A stretch of DNA of 56,916 nt, from NCBI GenBank assembly GCA_024636315.1, contig JAGXHJ010000050.1, forward strand, positions 1 to 56,916, read 5' to 3'. Source of the DNA: Methylophaga sp. (GTDB lineage Bacteria; Pseudomonadota; Gammaproteobacteria; Nitrosococcales; Methylophagaceae). Below are positions 1-56,916 of this stretch, piece after piece. A model generated the notes under the pieces. That model had not been told where the DNA came from. It did no database searches and was given only the letters and a program-made list of their open reading frames with translations. How positions within the stretch are numbered: the stretch's first letter is position 1; each line of letters begins with the position of its first letter. The position numbers and the translations under genes were made by a program.

Positions 1-2
1 GC

Positions 3-128
3 AATGTGAAACGTCATACATTAGAACGAATCGAATCAATGATATTAGGGGCTGCAGGTAAAACGCTGGGGTATAAAGCACTTATTGGAAAATCGTATTT
101 TCCTGAAAGTGGTATTAATGTATGTTAG
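3..128 (+). CDS. C-terminal fragment of an unidentified protein
   Basis: An open frame runs in from the window edge and stops at TAG 126-128, giving 41 residues that end FPESGINVC. The fragment is basic at first, then has a glycine/alanine-rich LGAAGKTLGYKALIG stretch. I do not recognise a family, and the upstream part lies outside the window. It points towards the convergent radC gene, with about 180 bp between the two stops. It could be the real end of a gene or a chance open frame; absence of an in-frame stop over 41 codons is only weak support. Confidence 0.35.
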   Translation, partial: NVKRHTLERIESMILGAAGKTLGYKALIGKSYFPESGINVC

Positions 129-310
129 TCCCTAAATTAATCAAGTAAACAGTAGGCTTTTATTTCTTTGAATGCCTTTAAACACAAAATCATCCAATTA
201 TTAATAACGCGCAATTAAAGGAAATGAAAATACGCTGTAATTTGATGAAATATTAAGTAAGAAATTATTGTCCATAATGCAAGCCTCTAGTGATGACCTT
301 TATCGAATCG

Positions 311-985
311 TTATAAATGCCCCGTTTCAGCAAACGATATCGTTTCGCCATCGCCGACCACAATATGATCTAACACCCGAATATCAACCATTTTCAGTGC
401 TTCTTTGAGTCGTTCGGTGATGTTGTAATCGGCTTGGCTCGGTTCAGCTACGCCAGACGGATGATTGTGAGCAAAGATAACAGCCGCTGCATTATGAGCC
501 AAAGCTTGTTTGACGACTTCACGGGGATAAACAAATGCACCATCAATCGTGCCGCGAAAGAGTTCATCAAAGGCAATCATCCGATGTTTATTATCGAGAA
601 ATAGGCAGGCAAATACCTCGTAAGGATAGGCGCGTAAACGCTGTTGTAAGTATTGTTTTGTTGTTGCCACATCGGTGAGCGCATCGCCGCGAGTTAGGGT
701 CGATTCCATATGACGGCGACTCATTTCTAATACCGCTTGAAGCTGGGCATATTTGGCTGGGCCGAGACCGTGTTGCAGGCAAAATTGTTTTTGGTCTGAC
801 TCTAATAACGTGCGAAGGCTTCCAAAATGAGCGAGCAGTTGTCGCGCGAGTTCAACCGCAGAAAGCCCTGTTACCCCCGTTCTTAGGAAAATTGCTAACA
901 GTTCAGCGTCGGATAATATCGATGCACCATGTTGTAGTAGTTTTTCTCTAGGTCGTTCATCGGCCGGCCAGTCCTTGATTGCCAT
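311..985 (-). CDS. radC: RadC-family JAB/MPN domain protein
   Basis: This is the full-length RadC family (224 aa). An N-terminal helix-hairpin-helix-like region (around the [14 protein letters not shown] segment) is followed by the C-terminal JAB1/MPN-type metalloprotease-like domain with the HNHPSG motif and downstream S/D residues that would bind zinc. RadC was once described as a DNA repair protein, but its enzymatic role is unresolved. The frame is open further upstream to 1045, but the ATG at 985 starts the conserved [15 protein letters not shown] segment and is preceded by an AAGGAT ribosome binding site. The gene is monocistronic and diverges from miaB. Confidence 0.93.
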
Positions 986-1051
986 ATATTTATCCTTAAA
1001 TATGAATGCAGAATTTAATATACTGTTTTTAATAAAAACAATCACTTATTT

Positions 1052-1080
1052 TTGAATTAAAGTGTTAAAAATAGTATTCT
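1052..1080 (+). promoter_or_regulatory. Candidate sigma-70 promoter of the miaB operon
   Basis: TTGAAT (1052-1057) and TATTCT (1075-1080) are separated by 17 bp. Transcription would begin about 25 bp before the miaB ATG. The region is AT-rich, so a chance match is possible. Confidence 0.4.
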
Positions 1081-1110
1081 GTGCGATCTTTAAACTTATG
1101 ATTAGATTGA

Positions 1111-2451
1111 ATGGCCGGTAAACTTTTTATTAGAACCTTTGGGTGTCAGATGAATGAGTATGATTCATCAAAAATGGCAGATGTACTTGCGAAATCGCAT
1201 CAATTAGAAATAACGGAGATCGCAGAAGAAGCCGATGTGTTATTGCTTAATACCTGCTCGATCCGTGAGAAAGCACAAGAAAAGGTGTTTCATCAGCTGG
1301 GTCGCTGGAAAAAGTGGAAGGATACTAAGCCTGGCTTGATCATTGGTGTGGGTGGTTGTGTTGCTAGCCAAGAGGGTGATGCTATTCGCCGTCGTGCGCC
1401 GTATGTTGATCTTATCTTTGGCCCTCAGACATTACATCGCTTGCCTGAAATGTTGAGTGATGTCAGACAAAGTCATAAACCTCGCATTGATATTTCATTC
1501 CCTGAAATTGAAAAATTCGATAATTTACCTGAAGCGAAAGCGGATGGCCCGACCGCCTTTGTGTCGATTATGGAAGGCTGTAGTAAATACTGTACTTTCT
1601 GCGTTGTGCCTTACACTCGTGGTGAAGAAGTCAGTCGTCCTGTTGATAAAGTACTGAGAGAGATCCGCGGTTTAGCTGCCCAAGGCGTGCGTGAAATTAA
1701 TCTTCTCGGTCAAAATGTGAATGCCTATCGTGGTGAAATTGAAGGTGATGATCCCGCTGATTTGGCATTGTTAATTCATTATGTGGCGGCCATTGATGGT
1801 ATCGACCGTATTCGTTTCACGACCTCACATCCTGTTGAATTCTCAGACAGTTTGATTGATGCTTTTGCTGAAGTGCCAGAGCTGGTTAATCATTTACATT
1901 TACCTGTGCAGTCAGGTGCCGATCGTATTTTGGCAATGATGAAACGGGGTCATACTATTTTAGAATATAAAGATAAAATTCGTCGTCTACGTGAAGTGCG
2001 ACCAACCATCAGCATGTCGAGCGATTTTATTATTGGTTTTCCTGATGAATCTGATGCTGATTTTCAGGGCACGGTGGATTTGATCAATGACATCGGTTTT
2101 GATCATTCATTTAGCTTCATCTATAGCCAGCGTCCAGGTACGCCGGCAGCGGCATTTCTCGACTCTGTGTCTGATGAAGTTAAAAAGAATCGTTTAAAAA
2201 TTGTACAAGAGCGTTTACTGGAACTAGAAGCGGGCCATAGCCAAGCGATGCTAGGCTCAACACAACGTATTTTGGTTGACCAAATAGCAGAACGTGTTGC
2301 TGGTGAAATTAAAGGTCGCACCGAAAATAATCGTACGGTTGTTTTTGCAGGTGAGAAATCATTGATAGGTAAGTTTGTTGATGTCATTATTACTGAAGCC
2401 TATAGCAATTCTTTACGTGGCGAACTACTTGCTGATAGCGTCATCAGCTAA
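1111..2451 (+). CDS. miaB: tRNA-2-methylthio-N6-dimethylallyladenosine synthase MiaB
   Basis: MiaB is a radical-SAM methylthiotransferase that adds a methylthio group to i6A37 of tRNAs reading UNN codons. The 446-aa length fits the family. The N-terminal UPF0004 domain has its three cluster cysteines (near residues 12, 49 and 83), the radical-SAM CxxxCxxC appears as CSKYCTFC near residue 160, and a C-terminal TRAM domain follows from about residue 375. The ATG at 1111 opens directly on [15 protein letters not shown]. It is the first gene of a run (miaB-ybeZ-ybeY-ybeX-lnt) that matches the conserved order in E. coli and relatives. Confidence 0.97.
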
Positions 2452-2472
2452 CCCCTTTAGGAAATCCTATTA

Positions 2473-3450
2473 GTGACCATCCCAGCTCCTTCATTGGATA
2501 GTATAAGTTTTGAATTAAGCCCGTCTGATAATCCTCGTTTAGCGAATCTTTGTGGTCATCTTGATGAACATTTACGGATGTTGGAACGTGGTTTTGGTGT
2601 TGAAATCAATAATCGCGGCGGTAAGTTTCAAATCATTGGTAAAGCAGATGTTTTACCTAGCGCGCAAGAAGTTATTCATGAACTTTATGCTGAAACAGCT
2701 CAAACAATACTGGTGCCAGAACAAGTACATCTTGCCATTCGCGAAACCGGTGGTACCGATTCGATTGTGCATATAGAACAAGATGAAATTGTCATTAAAA
2801 CTAAACGCGGCTTAATTAAAGCGCGTGGTGATAATCAACAAGAATACTTACGCAAAGCGATGACCTATGACATCAACTTTGGTGTAGGACCAGCAGGAAC
2901 GGGCAAAACGTATTTAGCGGTAGCGTGTGCGGTCGAAGCTTTAGAACGTGATTTTGTACGTCGAATTTTATTGGTTCGTCCAGCCGTTGAAGCCGGTGAG
3001 AAACTAGGCTTCTTACCGGGCGATTTAAGTCAGAAAGTTGATCCTTATTTACGGCCTTTATATGACGCTTTATATGAAATGTTAGGTTTTGAACGCGTCG
3101 CTAAGCTGATTGAACGTAATGTCATTGAAGTCGCACCTTTAGCGTATATGCGTGGCCGTACATTGAATGAGTCATTCGTTATTTTGGATGAGGCGCAAAA
3201 TACTACCGCCGAACAGATGAAAATGTTTCTTACTCGTTTAGGTTATAACTCTACGGCAATGATCACCGGTGATATCACGCAGATTGATTTACCTAGCTCA
3301 GTAAAATCTGGATTGCGCCACGCAATTGAAGTATTAAAAGATGTAGAAGGCATTGGTTTTACATTCTTCCAAGCGAAAGATGTGGTGCGTCATGCCTTAG
3401 TACAGAAAGTTATTATTGCTTATGAAAAAGCGGAGCGAGCACACCTGTGA
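2473..3450 (+). CDS. ybeZ: PhoH-like ATPase YbeZ
   Basis: This 325-aa PhoH-family protein has an N-terminal KH-like region and a C-terminal P-loop ATPase domain. Walker A is GPAGTGKTY near residue 140 and Walker B is FVILDEAQN near 238. In E. coli YbeZ associates with the endoribonuclease YbeY and is linked to ribosome and RNA metabolism; the exact activity is unsettled. The start is GTG at 2473, 21 bp after the miaB stop. The stop overlaps the ybeY start by four bases (GTGA), so the two are probably translationally coupled. Confidence 0.94.
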
Positions 3451-3914
3451 CGGTAACCGTTGATCTGCAAATCGCCTATGAAGGTCAGGTGCCAGAACAG
3501 GCACTTTTTCAAAAATGGGCAGAAGCGGCATTGCAAGAAGATGTAACAGAAGACTGCGAGCTAAGTATTCGATTGGTTGAAGTCGAAGAAAGTGCTGAGT
3601 TGAACAATACGTATCGCGGTAAAACGGGCCCGACCAATGTTCTGTCTTTTCCCTTTGATTCACCAATACCAATGGAGCCAAAATTGTTGGGCGATTTGGT
3701 AATTTGCGTGCCGGTAGTAGAAAAAGAAGCATTAGAACAAGCCAAGCAACTTGAGCATCATTGGGCTCATTTAGTCGTGCATGGCTGTTTGCACTTATTA
3801 GGATATGATCACATTGAAGATGATCAAGCTGAAGAGATGGAAGCTTTTGAGGTTGAAATTTTGCAAACATTAGCAATAGATAATCCTTATCTAGATCAAG
3901 GAGAAACAGCATGA
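3447..3914 (+). CDS. ybeY: Endoribonuclease YbeY (rRNA maturation factor)
   Basis: YbeY is a zinc-dependent single-strand endoribonuclease used in 16S rRNA 3' end processing and 70S ribosome quality control. The metal site is visible as [11 protein letters not shown] near residues 112-122, and the preceding TNVLSFPF motif is diagnostic of the family. At 155 aa it is normal length. It starts at GTG 3447 inside the ybeZ stop, and its own TGA overlaps the next gene's ATG (ATGA). A 171-aa antisense frame across this gene is not credible as a gene. Confidence 0.95.
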
Positions 3915-4780
3915 GTGAAGGACGAACGAGTCAGTCTTTTACTAAGACACAGTCGTGGTTAAAGCGACTCAGTAAATGCTTTTGGGAGCCAGAAGATCAG
4001 GAACAATTGATCGATCTGTTGCGTAGTGCGTCACAACGCCACATTCTTGATGCGGAAGCACTTGCTATCGTTGAAGGTGCACTGAATGTTTCGCAAATGA
4101 AAGCGCGAGATATTATGATTCCGCGTTCGCAAGTCGTGATGGTCTCGCGTGATGCCTCAGCGGAAGATATGTTAAAGCTGATTACCGATACTGCACATTC
4201 GCGTTTTCCGGTTATTGATGATGACAGGGATGATGTGATTGGTATTTTGCTTGCAAAGGATCTGCTGGCGGCTGTCGTAACGGCTGGTAAATTTGACTTT
4301 GATCTTCGAGAACTACTTCGACCTGCGGTGTTTATTCCTGAAAGTAAACGCTTAAATGTGTTGTTACGCGAGTTTCGTGCCCGTCGTAATCATATGGCGA
4401 TTGTGGTTGATGAATATGGTGGTGTTGCCGGCATGGTGACCATCGAAAACGTGCTTGAGCAGATTGTCGGTGAAATTGATGATGAGCATGACGTTGATGA
4501 TGATGCACCTATCGTACAACGTAGCGATAATACCTATGTGATTAAAGCGCTGACAGAAGTTGAGGATTTTAATGAATATTTCGCTGTGTCATGGAGTGAT
4601 GAGGATTTTGATACTGTCGGCGGTTTTGTTGTAAATCAATTTGGTCATTTACCTGCACGAGATGAACAAGTTGCGATCGGTGGTTTCGAATTCAAGGTAC
4701 TACGGGCTGATAATCGCCGTGTTCATTTGCTTGAAATGAGAATCTTGCCTGAACTCGAACAGGATGTTGATCCAGAATAA
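3911..4780 (+). CDS. ybeX: CorC/YbeX-family CBS-domain protein
   Basis: This 289-aa soluble protein has two CBS motifs (about residues 65-190) followed by a CorC_HlyC/transporter-associated domain (about 205-280). In E. coli the gene at this place (ybeX, also called corC) lies beside ybeY and lnt and has been tied to cobalt/magnesium efflux and, more recently, to ribosome metabolism. No membrane segment is present, so it is not a transporter by itself. The start codon overlaps the ybeY stop, and its TAA overlaps the lnt ATG by one base. Confidence 0.93.
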
Positions 4781-6276
4781 TGGGCACTGAGATGAAGCAA
4801 GGTTATTTAACTTGGCGAGGTGATGTTATTGCCTTGCTGGCGGGTATGTTATTGCCACTATCGTTTTCGCCCTTTCATTATTACCCTGTTGCCCTTATAA
4901 GTTTGACCTTATTGTTTGTCTCTTGGCAGGGTATTTCAGCTAAACAGGCCGCGCGACGAGGCTTTTTATTTGGCCTAGGATTCTTTGGTGTTGGTGTGTC
5001 ATGGGTCTACGTTGCCATTCATGATTTTGGCAGTTCTGGCATGCCTTTAGCTGTGTTACTTACAGCATTATTTGTTGCTTTTTTTGCTTCGTATCTGGCA
5101 TTTGTCGGCTGGGGAATTAAAAAAATTAGTGCTGAGACTTTATCGACGGTTGATTTTGTATTGTTACTGCCCGTCGCTTGGCTAGCGTTTGAGGTTTTTA
5201 AGGGCTGGTTTTTAACCGGCTTCCCTTGGTTGGAAGTGGGTGCCGGTCAAATTGATGGTCCCTTAAGTGGCTATACGCCTATTGTTGGTGTCTTAGGCGT
5301 GTCGTTATTAACGGCAATCTCTGCAGGGTTGTTAGTAGCAGCATGGCAAGCAAAACGTGTGTCTTTGTTGATAATTGTAGTGGTGATTTGGACGGCAGGG
5401 TATCTCCTGAAGCCTGTTTTATGGACGCAATCCGTCGATAAAGAAATTAAAGTCACGATTATTCAAGGTAATATTCCACAAGAAATTAAGTGGGATCCTG
5501 AGCAGTTATATAAAACCTTAGCCTTATATCAAGCCAGAACAGAGCAAAATTGGGATAGTGACTTGATTGTATGGCCTGAGAATGCGGTGACGGTTTTTTA
5601 TCATCAAGTGAAGGCGTTTTACCTTGATCCCCTAGAGAAGCTGGCACGAGAGAATAAAACCGATATTTTATTGGGCTTGCCCGTACTCAATGAGGCTACT
5701 GATGAGTATTACAACAGTATTATGACTTTGGGTGAGCAAGAAGGTTTTTATTATAAAAGTCACTTAGTGCCCTTTGGCGACTATGTACCCTTCGAATGGT
5801 TGCGCGGTGTCATTAAGTTTTTTGATTTACCGATGTCGTCTTTTCGTCCTGGTCCGGTATCTACTGAATTAGTGCATGCTGCCGGTCAAGCAATAGGGCT
5901 GTCTATTTGTTATGAAGATACGTTTTCAACGGAAGTATTACGAACCGTGCCGGAGGCTAGTTTGTTAGTCAATGCGACTAATAATGCATGGTACGGAGAT
6001 TCGTTTGCACCGCACCAGCACCTACAAATTTCACAAAATCGCGCCTTGGAAACTGGCCGACCAACAATACGTGCAACGACCAATGGTGTTTCGGCATTAA
6101 TAGATTTTCAAGGTCATTTGCAACAACAAACAGAGCAGTTTAAAGAAGCGGTGTTAACAGGTAATGTGCAACCGCGTCAGGGGGCAACACCATATGTAAT
6201 GTGGGGACAATTGCCTTTATGGTTATTCTCACTGGTCATGCTGATGGTATGGACGTATTATCGGCGAGTTGAGTGA
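4780..6276 (+). CDS. lnt: Apolipoprotein N-acyltransferase
   Basis: Lnt is the inner-membrane enzyme that adds the third acyl chain to lipoprotein N-terminal cysteines. The N-terminal half holds about six hydrophobic segments (residues 15-210). The C-terminal half is a nitrilase/CN-hydrolase domain with the catalytic Glu in WPENAV, Lys in YYKSHLVPFG and Cys in LSICYEDTF. A final membrane helix lies near residues 475-495. At 498 aa it matches the family. An in-frame ATG five codons in is an alternative start. It ends the conserved ybeZ-ybeY-ybeX-lnt set. Confidence 0.95.
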   Translation: MGTEMKQGYLTWRGDVIALLAGMLLPLSFSPFHYYPVALISLTLLFVSWQGISAKQAARRGFLFGLGFFGVGVSWVYVAIHDFGSSGMPLAVLLTALFVAFFASYLAFVGWGIKKISAETLSTVDFVLLLPVAWLAFEVFKGWFLTGFPWLEVGAGQIDGPLSGYTPIVGVLGVSLLTAISAGLLVAAWQAKRVSLLIIVVVIWTAGYLLKPVLWTQSVDKEIKVTIIQGNIPQEIKWDPEQLYKTLALYQARTEQNWDSDLIVWPENAVTVFYHQVKAFYLDPLEKLARENKTDILLGLPVLNEATDEYYNSIMTLGEQEGFYYKSHLVPFGDYVPFEWLRGVIKFFDLPMSSFRPGPVSTELVHAAGQAIGLSICYEDTFSTEVLRTVPEASLLVNATNNAWYGDSFAPHQHLQISQNRALETGRPTIRATTNGVSALIDFQGHLQQQTEQFKEAVLTGNVQPRQGATPYVMWGQLPLWLFSLVMLMVWTYYRRVE

Positions 6277-6292
6277 ATAGGTAGATGGATTA

Positions 6293-7744
6293 ATGCAACT
6301 TTTAACCATACAACGCATCTTAGGTATTTTATTAAGCCTATTTAGCATCACCATGTTGCCAGCAGCAGCAGTCTCATTATATTACCAAGATGGTTCGGTT
6401 AACGCGTTTATGGATGCCTTTGTTTTATTGTTGGTGACAGGCGTTATTTTCTGGTTGCCAGCAAGAAAGCATCGAAAAGAACTCAAAATCCGTGATGGCT
6501 TTATCGTTGTTGTGATGTTCTGGATCACCTTGGGGATATCGGGAGCCTTACCGTTCTTTTTGACTGAAGTGCCCAAAATGTCATTCACCGATGCCGTGTT
6601 TGAATCGATGTCAGGCCTTACCACTACTGGGGCTACGGTTTTAACTGGCTTAGATGCTTTGCCGGAGGCAGTATTATTCTATCGTCAGTTTTTACAATGG
6701 CTGGGTGGTATGGGTATTGTTGTTTTAGCAGTCGCTATCTTACCTTTATTAGGTGTCGGTGGGATGCAGCTTTATCGTGCCGAAACACCGGGGCCGATGA
6801 AAGACTCTAAATTGACTCCCCGTATTACCGAAACAGCAAAAGCCTTATGGTATATCTATTTAAGTTTAACGGTTGGCTGTGCCGTGGCATTTTACCTAGC
6901 AGGTATGAGTTGGTTTGATGCCGTAGGTCATAGTTTCTCGACGGTGGCTATTGGTGGCTTTTCAACCCATGATGCCAGTATGGGCTATTTTAATAGCACC
7001 ACTATAGAAATGATTACGGTGCTATTTATGTTGTTAGCAGGCATGAATTTTTCACTGCATTTTTTGGCATGGCGCCATCGATCTATTCGTCATTATTGGG
7101 CTGACTCTGAGTTACGTACTTATGTTTGGATCTTAGCCGTTATTTCGATGGTAGCATCTGGGTATTTGTATTTTACACATACCTATCAAGACCCATGGGT
7201 TGCGCTTCATCAGGGGATTTTTCAGACCGTATCGATAGGAACTACTGCAGGGTTTACAACGGCTGACTATTCGCTATGGCCCGGCTTCTTGCCCATTTTA
7301 TTATTGATGACGAGTTATATAGGAGGCTGCGCTGGTTCAACGGGCGGCGGAATGAAAGTTATTCGAGTGATGTTGCTATTTAAACAGGGCTACCGTGAAG
7401 TTTTACGCCTAATTCATCCTAATGCCGTATTTGCTATCAAGGTGAACAATAAGGCCTTACCCCCTAAAATCGTTGGTGCTGTTTGGGGCTTTCTTGCCAT
7501 GTATGTTTTTTGTTTTAGCATTATGCATTTGTTTTTAATGGCAACGGGTTTAGATATTGTGACTTCATTTTCTGCCGTCACTGCATGTTTGAATAATCTC
7601 GGTCCAGGATTAGGCGAAGTTGGCGCTAACTTTAGTAGCATTAATTCACCTGCAAAGTGGGTGTTATGTTTTGCAATGTTATTAGGACGACTTGAGATAT
7701 TTACTTTATTAGTGGTACTTACGCCTGCATTCTGGAGGCGTTAA
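6293..7744 (+). CDS. trkH: Trk-type potassium uptake membrane protein TrkH
   Basis: TrkH is the channel-like K+ translocating subunit. Its fourfold M-P-M repeat shows four pore loops: SGLTTTGATVL, STVAIGGFST, SIGTTAGFTT and ACLNNLGPGLG. The 483-aa length fits. It needs the cytoplasmic regulatory subunit TrkA, which is not encoded in this window. It follows lnt by 16 bp, so it may be read from the same transcript, and the methyltransferase gene follows after 2 bp. K+ uptake would suit a marine or salt-tolerant organism, but that is an inference. Confidence 0.94.
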   Translation: MQLLTIQRILGILLSLFSITMLPAAAVSLYYQDGSVNAFMDAFVLLLVTGVIFWLPARKHRKELKIRDGFIVVVMFWITLGISGALPFFLTEVPKMSFTDAVFESMSGLTTTGATVLTGLDALPEAVLFYRQFLQWLGGMGIVVLAVAILPLLGVGGMQLYRAETPGPMKDSKLTPRITETAKALWYIYLSLTVGCAVAFYLAGMSWFDAVGHSFSTVAIGGFSTHDASMGYFNSTTIEMITVLFMLLAGMNFSLHFLAWRHRSIRHYWADSELRTYVWILAVISMVASGYLYFTHTYQDPWVALHQGIFQTVSIGTTAGFTTADYSLWPGFLPILLLMTSYIGGCAGSTGGGMKVIRVMLLFKQGYREVLRLIHPNAVFAIKVNNKALPPKIVGAVWGFLAMYVFCFSIMHLFLMATGLDIVTSFSAVTACLNNLGPGLGEVGANFSSINSPAKWVLCFAMLLGRLEIFTLLVVLTPAFWRR

Positions 7745-7746
7745 TT

Positions 7747-8316
7747 ATGAGCGATATCCAGGCTAAATGGGATGCTATCTATAGTAATAAAGAGCACTCA
7801 CCAACAGCATCTTTGGTCTTAATGCAAAACCAACATCTATTACCGCGACACGGTACCGCTCTGGATTTGGCCTGTGGTCAAGGTGGCAATGCCGTATTGC
7901 TTGCTAAAGCAGGGTTGGACGTATCGGCATGGGATGTATCGCCAGTTGCCATTACGCAGTTACGGAGCTTTGCTGATTCAAATAACTTATCCATTAATGG
8001 CCAGATACGAGACGTTGTTGAATCGCCTCCAGAACCGAATAGCCTAGATGTATTAGTGGTGAGTTTTTTCCTAGAACGTAGCTTATGTAAGCGTTTGTTA
8101 GCGGCATTACGCCCAGGAGGTTTATTGTTTTATCAGACCTATTGCCAGCAAAAAGTAGAACAACAAGGGCCAAATAATGCTGATTTTTTATTGACGGATA
8201 ATGAACTGTTAAGCTTGTTTTCGACAATGAAAGTACGAGTCTATAGAGAAGAATCCTTATTAGGCGATCATCAGCAAGGTTGGCGAAATCAAGCCTTGTT
8301 AGTAGCGGAAAAGTAA
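7747..8316 (+). CDS. Class I SAM-dependent methyltransferase (TehB/UbiG-like)
   Basis: This is a 189-aa protein with a standard Rossmann methyltransferase core. Motif I is LDLACGQGGNAVLLA near residue 36, an acidic loop follows (SAWDVSPVAI), and RPGGLLFYQTY forms the post-strand-4/5 region. The overall layout resembles the TehB and UbiG/thiopurine-type family, but the substrate cannot be read from the sequence. It starts 2 bp after trkH and ends the co-directional run. A 125-aa antisense frame overlapping its 3' end is discounted. Confidence 0.85.
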   Translation: MSDIQAKWDAIYSNKEHSPTASLVLMQNQHLLPRHGTALDLACGQGGNAVLLAKAGLDVSAWDVSPVAITQLRSFADSNNLSINGQIRDVVESPPEPNSLDVLVVSFFLERSLCKRLLAALRPGGLLFYQTYCQQKVEQQGPNNADFLLTDNELLSLFSTMKVRVYREESLLGDHQQGWRNQALLVAEK

Positions 8317-8319
8317 TTT

Positions 8320-8369
8320 GTGCAGGCAAGGGAGTCCCTAATAAATAGGGCTCCCTTAGCTTTCTGCAC
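8320..8369. terminator. Long imperfect stem-loop between convergent genes
   Basis: Outer arms GTGCAG/CTGCAC (8320-8325, 8364-8369) enclose inner arms AAGGGAGTCCCTA/TAGGGCTCCCTT, which pair with one bulged base. It lies between the methyltransferase and the convergent CBS gene, as expected of a bidirectional terminator. There is no clear T-tract on either side, so its termination strength is uncertain. Confidence 0.45.
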
Positions 8370-8439
8370 AATGATTACTACTTTCCATCAATAAAAAGGT
8401 GTTTACTGCGTAGATAAAAACCTACTTAATGGCGCAATA

Positions 8440-9003
8440 TTACTTAGCATTTACCGCCACAAAAATATCGACAAAGGTTGTCGGTAATTCAATTTGAAGT
8501 GGTATGTGTAGCCTACGGGCAATATCAGAAGCAGAAATGAGCCCTCTGATCTGATTATGCTCCGAATCAACTACCAAGCAATGTTGGGCTCCTTTTTGTT
8601 TGAGAGCCTCCACGATATCTGCGATGGTGGCGCTAATCAACTGTTTAAAATCTAGTACTTTTATTTCTGCTCTAGGTAGCATGATATCTCGCACTAAGAT
8701 CAGTTCACGTGCAATGCCTTTATTCTGCAAAATAAGAAGCTTTTGCTCGTCTAAGTCACTTAAGTTTATTAGGCCGATGAGTTCATCGTTATCGTCAACA
8801 ACAAGTTGCAAATGCACATGAGATTTACGCATGAGGTATTGCACCTGCAGGGCTGGTGTATCCGCTTCAATTTCAAGTGGCTTATGCTTTTTGAAGTCGG
8901 TAAAGATCGTTACTGCTGGTGAATCTAAAGTAATTTCGTTAAATTCTTCAGGGTGAACTAAATGAGCTTCGTGCTCGAGCGCTAGTAATTTAATATTTTT
9001 CAT
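8440..9003 (-). CDS. CBS-domain-pair protein, function unknown
   Basis: A 187-aa soluble protein with a tandem pair of CBS motifs (about residues 50-105 and 110-168) and no attached catalytic or membrane domain. Such stand-alone pairs commonly bind adenylates and act as sensors, but no ligand can be named here. I start it at ATG 9003 because a GGAG box lies six bases upstream; an in-frame TTG two codons earlier has poorer spacing. It is monocistronic and sits alone between converging and small genes. Confidence 0.8.
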   Translation of the reverse strand: MKNIKLLALEHEAHLVHPEEFNEITLDSPAVTIFTDFKKHKPLEIEADTPALQVQYLMRKSHVHLQLVVDDNDELIGLINLSDLDEQKLLILQNKGIARELILVRDIMLPRAEIKVLDFKQLISATIADIVEALKQKGAQHCLVVDSEHNQIRGLISASDIARRLHIPLQIELPTTFVDIFVAVNAK

Positions 9004-9121
9004 AATCAACTCCGTATATACGTTTTAATGCATGATTCACACGAGCCTTATTGAGGCAGTTAATGTGTTCAGCAAAAAATAACTGACTAAACCTAGCTAG
9101 TCGCTGATTTAGCCAAGGGCA

Positions 9122-9439
9122 CTATGTATTACGAGTCGATATCGGGGGCGCGCGAATAGGCGGTATGGAGTGAAAGTGAGCAAGAGCTTTTTTGGGGGCG
9201 AATAAAGTAACGTATATTGATACCTGTTTAGTGGTATCGAGATGCGTTTGTTCGGTGAAGCTGAAATGGGTGTCAGGGTCCAAATCAGCCCCATCGGCAT
9301 CATTAGAAAAGCTGAATCCTGCAACGCTTAATTTGTCATCCAATAATATTTGACTATTAGCCTCCGCTTCAGCGCTATGAACGCCGATTAGCAGTGCTAA
9401 CATACACTGAAGTATTACGATTTTAACTGACAGTACCAT
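9122..9439 (-). CDS. Small predicted exported protein
   Basis: This is a 105-aa frame with a convincing Sec signal peptide: a positive n-region (VKI), a hydrophobic core ILQCMLALLIGV and an Ala-x-Ala-like end HSAEA near residue 25. The mature part is about 80 residues, acidic and Asp/Asn-rich in its first half (FSNDADGADLDPDT) and proline-rich at the end. I do not recognise a family. A GGAA box lies about seven bases before the ATG. A second overlapping minus-strand frame (9109-9324) lacks such features. The proline/arginine-rich tail could reflect a frameshifted end. Confidence 0.5.
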   Translation of the reverse strand: MVLSVKIVILQCMLALLIGVHSAEAEANSQILLDDKLSVAGFSFSNDADGADLDPDTHFSFTEQTHLDTTKQVSIYVTLFAPKKALAHFHSIPPIRAPPISTRNT

Positions 9440-9846
9440 TCAGTATTTCCTATGACTGACGACAAAAATATTGTTGCATACCCGTCAGACTTAAATCATA
9501 TTACTTTAGTTCTAAAAGTCAAATTGATAATTAAAATGTATGAAATAAAAAAGAGAAAGCTAGGGAGGTTCGGTAGCATAGAATGGTAACGCCAATCTTA
9601 TACTATATTGTGAGCCACGCCTTCCTATTCGCAATGCTAATATCTAGCTGTTATTATAGGAATAATCGGGTTGATTGCTGATGAAGAATGTATGCGCTTC
9701 ACTTCACTCTACCTCTACGTTGAATGTTGGACAATTAAATAAAACTTGCCGATATAGACTTTGACGGGTAGACTTATTCGGTCTGAAGCCTTGTTTTTTT
9801 CATGGCTCACTATTTATTTTAGATAACACACAAAACGAGAACAGAT
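9440..9846. other. 407-bp intergenic region upstream of rpmE
   Basis: No convincing coding frame is visible. The region must hold the divergent promoters of the small exported protein and rpmE. I see no tRNA, repeat array or strong hairpin. Confidence 0.5.
9746..9774 (+). promoter_or_regulatory. Candidate rpmE promoter
   Basis: TTGCCG (9746-9751) and TAGACT (9769-9774) are separated by 17 bp, about 72 bp before the rpmE start codon. An overlapping TTGGAC/GATATA pair is an alternative. Confidence 0.3.
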
Positions 9847-10047
9847 ATGAAAGCTGATATCCATCCAGAATATAATGAAATCGATGTTACATGTAGCTGT
9901 GGTAACTCGTTTAAAACACGTTCAACACGTAGCACCGCATTGACTTTAGATGTGTGTTCAGAATGTCACCCATTCTACACTGGTAAACAAAAAATGCTCG
10001 ATACTGCCGGTCGTGTTGATAAATTCCGTCAAAAATACGGAAAATAA
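9847..10047 (+). CDS. rpmE: 50S ribosomal protein L31, zinc-binding form
   Basis: L31 belongs to the large ribosomal subunit and bridges to the small subunit. This 66-aa copy keeps all four zinc-ligand cysteines (C16, C18, C37, C40), so it is the C+ form rather than the zinc-independent paralogue made under Zur control. The family motifs KADIHPEY and HPFYTGKQK are present. It is a single-gene unit with the M48 protease gene starting 44 bp downstream. Confidence 0.97.
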
Positions 10048-10091
10048 TTTGTCGGGCCGATCTGGCCTAGCATATTAAGAATTCATATAAC

Positions 10092-11576
10092 GTGTTTGTA
10101 CAGGCCTGTACAGTTCGTAATATATTACAAAGCCTCTGTTGTTTAACAGGGGCTTTGTTGTTTCTGACGTTAGGTGGTTGTGCTCAAAACCCTGTAAGTG
10201 GCAATCAAGACTTTGTGTTGCTGGGTGTCGACAGTGAGATAGCTATTGGTCGAACAAATCATCCCAAAATAATCGAGCAATATGGGCGATATAATGATGA
10301 ATCTCTACAAGCCTATGTTCAGTCGGTAGGTGATAAACTCGCCTCAGTAAGCCATCGCCCAGAGTTATTGTATCGTTTTACTGTTCTAGACTCGCCGGTG
10401 ATTAATGCCTTTGCTTTGCCTGGTGGATATATTTATATCACGCGAGGCTTAATGGCTTATTTAAATTCAGAGGCCGAATTAGCTGCGGTATTAGGCCATG
10501 AGATTGGCCATGTAACAGCACGTCATGGTGTGCGCCAGCAAAGTGCATCACAAGCGGCCAATTTAGGTTATACCATCGGTTCAATTTTATTTCCCGAGTT
10601 ACGTGCAGCACCTTCTCAGGATTTATTTAATATATTGGGCGGGGCATTGCTAAGTGGTTATGGGCGTGACCATGAATTGGAATCTGACGGCTTGGGCGCA
10701 GAATATCTAGCGCGAGCAGGATACGACACCAAAGCGATGATTGATGTAATTCGTGTACTCAAGGATCAAGAGACATTTTCTGCAATTGAGGCCAAAAAAC
10801 AAGGGCGTGAAGCGAAAGGCTACCATGGCTTATTTGCCAGTCACCCAGATAACGACACCCGATTACATGAGATTGTGGCTGGTGCAGATCAATATGCTAG
10901 TGCGCAACAAACTAAAATAGGACGCTCTGAATATTTAACGCATATAAATGGTCTTATTTTCGGCGATAGTGAGGCACAAGGCATTCGTTCAGAACGCCAC
11001 TTTTATCATTTAGCGATGAACTTCGCTGTTGAGTTCCCGATGGACTGGCAGATTAATAATAATCCAGACAGTCTACAGTCGTTATCGCCCAATGGGGATG
11101 CGATTGTTGAAATGCGGGCCACGGATCTCAATCGAAAAATAACGCCTCGAGAATTCATTACACAGCGTTTAAAAATAGATAAGTTAAAATCAGGTGAGCC
11201 GCTAAATGCTAACGGTTTAGATGGTTACACGGGTATATTCACGACGCAAGATAAACTGGCGCGTATTGCTGTAGTTTATCTGCGAGATCAGGCCTTCGTC
11301 TTTTTTGGTAGTGTAAAAAACAATAAAATGTTCAGCCAATTTGATGTTGATTTTGTTACAACAGCAAAAAGCTTACATGCCTTGAGGGCTGATGAAACCG
11401 CATTGGCAAAAGCGTTGAAATTGGATGTGGTCACCGTAGGTAAAGCTGATAACTATATGGCTTGGGCAAAAGACTCTCGGATTAGCAATAGTCCAATAGA
11501 ACAGTTGAGATTGCTCAACGGTGATTATCCTGCTGGCGAGTTAGAGCGTGGCGAGTTAGCAAAGCGAGTCCATTAG
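10092..11576 (+). CDS. M48-family metalloprotease lipoprotein
   Basis: This 494-aa protein begins with a lipoprotein signal peptide (hydrophobic core TGALLFLTLGG then the lipobox Cys near residue 30), so it is probably tethered to a periplasmic membrane face. The M48 zinc site is the HEIGH motif near residues 137-141, with the downstream ELESDGLG segment supplying the third ligand Glu. It resembles the BepA/YfgC group of envelope quality-control proteases in the catalytic half. The C-terminal half (about 300-494) lacks obvious TPRs and resembles a separate beta-rich domain, so I do not call it bepA. The start is GTG 10092 with a weak ribosome binding site. Confidence 0.85.
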   Translation: MFVQACTVRNILQSLCCLTGALLFLTLGGCAQNPVSGNQDFVLLGVDSEIAIGRTNHPKIIEQYGRYNDESLQAYVQSVGDKLASVSHRPELLYRFTVLDSPVINAFALPGGYIYITRGLMAYLNSEAELAAVLGHEIGHVTARHGVRQQSASQAANLGYTIGSILFPELRAAPSQDLFNILGGALLSGYGRDHELESDGLGAEYLARAGYDTKAMIDVIRVLKDQETFSAIEAKKQGREAKGYHGLFASHPDNDTRLHEIVAGADQYASAQQTKIGRSEYLTHINGLIFGDSEAQGIRSERHFYHLAMNFAVEFPMDWQINNNPDSLQSLSPNGDAIVEMRATDLNRKITPREFITQRLKIDKLKSGEPLNANGLDGYTGIFTTQDKLARIAVVYLRDQAFVFFGSVKNNKMFSQFDVDFVTTAKSLHALRADETALAKALKLDVVTVGKADNYMAWAKDSRISNSPIEQLRLLNGDYPAGELERGELAKRVH

Positions 11577-11644
11577 CAACTCTTAATCTCTCGAACAAAG
11601 TGCCTTAGCGTATATTTAACAAAATACAACTAGGTCAGTATTAA

Positions 11645-11694
11645 TACGGAATGTCTCATCAATCGCATCTCTTGAATCTGGACTAGCCAATAAT
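11645..11694. repeat. 50-bp near-identical copy of an mrcA coding segment
   Basis: Positions 11645-11694 match 11847-11896, inside the mrcA coding region, at 49 of 50 bases (A at 11682 against G at 11884). Both copies are in the same orientation, offset by 202 bp. Weak similarity continues a few bases further left. The copy lies beyond the mrcA stop codon and is not translated with it. Confidence 0.9.
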
Positions 11695-11696
11695 TA

Positions 11697-11735
11697 AGCT
11701 GACGCACAAATTAAGTACTATATACTGCGTCAGCT
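11697..11735. terminator. Inverted repeat downstream of mrcA
   Basis: Perfect 10-bp arms AGCTGACGCA (11697-11706) and TGCGTCAGCT (11726-11735) are separated by 19 bp. The element lies 19 bp past the mrcA stop on the minus strand. There is no T-tract, so it may be a weak terminator, an mRNA 3' stabilising hairpin or a protein site. Confidence 0.4.
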
Positions 11736-11754
11736 GAAACCCTAATTTTCGTTG

Positions 11755-14157
11755 TTAAAATAAATCCACCGATGATGGCGACTCTTGTGTTGAGCCATTA
11801 CTGATGTAATTACTAGGCATGACCATGTGAGTCGGTACATCTTCTGTACGGAATGTCTCATCAATCGCATCTCTTGAATCTGGGCTAGCCAATAATCCAG
11901 TATAAGGGTCAATTTTGACGGTAATCATACCTACAGGTTCGATAAGTGGTGATTCTGGTACATCATCTAATGCGACTCTCATGAAGTCGATCCACATCGG
12001 TAATGCTGCCCGACCGCCTGTTTCGTAATGGCCCAATGTTTTAGGTGAGTCAAATCCTACCCAACTAATGGTAACGAGTTCAGGATGAAATCCATTGAAC
12101 CATGCATCAACTTGATTATTGGTGGTACCTGTCTTGCCCGCAAGATCATTACGGCCTAGCGCCAGCGCCTTACGGCCTGTGCCGTAGCGGACAACATCTC
12201 GCATCATACTGTTCATGATGTAGTTGTTTTGAGGCGTCATGATTCGTTCAGCTGGTTTAAGTGCAAGTGAATCATTATCAGCTTCTAGCACCTGATCATC
12301 ACTTGTTATTAGGCACGCTTCACAGACTGTTGCGGGTTGAGATTGCATTAATATTTTACCGTTGGCGTCTACAATTCGTTGAATTACATATGGTTCAATC
12401 CGATAGCCCCCGTTCGCAATAGCGGAATAAGCACGAGCCATATCCCAAGGTGCCGCACTACCACTACCCAAGGCTAGAGATAAATTATGTGGCATTTGTT
12501 CAGTATCAAAGCCAAATCTTCCAGCGTATTCAATAGCATAAGCTGGCGTAATATCCCTGAGTAGGCGAATAGACACTAGGTTTCGTGAATGGATGAGCCC
12601 TTCTCTCAATCGTGTTGGGCCATAAAACTTTTGACTATAATTTTGAGGTCGCCATTCGTTTTCTAAGCTTGCATCGTCTAAAACTACAGGAGCATCATTA
12701 ATAATACTCGCTGCGGTATAGCCTTTTTCAAGTGCAGCAGAATAAATAAATGGCTTAAAGCCGGAGCCGGGTTGACGACGAGACTGGGTCACCCGATTGA
12801 ATTTATTTTGGAAATATTCAAAACCACCATTTAATGCTGTGATAGCGCCATCATGGGGCGACACAGCAATTAATGCACCTTCAACTTGGGGTAGTTGTGC
12901 CAACGACCATTGACCGTCTTGGTCTTGGGTTACATAGATAATGTCACCAACCGATAAAACATCACTGACTTTTCTTGGGTTTTTACCGCGACTATTAGTA
13001 CTCAATTGTTTGCTTGCCCAAGTCATTGGGGCCAGCTTAAGTTCGATTATACCGACTGATTTAATATAGACTTCACCTAAACTGGCCTCTACAGAAGACA
13101 CAATGCCAGGAGAAAGTGGGCCAATAGTATCGAAGGCGGTAAGTGCTTGTTCAAATGTTTCTTGATTGGGCGTTTCATCAAAGGAAATATGCTTGAGTAC
13201 GCCCCGGTATCCGTGGCGTTTATCATAATCTAAAAGTGCCGATTGTAGTGCTTTATTGGCCGCCTGTTGATGTTTAGCTTTTATGGTCGTATAAACGTTT
13301 AAACCGATGTCATAGACCTCCTCGCCATATTGTTCAATAAGTTGTGTTCGAATCATTTCCGCGACATAGGGTGCATAGACCTCAATACCTCGGCTGTGAT
13401 AGCTGGCAGTGATGGGGGCCTGGATAGCAGTGAGATAGTCTTGTTGACTGATATAGCCCACTTCCCACATGCGGCGTAGTACATAGTCTCGGCGCAACAG
13501 TGCGCGTTCAGGATTCGCAATCGGATTGAATGCGGATGGCGCTTTTGGTAAACCAGCAATCATGGCAAATTGAGGTAGGTTTAGTTCTTGTATTGACTTG
13601 CCGTAATAAACATTAGCTGCAGCACCGACGCCATAGGCGCGGTTTCCTAAATAAATTTTATTGAGATAAAGCGTTAATATTTCATTCTTGCTTAGTGATT
13701 GTTCAATTTGCAAAGAGAGAATTATTTCATTAAGTTTACGGAGGTAAGTTTTTTCTCTAGTTAAAAAAAAATTACGAGCAACTTGCATCGTAATAGTGCT
13801 ACCACCTTGGGCTTTTACACCCGTTGTCGCTAGCGAATAAACGGCACGAAGAAGCCCTTTATAATCGACACCATGATGCTCAAAGAAACGTGCATCTTCA
13901 GATGCAAGAACAGCTTGAATGAGTTGTTCTGGAATTTCATCATGTTCAAGTGGAATGCGACGTTTTTCACCAAACTCGGCCATAAGGCTTCCTTCGGCGC
14001 TGAAGATCCTTAACGGGACTTGTAATTGGGTATTGTTAAGTGTGGTTGTATCAGGTAGGTCTGGGGCAAGAAATAGATAAATGGCTGAGATTGCGACGGT
14101 CATTAACGCAGCAAGCACGATAATTAGAGCAAGTAGACGACGTATAAAAAACAACAT
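11755..14157 (-). CDS. mrcA: Penicillin-binding protein 1A
   Basis: This is a bifunctional class A PBP (800 aa) that polymerises and crosslinks peptidoglycan from the inner membrane. It has an N-terminal membrane anchor (about residues 7-30) and a GT51 glycosyltransferase domain with the EDARFFEHHGVD motif (catalytic Glu) and GGSTITMQ. An OB-like insert follows. The transpeptidase domain carries Ser in GSGFKPF (SxxK), SRN and KTGTT. The arrangement opposite pilM is the same as ponA-pilM in Pseudomonas. Its promoter region is shared with the pil operon. Confidence 0.96.
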   Translation of the reverse strand: MLFFIRRLLALIIVLAALMTVAISAIYLFLAPDLPDTTTLNNTQLQVPLRIFSAEGSLMAEFGEKRRIPLEHDEIPEQLIQAVLASEDARFFEHHGVDYKGLLRAVYSLATTGVKAQGGSTITMQVARNFFLTREKTYLRKLNEIILSLQIEQSLSKNEILTLYLNKIYLGNRAYGVGAAANVYYGKSIQELNLPQFAMIAGLPKAPSAFNPIANPERALLRRDYVLRRMWEVGYISQQDYLTAIQAPITASYHSRGIEVYAPYVAEMIRTQLIEQYGEEVYDIGLNVYTTIKAKHQQAANKALQSALLDYDKRHGYRGVLKHISFDETPNQETFEQALTAFDTIGPLSPGIVSSVEASLGEVYIKSVGIIELKLAPMTWASKQLSTNSRGKNPRKVSDVLSVGDIIYVTQDQDGQWSLAQLPQVEGALIAVSPHDGAITALNGGFEYFQNKFNRVTQSRRQPGSGFKPFIYSAALEKGYTAASIINDAPVVLDDASLENEWRPQNYSQKFYGPTRLREGLIHSRNLVSIRLLRDITPAYAIEYAGRFGFDTEQMPHNLSLALGSGSAAPWDMARAYSAIANGGYRIEPYVIQRIVDANGKILMQSQPATVCEACLITSDDQVLEADNDSLALKPAERIMTPQNNYIMNSMMRDVVRYGTGRKALALGRNDLAGKTGTTNNQVDAWFNGFHPELVTISWVGFDSPKTLGHYETGGRAALPMWIDFMRVALDDVPESPLIEPVGMITVKIDPYTGLLASPDSRDAIDETFRTEDVPTHMVMPSNYISNGSTQESPSSVDLF

Positions 14158-14199
14158 AAGCGAATTCTGGTGACAGACCTAAAGGTGACGGTGGCATCT

Positions 14200-14227
14200 A
14201 GTATATATAAAGAAGGCTATTGCACAA
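14200..14227 (-). promoter_or_regulatory. Candidate mrcA promoter
   Basis: On the minus strand TTGTGC (14227-14222) and TATACT (14205-14200) are separated by 16 bp, with the predicted start point about 35 bp before the mrcA ATG. The -35 end touches the left arm of the nested inverted repeat. Confidence 0.35.
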
Positions 14228-14273
14228 CATCTTAAAGGTAACTAATATGTAGATTAGTTATCAATTAAGATGT
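14227..14273. repeat. Nested inverted repeat in the mrcA-pilM promoter region
   Basis: Outer arms ACATCTTAA (14227-14235) and TTAAGATGT (14265-14273) are perfect complements. Inside them TAACTAAT (14239-14246) and ATTAGTTA (14253-14260) are also perfect, around the 6-bp centre ATGTAG. The element abuts the candidate mrcA -35 box. Confidence 0.8.
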
Positions 14274-14378
14274 ATCTTCACATTACAAACAGTTTAGCAA
14301 TATAATTTGTAACGTTTTTTGGTAATAATATTTCAAGTCGCGGAGCGACATGGGCCTATTAAGAGGCTAAGTTAGCTA

Positions 14379-14407
14379 TTGTGTTTTTAGAATGCATGCA
14401 CTATAGT
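14379..14407 (+). promoter_or_regulatory. Candidate pilM operon promoter
   Basis: TTGTGT (14379-14384) and TATAGT (14402-14407) with a 17-bp spacer, 64 bp before the pilM ATG. The -10 box is good, the -35 box is weak. Confidence 0.35.
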
Positions 14408-14471
14408 CTTGAGAAACTACATTAAGTAGGCGAAGTAAGTTGTTTTTGATTGTCGATTAATGGGGCCGTAA

Positions 14472-15530
14472 ATGTTTGGACGAAATAAAGCACCACTCTT
14501 AGGGATAGATATTAGCTCGTCAGTGGTTAAAGTCTTAGAGCTGAGCCATAAAGCGGGTAAGTATACTGTTGAAGCATACGCGGCAGAGCCTTTACCTCTT
14601 AATGCCGTTATCGAAGGTCGAATTGAAAATAGAGATGAGGTAGCGGGTGCTATCAAACGAGCCGTTAAGCGTTCGGGAACAAAAGCAAAAGAGGCCGCAG
14701 TTGCCGTTTCCGCTAACTCAGCCATTACAAAAGTAATCTCATATCCAGCATCCCTTTCGAACAAAGAATTAGAAGATCAAATAATGATGGAGGCGGAAAC
14801 GCTGATTCCCTATCCATTAGATGAGGTTCGATTGGACTTTGAAGTCCTTGGACCATCTTCGATAGACGTGGATGTCGTTGAGGTGTTGCTAGCCGCTTCT
14901 CGCAGTGAAAATGTTGATGCGCGTACCGAAGTACTTGAAAAGGCCGGTATGATACCAAAAATTGTCGATGTTGAAGCGTATACGATGGAGAATGCTTTTT
15001 CTCTGATTTCGGAGCAGTTAGTCAATAATGGTCAGGGCTTAACGGTAGCAGTTGTCGATATTGGAGCTAATATGACTACCTTACATGTTTTGGTCGATGG
15101 CAAAATTGTCTTCACTCGCGAACAAACCTTCGGTGGCAATATCTTAACTGAAGCAATAGAACGTCATTACGGCTTGTCATATCAAGAAGCTGGACGAGCT
15201 AAAAAAGAAAATAATTTACCAGATGACTATGGCTTGAAAGTATTGGAGCCATTTAAGCGATCAATGACAACCACGCTAACACGGGCGTTGCAGTTCTTTT
15301 TCTCAGCATCAGCACAATATCAATCAATCGATCATATCGTTTTATCTGGAGGTTGTGCGTCTATCCAAGGCGTCGATGCCATGATTGCTGAAGAAACCGG
15401 AACTTCAACTTCGATCGCTAATCCATTCTCCGATATGACTATAGGAAGACGAGTATCTATCCAGTCTTTAAGTAACGATAGTCCGTCAATGTTGATTGCA
15501 TGTGGTCTTGCCATGAGGAACTTTGACTGA
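14472..15530 (+). CDS. pilM: Type IV pilus assembly protein PilM
   Basis: PilM is an actin/FtsA-like ATP-binding protein on the cytoplasmic face of the pilus inner-membrane subcomplex, where it binds the N-terminal INLLPWRE tail of PilN. The 352-aa protein opens with LGIDISSSVVKVLEL (phosphate-1 loop) and carries VDIGANMTTLHV (phosphate-2) and LSGGCASIQGVD (adenosine motif). Its stop overlaps the first base of the pilN ATG. It leads the pilMNOPQ operon. Confidence 0.96.
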   Translation: MFGRNKAPLLGIDISSSVVKVLELSHKAGKYTVEAYAAEPLPLNAVIEGRIENRDEVAGAIKRAVKRSGTKAKEAAVAVSANSAITKVISYPASLSNKELEDQIMMEAETLIPYPLDEVRLDFEVLGPSSIDVDVVEVLLAASRSENVDARTEVLEKAGMIPKIVDVEAYTMENAFSLISEQLVNNGQGLTVAVVDIGANMTTLHVLVDGKIVFTREQTFGGNILTEAIERHYGLSYQEAGRAKKENNLPDDYGLKVLEPFKRSMTTTLTRALQFFFSASAQYQSIDHIVLSGGCASIQGVDAMIAEETGTSTSIANPFSDMTIGRRVSIQSLSNDSPSMLIACGLAMRNFD

Positions 15531-16093
15531 TGCCAAGAATTAATTTATTACCATGGCGTGAAGAACGTCGACAAGAACGCCAACAGCAATTTTTTACGGC
15601 GGTGATTGTTAGTCTAGTTGTGGCTATTGCGATTTTTTATGCAGCACTCTTGTATGCAGACAGCCTGATTGACGAGCAAACTCAACGCAATGCTTTTTTA
15701 AAAAAAGAAATTGCACTAATGGATACTAAGATTGCTGAAATTAGTACATTGGAAGCTGAGCGTACACGCTTGTTGGCTAGAATGAATGTCATTCAAGAAT
15801 TGCAAACTAGCCGTCCGAAAGTGGTTAAGGTGCTTGATGCTTTAGTCAGAACTTTACCCGACGGTATTCATCTTGAAAAACTTACTCGAACAGGTGATTC
15901 TTTGACTTTGGATGGTGTTGCACAATCAAATGCACGTGTTTCGGTATTTATGCGGCAATTGGATAATAATCCAGAGCTGACGGAGTCGACACTTAGTGTT
16001 ATACAGCGGACCTCGATCAGGGATGATGCGATTAGAAAATTTAGCTTGAGTATTGGGGAATCTAAAGTGAAAAAAGAAGATGGAGAAAGTTAA
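15530..16093 (+). CDS. pilN: Type IV pilus assembly protein PilN
   Basis: This 187-aa bitopic inner-membrane protein has the N-terminal MPRINLLPWREERR peptide that docks into PilM, one membrane helix (about residues 22-44), a coiled coil (about 48-80) and a periplasmic ferredoxin-like domain that pairs with PilO. One-base overlaps with both pilM and pilO indicate coupled translation in the pil operon. Confidence 0.95.
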   Translation: MPRINLLPWREERRQERQQQFFTAVIVSLVVAIAIFYAALLYADSLIDEQTQRNAFLKKEIALMDTKIAEISTLEAERTRLLARMNVIQELQTSRPKVVKVLDALVRTLPDGIHLEKLTRTGDSLTLDGVAQSNARVSVFMRQLDNNPELTESTLSVIQRTSIRDDAIRKFSLSIGESKVKKEDGES

Positions 16094-16683
16094 TGGAACT
16101 ATCATCTTTAAGTGAGTTAGATTTTAATGAAAGTGGTGAATGGCCTCTTCCGATAAAAATCGTGGCCATAATCTTGCTGGCCGCACTGGTTTGGGGTGGG
16201 GGCTATTATTTTTTGATGAAAGATAAACAAGCAGAATTAGAGACGCTAGAACACACAGAAGTCCAGCTTAAGAAGGAGTTTGTGACTAAGCAAGAAAAGG
16301 CTTGGAATTTAGCCGCATATAAAACTCAATTGGCTGAGATGAGAGTCACTTTTTCTTCTATGCTGAAACAGCTCCCGCGCAAAAATGAAGTGGCTGATTT
16401 ATTGATAGATATATCAAGAACAGGTTTGATAAATGGTTTAGAGTTTGAATTGTTTAAGCCTGGAGCTGAACGTCCGGTGGATTTCTACGCCGAACTACCC
16501 ATAGATATGAAAGTGACAGGCACGTATCATCAATTTGCTGGTTTTGTGAGTGATGTGGCTTCTTTATCTCGAATTGTCATCTTGCATAATTTGTCTATGG
16601 CACCGCTAGGAAAAGATGGGGATAAAATGACCATGGATATTACAGCTAAAACATACCGTTATTTAGACGATGAAGGTAAGTGA
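16093..16683 (+). CDS. pilO: Type IV pilus assembly protein PilO
   Basis: This 196-aa PilN partner has a membrane helix near residues 22-40, a coiled-coil segment (about 45-75) and a periplasmic domain containing the family-typical LLIDISRTGLINGLEFELFKP stretch. PilNO heterodimers link the PilM platform to PilP and the outer-membrane secretin. A 41-bp gap separates it from pilP. Confidence 0.94.
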   Translation: MELSSLSELDFNESGEWPLPIKIVAIILLAALVWGGGYYFLMKDKQAELETLEHTEVQLKKEFVTKQEKAWNLAAYKTQLAEMRVTFSSMLKQLPRKNEVADLLIDISRTGLINGLEFELFKPGAERPVDFYAELPIDMKVTGTYHQFAGFVSDVASLSRIVILHNLSMAPLGKDGDKMTMDITAKTYRYLDDEGK

Positions 16684-16724
16684 TGTTGTTAGCCATATAC
16701 ATGCAAGAGAAATAGGATTTAGTA

Positions 16725-17261
16725 ATGGTTAAATTAGCAAAAATAATAATGCCGGTTTTTATCGTGATGACGCTAACCGCTTGTCAGCAAGATAAACAAA
16801 ATCTGAACGCTTTTGTTGCCGAAGTGAAATTAAGACCGCATGCTGATATTGCACCTATCCCCGTGATGAAACCATATGAAAAATTTATCTATGCGGCAGC
16901 GGAGTTACGTGACCCCTTTGTGCCAACTGTTATCGACCTACCGACTAACGAACAAAATGTGCAAGTGGTGGTGGATAATGGCATCCATCCAGATTCGCAA
17001 AGATTAAAAGAAGCATTGGAAGTCTACTCTTTATCTGAGTTGGTATTAGTCGGAACATTGGAGCAAGAGTCTGATGGTATATGGGGCTTGGTTCGGGCGC
17101 CAGATGGCATTATACACCGAGTACAAATTGGCAATTATATTGGGCAAAATCACGGTAAGGTGTTGACTATTACTGATGTCGACTTAACATTGGAAGAAAT
17201 TGTACCGGATGGTAATGGTGGCTATTTAGAGCACGATGCCTCCCTTTCGGTCATGAATTAA
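16725..17261 (+). CDS. pilP: Type IV pilus assembly lipoprotein PilP
   Basis: A 178-aa lipoprotein: the signal sequence ends in LTACQQDK, placing the lipidated Cys near residue 20. The middle is flexible (its ELRDPFVP segment is typical of PilP/GspC-like proteins), and a C-terminal beta domain (about 95-165) contacts the PilQ N0/AMIN region. It lies between pilO and pilQ, as expected, with a 6-bp gap to pilQ. Confidence 0.94.
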   Translation: MVKLAKIIMPVFIVMTLTACQQDKQNLNAFVAEVKLRPHADIAPIPVMKPYEKFIYAAAELRDPFVPTVIDLPTNEQNVQVVVDNGIHPDSQRLKEALEVYSLSELVLVGTLEQESDGIWGLVRAPDGIIHRVQIGNYIGQNHGKVLTITDVDLTLEEIVPDGNGGYLEHDASLSVMN

Positions 17262-17267
17262 AGGTAG

Positions 17268-19412
17268 ATGACTATGACTAGTAATCATGAAATAACAATG
17301 TTTAAGCGGCAGTCTATAACAGGGAAAAATCAAGTGAAAAACGAGAGAATGGTAATTAATTATCTAAAAGCGACATTAACTTTTAGCATCGTAAGTATGA
17401 TGACCATGGTTAGTGTTATTGCCGCCGCCGCAGATTTGCAGTCTGTAGATTATTCATCTTTGGCCAGTGATAAAACACGATTAGTGCTGACATTTTCTGA
17501 ACCTGTCGAAAAACCAAATACGTTTTCAATAGATGATCCTGCACGCGTAGTTCTAGATTTTACTGGCGTAAAGAATCTGTTAGATAAAAAGACACAACAA
17601 ATCAATCTCGGTGCTACCAAAAGTGTTTCTACTGTCGAAGCAGGTGAACGCACACGAATGGTTATCAATCTAAATCAAAAGGTACCTTATAAAATTGAGC
17701 AAGATGGCAATATTGTCATGGTTACCATTGATGGTGGTGTTCAATCAATGGCAGCTGTTGCAAAAGGTCATTATCAAGTTACTGACATTGACTTTCGTCG
17801 CGGAGATAAAGGTCAAGCTAAGTTAATGATCGAGCTTAATGATCAAGGCGCCGCAGTTAATATTCAACAAGAACGCGATACTGTTGTTGTTGATTTAGTC
17901 GGAGTAACACTACCGGAAAAATTACAGCGTCGTTTAGATGTGACTGATTTTGCTACCCCAGTTAATATTATTGATAGTATTCAAAAAGGTAGAAACACAC
18001 AGCTTACCTTATCAACGGTTGGTAAATTTGAGCATATTGCATATCAAACAGATAATATGCTGGTCATCGAAGTTAATCCTGTTATAGAAGACCAGCAATC
18101 TGCTGACCGTAAAAATGAGTTTGGTTATACAGGTGATAAATTATCACTGAATTTCCAAAGCATTGAAGTCCGGGCTGTTTTGCAGTTATTGGCTGATTTC
18201 ACCGAAATGAATTTGGTGACCAGTGATACTGTACAAGGTAATTTGACGCTAAGACTAAAAAATGTCCCTTGGGATCAGGCTTTAGATATTATTCTAAAAA
18301 CGAAAGGTTTGGCGATGCGTCAAAATGGCAACGTTATGTTGATTGCCCCGGCCTCAGAAATTGCAGCGCGTGAGAAACAAGAGTTAGCTGCACAAAAACA
18401 ATTAATCGAACTAGAACCCTTATACTCAGAAATTATTGAAGTTAATTTTGCTAAAGCGACAGACTTAGCAACACTTCTGTCGAGTAACGCAGAAGATGCA
18501 GGCGCGGGTGTGACCGGTTTCCTTTCGTCACGCGGTAGTGCAACGGTTGATCTGCGAACAAATTCCTTACTGCTGCGAGATACTGCTGAGCAATTAGTTC
18601 AAATTAGAAAGCTCATTGCTAAATTAGATATACCCGTCCGTCAGGTATTGATTGAGTCCCGCATTGTCATTGCCAATAATGACTTTACTAAAGAGTTAGG
18701 TGTTAGATTTGGAGCTTCATCGGCTGATCACACTGGCGGTAGTGTATTAAATACTGGGGCAACATCAGGTTCATTAAATGGGACTACACAAATTCTGAAT
18801 GGTGATACGCTTACAGGGAATGACCGATTAAATGTTAATCTACCAGTGGCAAATCCTGCCGGTTCAATTGCCTTGGCGCTAGCGAAACTACCATTTGGTA
18901 CCTTGTTGGAACTAGAGCTTTCTGCAATGCAGGCGGAGAATAAAGGTGAAGTCATTTCTAGTCCACGAGTTATTACTTCAAACCAAGCGACTGCGATTAT
19001 CGAGCAAGGTACAGAAATTCCTTATCAAGAAGCGAGTTCTAGTGGCTCGACATCAGTATCATTTAAAAAGGCGGTGTTGAGCCTAGAAGTTACGCCGCAG
19101 ATAACGCCTGATGATAAAATAATCATGGATTTAAAGGTTAATAAAGATCAGGCGGTCTTTGACCCTCGATTTACTGTGCCGAGCATTGATACTAAAAAAG
19201 TTGAAACACAGGTGTTAGTGGAAAATGGTGAAACGGTTGTTCTAGGTGGTGTCTATGAGCAAACAAAAAATAATGGTGTGTCACGAGTACCGTTTTTTGG
19301 CGACTTGCCTTATGTAGGGTTTTTGTTTAGAACAACGAAAAATGTGGATAATAAACAAGAGTTATTAATTTTTGTAACACCAAAAATTATTAAAGATAGC
19401 CTCGATTTTTAA
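17268..19412 (+). CDS. pilQ: Type IV pilus secretin PilQ
   Basis: PilQ forms the outer-membrane pore for the pilus. The 714-aa frame contains two AMIN domains that bind peptidoglycan (about residues 55-150 and 165-265), an N0/STN domain (about 295-345), an N1-type domain (about 390-455) and the secretin domain (about 510-705) with VITSNQATAIIEQGTEIPY and the VLGGVYE signature. The start is uncertain. ATG 17268 is only three bases from the AAGG box and ATG 17274 is better spaced, but ATG 17349 gives the most ordinary signal peptide (MVINYLKATLTF to VIAAAA). Confidence 0.94.
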   Translation: MTMTSNHEITMFKRQSITGKNQVKNERMVINYLKATLTFSIVSMMTMVSVIAAAADLQSVDYSSLASDKTRLVLTFSEPVEKPNTFSIDDPARVVLDFTGVKNLLDKKTQQINLGATKSVSTVEAGERTRMVINLNQKVPYKIEQDGNIVMVTIDGGVQSMAAVAKGHYQVTDIDFRRGDKGQAKLMIELNDQGAAVNIQQERDTVVVDLVGVTLPEKLQRRLDVTDFATPVNIIDSIQKGRNTQLTLSTVGKFEHIAYQTDNMLVIEVNPVIEDQQSADRKNEFGYTGDKLSLNFQSIEVRAVLQLLADFTEMNLVTSDTVQGNLTLRLKNVPWDQALDIILKTKGLAMRQNGNVMLIAPASEIAAREKQELAAQKQLIELEPLYSEIIEVNFAKATDLATLLSSNAEDAGAGVTGFLSSRGSATVDLRTNSLLLRDTAEQLVQIRKLIAKLDIPVRQVLIESRIVIANNDFTKELGVRFGASSADHTGGSVLNTGATSGSLNGTTQILNGDTLTGNDRLNVNLPVANPAGSIALALAKLPFGTLLELELSAMQAENKGEVISSPRVITSNQATAIIEQGTEIPYQEASSSGSTSVSFKKAVLSLEVTPQITPDDKIIMDLKVNKDQAVFDPRFTVPSIDTKKVETQVLVENGETVVLGGVYEQTKNNGVSRVPFFGDLPYVGFLFRTTKNVDNKQELLIFVTPKIIKDSLDF

Positions 19413-19433
19413 GCAAAAAATAAATTGAGTTTT

Positions 19434-19464
19434 AAAAGGCCGGATCACGAGATTCGGCTTTTTT
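19434..19464 (+). terminator. Rho-independent terminator after pilQ
   Basis: AAAAGGCCGGATC and GATTCGGCTTTT pair around an ACGA loop, with one bulge and a G-T wobble, and are followed by a T-run. It lies between pilQ and aroK. Read-through to aroK, 32 bp further on, is still possible. Confidence 0.6.
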
Positions 19465-19495
19465 GTCGTAAAAACAAATTAAGAGTGGGCCGCGA

Positions 19496-20017
19496 GTGGT
19501 AAGAGGTAATATATTTCTAATAGGACCAATGGGTGCAGGTAAGTCAACTGTTGGAAGACAATTAGCTAAGGCTTTAGGCCGAGATTTTTTTGATAGTGAT
19601 AAGGAAATTGAAAAACGCACTGGTGTGTCTATTTCATGGATATTTGAAATGGAGGGTGAAGCTGGTTTTAGAATACGTGAACAAAAGATAATCGAAGAAT
19701 TAACAGGCTTAAATGATATCGTTTTAGCTACTGGCGGTGGCGCAATTTTAGCAGAAGAAAATCGTCGTGCTTTGCGTTCACGAGGTAATGTGGTTTATTT
19801 ATCAGCAACAGCTGACCAATTATTCCGACGTACCGCTAAAGATAAAAAAAGACCACTATTACAGACCGATGATCCTAAAAAACAGATAGAAGATTTACTA
19901 GCGTTACGGGATCCTCTTTACAGTAGTGTCGCAGATGTTGAATTAAGAACGGGTGAACAATCTATTCAACATGCGGTAGCACAAGTAATTGAGCAATTAG
20001 AAGAACTGGTTAAATAA
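19496..20017 (+). CDS. aroK: Shikimate kinase
   Basis: AroK phosphorylates shikimate at O3 in aromatic amino acid synthesis. The 173-aa protein has Walker [10 protein letters not shown] (residues 9-17), the shikimate-binding [11 protein letters not shown] (about 32-42), FRIRE and ATGGGAIL, and the lid RPLLQ. The start is GTG 19496. It precedes aroB by 8 bp, the usual aroK-aroB pair after pilMNOPQ in gammaproteobacteria. Confidence 0.96.
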
Positions 20018-20025
20018 GGTTTGTC

Positions 20026-21105
20026 ATGAAAACACTGCAGGTTTCCTTAGGTGATCGTAGCTATCCCATTTATATCGGTGGCGATTTATTATCACAAGCA
20101 ACACTACTTAAAGAACACATTAAAGGGAAGAACGTGTTGGTGGTAACAAATACCACCGTAGCACCACTATATTTACAATCCATCCTAAATGCATTACCTG
20201 ATTATCACTGTGAATCAGTTATTCTGCCGGATGGTGAACAATATAAAACACTAGAAATTTTGAACCAAGTATTCACCAAGCTATTGGAAGAAAAATTTTC
20301 ACGTCAGGTGACCCTGATTGCTTTAGGTGGCGGAGTGGTCGGTGACATGACTGGCTTTGCTGCGGCATGTTATCAACGAGGCGTGCCATTCATTCAGATC
20401 CCAACAACATTATTATCTCAGGTTGATTCATCAGTGGGTGGTAAAACCGCTGTTAATCATGCTTTGGGAAAAAATATGATTGGGGCTTTTTATCAACCGC
20501 AATGTGTTATTGCTGATACCTTGACCTTAACGACCCTAGACGATCGGCAATTATCTTCAGGATTGGCGGAAGTCATCAAGTATGGCTTGATTAACGACCC
20601 CGATTTTTTTGACTGGCTAGAACAAAATATGCCGAAATTAATCGCTCGCGATCAAACACTGTTAGCGGAAGCCATTGAACGTTCTTGCCAAGACAAAGCT
20701 GATGTCGTTGCTAGTGATGAGCTTGAGCAAGGTGTGCGTGCATTACTAAACCTAGGCCATACTTTTGGTCATGCGATTGAAACAGGCATGGGTTATGGTA
20801 ATTGGTTGCACGGTGAAGCGATCGCAGTAGGTATGTTGATGGCTGCAGATTTATCACAACGAATGGGTTGGATGCAAGAGAGTGATGTCGCTCGGATTAA
20901 AGCGTTGTTTGTAACGGCAGGCTTACCCGTACTAGCACCTAAAGGAATGACTTCAGAACAGTTCATGACTTTAATGTCAGTTGATAAAAAAGTGCGAGAT
21001 GGTCATATTAGGCTCGTGTTGTTGCGTGGTATTGGTCAGGCCATTATTAGTGACGATTATGCTGTCACAAAATTGGCTGATACCTTGGAGTTCTTCGAGC
21101 GCTAG
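20026..21105 (+). CDS. aroB: 3-dehydroquinate synthase
   Basis: AroB converts DAHP to 3-dehydroquinate using NAD+ and a divalent metal. The 359-aa protein shows the NAD-binding [13 protein letters not shown] segment (about residues 100-112), the [20 protein letters not shown] motif and the metal-binding histidines in [11 protein letters not shown] and [10 protein letters not shown]. It is followed after only 3 bp by the damX-like gene, reproducing the aroK-aroB-damX order of E. coli. Confidence 0.97.
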
Positions 21106-21108
21106 CTG

Positions 21109-22632
21109 ATGAGTGAATTTACATCGCCTTCAGCCGAACCCAGTTATATTGCACGTTTAGCACTGCAATCTGCGCCTTTTAATTCTTCGGTTGAACCCAA
21201 TATATTTTTCAAAGGCGAGCAAATAGAGCAACGCTGTAATCTTTTATTGCACTTGATTAGAGCCAGTGACAAAGTTGGCTTATTATCTGCGGAGCAAGGC
21301 TTAGGAAAAAGTACGCTACTCACGCAACTGCAGCGTAATAAGACCGATGATCTTAGAATTTGCCGTATAAATGGTCATGCCTCTTTAACCTCGATGGAAA
21401 TCATCATGCAGTGTTTAACTGCTTTTGGCGTTGATGATAACGATGTTAAATTCAGTAATGATCACCTTATTCTACTTAAAGATAGATTATCTGGTCTTCG
21501 TCAGTTAAACATCAAACCACTATTACTTATTGATGATATTGATTTACTTTCAGAAGAGCCTTTAGTGGTATTGATGGACTGTCTATCGTGGCAAAAAAAC
21601 GATGATTTTTTACTACATGCCCTATTCACTAGTAAACAAGTATTGCCTTCCTTAGCAAATATTCACGGACGATTACAGCAGATTGATTTGCCTGCACTAT
21701 CGGAACAAGAAGTGCCCTCATACTTAGATTATCGCTTAAAGGTGGTCGGCTATAAGGGTGAATCTGTTTTTAATATAAAGGATTTGAAACAGTGTTATCG
21801 ACAATCGATGGGTATACCAGCTTTAATCAACCAATGGGCTCATCAACACCTATTAGGGATGAAATCTACTGTCGCTAAACCTATAAAGATCAACATGAAT
21901 GTCAACGTTGGGCGCTTTATCCCATTACTCCGGTGGTCGGGTTTAGGATTATTGGTCAGCACGCTCATTGTGCTATTGTTATTTCAAGATACAATTAATG
22001 ACTTGTTTGCACCAAAAGTGGTTGAAGAAATGACCATTGAAAAACCGTTCACTAAACAAGATGAGTCATTGGCGACCGTTATCCTTGATGAGGATAACGT
22101 CACTTCTTCTGCACAAGCAGAACGGAATGAGCTCAAATCATTAGTTTCTGAGTTAGCTGACGTTGTTGCCGAGCCAGCCGACGTTGTTGTAGAGCCAGAG
22201 AAAGTGCCTGATGCCATCTCGCAAGATGAAATTAATCCTAAAGTTCAAACCATCGTGACTCAAGCAATTTCAGTGCCTAAACCAGTGTTAGTTCCAAAAC
22301 CAGTTTTAAAAACAGAATTGTCCCCTGCTATTCATCAAAAAAAGTGGATTTTACAACAGAGTGCAACCGATTATACGTTTCAACTTATGGGCTCCTGGGA
22401 GAAACAGGAAGTGGAGGCGTTCCTAGAAAAATATGCCCTAGCGGGGGATGTTGCAGAATTTGAAAGCATGCGTAATGGTCGCGTTTGGTATGCGTTAATT
22501 TATGGTGTTTATGACAGTAAACAAGCAGCATTGGATGCAAGTAGTAAATGGCCAGCTCCAATTAATACCTTGCCCTCATGGTTGCGTCGTTTTGATAGTG
22601 TGCAACAACAGATTAAAAAAACGGCCAATTAA
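21109..22632 (+). CDS. damX: DamX-like AAA ATPase with C-terminal SPOR domain
   Basis: This 507-aa bitopic protein has a cytoplasmic ExeA-like AAA domain (residues about 25-250; Walker A SAEQGLGKSTLL near 60, Walker B LLLIDDIDLL near 140), then a membrane helix (about 275-292). A low-complexity Val/Glu/Pro linker with short repeats (ADVVAEP/ADVVVEP; VPKPVL twice) follows, and then a SPOR domain (about 405-490) that would bind denuded septal peptidoglycan. Position after aroB supports DamX, a septal-ring protein. The stop codon overlaps that of the convergent decarboxylase gene. Confidence 0.85.
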   Translation: MSEFTSPSAEPSYIARLALQSAPFNSSVEPNIFFKGEQIEQRCNLLLHLIRASDKVGLLSAEQGLGKSTLLTQLQRNKTDDLRICRINGHASLTSMEIIMQCLTAFGVDDNDVKFSNDHLILLKDRLSGLRQLNIKPLLLIDDIDLLSEEPLVVLMDCLSWQKNDDFLLHALFTSKQVLPSLANIHGRLQQIDLPALSEQEVPSYLDYRLKVVGYKGESVFNIKDLKQCYRQSMGIPALINQWAHQHLLGMKSTVAKPIKINMNVNVGRFIPLLRWSGLGLLVSTLIVLLLFQDTINDLFAPKVVEEMTIEKPFTKQDESLATVILDEDNVTSSAQAERNELKSLVSELADVVAEPADVVVEPEKVPDAISQDEINPKVQTIVTQAISVPKPVLVPKPVLKTELSPAIHQKKWILQQSATDYTFQLMGSWEKQEVEAFLEKYALAGDVAEFESMRNGRVWYALIYGVYDSKQAALDASSKWPAPINTLPSWLRRFDSVQQQIKKTAN

Positions 22633-23786
22633 AAGTACGATTTAAGCGCAGTAAGTAGTGGCCTGGCTTGGCTAGTGTGACTGGCAAAAACGACACGATA
22701 CACTTCTTGACCATTTACTTTTGCCTTAGATAACAGTCCACTGTTTATCAAATGAGTTAAGTCGACAGCTGTTGAGGGCCTGAAACAGACTATTCCCGTA
22801 GCAGACTGTAGCTCCCACCAGTCGGACTGTTTTTTTAATGCGTGAGCGAACAGTTCAGCTTGTTCGAGGCGCTGGTTGATTCGATCGGAGAAAGATTGTT
22901 TGCCACTTAATATTAAACTACACCAAAGCGGCAGAAATAGTTCACCACCATAGGAGCCTCCTATAGTTTGTTTAGGTGATTGCGTTAGATAATCGACATC
23001 AATATCTGAACTGTTTGTTAAGGACTTTTTATACAGTAACAAGCTACAAGGTTTTGGCTGACCTAACGCTTTGTGGGGGTCGATACATACCGAATCAGCT
23101 TGGGCAATGCCGCTAAGATGATGTTGATGTTTTAGCGATAACATTAATGCACCACCCCATGCGGCATCAATATGACACCAGCTATTAAATTCTTTGGCAA
23201 TATTGATGCATGTAGGAATAGGATCAATTGCGCCACAAGATGAGGTGCCGGCTGTTACCACAATGGCTATTGGAGCAGTATTTTGGCAAGCTGTGCGTAA
23301 AGCCTTAACGTCTATTTGTCCGAATTCATTAGTCGGAATAGCTTGAAAGTTTAAACCTAAAATACGGCAGGCTTTACTGATTGAGTAATGAGCCGCTTGT
23401 GAGCCATAAACAACATTAGATGAATTTTTACTGCGCTCTCTTGCCTGCCATAAGGCATCGAGATTGCCATAACTACTACCATGAGTGAAATGTGCAAAAG
23501 GCTGTTCAAACAACTGACAAAACCAGTCTAGTAATTGTTGTTCAATAGCCGCTAATTGCGGATAGAGTTCGGATGAGAGCATGTTGCCATTGTGCAAGCC
23601 TGCTAACAATTGTCCTAAGAGAGCGGGTTGTTCGATGGCAGGTGTCATATGTCCTGCCCAGCTGATTTTATGGTGCAGTCGACCTTCCGTTATCAATTGT
23701 TGAATGAGCTTTGCTGAGGGAGCATCCTTTGGTAAGGCAGAGAGTTGATTTTGTAATAAGCTGAATATCTCAGATAGTGCTGTCAT
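22629..23786 (-). CDS. PLP-dependent decarboxylase, MfnA-like (methanofuran cluster)
   Basis: A 385-aa group II PLP decarboxylase. The PLP lysine is in DPHKALG (K239), preceded by the cofactor-contact HIDAAWGG (about residue 206) and TAGTSSCGAIDPI. Family members include glutamate, aspartate and tyrosine decarboxylases; archaeal MfnA makes tyramine for methanofuran. Its place as last gene of an operon with MfnE-, MfnF- and MfnD-like genes suggests a role in a methanofuran-type cofactor, but the substrate is not proven. The start overlaps the preceding gene's stop by four bases. Confidence 0.78.
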   Translation of the reverse strand: MTALSEIFSLLQNQLSALPKDAPSAKLIQQLITEGRLHHKISWAGHMTPAIEQPALLGQLLAGLHNGNMLSSELYPQLAAIEQQLLDWFCQLFEQPFAHFTHGSSYGNLDALWQARERSKNSSNVVYGSQAAHYSISKACRILGLNFQAIPTNEFGQIDVKALRTACQNTAPIAIVVTAGTSSCGAIDPIPTCINIAKEFNSWCHIDAAWGGALMLSLKHQHHLSGIAQADSVCIDPHKALGQPKPCSLLLYKKSLTNSSDIDVDYLTQSPKQTIGGSYGGELFLPLWCSLILSGKQSFSDRINQRLEQAELFAHALKKQSDWWELQSATGIVCFRPSTAVDLTHLINSGLLSKAKVNGQEVYRVVFASHTSQARPLLTALKSYF

Positions 23787-24373
23787 GGTAAATACAAGTT
23801 AGTTTCATTGTCATAGTTGGCAATGGCATCGGCAAACCCAGCACAGGATTGGTAGTGGATGATCCGAGTTGGAATGGGATAGTTAGCAAATAAATCAGCA
23901 AAACTACGATCAATAACGTGACTGGTCTTGAGTTGTTGGATTGAGGCGCTACTAACGTGAACGTGCTTGATCAAGAATAATTGTTCGGCTTCTAGTTTTG
24001 ATGCTAGCCATAAAGCAAGACTATCAGAAGTTAGATCCCAACTCTGGGGTAAAACAGGGTTTGAAAGCAGGGAATGATCAGGGAGCCATACCGATAATGC
24101 TTGTTCGGGCTTGAGGGCATTAAATGGCTGACATTTAGCTTCAAGTGCGGTCAACATTAAGCCAAACTGTTTCATCGCTATCAGCGCCATGTGATGAGCT
24201 ACTGCATCGTTAAAATGATGTAATGTCTGAGCTTCACGTACTTGATCGGCAAAGGGGCCTCCACCAGGAACAATTACGATGGGTGTTGATATGGATGAAT
24301 TTGCCAGGGATTGTAGCCATAGCTTTAATTCTGGTGTGTTGTATAAACTGCCACCGAGTTTGACTACGATCAC
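23783..24373 (-). CDS. Amino-acid-kinase-fold protein, MfnE-like
   Basis: This 196-aa protein of the amino acid kinase superfamily begins MIVVKLGGSLY and has the VIVPGGGPFADQVR nucleotide loop near residue 35. It matches the group related to aspartokinase found in methanogens and methylotrophs (COG2054). Archaeal MfnE phosphorylates the aminomethylfuran phosphate to the diphosphate used for coupling in methanofuran synthesis. Four-base overlaps with pabB upstream and the decarboxylase downstream show tight operon packing. Confidence 0.8.
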   Translation of the reverse strand: MIVVKLGGSLYNTPELKLWLQSLANSSISTPIVIVPGGGPFADQVREAQTLHHFNDAVAHHMALIAMKQFGLMLTALEAKCQPFNALKPEQALSVWLPDHSLLSNPVLPQSWDLTSDSLALWLASKLEAEQLFLIKHVHVSSASIQQLKTSHVIDRSFADLFANYPIPTRIIHYQSCAGFADAIANYDNETNLYLP

Positions 24374-25767
24374 TTTAGTTGTTCAAGTAGTCGGAAAATA
24401 GCGGCGGCCTTGTCGTGTACTTCTTGGTATTCAGCATCAACGGTTGAATCAGCAACGATGCCACCTCCAGCCCAAAAACGCAGACGATTATCACTGTATA
24501 TTAAGGTGCGAATGGTGATGTTACTATCCATTTTGCCATCAAAGCCAATATAGGCGATGCTACCGCAATAAAGTCCACGACGATGTGGTTCCAGTTCTTC
24601 TATGATTTCCATCGCACGTAACTTAGGCGCGCCAGTGATTGAGCCACCGGGAAAGCAGGCACGCAATAATGAAACTGCATTGTGCTTATCAGCCAAGGTA
24701 CCGGTGATAGTGCTGACTAAATGATGAACGGTTGCAAAAGATTCTAAGGCAAAAGGTTTCGGTACTTTAATAGACCCCGGCACACAAACTTTGCCCAGAT
24801 CATTGCGTAATAAATCAACGATCATTAGATTCTCTGCGCGATCTTTAAGACTCGCCTGCAATTCATCTGCGAGTAATTTATCACGTTGAGCATTATTCAA
24901 ATCACGAGGGCGCGTGCCTTTGATTGGCTTAGTTTCAACGTGCTGTTGTGTCACTTTCAATAGCCGTTCAGGTGATGAACTGAGTACGGTGGCGTAGGGT
25001 GTGGCAAAGAAACTAGAAAAGGGCGCGGCATTTTGTTTGCGTAGTAATTGGTAGGCAAACCAAGGGTCACCTTCAGCATCGATTTCAAATCGTTTGGCGA
25101 GATTGACCTGATAACAATCGCCTTCATGAATATAGTGCTGGATCTTGTTAAAGGCGAGTTGATAGTCTTTTTGATCTAAATTGCAACGTAGCTCACCACT
25201 GACATGAAATGTGTCTGGATTTTTAGCTGGCGTTATAGTCGTTAACAAGCTGACAAGATTAGCCCATTGATCTTGGGTTTCAGCATTAAGCCCGTAACTT
25301 GCCAACCAACAGCGTTGTTGTTGATGATCGGTAACGATAGCCCAGTCGTAAATGCCAATTACCATGTCAGGTATATGTTCTGCATCTATGGCTTGTTGAG
25401 GAAGGTTTTCGATGCGCCGACCCAAATCATAAGCGAAATAACCTAATGCACCACCACAAAATGGCAAGTCAGTATGTTGATGCGGTTTAAACTTATGCAA
25501 GATATTTTGTAAGAGGACAAAAGGATCGTCACTAGACAGAAGGGCATCTTTGTTATGATGTTTGATCAGCGTGTTTGCACCGGTAGTGATCAGCGTTATA
25601 AAGGGATCTGCAGTTTGAATATCATAACGACTATCATTGGATTGCGACGAGTTGCTACTATCTAAAAATACCGGCCATGGTTGATTGCGGATCGCTTCAA
25701 AATAAAGAGCGCTATCTACTAGATAAGGCAGTTCTGTGCAAAGAGGTGGGAGGTTTATATCATTCAT
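24370..25767 (-). CDS. pabB: Aminodeoxychorismate synthase component I
   Basis: A 465-aa chorismate-utilising enzyme of the anthranilate synthase I/PabB/isochorismate synthase fold. Diagnostic motifs are YIHEGDCYQVNLAKRF, PIKGTRPR, ENLMIVDLLRNDLG and PGGSITGAPKLRAMEII. PabB with PabA converts chorismate to aminodeoxychorismate, the precursor of pABA. The pABA is needed for folate and for H4MPT, which explains its place inside a C1-cofactor operon. No pabA or pabC is in this window. Confidence 0.92.
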   Translation of the reverse strand: MNDINLPPLCTELPYLVDSALYFEAIRNQPWPVFLDSSNSSQSNDSRYDIQTADPFITLITTGANTLIKHHNKDALLSSDDPFVLLQNILHKFKPHQHTDLPFCGGALGYFAYDLGRRIENLPQQAIDAEHIPDMVIGIYDWAIVTDHQQQRCWLASYGLNAETQDQWANLVSLLTTITPAKNPDTFHVSGELRCNLDQKDYQLAFNKIQHYIHEGDCYQVNLAKRFEIDAEGDPWFAYQLLRKQNAAPFSSFFATPYATVLSSSPERLLKVTQQHVETKPIKGTRPRDLNNAQRDKLLADELQASLKDRAENLMIVDLLRNDLGKVCVPGSIKVPKPFALESFATVHHLVSTITGTLADKHNAVSLLRACFPGGSITGAPKLRAMEIIEELEPHRRGLYCGSIAYIGFDGKMDSNITIRTLIYSDNRLRFWAGGGIVADSTVDAEYQEVHDKAAAIFRLLEQLK

Positions 25768-25777
25768 AGCGCGTATT

Positions 25778-26824
25778 TTACGGTAACTGTTGTTGGGCTA
25801 AAAGGGCAACCGCAACTGCCGGTGCGTGATCGGCGCTAGCAGGATGTTTGGAAGATAGTATTTCATTGAAGTCCAGATAAGGACGGTTAAGACGTTGCGC
25901 GCAAGCTTTGGCGATAAATCGACCAACACCCGCCCCAATAAGAGGTGCATCAGCGGCTAATTCAGCGTGTGCAGATAATACTTGTAATATGGCATTGCTA
26001 ACCAGATGACTTTGTTGCTCTGCAAACCATTGAGCGAGTTGCGTCCATTGAGCTATATTCGCCTGATTAGCATCGGTGCCGAGTAGTCTAGCGATACGAC
26101 TAGCGCAAAAATCAGCTTGCCATGGTTGGCCATCAGCACTGTTATCTTGAATTGAAGTCGGCTCAAGTAAGCCCAATAAACACCAGCAATCACCGGTAGT
26201 CGCAAAAACTTCGGCGGCAAGACTGACTAATGTTCCATTGAATGGGGCATTGTGGCTGAGTGCTATCAGTGGCGTTCTGATTGCGCCGGTGTAAAGTAAT
26301 TCACGGTTAGTTTGTCGTTGAAAGTCATCAAGGCCATGCGGGATCGCGAAGCCATGACGGAGCGGAATGATATCGCAAGTGGTACTGCCAATATCAACGA
26401 ATAGGCCGTCGGGTATAGCTTGGGCAACGAGACTGGCACTGGCCTGCCAGTTACGTGACGCGACACTTTTCCAGTGTTTAATGGCTAGTTCTGGTTTTAG
26501 CCAGCCAGCTTCCGCTGCATAAACGACGATTTTGTCATGGTCTATATATTGATCAACACAGGCTAAAATTTCTGCGACGCCCGCTTGGCGATTTGGGAAA
26601 ATATCGACCAATTCACCGGTCATGGTGATGGCGGTAATATCATTTTGATTACCAAGTTGTGCAAACACCGATTCAATTGCAGTGGCCAGTTGGTCAATGC
26701 CTTGCCATAAAGGACAGGCAATTTGAATAACATCTTGTATGTTGCCATTATGATCACTGCGTGCAACTTTTACATGGGCACCGCCAATGTCCCAGCCGCT
26801 GATATAAGAAGATGTTTGTGTCAT
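25778..26824 (-). CDS. H4MPT-linked C1-transfer protein, COG1548/MfnF-like
   Basis: This 348-aa protein has the ASKHA (actin/hydantoinase-like) fold, with GWDIGGAHVKVA at the N-terminus and FVDIGSTTCDIIPL near residue 140. This family is confined to methanogens and H4MPT-using bacteria. The archaeal member MfnF couples glutamyl-tyramine to the furan diphosphate in methanofuran synthesis. The start overlaps the ATP-grasp gene stop (ATGA), and pabB follows after 10 bp. Confidence 0.82.
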   Translation of the reverse strand: MTQTSSYISGWDIGGAHVKVARSDHNGNIQDVIQIACPLWQGIDQLATAIESVFAQLGNQNDITAITMTGELVDIFPNRQAGVAEILACVDQYIDHDKIVVYAAEAGWLKPELAIKHWKSVASRNWQASASLVAQAIPDGLFVDIGSTTCDIIPLRHGFAIPHGLDDFQRQTNRELLYTGAIRTPLIALSHNAPFNGTLVSLAAEVFATTGDCWCLLGLLEPTSIQDNSADGQPWQADFCASRIARLLGTDANQANIAQWTQLAQWFAEQQSHLVSNAILQVLSAHAELAADAPLIGAGVGRFIAKACAQRLNRPYLDFNEILSSKHPASADHAPAVAVALLAQQQLP

Positions 26825-27843
26825 ATTAAGATCTCAATGGCATTTCGTTGGGTGCCTAAGGGCAGTCCCGATAAATCTTGTTTCATCATTTTTACTAGTA
26901 GTTGAGCTGGGTTTAGGTTTAGTGATTCACGCAGACCAACATAGGCTGTGGTGAGCCTTGGATTGATATCAACGACATATGTTTCGTTATCTGTGACGAT
27001 GAGATCGATACCGATATATCCCCATAAGCCAGGAATGGCATGATGAGTCTTATTAGCTATTTCGGTCGCCTGTATCAGGCTAAATTGAGTTTCAGCTATA
27101 CCATTGACCCAACAGCCATGGAAACTAAGCTGGCCACTTTCAAGCCTAATATATTGCTGATTAATCGCCAGTACTCGGCTAGTATTATCATCGACTAATA
27201 CCGAGAGACTCATGGCATGACCTTCGATATAGGGCTGAATAATAGTCTGTTCAAGCGCGATGGGATTTGATGTTAACCACGCTGTAAGCGCGGTTTGTGT
27301 ACTAAAAACCAAGGTGTCGATACAACCCGCACCATCACGTGGTTTAACAATAAAACCTGATGGCGATTTAAACTGATTGAGCGACCATTCATTGGCTGTA
27401 ATGGTGTGTGGTGTAAGTACATTATTGGATATTAATTGCTGATGGCAGATAACTTTATCAGTACAAATGTGAGTTGCTGTAGGCTGGCAACCTAATAGTT
27501 GCTTGTTCTCATTTAATACCGTTTGTTGAAGGTTTTGTAGTAGCCCATCCGTTTCAGGTGCGATAATTAACACGGCATCAGCCTCCTTAACCGAGCTGGC
27601 GTAATGTTGTTGAAATGTACTGTCGTTATCGATAATTAGGCATTGGTGGTGAGCACTATCGATAATATCAAGCAGGGGTTCAAGACGAAAATCACGTAAA
27701 ATGATAAGCTCGATATCGGTTAATAGCGTCATATCATGCACAATAGCGGTGAGCATTTCATTACCCTCATGGGCAAGACTTGCTGGCAATGACTCATTAA
27801 TGAGTGCACCGCTAGTGATATGTTCGTAAACAAATACTTTCAT
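26821..27843 (-). CDS. ATP-grasp enzyme of the methylotroph C1 cluster (MfnD-like)
   Basis: A 340-aa ATP-grasp protein with FIVKPRDGAGCIDT (ATP lysine region, about residue 155-170) and YVVDINPRLTTAYVGL (Mg-binding Asn/Asp, near 300). It belongs to the group found in H4MPT clusters of methylotrophs and related to archaeal MfnD (tyramine-glutamate ligase). An upstream ATG at 27885 is in frame, but I start at 27843 because MKVFVYEHITSGAL is the family-typical beginning; neither start has a strong ribosome binding site. It heads a five-gene operon running to 22629. Confidence 0.8.
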   Translation of the reverse strand: MKVFVYEHITSGALINESLPASLAHEGNEMLTAIVHDMTLLTDIELIILRDFRLEPLLDIIDSAHHQCLIIDNDSTFQQHYASSVKEADAVLIIAPETDGLLQNLQQTVLNENKQLLGCQPTATHICTDKVICHQQLISNNVLTPHTITANEWSLNQFKSPSGFIVKPRDGAGCIDTLVFSTQTALTAWLTSNPIALEQTIIQPYIEGHAMSLSVLVDDNTSRVLAINQQYIRLESGQLSFHGCWVNGIAETQFSLIQATEIANKTHHAIPGLWGYIGIDLIVTDNETYVVDINPRLTTAYVGLRESLNLNPAQLLVKMMKQDLSGLPLGTQRNAIEILI

Positions 27844-27865
27844 TAAATAAAATCTGAGGAATAAG

Positions 27866-28573
27866 GTGGAAATTATACCTGTCATCGATGTGCTGGGGGG
27901 AAAGGTTGTACATGCTCGTGGTGGTGTACGATCCCAATATCCCTTATTACAATCAGTTTTAACCTCACATTGTGAGCCATTACAGGTGATTATTGATATG
28001 TTAGCTTGGCAATCATTTTCGACTATTTATATTGCCGATCTTGATGCGATTTTAGAGCAAAAACAAAATATTGCGTTTTATAAAACCTTGGCTGAATATT
28101 TTCCTCATGTTACTTTTTTGTTGGATGCGGGTATCGATTCAAAAGTTAGCTGGCAACATTTTCTGGACTACCCCAATATTAAACCTGTTATTGGTAGTGA
28201 GACCTTAGTGGATATTGACTGGCTGTCAGATTTAGGCATACGACAAAAAAGTATTTTGTCATTAGATTTTCAAAATGGACAGTTTTTAGGCGATCAACAA
28301 CTTCTACAGCAACCAGACGTATGGGCTGAAAATATAATTGCGATGAATATAGATCATATCGGCGGAGACTCTGGCCCCGACTTTGAATTGTTAGCAAGCT
28401 TGCAACGGCAAGCAATCAATAGTCAAATTATTGCTGCTGGTGGCGTGAGAACTGAACAGGATTTGATTAATTTAGAGTTGCAGGGAATAGAGCGGGTGTT
28501 GATTGCCAGCGCATTGCATGATGGCAGGATCACTAAACGTAGTGTGGAAAAGTTTAAACTTACAAGGCTATAA
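27866..28573 (+). CDS. HisA-like TIM-barrel protein of the C1 cofactor cluster
   Basis: This 235-aa protein begins with the HisA-like motif IPVIDVLGGKVVHARGG and ends with AAGGVRTEQDL and a phosphate-binding VLIASALHDG loop, so it has the ProFAR-isomerase TIM-barrel fold. It is not expected to be the histidine enzyme, because no his genes are near. A HisA-related protein (COG1411) is typical of H4MPT/methanofuran gene clusters. The start is GTG 27866 with GAGGA upstream. Only 22 bp separates it from the divergent ATP-grasp gene. Confidence 0.8.
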   Translation: MEIIPVIDVLGGKVVHARGGVRSQYPLLQSVLTSHCEPLQVIIDMLAWQSFSTIYIADLDAILEQKQNIAFYKTLAEYFPHVTFLLDAGIDSKVSWQHFLDYPNIKPVIGSETLVDIDWLSDLGIRQKSILSLDFQNGQFLGDQQLLQQPDVWAENIIAMNIDHIGGDSGPDFELLASLQRQAINSQIIAAGGVRTEQDLINLELQGIERVLIASALHDGRITKRSVEKFKLTRL

Positions 28574-28610
28574 AACAAAAACGCCGTTTCCTCTTGCGAG
28601 AAAACGGCGT
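28571..28610. terminator. Terminator of the mch-fae operon, between convergent genes
   Basis: ACGCCGTTT (28581-28589) pairs with AAACGGCGT (28602-28610). Read on the minus strand the hairpin is followed by TTTTTGTTTT, a textbook rho-independent terminator after fae. It also lies just past the HisA-like stop on the plus strand, though with a weaker T-tract. Confidence 0.85.
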
Positions 28611-28633
28611 ATCGATTTAACGTGTTCTAAAAC

Positions 28634-29152
28634 TTAGCTTGCAGCAAAAGGGTGTGAGCTAGTTTTATATTGTGCTAAAACGTCAGCTGCTTTTGGTTCA
28701 CGAGCAACGGCACGTTTGATTGATTCTTTAGTTGCGCGGTAGTTCCAATCTTGAATTTTTTGATCGTTATCTGCAGTTGGAGAAATGAAAACACCAACAC
28801 AGATGAAACAATCATCAGCTTCAGCCATAGGAATTGTGCCATCTTCAACACATTCAGCAACAGCTATCGCAACACCGCGTTGAGCTGGGCCGAACATTTG
28901 TACAGCTTGTTTCATGTTTTTGATAGTTACTTTGTTGAACATAACTGTCGCAGGTTTAACCATAAGATTAGGTGCAACTACAGCTAGTAAGCCGTTAACA
29001 CCTGCTTTTTGGTCTGTCATTGTGCGGCAGAAAGCGTCTTCTGCTGCTGAACCACGAGGGCCCATAAGTAAGTCAATGTGTGCTACGTTGTCTAGGTCAC
29101 CATCTTCAATTACTAAAGATTCACCTACTAATACGCGATCGATAACTGGCAT
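28634..29152 (-). CDS. fae: Formaldehyde-activating enzyme
   Basis: Fae condenses formaldehyde with tetrahydromethanopterin to methylene-H4MPT in the cytoplasm. It is the entry step of the H4MPT oxidation route. The protein (172 aa from this start) matches the family end to end: [14 protein letters not shown] with the catalytic His, [15 protein letters not shown], and [13 protein letters not shown]. The frame extends to ATG 29194, but ATG 29152 has an AGGA box nine bases upstream and begins at the family-typical [12 protein letters not shown]. It is the last gene before the terminator. Confidence 0.96.
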
Positions 29153-29278
29153 GTTATTTATTCCTGTTCCAAAAAATTTGTTAAAAAGGCCCATTTTACA
29201 CTCGCCTTATTACTAAGGAGAGCTTATACGTATTAAAGGAACGTATGACCTGCTCAGTCCTTGATACGATATATCGCA

Positions 29279-30154
29279 TCATGGCGCTGAAATACTGTTA
29301 GAAGAAAGAGCTTGTTGGAACGCATAGATTAACAGCGTCGCTGCGGTTAAATCTGCGGTCGTTCCCGGATTGATTGCTTTCTTCTTTAATTCGTTATCCC
29401 AAGTAATGATTTCTGCCTCAAAAGAGCTTAACATATTGTTTTCATTTACTTTCGTTAGTAGCTTTGTCGCTGCTTCAGTTATTTCTAGGGCGTGTTCCCA
29501 TGATTGTTTTCGGCGAATCAAGGTGTCAGGAACACTTGCTAAGAACTTAAGATACGCGAAAGCGGTGGCCCATTCAACACTTTCCCCAGATTTTATCGAA
29601 GATGTCAATATTGGCAGTCCGAAATTTAAGATATCCTTGTAATTAGTAACGTATTGCTTAGCTATAGCGTCGCGTTCTTCAGCAATTTTCATTGCTTGCC
29701 ATAAAGTTACGCTAGGAATTGCGTCAATATCTTGTTGCTCACTGCTTCCAAGTCCTCCTGCATCTGCTAAACGAATGGCTTCGTAGCATGCTTTTGCATC
29801 ATCAATCGTGAGGCTGAGTAGAACTTTCTCTAGTTCCTCGGGGAGTTGTTCAAAATGCGAACATTGGTGTATTGCACGACATAATGGTGCAAACAACAAC
29901 ACGATACCTAGGTTGGTATTGCAATTTACTACCGTTCGCGTGGCTTGGATGGCTTGTAAGATAAGTTCACCGACAGACAATGTCTTTTGCGACATAATCC
30001 GAGCGATGGCATGGGCACTTTTGATGAAATCTTGCACCTCCATTCTATGGCCGTCACTGAAGCAATTTACATTGCCTGGTTTGGGGGCTGCGACTTCGTT
30101 TTCACACGCCCAAATAACACAGCTTTCGATAGTGTTGCTAGATAACATGCTCAT
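29279..30154 (-). CDS. CitG-like protein required for H4MPT biosynthesis (Orf5)
   Basis: A 291-aa protein of the triphosphoribosyl-dephospho-CoA synthase (CitG) superfamily, with EVAAPKPGNVN near residue 20, NTNLGIVLLFAPL near 80 and a C-terminal NPGTTADLTAATLLI motif. The methylotroph member, called Orf5 in Methylobacterium extorquens, is needed for H4MPT-dependent metabolism; its exact reaction is not established. It overlaps the preceding gene by four bases and is followed 84 bp later by the fae leader. Confidence 0.87.
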   Translation of the reverse strand: MSMLSSNTIESCVIWACENEVAAPKPGNVNCFSDGHRMEVQDFIKSAHAIARIMSQKTLSVGELILQAIQATRTVVNCNTNLGIVLLFAPLCRAIHQCSHFEQLPEELEKVLLSLTIDDAKACYEAIRLADAGGLGSSEQQDIDAIPSVTLWQAMKIAEERDAIAKQYVTNYKDILNFGLPILTSSIKSGESVEWATAFAYLKFLASVPDTLIRRKQSWEHALEITEAATKLLTKVNENNMLSSFEAEIITWDNELKKKAINPGTTADLTAATLLIYAFQQALSSNSISAP

Positions 30155-31068
30155 GTGACATGGCTAATGGGAATTATTGAGCTTATTCGTTGCAAAATAG
30201 CGTGTGCAAGATGCCCTGCGACATCAATGCCGGTTGCTTGATATAAACCTTTCCATGCTGGTACGCTGTTTACTTCTAAGACGGTATAAGCGCCACTGAT
30301 TGTTCTGATAATATCAACACCTGCATAATCTGCGTGTACAGCCTTGGTTGCTGCAATAGCTAGTTGTTCCATTTCTGGCGTGACTGTTGTTGCTAAACAG
30401 CTAGCGCCTTGGGCAAAATTTGTGATCCAATGGTCTGACTGTCTAGACATCGCAGCACAAACTTGTCCATCAACTACCATTAAGCGCCAATCTTGCCATT
30501 TTTCTGGTGTAAACGGTTCAATATATTCTTGCAAATAAAAAGCATCACCCACTACTTTTAGCTTATCAAACTCAGCTAAAGTGGTGATTTTTTCTATACC
30601 TTTGCCTTGGCAGCCAAATAAGGGTTTTACGACTATTGTATTGTGTTTTGCGAACTGCTGGCTTGCTATCTTTCGTGCTAAAACACGATTTTCACAGGCC
30701 CATGTTTTAGGCGTGTTCAATCCAGCCAGATGAAGTCTTAATGAGGTACGTGCTTTATCAACCGTATGTTCGATGGCAATGGCAGGATTAAATACTGGCA
30801 CATTGAGCTCGGCTAAAGTATGTAATACATCCATTCTTAAGGTAATTTGTTCGAGGCTACCAGGGGCGATACCCCGTACCATCGCCGCGGCGGGTAAATG
30901 CTCTTCAAAACCAGGAATGTTAAGGCCTGTAGGATGGTCGAGATCGATGACGCAATCTGCAAGATCAGCGAGTACCGCTGATATGCCGATATTACGCAGG
31001 GCATCGACTAACTGGTCGCTGTGCCAGCCGTGGGTGTCGTTAAAAATGACGATTTTAGGTGACGGCAT
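30151..31068 (-). CDS. RimK-like ATP-grasp ligase of the H4MPT cluster (Orf7)
   Basis: This 305-aa ATP-grasp enzyme has VKPLFGCQGKGI (P-loop/ATP Lys, about residue 150), YLQEYIEP and a C-terminal YTVLEVNSVPAWKG (metal ligands). In methylotrophs the RimK-like gene beside mch/fae (Orf7) is linked to H4MPT biosynthesis, probably adding a glutamate-type side chain. Its AAGG ribosome binding site lies inside the end of the McrC-like gene, three bases away, so it now depends on the R-M cassette for its leader. Confidence 0.85.
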   Translation of the reverse strand: MPSPKIVIFNDTHGWHSDQLVDALRNIGISAVLADLADCVIDLDHPTGLNIPGFEEHLPAAAMVRGIAPGSLEQITLRMDVLHTLAELNVPVFNPAIAIEHTVDKARTSLRLHLAGLNTPKTWACENRVLARKIASQQFAKHNTIVVKPLFGCQGKGIEKITTLAEFDKLKVVGDAFYLQEYIEPFTPEKWQDWRLMVVDGQVCAAMSRQSDHWITNFAQGASCLATTVTPEMEQLAIAATKAVHADYAGVDIIRTISGAYTVLEVNSVPAWKGLYQATGIDVAGHLAHAILQRISSIIPISHVT

Positions 31069-31071
31069 TAA

Positions 31072-33390
31072 TTAAGCCTTTTGTAAAAATTCATAATGAT
31101 TGGGTAAGTTTGTCCAAGTTGTTGTTTTACCCAAGTCTTCAATACTTGTAAGTCGGAACTTAAAGTCCCTAGAGCCGGAAACATCAATTGATGAGTCTAA
31201 CTTTGTTGCAGTTCCTAGTTCAAATAACCAGTAATTTTTATTGGCATTAGCGGGTCGAGCTTTAGCCCCCGCTTGGTCATCTCTTATCTGATCACGCCTC
31301 ACTAAACGAACAGAATTAATGGTGTAGCTAAACTCAATACGCCGTTGTTCATCGTCAGGAAAATAAACAACAAAAGCACAGGATTTGAGCTCACGCATCA
31401 CTTCTCGTTGAACTTGTTGAGTTGCGGATGTTGATTCAGGCAAATGATACCATTTAGCCTTGCCAAGTCTAAAATGTTCTAAATAAACGTCGCTTCTTTT
31501 AGCTCCCAGAGCAACAACTAGAGATAGATTTTGGTATTTTGATAATGTCATGCCGGTATAACTGATCCGAGCGGCTTCTTGCACATAAAAACGATCAGAT
31601 GATTCAAGCTTATAGCCGACAGATGTATTATCCAAAGGGCCAAACTGGTCGACTAGAAAATCACGTAACCAGCGGTTTTTTGAATTCGGCAATAAAGGGA
31701 AAGCGCCAATACCAATCTCATCGATGGCTTTACGATAGGGATTTTGAATGTCACTATTTTCAAACCAACCGGGATATAAAACAAATGCGCCAAAGATGGG
31801 GCGTGTTTTTTGTTGCCAACCATCATCTGCGTGATGGATATGAATTAATGCATCACGGTACCGGTGCATCTGATTTATGGCATCATCAGGGGCATAATCA
31901 ACGTCATCATCTTTTGAATCAATGCGGTACTTAGCATCAAAAATCCAGCGTAATTTATCACCGCTTTCAAATTCCGCCTCTAATAAAATATCGGGTTTTT
32001 GACTGGTGGTCCAAGAATAAATATTGCCTGATCTAGGGTTACTAGAGCGACGAAATAAAGGCTCATGAGCTAAGCGGAGTTTAATTTTTCCCCGCTCCAA
32101 ATTAAAGGCAGCCCCAATGCCATCATGCAATACTTTTTCTACTCCATTTGTGTATAAGTCTACCTTGCGCTTCTCGAGTTCAGAAAAACCCAATTCATCA
32201 ATTAAAATTCTACGCACTTCCAATAAACACCATATTTCATAAAGTTCAGCTATCGACTTCATTGAAATACGGGCATGATGCCCAAACACATCAAGGTACA
32301 ACTTCAATTGCTGCCAAACACGATAAACATTAGCGTAGCCTGCTTTTTGATGTAACACTAATGATTCATTATTTAAGTCGTCATAATCACCAATATCCTT
32401 AAAAAAAGGACGCTTAAGAGAGTTTTCCAACGGCTTTTTCCAGTGCTCAAGCTGTTCAAAAAAAGTATCGGATAATCGACTGTTTTCAGGTGCAATATTA
32501 TTTGCTTTGACGCGATTAATAAACGTCGATAGTTCGCGAACACATCGAATCAACACCATTTTAATAAAGCGGTTTTCCGGCGTATCAAGTGATAAAAATT
32601 TAGAATCGAGTTGATAGCGTTTATTAAGATCATTATTTTTTAATGCGGTTCTAACCTGCTCTTCAAGTTTAGAAGACAAGCGACCTTTAAGCTGCTCTAC
32701 TCTTAATGTTTTTGTTCGAGGCAATAACCGAGAATGTGGGGCGCGTAAAATGTGTTTAACCCCTTTTTCTAATTCCTTTCGTAAGCTTTCAAATTGAGAT
32801 AACCAGAGTAAGGGAAAACGCTCATGGGGCTTACGAGAGCGTGCCAGCTCTTGCTCGGTCTTCTGTGCAAAAGAAAAACGAAACAGTGGGTAGTTTTTAT
32901 CAATAATTTGTTGGATATCAGATAAATCCGTTTCAATATCCATTTTAGTAGGAAAAACCTCAAACGAAATGGCTTGAACAATCTCCTTATCATTTAGGCG
33001 ATAACACAACACTAGCTTAAACCAGCCCACATCATTGCCAAAGTTAAGGCTACCTCGTAATGACTGCCCAGAGTAATGAAATGCATCTTCAATAGCCTGT
33101 AAGCGATGTTTTATAACGGGTTCACGGGCAAGTTGGGCCACTTTGAACTGAAAATCAAACTCATACAATTTATTTTCAAAAAACAAAGGCGCGTCAGAGC
33201 AGATAAAGTCGCTTTCTCGGCTATCTGAATCAGTAAGATGCAACAAAGGATCAAATCGTAAACGGGTAGCAGGAAGTGCCGTTTTTCTATTGTTTAAGGT
33301 ATGACTTAGCAATTTTTGAGATTGGCTAATGTCCTTACTCCAGACAATAAGTTGCCAGTCTACGGTCTCAAGCTTTAATAACTCAGGCAT
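31072..33390 (-). CDS. McrC/LlaJI R2-like restriction subunit, DUF2357 with PD-(D/E)XK nuclease
   Basis: A 772-aa protein whose N-terminal and middle part resembles DUF2357 proteins that partner McrB-type NTPases. A PD-(D/E)XK nuclease core is visible: KPDILLEAEF (about residues 461-470) and FDAKYR (about 480-486). The last 200 or so residues form an extra domain that I cannot name; it ends FKFRLTSIEDLG...NHYEFL. It starts 23 bp after the McrB-like gene. By analogy with McrBC, LlaJI and BsuMI it would cut DNA when its partner translocates between sites. The cleaved target is unknown. Confidence 0.82.
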   Translation of the reverse strand: MPELLKLETVDWQLIVWSKDISQSQKLLSHTLNNRKTALPATRLRFDPLLHLTDSDSRESDFICSDAPLFFENKLYEFDFQFKVAQLAREPVIKHRLQAIEDAFHYSGQSLRGSLNFGNDVGWFKLVLCYRLNDKEIVQAISFEVFPTKMDIETDLSDIQQIIDKNYPLFRFSFAQKTEQELARSRKPHERFPLLWLSQFESLRKELEKGVKHILRAPHSRLLPRTKTLRVEQLKGRLSSKLEEQVRTALKNNDLNKRYQLDSKFLSLDTPENRFIKMVLIRCVRELSTFINRVKANNIAPENSRLSDTFFEQLEHWKKPLENSLKRPFFKDIGDYDDLNNESLVLHQKAGYANVYRVWQQLKLYLDVFGHHARISMKSIAELYEIWCLLEVRRILIDELGFSELEKRKVDLYTNGVEKVLHDGIGAAFNLERGKIKLRLAHEPLFRRSSNPRSGNIYSWTTSQKPDILLEAEFESGDKLRWIFDAKYRIDSKDDDVDYAPDDAINQMHRYRDALIHIHHADDGWQQKTRPIFGAFVLYPGWFENSDIQNPYRKAIDEIGIGAFPLLPNSKNRWLRDFLVDQFGPLDNTSVGYKLESSDRFYVQEAARISYTGMTLSKYQNLSLVVALGAKRSDVYLEHFRLGKAKWYHLPESTSATQQVQREVMRELKSCAFVVYFPDDEQRRIEFSYTINSVRLVRRDQIRDDQAGAKARPANANKNYWLFELGTATKLDSSIDVSGSRDFKFRLTSIEDLGKTTTWTNLPNHYEFLQKA

Positions 33391-33413
33391 AATGAAATAT
33401 CTTCAGCAATGGC

Positions 33414-35480
33414 TTACGGCCAAAAAGAAGTAAAGCCATTATCTCTTAAACGATTCTGCATCCAGTTTATTTTCTTCTTAGAACGGCATGAAATAGTAAG
33501 CGTCGAACCCTCCGTTCCTTCTCGTAATAAATCGGGACGAGATGGCTCATCACCCCAAATGTCATTCAGCTGAGCAGCAAGAATGGCCGCTAATTTATCA
33601 AGTAAGTTTTGCTCGCTATTGTCTTGTAATTTTTCACCATCACCCTCCATTCTAGGTAATACCTTAGTCATCAAAAAATCATCCCATATCGCTTGCAGTT
33701 CATGGTCATTTTTAGGCTGAAAACAAACAACGGCAAGCAACAACTCATTTAATGCGCGGTAAGCTAGTTCAAAAGGGGTCGATTTTAATACTGAATTAAT
33801 TGATTCTAAAAAGGTGATGCTTTTACTTCCCTTTGCATCATAATCAACAAGATCAGATTCATTAACACTTGAAAGCATTGGGTAACTAAGCGCCTTAATT
33901 TTTGTTGTTTCGTTAAAATAGGCTTGATAATCATTAGGAAAAAACTCACCAAAATCTAGCGTAAAGGCTCGATCAATCACCTTACGAGAGAAACCATGCG
34001 TTGTTTCATCCATATTTACCGTACCGGCCACAATCAAGTTTGGTGGAATACTGATCCCTTTGGCTACAAAATGAGCCCATAAATCATCATGCTCATCTCC
34101 ATCTAAACCAAGGTTTTTTCTTAATGATAATGGCTCAGCAATAAGAGAAAAAATACTGGCATTAAGCATCGGTTCACAATGATAGTGCCCATTTTCCCAA
34201 TGTCGAGATTCGATCACCGATAAATAGTCAGCAAAATATTGCTCAACAGGGGCAAGATTCATTTCATCCAAACATAACCAATAAGGTATAGCTTGTTGGT
34301 TATAGGTAATGCGACTGTCATCAATAGCAAGAATGACCTCTTTCCAAGCCGCAACCATAAAACGTAAAAAATCAGTCACTATATATTCAGTGCCATTACT
34401 TCCTAAACGCGACACGTAACCCAATAAATCAGAAGGTTCGTGCCAGTCAGGGCGAACAGCGACTAAACAATAATTTGAACCATCTGCACTAAAGTTTAAA
34501 GCTTGCTGTTTTACGAAACGCGTTTTTCCTGTACCGGATATGCCGGAAAGGAGGATGAAGGGTTTGGGGAGACGTAGCGTTGTACTCGGAAGAGAATTGA
34601 AAGTATTTTTAAGTAATAAAAAATAACCATCGTCTTTTATAATCGTATATTTGGGGTATTTAAGCTCAAAAAAGGTCTTTAAATTATCAAAAGATAAGCT
34701 ATGTTCTCCATTGCCATTCCATTGGGTTGAGAAATAATAGTATTTTCCATGTTCCTTATAAACGGGAGGCACAAAGAATCTTTGCGTATTACTTGAAATT
34801 AGCTTTTCTCTATCTTGTTCACTATCAAACTCAGCTATTAACCTTGTGAAAGACTCAAATTTATATGATTTAAAATTGATATTATTTATGGATGAATCAC
34901 TACTTGTTGATTTATCTAAAACCTCTTTCCATTTAAGTCCGTAAAAATAACTAAAGACTTGTAATGCAAATTCACGTAATGAATTTTCTCTTAATATTTC
35001 AGGAAAACTAGAATTAATTTGTTCTGCAACAATTTCCGATTGGATTGTCTTTGGGTTGTACTCTTTGATTAATTTCAGTAATAGCTCTTTTGTTACAGTT
35101 AGTGCGTTAGTATCTAAATTAATGTGATTATCATCAACGTAATCCTGTCCATTTGCCCATGAAATTATTTTAGAAAAGGTTGAAAATAAAGGTTTTGTTT
35201 GGACGGTACTTATAGACTTCAAAGCCGTATCTACAAAATAGCGCCCTCCCAGATCCCGCCATTCTTTTTCAGAATAAAGAGTATGCTCACGAAAGGCACC
35301 TATATTAGATTCAATATTAGAAAGCCCAGATAAAATAGATTCTAGAGACAAAGTGAATGCTTTTATTGGCTTACCTGTATTTTCAAAGGTAATGTATCCG
35401 CCGCTGGCCCCAGTGTATGCAGGGAATTTACTTGTATCCAGCCCAGATAGAAAGGCTGCCAAGTCATTATGTAAGCTCAT
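33414..35480 (-). CDS. McrB-like AAA+ NTPase, R-M subunit
   Basis: A 688-aa protein with an N-terminal half (1-300) of unknown fold that would be the DNA-recognition part, and a C-terminal AAA+ motor. Walker A is SGISGTGKTR (about 309-318), the McrB-type VRPDWHEPSDLLGY follows, Walker B is LCLDEMNLAP (about 400-409), and the sensor/arginine region is NMDETTHGFSRKVIDRAF (about 490-507). Whether it uses GTP like E. coli McrB or ATP cannot be told. It overlaps the methyltransferase stop by 14 bp and has a strong GGAGG box within that gene. Confidence 0.87.
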   Translation of the reverse strand: MSLHNDLAAFLSGLDTSKFPAYTGASGGYITFENTGKPIKAFTLSLESILSGLSNIESNIGAFREHTLYSEKEWRDLGGRYFVDTALKSISTVQTKPLFSTFSKIISWANGQDYVDDNHINLDTNALTVTKELLLKLIKEYNPKTIQSEIVAEQINSSFPEILRENSLREFALQVFSYFYGLKWKEVLDKSTSSDSSINNINFKSYKFESFTRLIAEFDSEQDREKLISSNTQRFFVPPVYKEHGKYYYFSTQWNGNGEHSLSFDNLKTFFELKYPKYTIIKDDGYFLLLKNTFNSLPSTTLRLPKPFILLSGISGTGKTRFVKQQALNFSADGSNYCLVAVRPDWHEPSDLLGYVSRLGSNGTEYIVTDFLRFMVAAWKEVILAIDDSRITYNQQAIPYWLCLDEMNLAPVEQYFADYLSVIESRHWENGHYHCEPMLNASIFSLIAEPLSLRKNLGLDGDEHDDLWAHFVAKGISIPPNLIVAGTVNMDETTHGFSRKVIDRAFTLDFGEFFPNDYQAYFNETTKIKALSYPMLSSVNESDLVDYDAKGSKSITFLESINSVLKSTPFELAYRALNELLLAVVCFQPKNDHELQAIWDDFLMTKVLPRMEGDGEKLQDNSEQNLLDKLAAILAAQLNDIWGDEPSRPDLLREGTEGSTLTISCRSKKKINWMQNRLRDNGFTSFWP

Positions 35481-36720
35481 TACTAACCTCCAATATTTGG
35501 TGATATATCTCTTTTACTAAACAGGAAATCACGGGAGTAGAAACACTATTTCCAAACTGTTTATATGCCTGAACACTAGAAGCATGAATAGAAAATGTAT
35601 CAGGAAACCCTTGAAGTCTAGCGGCCTCACGATGTGTTACTTTTCTTGGATTATAATTTTCTTGTTCTATTAATATTTCGCTACCATCTTTATAATATCT
35701 AGCTGAAATCGTATTCGTATAAGGGCTATCAGGCGTTACGCACCCATAACCAAATCCTTTACCATCTTTTTTGTTTTGTATTTTACGGCGTTGATGTCCG
35801 GCCCAAAGCTTATCCGAAATAGTGTATTTTGGATCTGGGTCAGCCTCCAGTATGTCCCCAACACACGTTGTTACTCCCAAAGGAACTGGATAATGAAAAA
35901 AATCAATTAAGCCGTCTAGCCATAAAACAATATAAATCCTTTGCCTGTTCTGCGGTACACCAAAATCAATTGACTTTAACACCATTTTTTTTGCTTCTGC
36001 CTGTAGCTCTTTGGATGAACCATTAAGAATAATACTTTTTGGTATATTACAGCTATATCCCATGTCCACGAGTGTTTTAAGAATTACCTGCAATGTATAA
36101 CCCTTATCATGGCTAATTAGGCCTTTTACATTTTCGAGAACCGCTACTTTTGGTTTTTTTACCGATAATATTTCAGCAATATTATGAAAAAGAGTGCCTC
36201 TAGTATCTTCTATCCCTTGCTTCAAGCCGGCATGTGAAAAAGGTTGACAGGGAAAGCCAGCAAATAACACATCATGACTAGGAATAGCATCTACTGGAAT
36301 TTTGGTTATATCTCCAAAAGGAAGCTCACCGTGATTATCTAGGTAAGTTTGCTGTGCATTTTTCTCAAATTCAGATGAAAACACACAAACACCACCATTA
36401 TTTTGTGCGCCAATCCTCATTCCCCCAATACCTGCAAAGAGGTCAATGAAAGTAAATATTGCCTTTTTAGGTGGGGTAATGGGCAAGTGTGAGGTTAGAT
36501 TATGATGAAATGAAGTTTTGCTTTTGTAGAGATTATTATTTTCCAGTATTTTAATAATAGCTGAATTATCAAGTTCTTGAGAATTACCAAACAAAGGCAG
36601 GTTATTTGCTATTGCATGCGCCCACTGATGAACCACTGCTTTAGGCTCGCTTTGTTCTGGGACATATTTTAGTGCCATAGGCACTAAAATATGTTCTAAC
36701 TTTTCTAGAATATTACTCAC
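35467..36720 (-). CDS. DNA (cytosine-5-)-methyltransferase, Dcm-like
   Basis: A 417-aa m5C methyltransferase with motif I FIDLFAGIGG (about residue 90), catalytic GFPCQPFSHAG (Cys near 157), motif VI ENVKGL, motif VIII NRQRIYIV and motif X QFGNSVSTPV. Its target-recognition region carries GFGYG and SARYYKDGSEILI, a pattern I know from E. coli Dcm. The first 85 residues are an extension, as in Dcm. The start is GTG 36720 with a weak ribosome binding site, or ATG 36678, which lies in the middle of a long palindrome. It is the first gene of the cassette. Confidence 0.92.
   Translation of the reverse strand: MSNILEKLEHILVPMALKYVPEQSEPKAVVHQWAHAIANNLPLFGNSQELDNSAIIKILENNNLYKSKTSFHHNLTSHLPITPPKKAIFTFIDLFAGIGGMRIGAQNNGGVCVFSSEFEKNAQQTYLDNHGELPFGDITKIPVDAIPSHDVLFAGFPCQPFSHAGLKQGIEDTRGTLFHNIAEILSVKKPKVAVLENVKGLISHDKGYTLQVILKTLVDMGYSCNIPKSIILNGSSKELQAEAKKMVLKSIDFGVPQNRQRIYIVLWLDGLIDFFHYPVPLGVTTCVGDILEADPDPKYTISDKLWAGHQRRKIQNKKDGKGFGYGCVTPDSPYTNTISARYYKDGSEILIEQENYNPRKVTHREAARLQGFPDTFSIHASSVQAYKQFGNSVSTPVISCLVKEIYHQILEVSNELT
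36662..36694. repeat. Perfect 15-bp-arm palindrome at the start of the methyltransferase gene
   Basis: ACATATTTTAGTGCC (36662-36676) and GGCACTAAAATATGT (36680-36694) are exact complements with a 3-bp centre. The in-frame ATG at 36678 (Met15 of the long form) sits in the middle. As RNA it would form a 15-bp hairpin; as DNA it is a strong dimer-binding candidate. Confidence 0.92.
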
Positions 36721-36988
36721 AGTAGCTATATTTCCAAGTATATTGCTTTCTAAATCCTTAGCTCATTAAATGTCTGCTTTAAAATATCAGGTATATTTAG
36801 TCAGGTATTTATCTACAAACAATTTCTGTTTCAGCACCGGATCGCTTGTTGTGAATGCCATGCAAATTCAGCAGACAAACCAATCTTCCTTGATTGGAGC
36901 GCTGTAGCGGTTCACTTTCTCATTTTCGAAAACTATCGAAATAATTATCTGGCCAATAGGTTCCGAGTTCTCGATCGATTATAAACAA
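36721..36988. other. 268-bp gap between mch and the R-M cassette
   Basis: No intact gene is visible. A 24-codon minus-strand frame starting MAFTTSDPVLKQK and neighbouring short frames could be remnants of a lost gene, but they are too short to assign. No direct repeats matching the other edge of the cassette (near 31070) are apparent. Confidence 0.4.
36737..36742 (-). promoter_or_regulatory. Possible -10 box upstream of the R-M cassette
   Basis: TATACT on the minus strand, about 17 bp before the GTG start. I see no good -35 partner, so this is weak. The cassette may instead be read from the mch promoter. Confidence 0.2.
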
Positions 36989-37972
36989 TTAAAGACCAAA
37001 CGAAGTCGTTAATAATTCTGAATTTAACTCGCCAGCGGTGAAACTCTTACCCGTTTTTGCATTAGTAATAATAACTTTTGCTGGGCTGAATAACATAGGA
37101 TCAATCTTGAAAAAGTCATATTCATAGGCTTTAAAGATTTCACCAAATGGACGACCATAGTCTGCAGAGGTGTTACTTGGCATCTTTTCAGCTAAATCAC
37201 GCGCTTCATCATCGGTGGCATTAACGAATAAATGCACCATGCCGCCATAAAGAATCGCATCGTTAGTACGACCCATGCCCGTTATGAAGTCACCACCTGG
37301 AGGTGCAACCGGTGTTACACCAAAACCATCGATGATTTTATCCATAGGGAAATGTAAGGTATGTGCTTTATGCATCGCAACTTCAAGTACACGAATGGCA
37401 ATTTGCATAACACCAGCAAGGCTTGATGTTGGCGTTAGGATAAACGTTAAATCTTCGGGTTTAATGCCGCAGTCCTTAGCTACTTTGTCAGCAACTTCAA
37501 CAGGCGGAAAAGAGTCCACTTCTAACACGATGCAAGTGGATGTTGCTTCATCTTTGTAGCCAAATTCTATTAATACTTCTTCTTTACCTGCTAAGGCACG
37601 ACCTGGACCTGAACCTAAAGCGAAAAATTTACCTGCTTCACTTTTATGCGACAAGCTCCACCCAGCATATTGACTACCTAAAGTACTCAGAACAGGCATT
37701 TTAGCGTGCACATTTACCGACCATGGCCAGTTAGCAAAACCGCTATTAGTACCTAAGGTGACGGTACCTAATCCACCCATGCAGATTTCACCAATCAAGC
37801 GGCCGGCTTCTAAGCCACCTACACAATTAATGCCTGCATCAACAATGCGGGTGCCATTGCTTAGTGTGCTGACTTCAAGTTGTAATGCTTGCGCATCAGC
37901 AACTAAACGTTCAACGATAGGTTGGAAGTTAGCGTGAATGCTGCCCCAATTGGCAGAAATATTGCTACTCAT
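36989..37972 (-). CDS. mch: N5,N10-methenyltetrahydromethanopterin cyclohydrolase
   Basis: Mch interconverts methenyl-H4MPT and formyl-H4MPT, the step after methylene-H4MPT dehydrogenase in formaldehyde oxidation. The 327-aa length and motifs match the family throughout: GINCVGGLEAGRLIGEICMGGLG, NPW-like WPWSVNVHA, FALGSGPGRALAGKE and TPVAPPGGDFITGMGRTNDA. It has its own promoter and an AGGA box eight bases from the ATG. In other methylotrophs it directly neighbours the orf5/orf7/fae genes; here 5.9 kb intervene. Confidence 0.96.
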   Translation of the reverse strand: MSSNISANWGSIHANFQPIVERLVADAQALQLEVSTLSNGTRIVDAGINCVGGLEAGRLIGEICMGGLGTVTLGTNSGFANWPWSVNVHAKMPVLSTLGSQYAGWSLSHKSEAGKFFALGSGPGRALAGKEEVLIEFGYKDEATSTCIVLEVDSFPPVEVADKVAKDCGIKPEDLTFILTPTSSLAGVMQIAIRVLEVAMHKAHTLHFPMDKIIDGFGVTPVAPPGGDFITGMGRTNDAILYGGMVHLFVNATDDEARDLAEKMPSNTSADYGRPFGEIFKAYEYDFFKIDPMLFSPAKVIITNAKTGKSFTAGELNSELLTTSFGL

Positions 37973-38007
37973 GGTTATGATCCTAAATTAGAGAATAATG
38001 ATGGTGG

Positions 38008-38035
38008 ATTATACGTGATGTATGCAGGGCTGTAA
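38008..38035 (-). promoter_or_regulatory. Candidate mch promoter
   Basis: TTACAG (38035-38030) and a consensus TATAAT (38013-38008) with a 16-bp spacer, ending 35 bp before the mch ATG on the minus strand. This is the best-looking promoter in the C1 region. Confidence 0.6.
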
Positions 38036-38050
38036 TGTGTGGCGATTTTT

Positions 38051-39274
38051 TCAGCCGGCTTTCGCTTTGATCATGATCTGTTTTATCAGCTTAATCCGTT
38101 GTTTACGTATGGCTTCGCTAATTGCAGGACCTTGCTTCCCTGCTTCAACAAAGGCTTGCGCAGTAACCGTCTGACAGACGGAAAAGCACTGCTTAAATAC
38201 ATTGATCGCGGGTAAGGGTAAGTCTTCATAACCTGGTCGGCCGCGAAAATCTGCCTCGCCAGCGAGTAAATATTGTTCAAATCGATCAGGTCTGCGAAAG
38301 GCATCTAAGGCTTCAATGACTTCTAAGATAGTCGCAGGACGGAGTTCGAATAATAAATGGACATGCGTGTGATACTCGGCCACTTTTAATGCCAGTGTTT
38401 CAATATCTTTAGGGACTCGAATGCGTTGGCATAATGCCTGAGTAAGTTTGATGCTACGTGCTTCGTGGCCATTATGTTGAGGCAAAATATCAGCAGGTGT
38501 AGTGCCTTTGCCCAGATCATGGCACAAGGCGGCGAAACGTACGGCAATATCATTGGTGAGTTTTGCCGCTTGATCAATGACCATCATGACATGTACGCCG
38601 GTATCTACTTCAGGATGCCATTTGGGTACTTGGGGTACACCAAACAAGCGATCAACTTCGGGGAATAGACTTTTCAAGGCCCCGGCCTCACGTAAGGCCA
38701 TAAAAAACAACGACGGCTGTGTTGTTGCAAGCGCTTTTTCAAGTTCTTGCCAAACCCGTTCGGGTACTAGGTAATCCAGTTCTTTTGCGGCCACCATATT
38801 TTTAATTAATATTAAGGTTTCATCGGCAATGGTGAAGCCAAAACGCGCAGCAAAACGGGCAATGCGTAATACTCGAACGGGATCTTCGACAAAAGCAGGC
38901 GAAACATGGCGTAAGATTTTATTTTGAAGATCGCGTTGACCATCATAAGGATCAATCAATGAGCCGTCTTCGGCTTGTGCTATGGCATTAATCGTGAGAT
39001 CTCGTCGAGCAAGATCTTCTTCTAAAGTCACGTTCGGTGCGGCATGTACGACAAAGCCTTTATAGCCAGGCGCCGTTTTACGCTCAGTTCTAGCAAGCGC
39101 ATATTCTTCGTGTGTCTTAGGATGCAGAAATACTGGGAAGTCCTTACCTACAGGCTGAAATCCCTTGGAAATCATTGCTTCTGGGCTACTACCGACAACC
39201 ACCCAGTCGCGATCTTTAATTGTTAAGCCTAGTAGCTTGTCGCGGACACTGCCGCCAACGAGATATGTTTTCAT
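38051..39274 (-). CDS. cca: Multifunctional CCA protein (tRNA nucleotidyltransferase with HD domain)
   Basis: This enzyme builds and repairs the 3' CCA end of tRNAs. The 407-aa gammaproteobacterial form has the class II nucleotidyltransferase head (GGSVRDKLLG, DRDWVVVG, RRDLTINA) with neck and body, plus a C-terminal HD phosphohydrolase domain (ALCHDLGKGTTP near residue 250) that has 2',3'-cyclic phosphodiesterase and phosphatase activities. It is co-directional with slt, 9 bp downstream of that gene. Confidence 0.96.
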   Translation of the reverse strand: MKTYLVGGSVRDKLLGLTIKDRDWVVVGSSPEAMISKGFQPVGKDFPVFLHPKTHEEYALARTERKTAPGYKGFVVHAAPNVTLEEDLARRDLTINAIAQAEDGSLIDPYDGQRDLQNKILRHVSPAFVEDPVRVLRIARFAARFGFTIADETLILIKNMVAAKELDYLVPERVWQELEKALATTQPSLFFMALREAGALKSLFPEVDRLFGVPQVPKWHPEVDTGVHVMMVIDQAAKLTNDIAVRFAALCHDLGKGTTPADILPQHNGHEARSIKLTQALCQRIRVPKDIETLALKVAEYHTHVHLLFELRPATILEVIEALDAFRRPDRFEQYLLAGEADFRGRPGYEDLPLPAINVFKQCFSVCQTVTAQAFVEAGKQGPAISEAIRKQRIKLIKQIMIKAKAG

Positions 39275-39283
39275 GATGACAGT

Positions 39284-41209
39284 TTAAGGTGTTTTTGGTT
39301 TTACTGTTGGCATACGCTCGGACAATGGGGTAATTGCTTGCTTGCGTTGATAATCAAAAATAGCTGCATAACTTAAAACGCTAGCCGCGTAACCACGCGT
39401 TTCATTATAGGGAATATTTTCAATCCAGATATCTGCGGGTAAGGCTTTTTCAGGTAACCAGCGCGAAATACGGTGAGGTCCAGCATTATAGGATGCCGTG
39501 GCCAGAACAGGGTTTCGTTGATTTTGGTCATACATACGCCGTAAATAGGCACTGCCAAGTTGAATATTCCTATCTGGATTTAAAAGCTCAGACTGTGATT
39601 TTAATGGCTGATTAATAAGCTTCGCGATAAGCGTAGCTGTTTGCGGCATAAGTTGCATTAGACCAGAGGCGCCGACAGGTGAGCGGGCATGTGGATTAAA
39701 AGCGCTTTCTTGACGAGTAATACCAAACAACCAAGACGGATCAACGCCATTTGTTTTGCTTGCCTTTAAGATTGCTGTGTCGAAAAGAACTGGAAAACGC
39801 AAATCTAAGGCATCCCAATATTGTGCTTTACCTAGTAGGGCGATGGTTTGATTATGCCATTGCCATTGATGGGTCAACGTTGCAAGAAGTTGTAGCTCTC
39901 GCGGACTCATCGATAGTTTGAGAGCATAGGCTTGGCGTCGTGCTTCGAGTTGCATGTCCATCATATAAAATTCACGTAACCTGGCTACGGCAGGAAGCTG
40001 AGAAAATGCATCAAATTCGGCTTGTTCGTAAACAATAGGTCGGTGATTCATTTGATATGTCTGGCCTAGCTGATCCGCTGCCAGAAATGAGTAATAATCA
40101 CGTTGGTTAATGATATTTTGGAATGTTTGGTTAGCCGCCTGTCTATTACCTAACTGAGCCTGGCTTCTACCTAGCCAATATTGCCAACGAGTCGATAATT
40201 GTTCTTCACTGTTCAAACTGAAAACGGCTTTTTGCACAGCAAACCAATCCTGTTGCCAGAGGGCGGCACGAACTCGCCATTCTTCATTAGGTAGATCACC
40301 AAAATACTCTAGAGTCCGTTGTTCACGATTTAAAGCCGCTCGATTGGCGATAGCGCTTTGCATGTTGTTATTATCTTGCTCGCTAAATTGATAATTAGAC
40401 TGGATTTTTTGCCAGTAGTAATAGGCTTGATCCGTGGATTTGCGTGATAAGCGTTCAATGGCATGTTTAATAATGTCACGGCTTATAGCTTGATCCTTTT
40501 TTAGAGGGCTAGAAGCGAGTTGTTTTAATACCGTTAGCGGTTGGTTATGACTTTGCTCCCAAAGCGGAATCCAGATATGGGCTTGATGATTTTTGTCGAA
40601 TGGCCTTGCTAGATATTTTGCCATACTAAATTGATTTTCATGTAGGGCAAGTTGGATCCGTTGCCACCGCAACTCATTGGTTAAAAAACCTTGGGCTTGC
40701 CAATATTTAAACGCGGAATCACAGTTATTATCTTGTGAGTGGCCCACTAACCATAGTGCAGGCGTATCTGCCGACGCTTGCATCGCCTTACCCGTTGCAA
40801 TGAGCGCATCTAAACGTAAGCATTGTTGTGACGTAGAAGCGGGTGAAGGTAGATAGTTTAAAAATAGAGACCATTGTTTATTTTTAGCGAGTTGTTCGAG
40901 CCAGCTATTACGTAATCTGTCACCATAAAATGTGTTTGAATTTTCTTGTATAAACTGACGAATGGTACTGTTGTCAGTTAAATGAAGTCGATGCCGTAAA
41001 TAGAGATAATCTAAATAAGGCTGTAATGGATAATCTTTTAGTTGATCTCTAAGCGTATGAAATCGATCTAATTGATGTGTTTCCAGTGCCTTTTTGGCCT
41101 GCTGAAAAGTCGTGCGTTGTTGGGTGACTTGCGCGTTATCGCTGGCAAGGCTGACTGCAGACAAGCCAAGCATAAGACTCAGAATAACCACAGATTTTAT
41201 AATCGACAT
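39284..41209 (-). CDS. slt: Soluble lytic murein transglycosylase
   Basis: A 641-aa periplasmic exolytic transglycosylase like Slt70. A signal peptide (VVILSLMLGLSAVSLA) is followed by a long alpha-helical U-shaped solenoid (about residues 30-450). The lysozyme-like catalytic domain (about 470-620) has the catalytic Glu in ITRQESAFNPHARSPVGASG, LMQLMPQTA and ASYNAGPHR. It cleaves glycan strands to 1,6-anhydro products. Confidence 0.95.
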   Translation of the reverse strand: MSIIKSVVILSLMLGLSAVSLASDNAQVTQQRTTFQQAKKALETHQLDRFHTLRDQLKDYPLQPYLDYLYLRHRLHLTDNSTIRQFIQENSNTFYGDRLRNSWLEQLAKNKQWSLFLNYLPSPASTSQQCLRLDALIATGKAMQASADTPALWLVGHSQDNNCDSAFKYWQAQGFLTNELRWQRIQLALHENQFSMAKYLARPFDKNHQAHIWIPLWEQSHNQPLTVLKQLASSPLKKDQAISRDIIKHAIERLSRKSTDQAYYYWQKIQSNYQFSEQDNNNMQSAIANRAALNREQRTLEYFGDLPNEEWRVRAALWQQDWFAVQKAVFSLNSEEQLSTRWQYWLGRSQAQLGNRQAANQTFQNIINQRDYYSFLAADQLGQTYQMNHRPIVYEQAEFDAFSQLPAVARLREFYMMDMQLEARRQAYALKLSMSPRELQLLATLTHQWQWHNQTIALLGKAQYWDALDLRFPVLFDTAILKASKTNGVDPSWLFGITRQESAFNPHARSPVGASGLMQLMPQTATLIAKLINQPLKSQSELLNPDRNIQLGSAYLRRMYDQNQRNPVLATASYNAGPHRISRWLPEKALPADIWIENIPYNETRGYAASVLSYAAIFDYQRKQAITPLSERMPTVKPKTP

Positions 41210-41290
41210 TACGGGTTCTCGATAAGAATGTGTTCATGATAAAGAGCTAAAAAAGATCTATTGATATGTAATCCAGAGCTCCTCTTTAAC

Positions 41291-41313
41291 AAGATAATAT
41301 TTCTTATTATCTT
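41291..41313 (-). terminator. AT-rich hairpin after the chemosensory cluster
   Basis: AAGATAATA and TATTATCTT (9-bp perfect arms) flank TTTCT, six bases past the CheW-like stop on the minus strand. Low GC makes it a weak terminator at best. Confidence 0.35.
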
Positions 41314-41318
41314 ACTGC

Positions 41319-41783
41319 TTATAGTAATTGTTTACTAAGCATTGTTTCAATCGCATCTAAATTAGGAATATAAGCGATTTTATTACCTACTTGAATTTGA
41401 TAGTGAACATAATCAGATGTGATGACGTTTTCTGCTATTTTAAGCGCCGATTCAGTCAGATGAATAAGTTGAGGTACACCATAACATGGTAAACCATAAA
41501 TACTGATATTGGCGGAGGCGTTGATGCCGCGAAGCACACACAGTTTGTTGGCATCGGCAGTATCTGAGGGCTTGTTATCAACAAGGCCTTCTAAATCAAT
41601 AATCGGGATGGTTTGAGACTGCCAATCACATTGACCAATCCAATAACTAGGCTTCGCGTTATCAGTGTGAATGACCCGAGGAGTAGGAATAACCTCAGCC
41701 AGCGTGCTGTTTGGAAGCAACAAATAATGGTGCTGCAGAGGAATAATCATGCATGGCACGAAATCTGTGACGTTGTCAGCCAT
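41319..41783 (-). CDS. CheW-domain protein, ChpC-like
   Basis: A 154-aa single CheW domain protein placed directly after the chpA-like gene. Second CheW-type adaptors in Pil-Chp clusters are called ChpC in Pseudomonas; this one sits in the same place, so ChpC-like is a reasonable call. Sequence support is modest: LLPNSTLAEVIPTPRV is the typical N-terminal CheW strand and QTIPIIDLEGLV the central one. It would be an auxiliary coupling protein between receptor and kinase. Confidence 0.75.
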   Translation of the reverse strand: MADNVTDFVPCMIIPLQHHYLLLPNSTLAEVIPTPRVIHTDNAKPSYWIGQCDWQSQTIPIIDLEGLVDNKPSDTADANKLCVLRGINASANISIYGLPCYGVPQLIHLTESALKIAENVITSDYVHYQIQVGNKIAYIPNLDAIETMLSKQLL

Positions 41784-41798
41784 AAGGGTATACCTGTC

Positions 41799-44700
41799 TT
41801 AGTGATCTACATGTGGGTAACGCGTACCCAGTAAATTTTTCATGGTTTCGATGAGTTCAAGCTCTTGGTATGGTTTACCCATATAGGCATTAACACCGAT
41901 ATCCATCCCTCGATCACGATGTTTTACACCAGTACGTGATGTGATCATGATAATGGGAATATGTTTATATTGTTCAGTATTTCTGAGCAGTGTTGCAAAC
42001 TCAAAACCATCCATGCGCGGCATTTCAACGTCAAGCAGAATGATATCTGGTGTCTGTTCGTTCAGTTGTACTACACCGTCCATGCCATCGCGGGCAGTCA
42101 TAACATCAAAACCATGACGTTTTAGTAAGTTACTCGATGCTTTACGCATTGTAATTGAGTCATCAACCACCATCGCGAGAGGGGTGGTCTGTTCAACAGG
42201 TTTGTCTTCAGCGATAGTTAGTGATTCAGCTGAATCTAATTCGATTTGATTGCTTGCAACCCCAATATCAATAGTTTCAACTAAGGTTGGGATATCGAGT
42301 ATAAAGACCACTTGACCATCGCCAAGGATAGTAGCGCCAGTAATGGAAGCAATATGCCCCAATTGTTCGCCAGCAGATTTAAGTACAATTTCGCGATTAC
42401 TATTAATGGCATCAACCAATAAAGCGATATGCATATCACCATAACGGAATAATAAAAGCGGTAGTTGTACTTTAGGATCGTCTGGAAGAATGAGTGGCAG
42501 ATCAAGTAAAGTGCTTAAAGGTAGGAATCGGTAATGATCGCCATTGACTTCATATACTGACTCACCATCTTGTTGAAGTAATTCTTTGACTGCACTAACA
42601 GCAATTCTGTCACCCGCGTGAACTGCTGCGAGTGGGATTGCATATTGATGCTCATGTGTGCTGACCAGTAAGGCTTGCATGATAGATAATGTGAGCGGTA
42701 GACGAATATTAAACGTCGTGCTTTTACCGGCAATAGATTGGATCGATAGCCGACCTTTTAAGGCGCGGATTTCATTACTGACTACATCCATACCAACACC
42801 TCGGCCGGCAAGCTGTGATACGTTATCTGCAGTACTAAATCCAGAGGAAAGAATTAATTGAATTAAGTCTTCATCACTAGGCATATTTTGAGGATTGATC
42901 AGTTTTTGCGCCAGTGCTTTTTCGCGTACTTTTTGAATATTAATGCCTTGACCATCATCCGATAGAGAAATCAGGATTTCTGAACCTTCCCGTATGATCG
43001 TGATAGTTAATGTGCCTATCGTATTTTTACCTAAGGCTCGCCGTTCATCCGCCGATTCAATACCGTGAGCAATGGCATTTCTGAGAATATGTTCAATAGG
43101 CGCGACTATGCGATCAATGATTGTTCTGTCTAATTCTCGATCAGCACCATGAATAATTAATTGAGATTGCTTGCCAACTTCGGCGTTCGTTTGACGAACG
43201 ATACGTTCAAAGCGAGGCACAAGTCCTTCAAATGGAATTAAGCGTGTGTTCATCAGCCCTTGCTGTAAATCGGTGCTGAGTCGAGATTGCTGCAATAGAA
43301 TGCCATCAGATTCTTGTACTAATAGTTCAAGAGATTGACTGATTTCATGCATATCACTGACAGATTCAGTTAAGCCGCGTGATAATTGTTGAATCATTGA
43401 GAAACGATCGAGCTCGAGCGGATCAAATTCTGATTCTTGTTTGAGTAGTTCATCGTCATAGCGAAATAGGATCTGAGTTTCAGTTTCTATTTCAAGATTA
43501 CGTAGTTGATCTTGTAGCCGCGACAGAGTGCTTTCCATTTCAGCTAACTGTTGCTTAATGGCTGAATTTTGTTGACCGACACGGTCACGGGATATATTTA
43601 CTTCGCCTGCGAAGTTGGATAAAAAGTCCAGTAAATCAGTGCGAACTCGTATTTGGTCACTATGACTATGATGTGGCACATTGTTTGAATCTGCTGGCGC
43701 AGAGTCCGTGGTAGCGGTTTCCGGTGTCGGAATTTGCTGAGCAGGAATAGCTAAGGTTTGCTGAGAGAACGAAGCTATTTCGGTAATCAAATCATGAGCA
43801 AAGTTAAAACTAGATTGATTAGCCAGTAATTCCTGCATATCAGCTAGGCGATCTTGACTGCGCTGTAATAAATCAAAAAAAGCAGGACTAGCATCTATTG
43901 CTGTCTCAGTGATTTGGAATACTAATGACTCTATTTGATGCGTGAGATCGGCAATTGGCGTAATACCTGCCAGACGCGCGCCACCTTTGATTGTATGAAG
44001 ATCTCGCTGTAATTGTAAAACCGCATCTTGGGCGCTAGGTTCTTTTTGCCAATGTTTAATTGCCTCGCCACTAGAGGCAAGAAGTTCAGCACATTCTTCA
44101 GTAAAGGCTTCTAATAACTCAGGATCTTCATTGGGAATGGAGAACAACTCATTGCTCACTACAACAGGTTCAACCAAAGTAGCTTGAGATAAGCTGATCT
44201 TTAGTTTCTGTTTAAAGTCATTGATACTCGGACTCGGTTTGTTTTGTAGCAAGTTTTCGATTTGAAGATTAATTTCTTCACTAGCGAGTTCAAATAACAT
44301 TAAGTGGTCGTTATTATCGCTATTAGCGTGCTCTGTTAACACAATTAACAATTGATATAGCTGAGATAGCGTATTGAGCTTAAGTATTTCTGCATTATCA
44401 CGGAGTGTTGCGAGGATCTGTTTTAGCGTATTTTTAATGTCGTCAGGATTAGTTGTATTCTGCTTAAACTGTTTAATTTGTTCCTCATATTGCGATAACA
44501 ATTCATCAGATTCTTCAATAAATACGGCAAGAAAATCAGGATCAATAAGTTTTTGTTGTTGTGCCTTTTCATCTTCAGTTGGCAATAGTTGTTGTAGCAA
44601 CTCGCTGAAAGTCGAAATATCGGATGTAGGATTTGTTTGAGGTGATTTTATATGTTCAACGTAGCGTTCGAGGCCATTGATTGCCGATGATAATACATCC

Positions 44701-47507
44701 CGTTGCTGTTCATTAAGGATAGCGCCGAATTCATAACGCTCCCGTAATGACTGGTCTAATTGGGTTGCAACCTCAGCTACAGCGATAACGTGGGCGATAT
44801 TAGCGCAGCCTTTTAGGGAGTGTGCCGCCCGCAATAGTTCTTTATCGATCGTAAAGTCTGATGTTGATTTATTCAGTGCTTGCTTGAATGTGGCAATGTG
44901 CTGAGTTGCCTCAAGATTGAATATTTGTTGCAACTCATCATCTTCGGATGGATGATTTTCTGTTTCTGTTTCTGTTTCTGTTTCTGTTTCTGTTTCTGTT
45001 TCTGTTTCTAATAAAAGAGTCGCGGTCTTAGTTAATTCCGTTGCGCGATCATTAGGGGCCATTTCACCCTGAGTAAAGTGAGTGAGTAAGTCGGGAATTA
45101 GCTGCGCACAGCTTGATATTAGGGGCGTTAGTTGTTCTGATATGGCTAGATTATTTTCTAAGATCTTATTGAGTAGATATTCGACGGCTTTTGCTAGGTC
45201 AGCAATGACATTGGCGCCTGCCATATAGCCACTTCCTTTTAGCGTGTGGAAATGACGACGAATTATAGCTAATACCTCAGTGTTGCCTTGGGCGTCCCAT
45301 TTAGGGATTAGTTGGTGCAGTTCGGCAAGTACTTCATTGGCTTCTTCAATAAATATTTCTGCAATTTCACTATCAATGCCATCGGCAAATTCAGGGGTGA
45401 AGATCATCGTTGGTGGGAAGTCGATTGATTGACTTTGGTCATTGTTAAGATCTTCAACACTGGTTTCGAATGGAGAAGTAGTCGTGATCGAAATTTCAGA
45501 AACTGGTTCAGCTTGTTGATTAATATAACGCTGAACACTGGTTTCCGATGGTGTAGTCGCTACCGAAGTTTCAGGAGCGATGGCTGCTAATTCTGTCTGT
45601 TGATTAATATAGCGCTGAACACCAGTTTCAGATGGTGTAGTCGCCACCGAAATTTCAGAAGCGTTGGCTACTAATTCTGTCTGATTGTTAATATAACGCT
45701 GAACACTGGTTTCCGATGGTGTAGTCGCTACCGAAATTTCAAAAGTGTTGGCTGCTAATTCTGTCTGTTGATTAATATAACGCTGAACACCTGTTATTGC
45801 TTGTACAGGCGTTAAACCAACTTCGCTGGTTGTTGATAAGGACGATTGTTCGCTGTGAGCATCATTGTCCGGCTTAGCTTGTTCGAAATTATCAAGGATG
45901 TCCTGAGCACCCTGTAATAATTGTGATTTTTCTGAGCCACGATGTTGCAGATTGTCCATGTATAGATCAGCGGCTACAATTATTTCGGCAAATAAGTTGA
46001 GCTCATGACTGGTGATGACTTGCTGTTCTAACTTCGTTTTTTCTATTTGGCGGGCTGTATTTTCAAATAAGTTTGCTGCCTCCTCTAGATTCAACATAGA
46101 GAGACTGCCGGCAATTAATTGTAATTGGCTCGAGATGTCTGACAATGACTGCGATGAGTATTCAGGATGTTCGACCAATAAAGACAGTGTTTCTTTAACG
46201 GTGATCAGCTCATGCTGACATTCAGTGATAACCGCTTGCTGAAGTTGGATATGACTATTCGAGTCATTGGGAGTGTTCTGTTTTTCTATTTGTAATAGAT
46301 TTTCGATGCGCAATAGATCGTTTGCCAGCGCCATCAGCTGATCGTCATTGGGTGCTTGTTGTTGATTGGCTAAGTCTTGGAATTGTTGAGCTTGGTTTTG
46401 TAATAATGTGCTGACGACATGTTCTTCTAACAATTGCAGTGTATTAGACATGCTCGATAATTGTTCAATAAGTGTTTTTGTAATATCGGGCGAGTACTGG
46501 TCATTTAGCTCTAGTCGATCAGTGTGTTCTTTTATCTCTTGAAGTTGCAGTAATAGTTCTGCATTAACTTCAGACAATGCGTTGCCAGAAAAGCTATAAA
46601 TTTTTTGATGTTGAACCTGATTAAAAAAATCTAGGTTAAACGCTTTTTTTAAGGAGTTTACATATTTACCATCGCTGGTGGAATGAGCAACGTGTAGTAA
46701 TAAGCTGTGCACTAATTCTTTAGGAAATACAGATATGAGGTGCTTTTCATCCTGATTAGCAAATAACTTGATTGATTGATTTAGGGTGCCGATTCTAATT
46801 TTAGTATCTGGTGTCGTAGCGATGCCATTATCTAAAATGGCCTCAATCACACCTTCGGCAGCCCACCACAGAATGATCGTGCGTTCTTGAATGCAGCTAA
46901 GACGCAAATATTGCACAATTTTAGCCATTCTTTGTAGGCTAGTAAGATCATTTGTTTTAAACCAGTTCAATAATGAAACTTGAAAAACCTGACTAAGTTT
47001 ATCGGCAGGGATACCAATACTGGGTTTACTTTGGTGGGGGTTAGGACTGATGTCATCTGGTAATTGAATCGAAAGGGATGGCTTGAATAAGTCCTGTTCA
47101 TCAAGGACTGAGACACCTCGTGCGTCGCGTAACTCATTGATCGTTTCTATTAGTCGAAGGGGATGGTCTTGTAATGACGTGCCGATCAGTTTCAGATAAT
47201 TGGGTAACAGTAGGATGCTTTTCAGCAGGCTATCTTGGACTGGTGAAATGTCCGATATTTTTTTATCTCGAAGTGCAATAGCTGAGGCAAGCATTTCAGC
47301 CACCAGCCGTTGCGCACCCTCTAGGTTTAACATTTCCATTGTGCCGTTGACTTGATGTATTTGGGTAATACAAAGTGCTATAGCATTATCATCTTCGGGT
47401 GAATCAACAAAACGTGTTAGTGCTTGTAGGGCATCAGCTAAAGATCTTTGAACTTCATCCTGCACCCAAGCAAGAGCATCATAATTGCCACTAGTAGTCC
47501 GTGCCAT
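41799..47507 (-). CDS. chpA: Hybrid chemosensory histidine kinase ChpA/PilL-like
   Basis: This 1902-aa kinase contains several phosphotransfer domains and a receiver. Approximate order: a degenerate Hpt (HQVNGT near residue 50) and a helical region; an 84-bp-repeat linker (566-683); Hpt HTLKGSG (about 753); a Glu-Thr repeat linker (about 833-850); Hpt HSLKGCA (about 896); a degenerate Hpt-like segment (about 985-1050); Hpt HTIKGGA (about 1168). These are followed by CheA dimerisation, an HATPase domain (HILRNAIAHGIE, SDDGQGI, GRGVGMDVV; about 1475-1620), CheW and a C-terminal REC domain (LLDVEMPRMDG, K in MGKPYQ; 1776-1895). It would control pilus motors. Confidence 0.94.
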   Translation of the reverse strand: MARTTSGNYDALAWVQDEVQRSLADALQALTRFVDSPEDDNAIALCITQIHQVNGTMEMLNLEGAQRLVAEMLASAIALRDKKISDISPVQDSLLKSILLLPNYLKLIGTSLQDHPLRLIETINELRDARGVSVLDEQDLFKPSLSIQLPDDISPNPHQSKPSIGIPADKLSQVFQVSLLNWFKTNDLTSLQRMAKIVQYLRLSCIQERTIILWWAAEGVIEAILDNGIATTPDTKIRIGTLNQSIKLFANQDEKHLISVFPKELVHSLLLHVAHSTSDGKYVNSLKKAFNLDFFNQVQHQKIYSFSGNALSEVNAELLLQLQEIKEHTDRLELNDQYSPDITKTLIEQLSSMSNTLQLLEEHVVSTLLQNQAQQFQDLANQQQAPNDDQLMALANDLLRIENLLQIEKQNTPNDSNSHIQLQQAVITECQHELITVKETLSLLVEHPEYSSQSLSDISSQLQLIAGSLSMLNLEEAANLFENTARQIEKTKLEQQVITSHELNLFAEIIVAADLYMDNLQHRGSEKSQLLQGAQDILDNFEQAKPDNDAHSEQSSLSTTSEVGLTPVQAITGVQRYINQQTELAANTFEISVATTPSETSVQRYINNQTELVANASEISVATTPSETGVQRYINQQTELAAIAPETSVATTPSETSVQRYINQQAEPVSEISITTTSPFETSVEDLNNDQSQSIDFPPTMIFTPEFADGIDSEIAEIFIEEANEVLAELHQLIPKWDAQGNTEVLAIIRRHFHTLKGSGYMAGANVIADLAKAVEYLLNKILENNLAISEQLTPLISSCAQLIPDLLTHFTQGEMAPNDRATELTKTATLLLETETETETETETETETENHPSEDDELQQIFNLEATQHIATFKQALNKSTSDFTIDKELLRAAHSLKGCANIAHVIAVAEVATQLDQSLRERYEFGAILNEQQRDVLSSAINGLERYVEHIKSPQTNPTSDISTFSELLQQLLPTEDEKAQQQKLIDPDFLAVFIEESDELLSQYEEQIKQFKQNTTNPDDIKNTLKQILATLRDNAEILKLNTLSQLYQLLIVLTEHANSDNNDHLMLFELASEEINLQIENLLQNKPSPSINDFKQKLKISLSQATLVEPVVVSNELFSIPNEDPELLEAFTEECAELLASSGEAIKHWQKEPSAQDAVLQLQRDLHTIKGGARLAGITPIADLTHQIESLVFQITETAIDASPAFFDLLQRSQDRLADMQELLANQSSFNFAHDLITEIASFSQQTLAIPAQQIPTPETATTDSAPADSNNVPHHSHSDQIRVRTDLLDFLSNFAGEVNISRDRVGQQNSAIKQQLAEMESTLSRLQDQLRNLEIETETQILFRYDDELLKQESEFDPLELDRFSMIQQLSRGLTESVSDMHEISQSLELLVQESDGILLQQSRLSTDLQQGLMNTRLIPFEGLVPRFERIVRQTNAEVGKQSQLIIHGADRELDRTIIDRIVAPIEHILRNAIAHGIESADERRALGKNTIGTLTITIIREGSEILISLSDDGQGINIQKVREKALAQKLINPQNMPSDEDLIQLILSSGFSTADNVSQLAGRGVGMDVVSNEIRALKGRLSIQSIAGKSTTFNIRLPLTLSIMQALLVSTHEHQYAIPLAAVHAGDRIAVSAVKELLQQDGESVYEVNGDHYRFLPLSTLLDLPLILPDDPKVQLPLLLFRYGDMHIALLVDAINSNREIVLKSAGEQLGHIASITGATILGDGQVVFILDIPTLVETIDIGVASNQIELDSAESLTIAEDKPVEQTTPLAMVVDDSITMRKASSNLLKRHGFDVMTARDGMDGVVQLNEQTPDIILLDVEMPRMDGFEFATLLRNTEQYKHIPIIMITSRTGVKHRDRGMDIGVNAYMGKPYQELELIETMKNLLGTRYPHVDH
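44957..45009 (-). repeat. Hexanucleotide microsatellite in chpA encoding Glu-Thr repeats
   Basis: Eight perfect TTTCTG units (44957-45004) plus a partial ninth encode alternating Glu-Thr in a linker between two Hpt domains. Changes of whole units would keep the reading frame and only alter linker length. Confidence 0.95.
45457..45796 (-). repeat. 84-bp tandem repeat in chpA
   Basis: Three full 84-bp units start at 45516, 45600 and 45684, with a partial fourth at 45768 and a diverged partial unit on the left from about 45457. Each unit encodes 28 residues including SVQRYINQQTEL and VATTPSET, so the array is an in-frame linker repeat upstream of the first clear Hpt domain. Confidence 0.92.
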
Positions 47508-47578
47508 TTGTTACTCCGAAACAATGATGGGAAAAATATCTGTAATAAACAAAAATATCATGATATTGAAACTGGATG

Positions 47579-48841
47579 TTAAGGCAACTTAAAACCAGAA
47601 ACTGATTTACGCAGATCATTCGTTAGTTCTAATAAGCGACCGATAGAAGCTGCACTTTCATAGGTTCCCGTAGAAGTCTGCATCGTTATCTCTTGTATCA
47701 CGTTCATGCTGTCCGAGGTACTGATAGCGGCTTTAGCTTGTTGCTTAGCTGCATTTGAGATGTTATCAATTAACGCCGCTAACTGGTTTGATACGGTTTC
47801 AATTTGTTCGAGTGAAGTACCGGCATCTTGAGATAATTTTGCCCCTAAAACTACCCCGGTAGTACTCTTTTCCATTGAACTTATTGCTTCATTGGTATCG
47901 CTTTGGATCGTTCTCACGATGGCTTCAATTTGTTTTGTTGCTTTACTTGACCGTTCAGCTAAGCGTTGTACTTCATCGGCAACAACCGCAAAACCTCGAC
48001 CAGCTTCGCCAGCCATGGTGGCTTGGATGGCGGCATTTAGTGACAAAATATTGGTTTGTTCCGCGATGTCATTAATAAGCTCAACGATATCACCGATTTC
48101 TTGTGAACTTTCACCCAAGCGTTTAATCCGTTTTGAGGTTTCCTGAATATGTTCGCGGATAGTGTCCATACCTGTGATGGCTTTTTTCACCGCCACATTA
48201 CCTTCAGTGGCTAGTTTTACAGATTGTTTAGCAACGTCTGATGATTGGCTGGCATTTTGAGATACTTGCTCAATAGATCCCGCCATCTCGTTAATGGCAG
48301 TACTTACTTCGGTAATTTGCTGTGCTTGGTGCTCACTGGCATCGGTAAGATGTAATGAGGTTGCCTGTGTTTCTTGGGCGGCGGAAGCTACTTGTAATGT
48401 CGTGTTGTTAATATTTTCTACGAGATCACGTAAGGCATCGATGGTGTAGTTGACCGAGTCGGCAATCGCCCCTGTAATATCTTCTGTTACGGTGGCTGAT
48501 GCAGTGAGGTCACCATCGGCAAGATCACCCATTTCATCAAGTAATTGTAAGATTGCATCTTGATTATGGCGATTTTGTGTTTCCATCGTATCTAGTGCGG
48601 TACTGATTGTTTTATGCGGCTGATAACTCAAGCGAAGTAGCATGAAAATGGTGAGTATCAGCGACACCGCAATACCAGCAGAAAATATCAAACTATTTGG
48701 ATGAATTTGTTGGTACTGATTGGTGGCAAGTAGCCAGATTCCGGCTAAGGTTATACTAATAAATGCGATAGCAAATATTAAGTTGATTAAATTGTTTTTC
48801 GCAACTAAAGCGGAAAGAAAAAGCTTGCTTGTTGGATTCAT
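47579..48841 (-). CDS. pilJ: PilJ-like methyl-accepting chemotaxis protein lacking a sensor domain
   Basis: A 420-aa membrane chemoreceptor. Two membrane helices (about residues 18-38 and 50-70) are separated by only about a dozen residues, so there is no periplasmic ligand domain. A HAMP-like segment follows (about 75-140), then the signalling coiled coil with the hairpin tip [33 protein letters not shown] split around residue 265-295. The [13 protein letters not shown] variant is typical of PilJ. It is flanked by pilI and chpA. Pseudomonas PilJ is much longer (about 680 aa). Confidence 0.9.
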
Positions 48842-48864
48842 AAAGATTGTCCTAAACCAGAGTG

Positions 48865-49413
48865 TTATGCCGCCGCATTTAAAAATCGTTGATCAGCTGC
48901 GAGCTTGTTAAAACTAAAGATATCCCAGTGCATGTCCTGTTGGCTTATGCTACCCGTTATGTAAGGTGAGATAGCTGTATCGCTGATGGCACTTTTGGAT
49001 TTAGGCTCATGTTGGAAATGTTTTAAGCCAAAAACCTCATCGAGTAATAAGCCGGCGTATAGCTGAGAATTATTAGTGACAACGATACGACTACGCTTAT
49101 TTACTTTTGTCGCCTCACCATATAGAAAATATTTGAGGTCAAACAGGGGTAATAATTCACCACGTAGATTAGCAATACCAAAAACCCAAGGTTGGGCGCG
49201 AGGTACGGGGCTAATTTGTGAAGGTACAATGAATACTTCTCGTGCTTCCTGCAATGGAATAAGTAAGTTTTCTTGTGCGATTCTAAAGCCGATTGCTGTC
49301 CATGTGCCATGAAATGAGTCTAACTGAGAAGCATTGGCGGCACTTTGCAGACTACGTTGCTGGATATCGCGCAGTAGTGAAATTACATCTGCAGGACAAA
49401 AGGCGTTATTCAC
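48865..49413 (-). CDS. pilI: CheW-like coupling protein PilI
   Basis: A 182-aa CheW-domain adaptor with the [30 protein letters not shown] core typical of PilI (split here by position, about residues 68-97). It would link the PilJ receptor to the ChpA kinase. The start is GTG 49413, overlapping the pilH stop by four bases (GTGA). Confidence 0.9.
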
Positions 49414-49790
49414 GAAGTTGCAGTCGGAGTAGATAGAAGCGTGTTGATTTCAGTGAGTAACTGGTCTTCATTAACCGGTTTACATATATAGCCTTTCGCC
49501 CCTTGTCTAAATCCCCATAATTTATCCGTTTCCTGGTTTTTGGATGAAACGATAATAATCGGGATATTAAGCGTTTCAGGATCTTTGCTTAGACGGCGAG
49601 TCGCTTGAAAGCCATTTAAATTAGGCATGACCACATCCATAATAATAAGGTCTGGTTTTTTACTTAAGGCCAACTCAATTGCTTGTAAACCGTCTTCAGC
49701 GGTAATAACTTGATGATTATGTTTTTCCAACATCTTTTTGATGACAAAAAGTTCAGTTGGTGAGTCATCTGCAATCAGGATAAGAGCCAT
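49410..49790 (-). CDS. pilH: Response regulator PilH
   Basis: A 126-aa single-domain CheY-like receiver. The acidic pocket is ADDS (D8-D9 region), the phospho-acceptor Asp is in IIMDVVMPNLNGF near residue 52, Thr/Ser in IIVSSK and the conserved Lys in CKPVN. Its position second in pilG-pilH and the short CheY-like build support PilH, which in Pseudomonas acts on retraction/phosphate-sink control. It follows pilG by five bases. Confidence 0.9.
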   Translation of the reverse strand: MALILIADDSPTELFVIKKMLEKHNHQVITAEDGLQAIELALSKKPDLIIMDVVMPNLNGFQATRRLSKDPETLNIPIIIVSSKNQETDKLWGFRQGAKGYICKPVNEDQLLTEINTLLSTPTATS

Positions 49791-49795
49791 GGACG

Positions 49796-50203
49796 TTATG
49801 ATTCCTTAATTTTATTGATAAGGTGTGTACGAATAGCACCGAGAAGGTCTTCACGCGTAAAGGGTTTAGTTAAGTATTGCTCGGCACCAACGACGCGACC
49901 TTTTGCTCGATCAAACAGACCATCTTTGCTTGAAAGCATAATGATGGGCGTATTTTGAAATTTAGCGTTATTTTTTATCAATGAACAAGTTTGATAACCA
50001 TCAAGGCGGGGCATCATAATGTCGATGAATAGGATATCTGGATGTTGCGCGCTAATAATGGGCAAAGCTTCAAAGCCATTTTCAGCCGTAAGTACGTCAC
50101 AGCCCGCTTTTTTGAGCAGGGTTTCTGCTGTTCGACGAATAGTCTTACTATCGTCGATCACCATGACTTTTAAGCCGGAAAATTCACTTTGGACATCATT
50201 CAC
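49796..50203 (-). CDS. pilG: Response regulator PilG
   Basis: A 135-aa CheY-like receiver that begins the pilG-pilH-pilI-pilJ-chpA operon. The pocket is VIDDSKT (about residue 16), phospho-Asp in ILFIDIMMPRLDGY (near 56) and Lys in LTKPFTRED. PilG drives pilus extension in Pseudomonas. The start is GTG 50203. Confidence 0.9.
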   Translation of the reverse strand: MNDVQSEFSGLKVMVIDDSKTIRRTAETLLKKAGCDVLTAENGFEALPIISAQHPDILFIDIMMPRLDGYQTCSLIKNNAKFQNTPIIMLSSKDGLFDRAKGRVVGAEQYLTKPFTREDLLGAIRTHLINKIKES

Positions 50204-50442
50204 TCTAAAACATACCTATTATCTTAAATGCATGACAAAATAGTCAGACTAGGAAGATAACCCATTTTTTATTATCAGGCTAGTGGTCAGTCAATTTTAA
50301 TAAACTTAATTCTTGCCTAGCAGAGGGTTTACATAAGAAAATGAACGACCCACTTTCTTAAAGATAAAATATTGCTTTGATGACAATAGTCACGGATGAA
50401 TTTTCCATCGAAGTAGGTTTTTGCTAAATAGTAAGGATTATT

Positions 50443-51717
50443 ATGATTTCAGGTGTTCCACATTTAACAACAGCATTGAAAGGGCCTTTATTAAAGCTTG
50501 AGGCTCATTTATTGGCACACCAAGCCGAAGTTGAGTCTTGGTTACGCGAGCAATGGTTATTAACACCAGCTCCTTTTTATGCGTCTGTTGATCTCCGTAA
50601 TGCTGGCTTTAAGTTGGCACCTGTAGATACTAATTTATTTTCTGCCGGATTCAATAATCTTAACCCAGCCTTTATGCCTTTATGTATTCAAGCGGTGCAG
50701 TCGGCCGTTGAGCGGGCATGTCCTCGTGCGAGGAAAGTATTGATTGTGGCCGAAAATCATACGCGAAATTTATTTTATTTAGAAAGCCTTGAAACCCTAC
50801 GTCTTATTTTTGAAAAAGCAGGTCTTGAAGCGAGAATAGGTAGTTTGCGTGAAGATTTACTTGAAGCAACTTCGATCGACTTGCCTTCAGGAAATAGCTG
50901 TGTCATTGAGCCGTTATTACGGGTTGAAAACCGTATTGCAGTGGGCGATTTTTCGCCATGCCTCGTTCTATTAAATAATGATTTGTCAGCTGGAAGGCCG
51001 GCCATTCTGGAAGGGCTAGAACAAACATTGACCCCGCCTTTATCTGCTGGCTGGTCTAATCGCAAAAAATCTGACCATTTTTCACATTATCACGATGTAT
51101 CGCAAGCATTTGCTAAGCAGATAGGCATAGATCCTTGGTTGATTTCACCCTTGTCATTACAGTGTGGCGAGGTGAATTTTATGGAACGCTTAGGCAATGA
51201 ATGTTTAGCTAAAAATGTTGAGAATATGCTGGCGTCTATTCAACTGAAATATGATGAGTACGGAATTGATAAAGCCCCCTTTGTGGTTGTTAAGTCTGAT
51301 TCTGGCACATATGGCATGGGCATTATGATGGTGAAAAGTGCTGATGAAATTGTGAATTTGAATCGCAAACAACGCACCAAAATGTCCTCAGCAAAAGAAG
51401 GCATGAGTGTTGAGAATGTATTGATACAAGAAGGCGTTTATACCTTTGAAACATTAGGCGAGGAGAAGGCGGTAGCGGAACCTGTCATCTACATGATTGA
51501 TCATTTTGTTGTCGGTGGTTTCTATCGTGTACATACCGGACGGGGTGTTAATGAGAATTTAAATGCACCTGGTATGCACTTTGAGCCATTAGCTTTCGCT
51601 CAGCCTTGTAATTCGCCAGACAAATCAGAACAACCCGATGCGGAACCCAACCGCTTTTATGCATATGGTGTTATTGCACGTTTGGCGTTACTAGCTGCTG
51701 CCAGAGAATTAGCTTAA
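50443..51717 (+). CDS. gshA: Glutamate-cysteine ligase, ferrooxidans/proteobacterial type
   Basis: A 424-aa protein of the less common GshA family (the TIGR02049 type seen in acidithiobacilli and other proteobacteria), unrelated in sequence to the E. coli enzyme. It would make gamma-glutamylcysteine for glutathione synthesis. Recognisable segments are VDLRNAGFKLAPVDTNLFSAGFNN near residue 50, KSDSGTYGMGIM near 285 and YRVHTGRGVNENLNAPGM near 365. It is monocistronic, with an AGTAAGGA box before the ATG. No gshB is in the window. Confidence 0.85.
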   Translation: MISGVPHLTTALKGPLLKLEAHLLAHQAEVESWLREQWLLTPAPFYASVDLRNAGFKLAPVDTNLFSAGFNNLNPAFMPLCIQAVQSAVERACPRARKVLIVAENHTRNLFYLESLETLRLIFEKAGLEARIGSLREDLLEATSIDLPSGNSCVIEPLLRVENRIAVGDFSPCLVLLNNDLSAGRPAILEGLEQTLTPPLSAGWSNRKKSDHFSHYHDVSQAFAKQIGIDPWLISPLSLQCGEVNFMERLGNECLAKNVENMLASIQLKYDEYGIDKAPFVVVKSDSGTYGMGIMMVKSADEIVNLNRKQRTKMSSAKEGMSVENVLIQEGVYTFETLGEEKAVAEPVIYMIDHFVVGGFYRVHTGRGVNENLNAPGMHFEPLAFAQPCNSPDKSEQPDAEPNRFYAYGVIARLALLAAARELA

Positions 51718-51733
51718 AACACCAGATTAAAAT

Positions 51734-51775
51734 ATAAGCAGTTCACTTTAAGCTTACTTAAAGTGAACTGCTTAT
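51734..51775. terminator. Bidirectional terminator-like hairpin between gshA and the FIST gene
   Basis: ATAAGCAGTTCACTTTAA (51734-51751) and TTAAAGTGAACTGCTTAT (51758-51775) are perfect 18-bp arms around a 6-base loop. They lie between two convergent stops. No strong T-tract on the plus side; a short one (ATATTTTAAT) on the minus side. Confidence 0.7.
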
Positions 51776-51782
51776 GTGATAG

Positions 51783-52928
51783 CTAATTCATGTGCTCGCT
51801 TAAATAAGCGATAGTCATTGTTTGGTTATGTAGCATGCTTTCACCATCACGTTCGCCAGAGCAAATCTCACCATTTGAATAAAATCCTGTTATGCCGGTT
51901 TGTACGCCTAATAGACGTTGCACGGCAAAAACTTCGTCTGAAGCTTGTTCTTGCATGACTAATTTACGACCAACACAACTCACACAAATAGCCAGTGCCT
52001 TGTCATTGACGTTAATATCTTTACTTAAAATTTGGCGAGCAGCCTCACTGGCACCATTGACCAGTTGGTCATGGTCTGATTTTAGAAAACGTACGGTTGA
52101 ACCTTCATCGACATTACCTGCAAAGGTTAGACTATTATTTTTATCATCAATGCCTAACAGTGTTCTGATAACGGTAATTTTTTTATCCTCCGACATAATC
52201 GCGAACGGGAAGTTAAGCCCTGAAGCAGGTAAGGTATTGGCATAATAACCAATGTACATTTTGTATAAAGGTAGTGCCGGTTTGTTATCTAATTCAAACA
52301 CAACGTTTTTTAATGAACGGGTGATTTTGCGAGGAGGTCCATAAGGATTCCAGCCGCCTAGGGCACCACTAGTAACCACCGCATCTTTGCCATAAATACC
52401 TACGGCAATAACAACTTTGTCACGTACTTGGTCATTATTGAGCAGTAATGTTTGGGTGAATGCGGCATTGTCGCCAGCAAGACCGCCAGTGATCGGGGTT
52501 TCTGGTAATACTTCTTGTAAGCCTTCTACGAGCTCAGATCCATTAACATTTAAACCATCACTTAATACAAACACACCCTTGAGGTCATTTTGAGATAGTT
52601 CACTCGCAATTTGTGCTCCTAGTGCATGCGATTGCGCCATGCTGTTAATAGGTTTAATTACAAATTTGAGCAAGCTACGTTCCCAAAGCATGGCGGTAAT
52701 ATGAAGGCTATCATCATGTGCGCCATCTTCGGTGATCTCTCCAGAAGTAGTGCAACCAATTATTTGAGCATTGGGGTAGCGTTTTTGTAATTTATCCCCA
52801 AAGTTGCGCTCTTTAAATTTGTTGATCGACCCAAATACTAACACCCAGTTTGCTTCTGGCAATGGCGATGCTGAGGGCAACGACTTTAGGGTCATTTTTG
52901 ATGAAAGATGCTCTTGCTGAAACTTCAT
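51783..52928 (-). CDS. FIST N / FIST C domain sensory protein
   Basis: A 381-aa protein with the FIST N domain (about residues 25-220, including GCTTSGEI and GGLAGDNAAF) followed by FIST C (about 225-365, including CVGRKL and GFYSNGEI). FIST modules are predicted small-ligand, possibly amino-acid, sensors and are often fused to chemotaxis or two-component domains. Here the protein has no output domain or membrane helix, so it may act with partners such as the nearby chemosensory array (inference from distance only). Confidence 0.88.
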   Translation of the reverse strand: MKFQQEHLSSKMTLKSLPSASPLPEANWVLVFGSINKFKERNFGDKLQKRYPNAQIIGCTTSGEITEDGAHDDSLHITAMLWERSLLKFVIKPINSMAQSHALGAQIASELSQNDLKGVFVLSDGLNVNGSELVEGLQEVLPETPITGGLAGDNAAFTQTLLLNNDQVRDKVVIAVGIYGKDAVVTSGALGGWNPYGPPRKITRSLKNVVFELDNKPALPLYKMYIGYYANTLPASGLNFPFAIMSEDKKITVIRTLLGIDDKNNSLTFAGNVDEGSTVRFLKSDHDQLVNGASEAARQILSKDINVNDKALAICVSCVGRKLVMQEQASDEVFAVQRLLGVQTGITGFYSNGEICSGERDGESMLHNQTMTIAYLSEHMN

Positions 52929-53376
52929 GTTTACTTCTACCTAAATTGCCAGTGAAATATTCCCGAAACATAGTTGTGTTATGCATCGCCGAAATCGTTT
53001 ATGGATACTACCTCACTTTATTGACCTGGGGAAGACGAATAACAAAACCGCAACTCTTTAACGCTGTCGATTCAAAGAGAATAATCATAGGGAACCGTTT
53101 AATTCACCGCGTTTAGAAAGACCGTAGAAGTTAAAGTTTAATGGACCGTACTTCGCAAGTAAGGTGAGTGACAAGTAAGGGCGATAATTATTATGGTGGC
53201 ATGATATCAGGGATTGAACAATCTAGAAAAGTATGTTCTATTGTCGGTCGAGCTTATTTTTATTAAATTTAGGCTTGGCAAGTAACAGTTTTCAATATAG
53301 TGACAAAAATAAGCATTATGCAAATAGGGCTGTGTTGAAAATAACATTAACTTCATAATAATAAAGAGAGAAAATT
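52929..53376. other. 448-bp intergenic region before the DUF1097 gene
   Basis: No convincing coding frame; the + strand frame at 52850-53116 is mostly antisense to the FIST gene and has no homology I recognise. The right part is AT-rich and must contain the DUF1097 promoter. A TTGGCA/TATAGT pair (53275-53301) has a 15-bp spacer, so it is a weak candidate. Confidence 0.45.
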
Positions 53377-53865
53377 ATGTTTGGATTAGCATTAAGTATA
53401 GGTGTGTTAGGTGGTGTGGCTACATGGCTGGCATTTGGTCCACTAGTAGGGTTAGTTACAATTTGGGCAATCTTTATTGGTTGGGCACAATATTTCCATA
53501 ATGGTGCTGATAATGCAGCATTAAAAAATACTATTGTTTGTAGTATTTTTGGCTCTATTTTAGCAGGTGTTGCATTTATTTTAATGGATCTAGTCCCATT
53601 AGGTGCTCTTCTAACTGCTCCTGTATGGGTTGCTGTAACAGTATTTCTGTTAGTCATGGGCGCATCAATTCCTGCTTTCTCTGTTATTCCTTCATCAGTT
53701 TATGGGTATGCGGCTACAGCAGCCTATCTTCTTCTTGTCGGTGGTAGCGCTACAGCAATGGATATGACAAACCCAGTTCTTGTTGTTTCATTATCAATTA
53801 TTGTTGGTGCTCTATTTGGTCTAGTGTCAGCTAAACTAGCTGCGCTGATTTCTGGAAACGAATAA
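53377..53865 (+). CDS. DUF1097-family inner membrane protein
   Basis: A 162-aa highly hydrophobic protein with about five membrane helices, resembling DUF1097 proteins such as E. coli YcdZ, which have no proven function. The central IFIGWAQYFHNGADNAALK stretch is the most polar and characteristic segment. An AGAGAG box lies about seven bases before the ATG. It stands alone, ending before a strong bidirectional terminator. Confidence 0.8.
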   Translation: MFGLALSIGVLGGVATWLAFGPLVGLVTIWAIFIGWAQYFHNGADNAALKNTIVCSIFGSILAGVAFILMDLVPLGALLTAPVWVAVTVFLLVMGASIPAFSVIPSSVYGYAATAAYLLLVGGSATAMDMTNPVLVVSLSIIVGALFGLVSAKLAALISGNE

Positions 53866-53876
53866 TTCTAGATAAG

Positions 53877-53922
53877 GCATAAAAAAGGCTGTGTTCATTA
53901 ATGAACACAGCCTTTTTTATGC
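53877..53922. terminator. Bidirectional rho-independent terminator
   Basis: A 46-nt perfect palindrome: GCAT, six A, GGCTGTGTTC, centre ATTAAT, GAACACAGCC, six T, ATGC. The A and T runs give a proper terminator in both directions between the convergent DUF1097 and gatB genes. Confidence 0.92.
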
Positions 53923-53937
53923 GTTGAATGATTGATA

Positions 53938-55380
53938 TTAGCCAGCTAGTTTGGCTTTTAATAACTCATTCACCTGTGCTGGGTTAGCTTGACCTTTTGA
54001 TGCCTTCATAACTTGGCCAACAAAGAAGCCAAATAACTGTTCCTTACCATCGCGATATTGTTCAAGTTGTCCCTGATTACTAGCTATTACTTGATCAATG
54101 ATGGCTTCAATAGCACCTGAATCAGTGACTTGTTTTAAGCCTTTTGCGTCAATAATACTGTCGGCATCTTTACCCTCAGCATTCCATAAACTCTCGAAGA
54201 TTTGTTTAGCGATCTTGCCCGAGATGGTATTGTCGCTAATACGAATCAATAAACCGCCTAATTGTTCTGCGCTGACAGGTGATTGGGTAATTTCTAAGCT
54301 AGCTTTATTCAATGCGCCTAATAATTGAGAAATAACCCAATTAGCACACAGTTTTGGATCTTGATTTTTTGATGCTACTAAAACGGCTTCAAAATAATCA
54401 GCAAGTTGGCGACTGCTAGTCAGTACGGAGGCATCATAACTAGATAAATTCATATCATTAATGAATCGATCTCGTTTAGCGTTTGGTAATTCAGGTAGTG
54501 TCGCACGAATTTGTTCAATTACTTCTGGATCCAGTACAATAGGTAATAAGTCAGGATCAGGGAAGTAACGATAATCATTTGCCTCTTCTTTGCTTCGCAT
54601 TGAGCGAGTTTCATTTTTATCGGCATCGTATAGACGTGTTTCCTGAACTACGGTTCCACCATCTTCGATCAACTCAATTTGACGTTCTATTTCGATATTT
54701 ATAGCACGCTCAACATTACGGAATGAATTGATGTTTTTGAGCTCGGCACGGGTACCTAGTTCTTTTTGCCCTTTTGGACGAACAGAAACATTGGAATCGC
54801 AACGGAAAGAGCCTTCCTGCATATTACCGTCACAGATCTCAATGTATTGCACCAAAGAGTGGATTTTTTTCATATAGGCAACGGCTTCTTTTGCGCTACT
54901 CATATCTGGTTCGGAAACGATTTCTAAAAGGGGGGTTCCGGCACGATTAAGATCAATGCTGGTTTGACCTGGGTAGTTTTCATGAGACGATTTACCGGCA
55001 TCTTCTTCTAAATGAGCGCGCGTAATACCGATTATCTTTTCAGAACCATCTTCTAGTTCAATAGACAACTGGCCTTTGCCGACAATTGGCAAATCAAGTT
55101 GGCTGATTTGGTAGCCTTTAGGCAAGTCAGGATAGAAGTAGTTTTTACGAGCAAATACAGAACGGTCAGTGAGCTGAGCATCTACTGCCAAGCCAAATTT
55201 GATGGCCATTTTCACTGCTTCTTGGTTCAGTACAGGCAAAACGCCAGGAAAGCCAAGATCAACGGCGCATGCTTGGGTATTGGGTTCCGCGCCATAAGCG
55301 GTTGGAGCACCAGAAAATATCTTAGTTTTGGTGGCGAGTTGGGCGTGAATTTCTAACCCAATAACAACTTCCCATTCCAT
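53938..55380 (-). CDS. gatB: Aspartyl/glutamyl-tRNA amidotransferase subunit B
   Basis: GatB is the kinase/transamidation subunit of GatCAB, which converts Glu-tRNA(Gln) (or Asp-tRNA(Asn)) to the amidated form. The 480-aa protein has the N-terminal [13 protein letters not shown], the [13 protein letters not shown] catalytic segment, [25 protein letters not shown] and a C-terminal YqeY-like tail domain ending [17 protein letters not shown]. The gatC and gatA genes usually next to it are not on either side within this window. Confidence 0.96.
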
Positions 55381-55469
55381 GATTGACGGCCTGATTCTGA
55401 ATTTAAAAGAGGAATTGTACCAACTATTAGTTGGCTTTACCTAGAACCTGAGCGCCTGCAATTTATTCT

Positions 55470-56126
55470 TTATGTTCGTAAACTGATCGTTTGCCAACCA
55501 TATTGTTTAGCGATAGCTAATAATTTTGGATCAGAATCAACCGCTATTGGGTGTTCAACCATATTTAATAGCGGCAAGTCATTGTGAGAATCACTATAAA
55601 AATAACTACCCGCAAGGGTTTGGTTTTGCGTGCGTAACCAGTCTTGTAGACGTTCAACTTTGCCATGCTGATAGGACGGCGTGCCAGCGACATTACCTGT
55701 GTACTGGCCGCCGATCATTTCTGCTTCTGTCGCAATTAAATGTGGAATACCTAATTTTTGTGCAATCGGTGCTGTAATAAAGCCGTTTGTTGCGGTGATG
55801 ATCAATAATGTATCACCCTGTTGTCGATGGTGGGCAATCAGTTTTAGTGCGGCGGGTAAGATAATAGGATCAATTTTTTCCGCGAGAAATTGGGTGCGCC
55901 AACGTTCTAAATCAGCCGGTCTATTATCAGCAAGTGGCTTTAGTTGAAAAGCTAAAAATTCAAAAATATCCATGGTGCCAGCTAGATATTGGTCATAAAA
56001 ATCGTGGTTAGCCCGCTGATAACTTTCGCCATCAACTAGGTTATTTTCAACTAAAAACTCACCCCATAAATAATCACTATCGCCACCGAGTAGCGTGTTA
56101 TCCAAGTCAAAGATTGCTAATACCAT
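55470..56126 (-). CDS. HAD-IB phosphatase (SerB-like)
   Basis: A 218-aa haloacid dehalogenase superfamily phosphatase. Motif I is DLDNTL (nucleophile Asp7), motif II ITATNG, motif III Lys in QHGKVERL and motif IV YSDSHNDLPLL. The helical cap between motifs I and II places it in subfamily IB with SerB and related small-molecule phosphatases. The substrate is not predictable. It is transcribed towards gatB with a gap of 89 bp and diverges from rppH. Confidence 0.88.
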   Translation of the reverse strand: MVLAIFDLDNTLLGGDSDYLWGEFLVENNLVDGESYQRANHDFYDQYLAGTMDIFEFLAFQLKPLADNRPADLERWRTQFLAEKIDPIILPAALKLIAHHRQQGDTLLIITATNGFITAPIAQKLGIPHLIATEAEMIGGQYTGNVAGTPSYQHGKVERLQDWLRTQNQTLAGSYFYSDSHNDLPLLNMVEHPIAVDSDPKLLAIAKQYGWQTISLRT

Positions 56127-56262
56127 TACGATTCACGTCACGAATTAAAAAATAGTCACTATTGTAAGGCAAAATGGATTGAATACCGTGATAACCTATG
56201 AAGCATTGACAAATTATGACGTTATGGAAGCGGTGGCTTCTTTTAACGAGAGATGTAGGATT

Positions 56263-56772
56263 GTGATTGATAAAGATGGCTTTAGGCCCAATGTAGGGAT
56301 AATTCTCTGCAACAATAACAATGAGGTTTTGTGGGCACAACGTGCGCAACATGACTCATGGCAGTTTCCGCAAGGGGGAATAAAAGCGGATGAAACGCCG
56401 GAGCAAGCTGTTTATCGTGAATTAATGGAAGAGGTTGGTCTCGCCCCCGAACATGTTGAGTTACTCGGCATGACGAGTGGCTGGCTACGATATCGATTGC
56501 CCAAACGTTATTTACGTTATGGCAATAAACCGCTGTGCATCGGTCAAAAACAACGTTGGTTTTTATTGCGATTGACGGGCAGTGAATCCGATGTGAATCT
56601 GACACGACATGATAAACCTGAGTTTGACGATTGGCGCTGGGAAAATTACTGGCAACCGGCGAAAGAAATCGTGTTTTTCAAACGCCGCGTTTATGAAAAA
56701 GCGCTACATGAATTAGCACCGCTATTATTTCCAGAGTATAAAAAACGGATCGATAGCCAGCGAAAATACTAA
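56263..56772 (+). CDS. rppH: RNA pyrophosphohydrolase
   Basis: RppH removes pyrophosphate from 5'-triphosphorylated mRNAs and so triggers decay by RNase E. The Nudix box is [22 protein letters not shown], read across about residues 38-59. The frame is open back to 56179, but family members begin at the (M)[11 protein letters not shown] segment. That is GTG 56263, with GAGAG/AGGA upstream, giving 169 aa. The extra 28 N-terminal codons of the long form look non-conserved. Confidence 0.92.
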
Positions 56773-56778
56773 GTCAGT

Positions 56779-56916
56779 GAGACCTTTGCACGAAACCGGC
56801 AAAAACATACTAGAAATGAGATAATACACCCTACGAAAATCATCAGGAATGGGCTCATACATGGCGTGGAAAAACCTACAACAAACTAGTTTTGCCGATT
56901 CAATGCTGATTGACCA
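56779..56916 (+). mobile_element. Left end of an IS5-family insertion sequence (truncated by window edge)
   Basis: The sequence GAGACCTTTGCACGAAACC just after rppH looks like the terminal inverted repeat of IS5-family elements, and a transposase start follows 80 bp on. The right end and target duplication are outside the window. The exact outer boundary is uncertain by a few bases. Confidence 0.7.
56861..56916 (+). CDS. IS5-family transposase, N-terminal fragment
   Basis: The last 56 bases open a frame reading MAWKNLQQTSFADSMLID, close to the typical beginning of IS5-group DDE transposases (M-x-W-K-x-L-x-Q-x-S-x-A-D). An in-frame ATG at 56849 is another start. The catalytic domain is beyond the window, so it is unknown whether the gene is intact. 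Confidence 0.72.
   Translation, partial: MAWKNLQQTSFADSMLID

Follow-up and report, generated by a model that had tools for sequence, protein, structure and literature searches.

A Probable PcaI/LlaJI-Type Restriction-Modification Cassette with Putatively Exchangeable Reader Modules in the mch–rimK Gap of a Methylophaga Methylotrophy Cluster

The window, a stretch of 56,916 nucleotides of Methylophaga sp. DNA (contig JAGXHJ010000050.1), carries between mch and a RimK-like gene what appears to be a horizontally acquired restriction-modification (RM) cassette of the PcaI/LlaJI kind. Judging from sequence comparison, the cassette is probably functional and seems to draw on exchangeable reader modules that serve one motor-nuclease; we give this reading a probability of roughly 0.7.

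Gene Content of the Cassette

Open reading frames and domain searches gave the gene order mch, m5C DNA methyltransferase (MT), McrB-like gene, nuclease, rimK-like, citG-like and fae, all on the minus strand.

36989–37972, minus strand: mch, upstream neighbour (PF02289; TIGR03120 above cut-off)
36721–36988, minus strand: 268-bp gap from the mch stop to the MT start; candidate promoter region
36662–36694, no strand: perfect 15-bp inverted repeat with a 3-nt loop in the 5′ coding end of the MT; candidate operator or mRNA hairpin
35467–36720, minus strand: m5C MT, 417 aa, GTG start, N-terminal extension of ~88 aa (PF00145, E 1.3e-89)
33414–35480, minus strand: McrB-like AAA+ protein, N-terminal ~295 aa (probable specificity domain) plus AAA+ motor (PADLOC PDC-M26A, E 2.7e-40)
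31072–33390, minus strand: McrC-type nuclease, DUF2357 plus PDDEXK_7 plus a C-terminal part of ~230 aa (PF09823, E 6.7e-62; PF04411, E 1.9e-39)
31069–31071, minus strand: 3-bp junction of nuclease stop and rimK start, a spacing also seen in genome G023 (L037, 9951–9953)
30151–31068, minus strand: RimK/MptN-like ligase, downstream neighbour (TIGR00768 above cut-off; NF040720 at E 1.4e-61 yet below cut-off)
29279–30154, minus strand: citG-like gene
29184–29295: conserved fae leader (covariation in part, on 23 of 33 leaders)
28634–29194, minus strand: fae (PF08714)

The original prediction had named the three cassette genes as an m5C MT, a McrB-type AAA+ protein and a McrC-type nuclease lying between mch and rimK. 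Domain matches bear out these identities, the gene coordinates were confirmed and the spacings it gave are exact: a 14-bp overlap of the MT gene with the McrB-like gene, then gaps of 23 bp and 3 bp. The genes are uninterrupted with the expected domains in place, and catalytic motifs were found in the translations of all three: PCQ, ENV, QNRQR and GNSV in the MT, GISGTGKT, LDE and VNMDE (NxD) in the AAA+ motor and PD...DAK in the nuclease. Relatives of the MT with solved structures include M.HhaI (E 1e-61). The McrB-like protein matched no Pfam model at the cut-off, AAA_5 reaching just E 0.002, below it; assignment of its N-terminal domain by fold was tried and dropped, the model having a pLDDT of 56 and no PDB match at E ≤ 0.001.

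The inverted repeat in the MT has an arm of 15 bp against a longest arm of 11 in 20 dinucleotide shuffles of the window, and none comparable occurs at the same position in the 19 MT homologues examined. GC content in 500-bp bins is 31–42% within the cassette against 41–47% over mch, cca and slt. The same arrangement in G023, a separately assembled genome (95% complete, 6% contamination), argues against a chimaeric contig.

The 268-bp gap between mch and the MT had no place in the original account. It has room for a promoter; a simple scan of its minus strand found no sigma-70-like site, a weak terminator-like hairpin lies at 36897–36880 and, self-match aside, nothing in the 59 genomes searched matched it beyond chance level.

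Comparison with Known Systems

A co-oriented, adjacent and intact m5C MT gene, a McrB-like AAA+ subunit with an N-domain other than MrcB_N and a DUF2357 plus PD-(D/E)xK nuclease subunit together place the window cassette, by gene content, among RM systems of the PcaI/LlaJI type. The features of Type IV McrBC, an MrcB_N reader and no cognate MT, are found in the G023 cassette; in the window there is no MrcB_N match and an MT is present.

PcaI (PcaRCI) of Pectobacterium carotovorum, as described in PMC8989522, has the same gene set and restricts plasmids and phage. Each of the two systems consists of a single m5C MT of the Dcm-like kind, a McrB-like AAA+ subunit whose N-domain is unrelated, and a DUF2357 nuclease that bears large extensions. 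PcaI was compared by description, with the Pectobacterium loci L111, L112 and L145 standing in for its sequence; L112, which has an MT, is of the NxD type. A further point of likeness is the setting of PcaI in a variable region of low GC that holds toxin-antitoxin genes. The window cassette differs in being inserted in a methylotrophy gene cluster, and the available description of the PcaI locus gives no MrcB_N version at the same site (PMC8989522). By analogy, the window cassette most likely works like PcaI, with the MT protecting and the AAA+ protein and nuclease restricting unmethylated DNA.

LlaJI is likewise an MT-paired McrBC-like enzyme but, as outlined in PMC1459862, has two MTs, is plasmid-borne and recognizes an asymmetric site; its N-domain is of the B3 type according to PMC12707154. 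"LlaJI-like", the label first given to the cassette, is right in kind, yet in the genes it carries (one MT, AAA+, DUF2357 nuclease) PcaI comes nearer.

E. coli McrBC shares the AAA+ motor and the DUF2357/PD-(D/E)xK nuclease with the window and differs in having no MT, a methylcytosine-reading N-domain (DUF3578) and NxxD rather than NxD, as summarized in PMC11090510. NxD in place of NxxD appears as VNMDE in the window protein and as NMDE in 26 of the 26 relatives listed. The same census, devoted to CoCoNuTs, describes an NxD branch with NxD then E, as in the window, notes its MT association while deferring the MT-associated part to later work and, in the text available, states that no NxD McrB had been characterised to its date. 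Membership of the CoCoNuTs was considered and is not favoured, since the Pfam searches of the cassette and its relatives gave no match to a coiled-coil or RNA-binding domain.

The DpnI/DpnII/DpnIII locus of Streptococcus, as presented in PMC12707154, also holds alternative cassettes of opposite methylation preference at one site; there, whole gene cassettes with different enzymes alternate, whereas the window locus shares motor and nuclease and its 5′ half changes. In our reading, the window locus is a single motor-nuclease whose reader modules are apparently exchangeable, a case akin to that of DpnI/DpnII.

History of the Insertion Site

A search of 59 genomes with mch matched 36, and 35 mch–rimK junctions were compared, including the window and two (L045 and L046) from another family of the order. 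A cassette engine occupies two of the 35 (window and G023), and a third, G031, holds an unrelated 175-aa ORF without a Pfam match. The remaining 32 are empty, with gaps of −4 to 96 bp. No insert above 300 bp was seen in the seven other gaps of the cluster in any measurable row, so that all three such inserts among its eight gaps lie between mch and rimK.

The nearest relatives, G006 and G005, whose mch is 95 and 94% identical, have empty junctions of 58 and 54 bp, both with a strong hairpin followed by a T-run resembling an intrinsic terminator; the window lacks this hairpin segment. Among the empty gaps, 22 of 32 were folded (ten of ≤22 bp were omitted), and 15 reached −14 kcal/mol or lower while 7 did not, few of them with a T-run, in a folding made without a shuffle control. 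Against G006 the flanks of the cassette are 79–99% identical per 150-bp bin, with no clear step by the junction. A recombination footprint in the flanks was sought and discarded; the final 24 bp of mch show 5 differences, which are too few to rely on.

The original prediction would have been refuted by an arrangement ancestral and universal in the clade; with the cassette lacking at 32 of the 35 compared junctions, the site is not ancestral by this comparison. We suggest that the cassette replaced the mch–rimK intergenic segment after the split from the nearest sequenced relatives. A plasmid or phage vector was also sought and rejected: 13 plasmid records match, none over more than 80% of the query, one phage-labelled record is 27% identical over 65%, and no viral-contig relative was found.

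Proposed Alternative Reader Modules

The order in G023 is mch, an RHH-like ORF (matches below cut-off), a PIN toxin gene (PF01850, E 1.1e-19), a McrB-like gene with MrcB_N, the nuclease and, after 3 bp, rimK. No MT was found in this cassette. Its MrcB_N (PF12102, presumably the same as DUF3578) scores E 1.5e-55, and the N-domain resembles that of the E. coli McrB structure weakly (E 0.0015). Identity to the window's counterparts is 73% for the AAA part and 68% for the nuclease; with engines ~30% apart in protein, this pair alone is no proof of a direct swap.

Elsewhere among the 59 genomes, G027 carries a related engine behind ParD and ParE genes (PF03693, PF05016) with a different MT and a McrB-like N-domain that is EVE-like (E 0.0088, below cut-off). 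This engine lies between hda (PF22688) and a gene that, judged by hit ends, comes after hda with a spacing of −19 to +18 bp in 19 genomes of the same genus, and the cassette ends ~20 bp ahead of the selected start codon of that next gene in the tight pair. G034 carries, at another position in the genome, an MT with 66% and a McrB with 44% identity; the only further McrB-like match is a faint one in G036 (E 6e-4). G000 (the window genome), G023 and G027 branch in a different order in the nuclease and AAA trees.

A profile scan of genome contigs with a four-sequence nuclease alignment found 169 relatives, of which 80 were kept, G023, G027 and G034 included. Sorted by tblastn, 20 of the 80 loci have MrcB_N, 37 an MT, none both and 9 neither; in 8 the upstream DNA is too short to judge (two of these show MrcB_N), and 6 have no AAA match. 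The two modules exclude each other (Fisher p 2.5e-10 over 66 judged loci; both in 0 of 57 classified loci). Detection of MTs relied on two m5C MT queries and covered the same strand up to 3.2 kb upstream, which leaves room for missed MTs of other kinds. A simple look found no MT motifs on that strand in the "neither" and MrcB_N loci; in L100, a "neither" locus, MT-like matches lie downstream on the opposite strand. MTs related to that of the window recur beside engines without MrcB_N. Pfam searches with four of the MrcB_N members each gave PF12102 at 1e-53 or better.

In a quickly built AAA tree covering the window and the 57 classified loci, with 20 of 55 inner branches open, the module states need 14 changes, at least 8 of them forced by well-supported branches. 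Shuffled labels need ~17 and come as low in 32 (MT) or 38 (MrcB_N) of 500 shuffles, which makes module state almost independent of engine phylogeny.

Exchange in place was sought in DNA shared on both flanks. Among 760 MT × MrcB_N pairs, window included, 19 share both flanks at loose length thresholds and 10 once colinear matches no more than 4 kb away are demanded; the same strict test finds 9 of 703 MT–MT pairs and 2 of 190 MrcB_N pairs. L112/L111, L119/L150, L119/L153 and L119/L114 passed the loose thresholds and were lost under colinearity and nearness. The ten strict pairs form four site groups: mch–rimK (window/L077), Psychrobacter (L127 with L122 and L128), a region common to L101, L102 and L103 with L151 and L152, and Pectobacterium (L112/L145). 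In the cleanest pair, L127/L122, just the 5′ half differs: 5.4 kb of upstream DNA are 90% identical, and identity is 93% through 8.8 kb counted from the start of the AAA part. L103/L152, both labelled Methylophaga aminisulfidivorans, agree at 94% upstream, 92% in the engine and 94% downstream. In this pair, however, there is a further differing stretch towards the nuclease end, and the L152 nuclease is split over two frames, being either broken or affected by a sequencing error. The other strict pairs match more patchily. By BLAST ends, homology resumes ~7 to 19 codons before Walker A in the six pairs examined, and the unmatched segment spans 1980–2415 nt in the MT member and 712–1290 nt in the MrcB_N member, two of these six (L112/L111 and L130/L151) failing the strict test. 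A within-species swap test in E. coli came to nothing, the Pectobacterium engine as query having no match. Literature searches for such a swap gave nothing on point among the papers listed; the Kobayashi laboratory has reportedly worked on RM mobility.

On balance we lean towards the view that MrcB_N and the combination of an MT with a site-specific N-domain are genuine alleles of a single defence locus. Homologous recombination between DNA upstream and the codons immediately ahead of Walker A would exchange them, and lineages would flip restriction between unmethylated and methylated DNA with the same motor-nuclease, never both. A serious competitor, to which we give somewhat less than an even chance, is that two cassettes without allelic relation entered a permissive mch–rimK gap independently in the window genome and G023. 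The empty junctions of the nearest relatives, the unrelated ORF of G031, the concentration of all large inserts of the cluster in this one gap and engine trees that do not unite G000 and G023 alone are consistent with it. It sits poorly with the identical 3-bp right junction of the two cassettes, given that, by crude ORF calling, a same-strand ORF lies flush (−60 to +30 bp) with just 6 of the 69 nuclease genes examined, and G000, G023 and G027 supply three of these.

Transcription of the Cluster and the fae Leader

The nuclease–rimK junction leaves no space for a terminator, and an AAGG stretch in the final nuclease codons could serve as the rimK ribosome binding site, as had been proposed. 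Read-through from the nuclease into rimK and citG is plausible given this flush junction. The terminator expected after fae was also located, a hairpin with T-run at 28610–28581 being the first-listed terminator-like site; since 15 such sites were found against 11.9 expected in shuffles, single weak sites carry little meaning.

The leader upstream of fae is conserved, and fae is likely under its own control. In 23 of the 33 leaders, the share of cells that pair is 92.8%, a value reached by 0 of 500 shuffles. Six pairs change on both sides, a number equalled in 2 of 500 shuffles, and all six belong to the first stem; one slid control also has six such pairs. For the second hairpin and a possible pseudoknot the changes are one-sided only, and the RNAalifold energy is just −1.64 kcal/mol. 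The leader model matches 35 of the 59 genomes in the set of relatives (E up to 0.1, weak G031 and G042 included), twice in G028, and class-wide 4 of 369 genomes, all in the same family. Literature searches for fae with riboswitches, for RM cassettes inserted in operons and for Methylophaga with RM likewise gave no pertinent paper among those listed.

These data bear on the central idea of the original prediction, namely that rimK, citG and fae receive transcription from or through the cassette, which would penalise its loss and make its expression follow growth on methanol. The shared strand, the 3-bp junction with the ribosome binding site inside the nuclease gene, the same flush junction in G023 and the tight gene pair entered by the G027 cassette all fit such a capture. 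We nevertheless consider it unlikely: the terminator-like hairpin of G006 and G005 indicates that mch and rimK need not be transcribed as a simple unit, fae carries a conserved leader of its own, a gap of 268 bp precedes the MT, most compared junctions do without the cassette, and flush next genes are confined to the few nuclease genes noted above.

Proposed Mechanism and Significance

It is improbable that the cassette is no true RM system, its MT being an orphan of separate origin and its McrB-like protein acting as a modification-directed (Type IV) enzyme through a novel reader. In favour of this, the N-domain matches no assigned family, EVE or MrcB_N readers exist among McrBC relatives and the G027 MT is paired with an EVE-like N-domain (below cut-off). 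Against it, no classified locus joins an MT to MrcB_N, the MT and McrB-like genes overlap, related MTs recur beside engines without MrcB_N, and unmethylated DNA is the target of PcaI, whose gene set is the same (PMC8989522).

For the RM cassette with exchangeable readers we propose the following mechanism, with functions taken from the protein families and from McrBC. The MT would methylate a host motif, and the N-terminal domain of the McrB-like protein would bind the same motif when unmethylated. The AAA+ ring of the NxD type would then translocate and the DUF2357/PDDEXK_7 subunit cut. The 5′ module (MT plus N-domain) and the MrcB_N module without MT may be exclusive partners of one motor-nuclease, swapped in place near the AAA start. 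Because the modules are mutually exclusive, a locus would carry either a predicted unmethylated-DNA or a predicted methylated-DNA restrictor, never both, and self-cleavage would be avoided.

The LlaJI authors likewise wrote of two mutually exclusive modes, directed at methylated (McrBC) or unmethylated (LlaJI) DNA (PMC1459862, in the text available). Conflict between RM and a methyl-directed enzyme in one cell is described in PMC8989522, in whose account the two together can be lethal; with the two modes as alternatives of one locus, this conflict would not arise. A locus that makes RM and methyl-directed restriction alternatives by a swap of its reader half would explain changes of epigenetic incompatibility group without self-killing and, if true, would offer a direct, testable model of a McrBC-type motor accepting readers of opposite DNA states.

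Genes and hairpins at cassette insertion sites

Toxin genes lie upstream of two related cassettes. One, in the relative G023, occupies the same mch–rimK site and is preceded by a PIN-toxin pair; the other, in G027, is inserted behind hda and carries a ParD/ParE pair upstream of its m5C methyltransferase gene. A third insert of the mch–rimK gap, found in G031, is an ORF without a Pfam hit.

L038 12697–13303 (G027): ParD/ParE toxin–antitoxin pair, 5′ of the methyltransferase gene
L071 5693–6220 (G031): 175-aa ORF inside the mch–rimK gap

Folding covered 22 of the 32 empty mch–rimK gaps in relatives (L040–L070), and strong hairpins of differing sequence occupied the same place in 15 of these 22.

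Inverted repeats and a candidate fae leader

36662–36694: perfect 15-bp inverted repeat within the 5′ coding end of the methyltransferase gene
29184–29295 (−): conserved candidate structured RNA leader between citG and fae, 5′ of fae

The methyltransferase repeat, absent from the same place in 19 homologues, may serve as an operator or in translational control. Two further perfect repeats, at 53877–53922 (23-bp arms) and 51734–51775 (19-bp arms), are perhaps bidirectional terminators.

The fae leader combines a first stem showing covariation, the motif GAGCAGG and an ATACGT/ACGTAT hairpin, whose loop CCT could pair with AGG as a pseudoknot. A search against Rfam returned no match to it; our RNA model R1 of this leader matched 35 of the 59 genomes of relatives. 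The candidate RNA possibly regulates the formaldehyde-activating enzyme.
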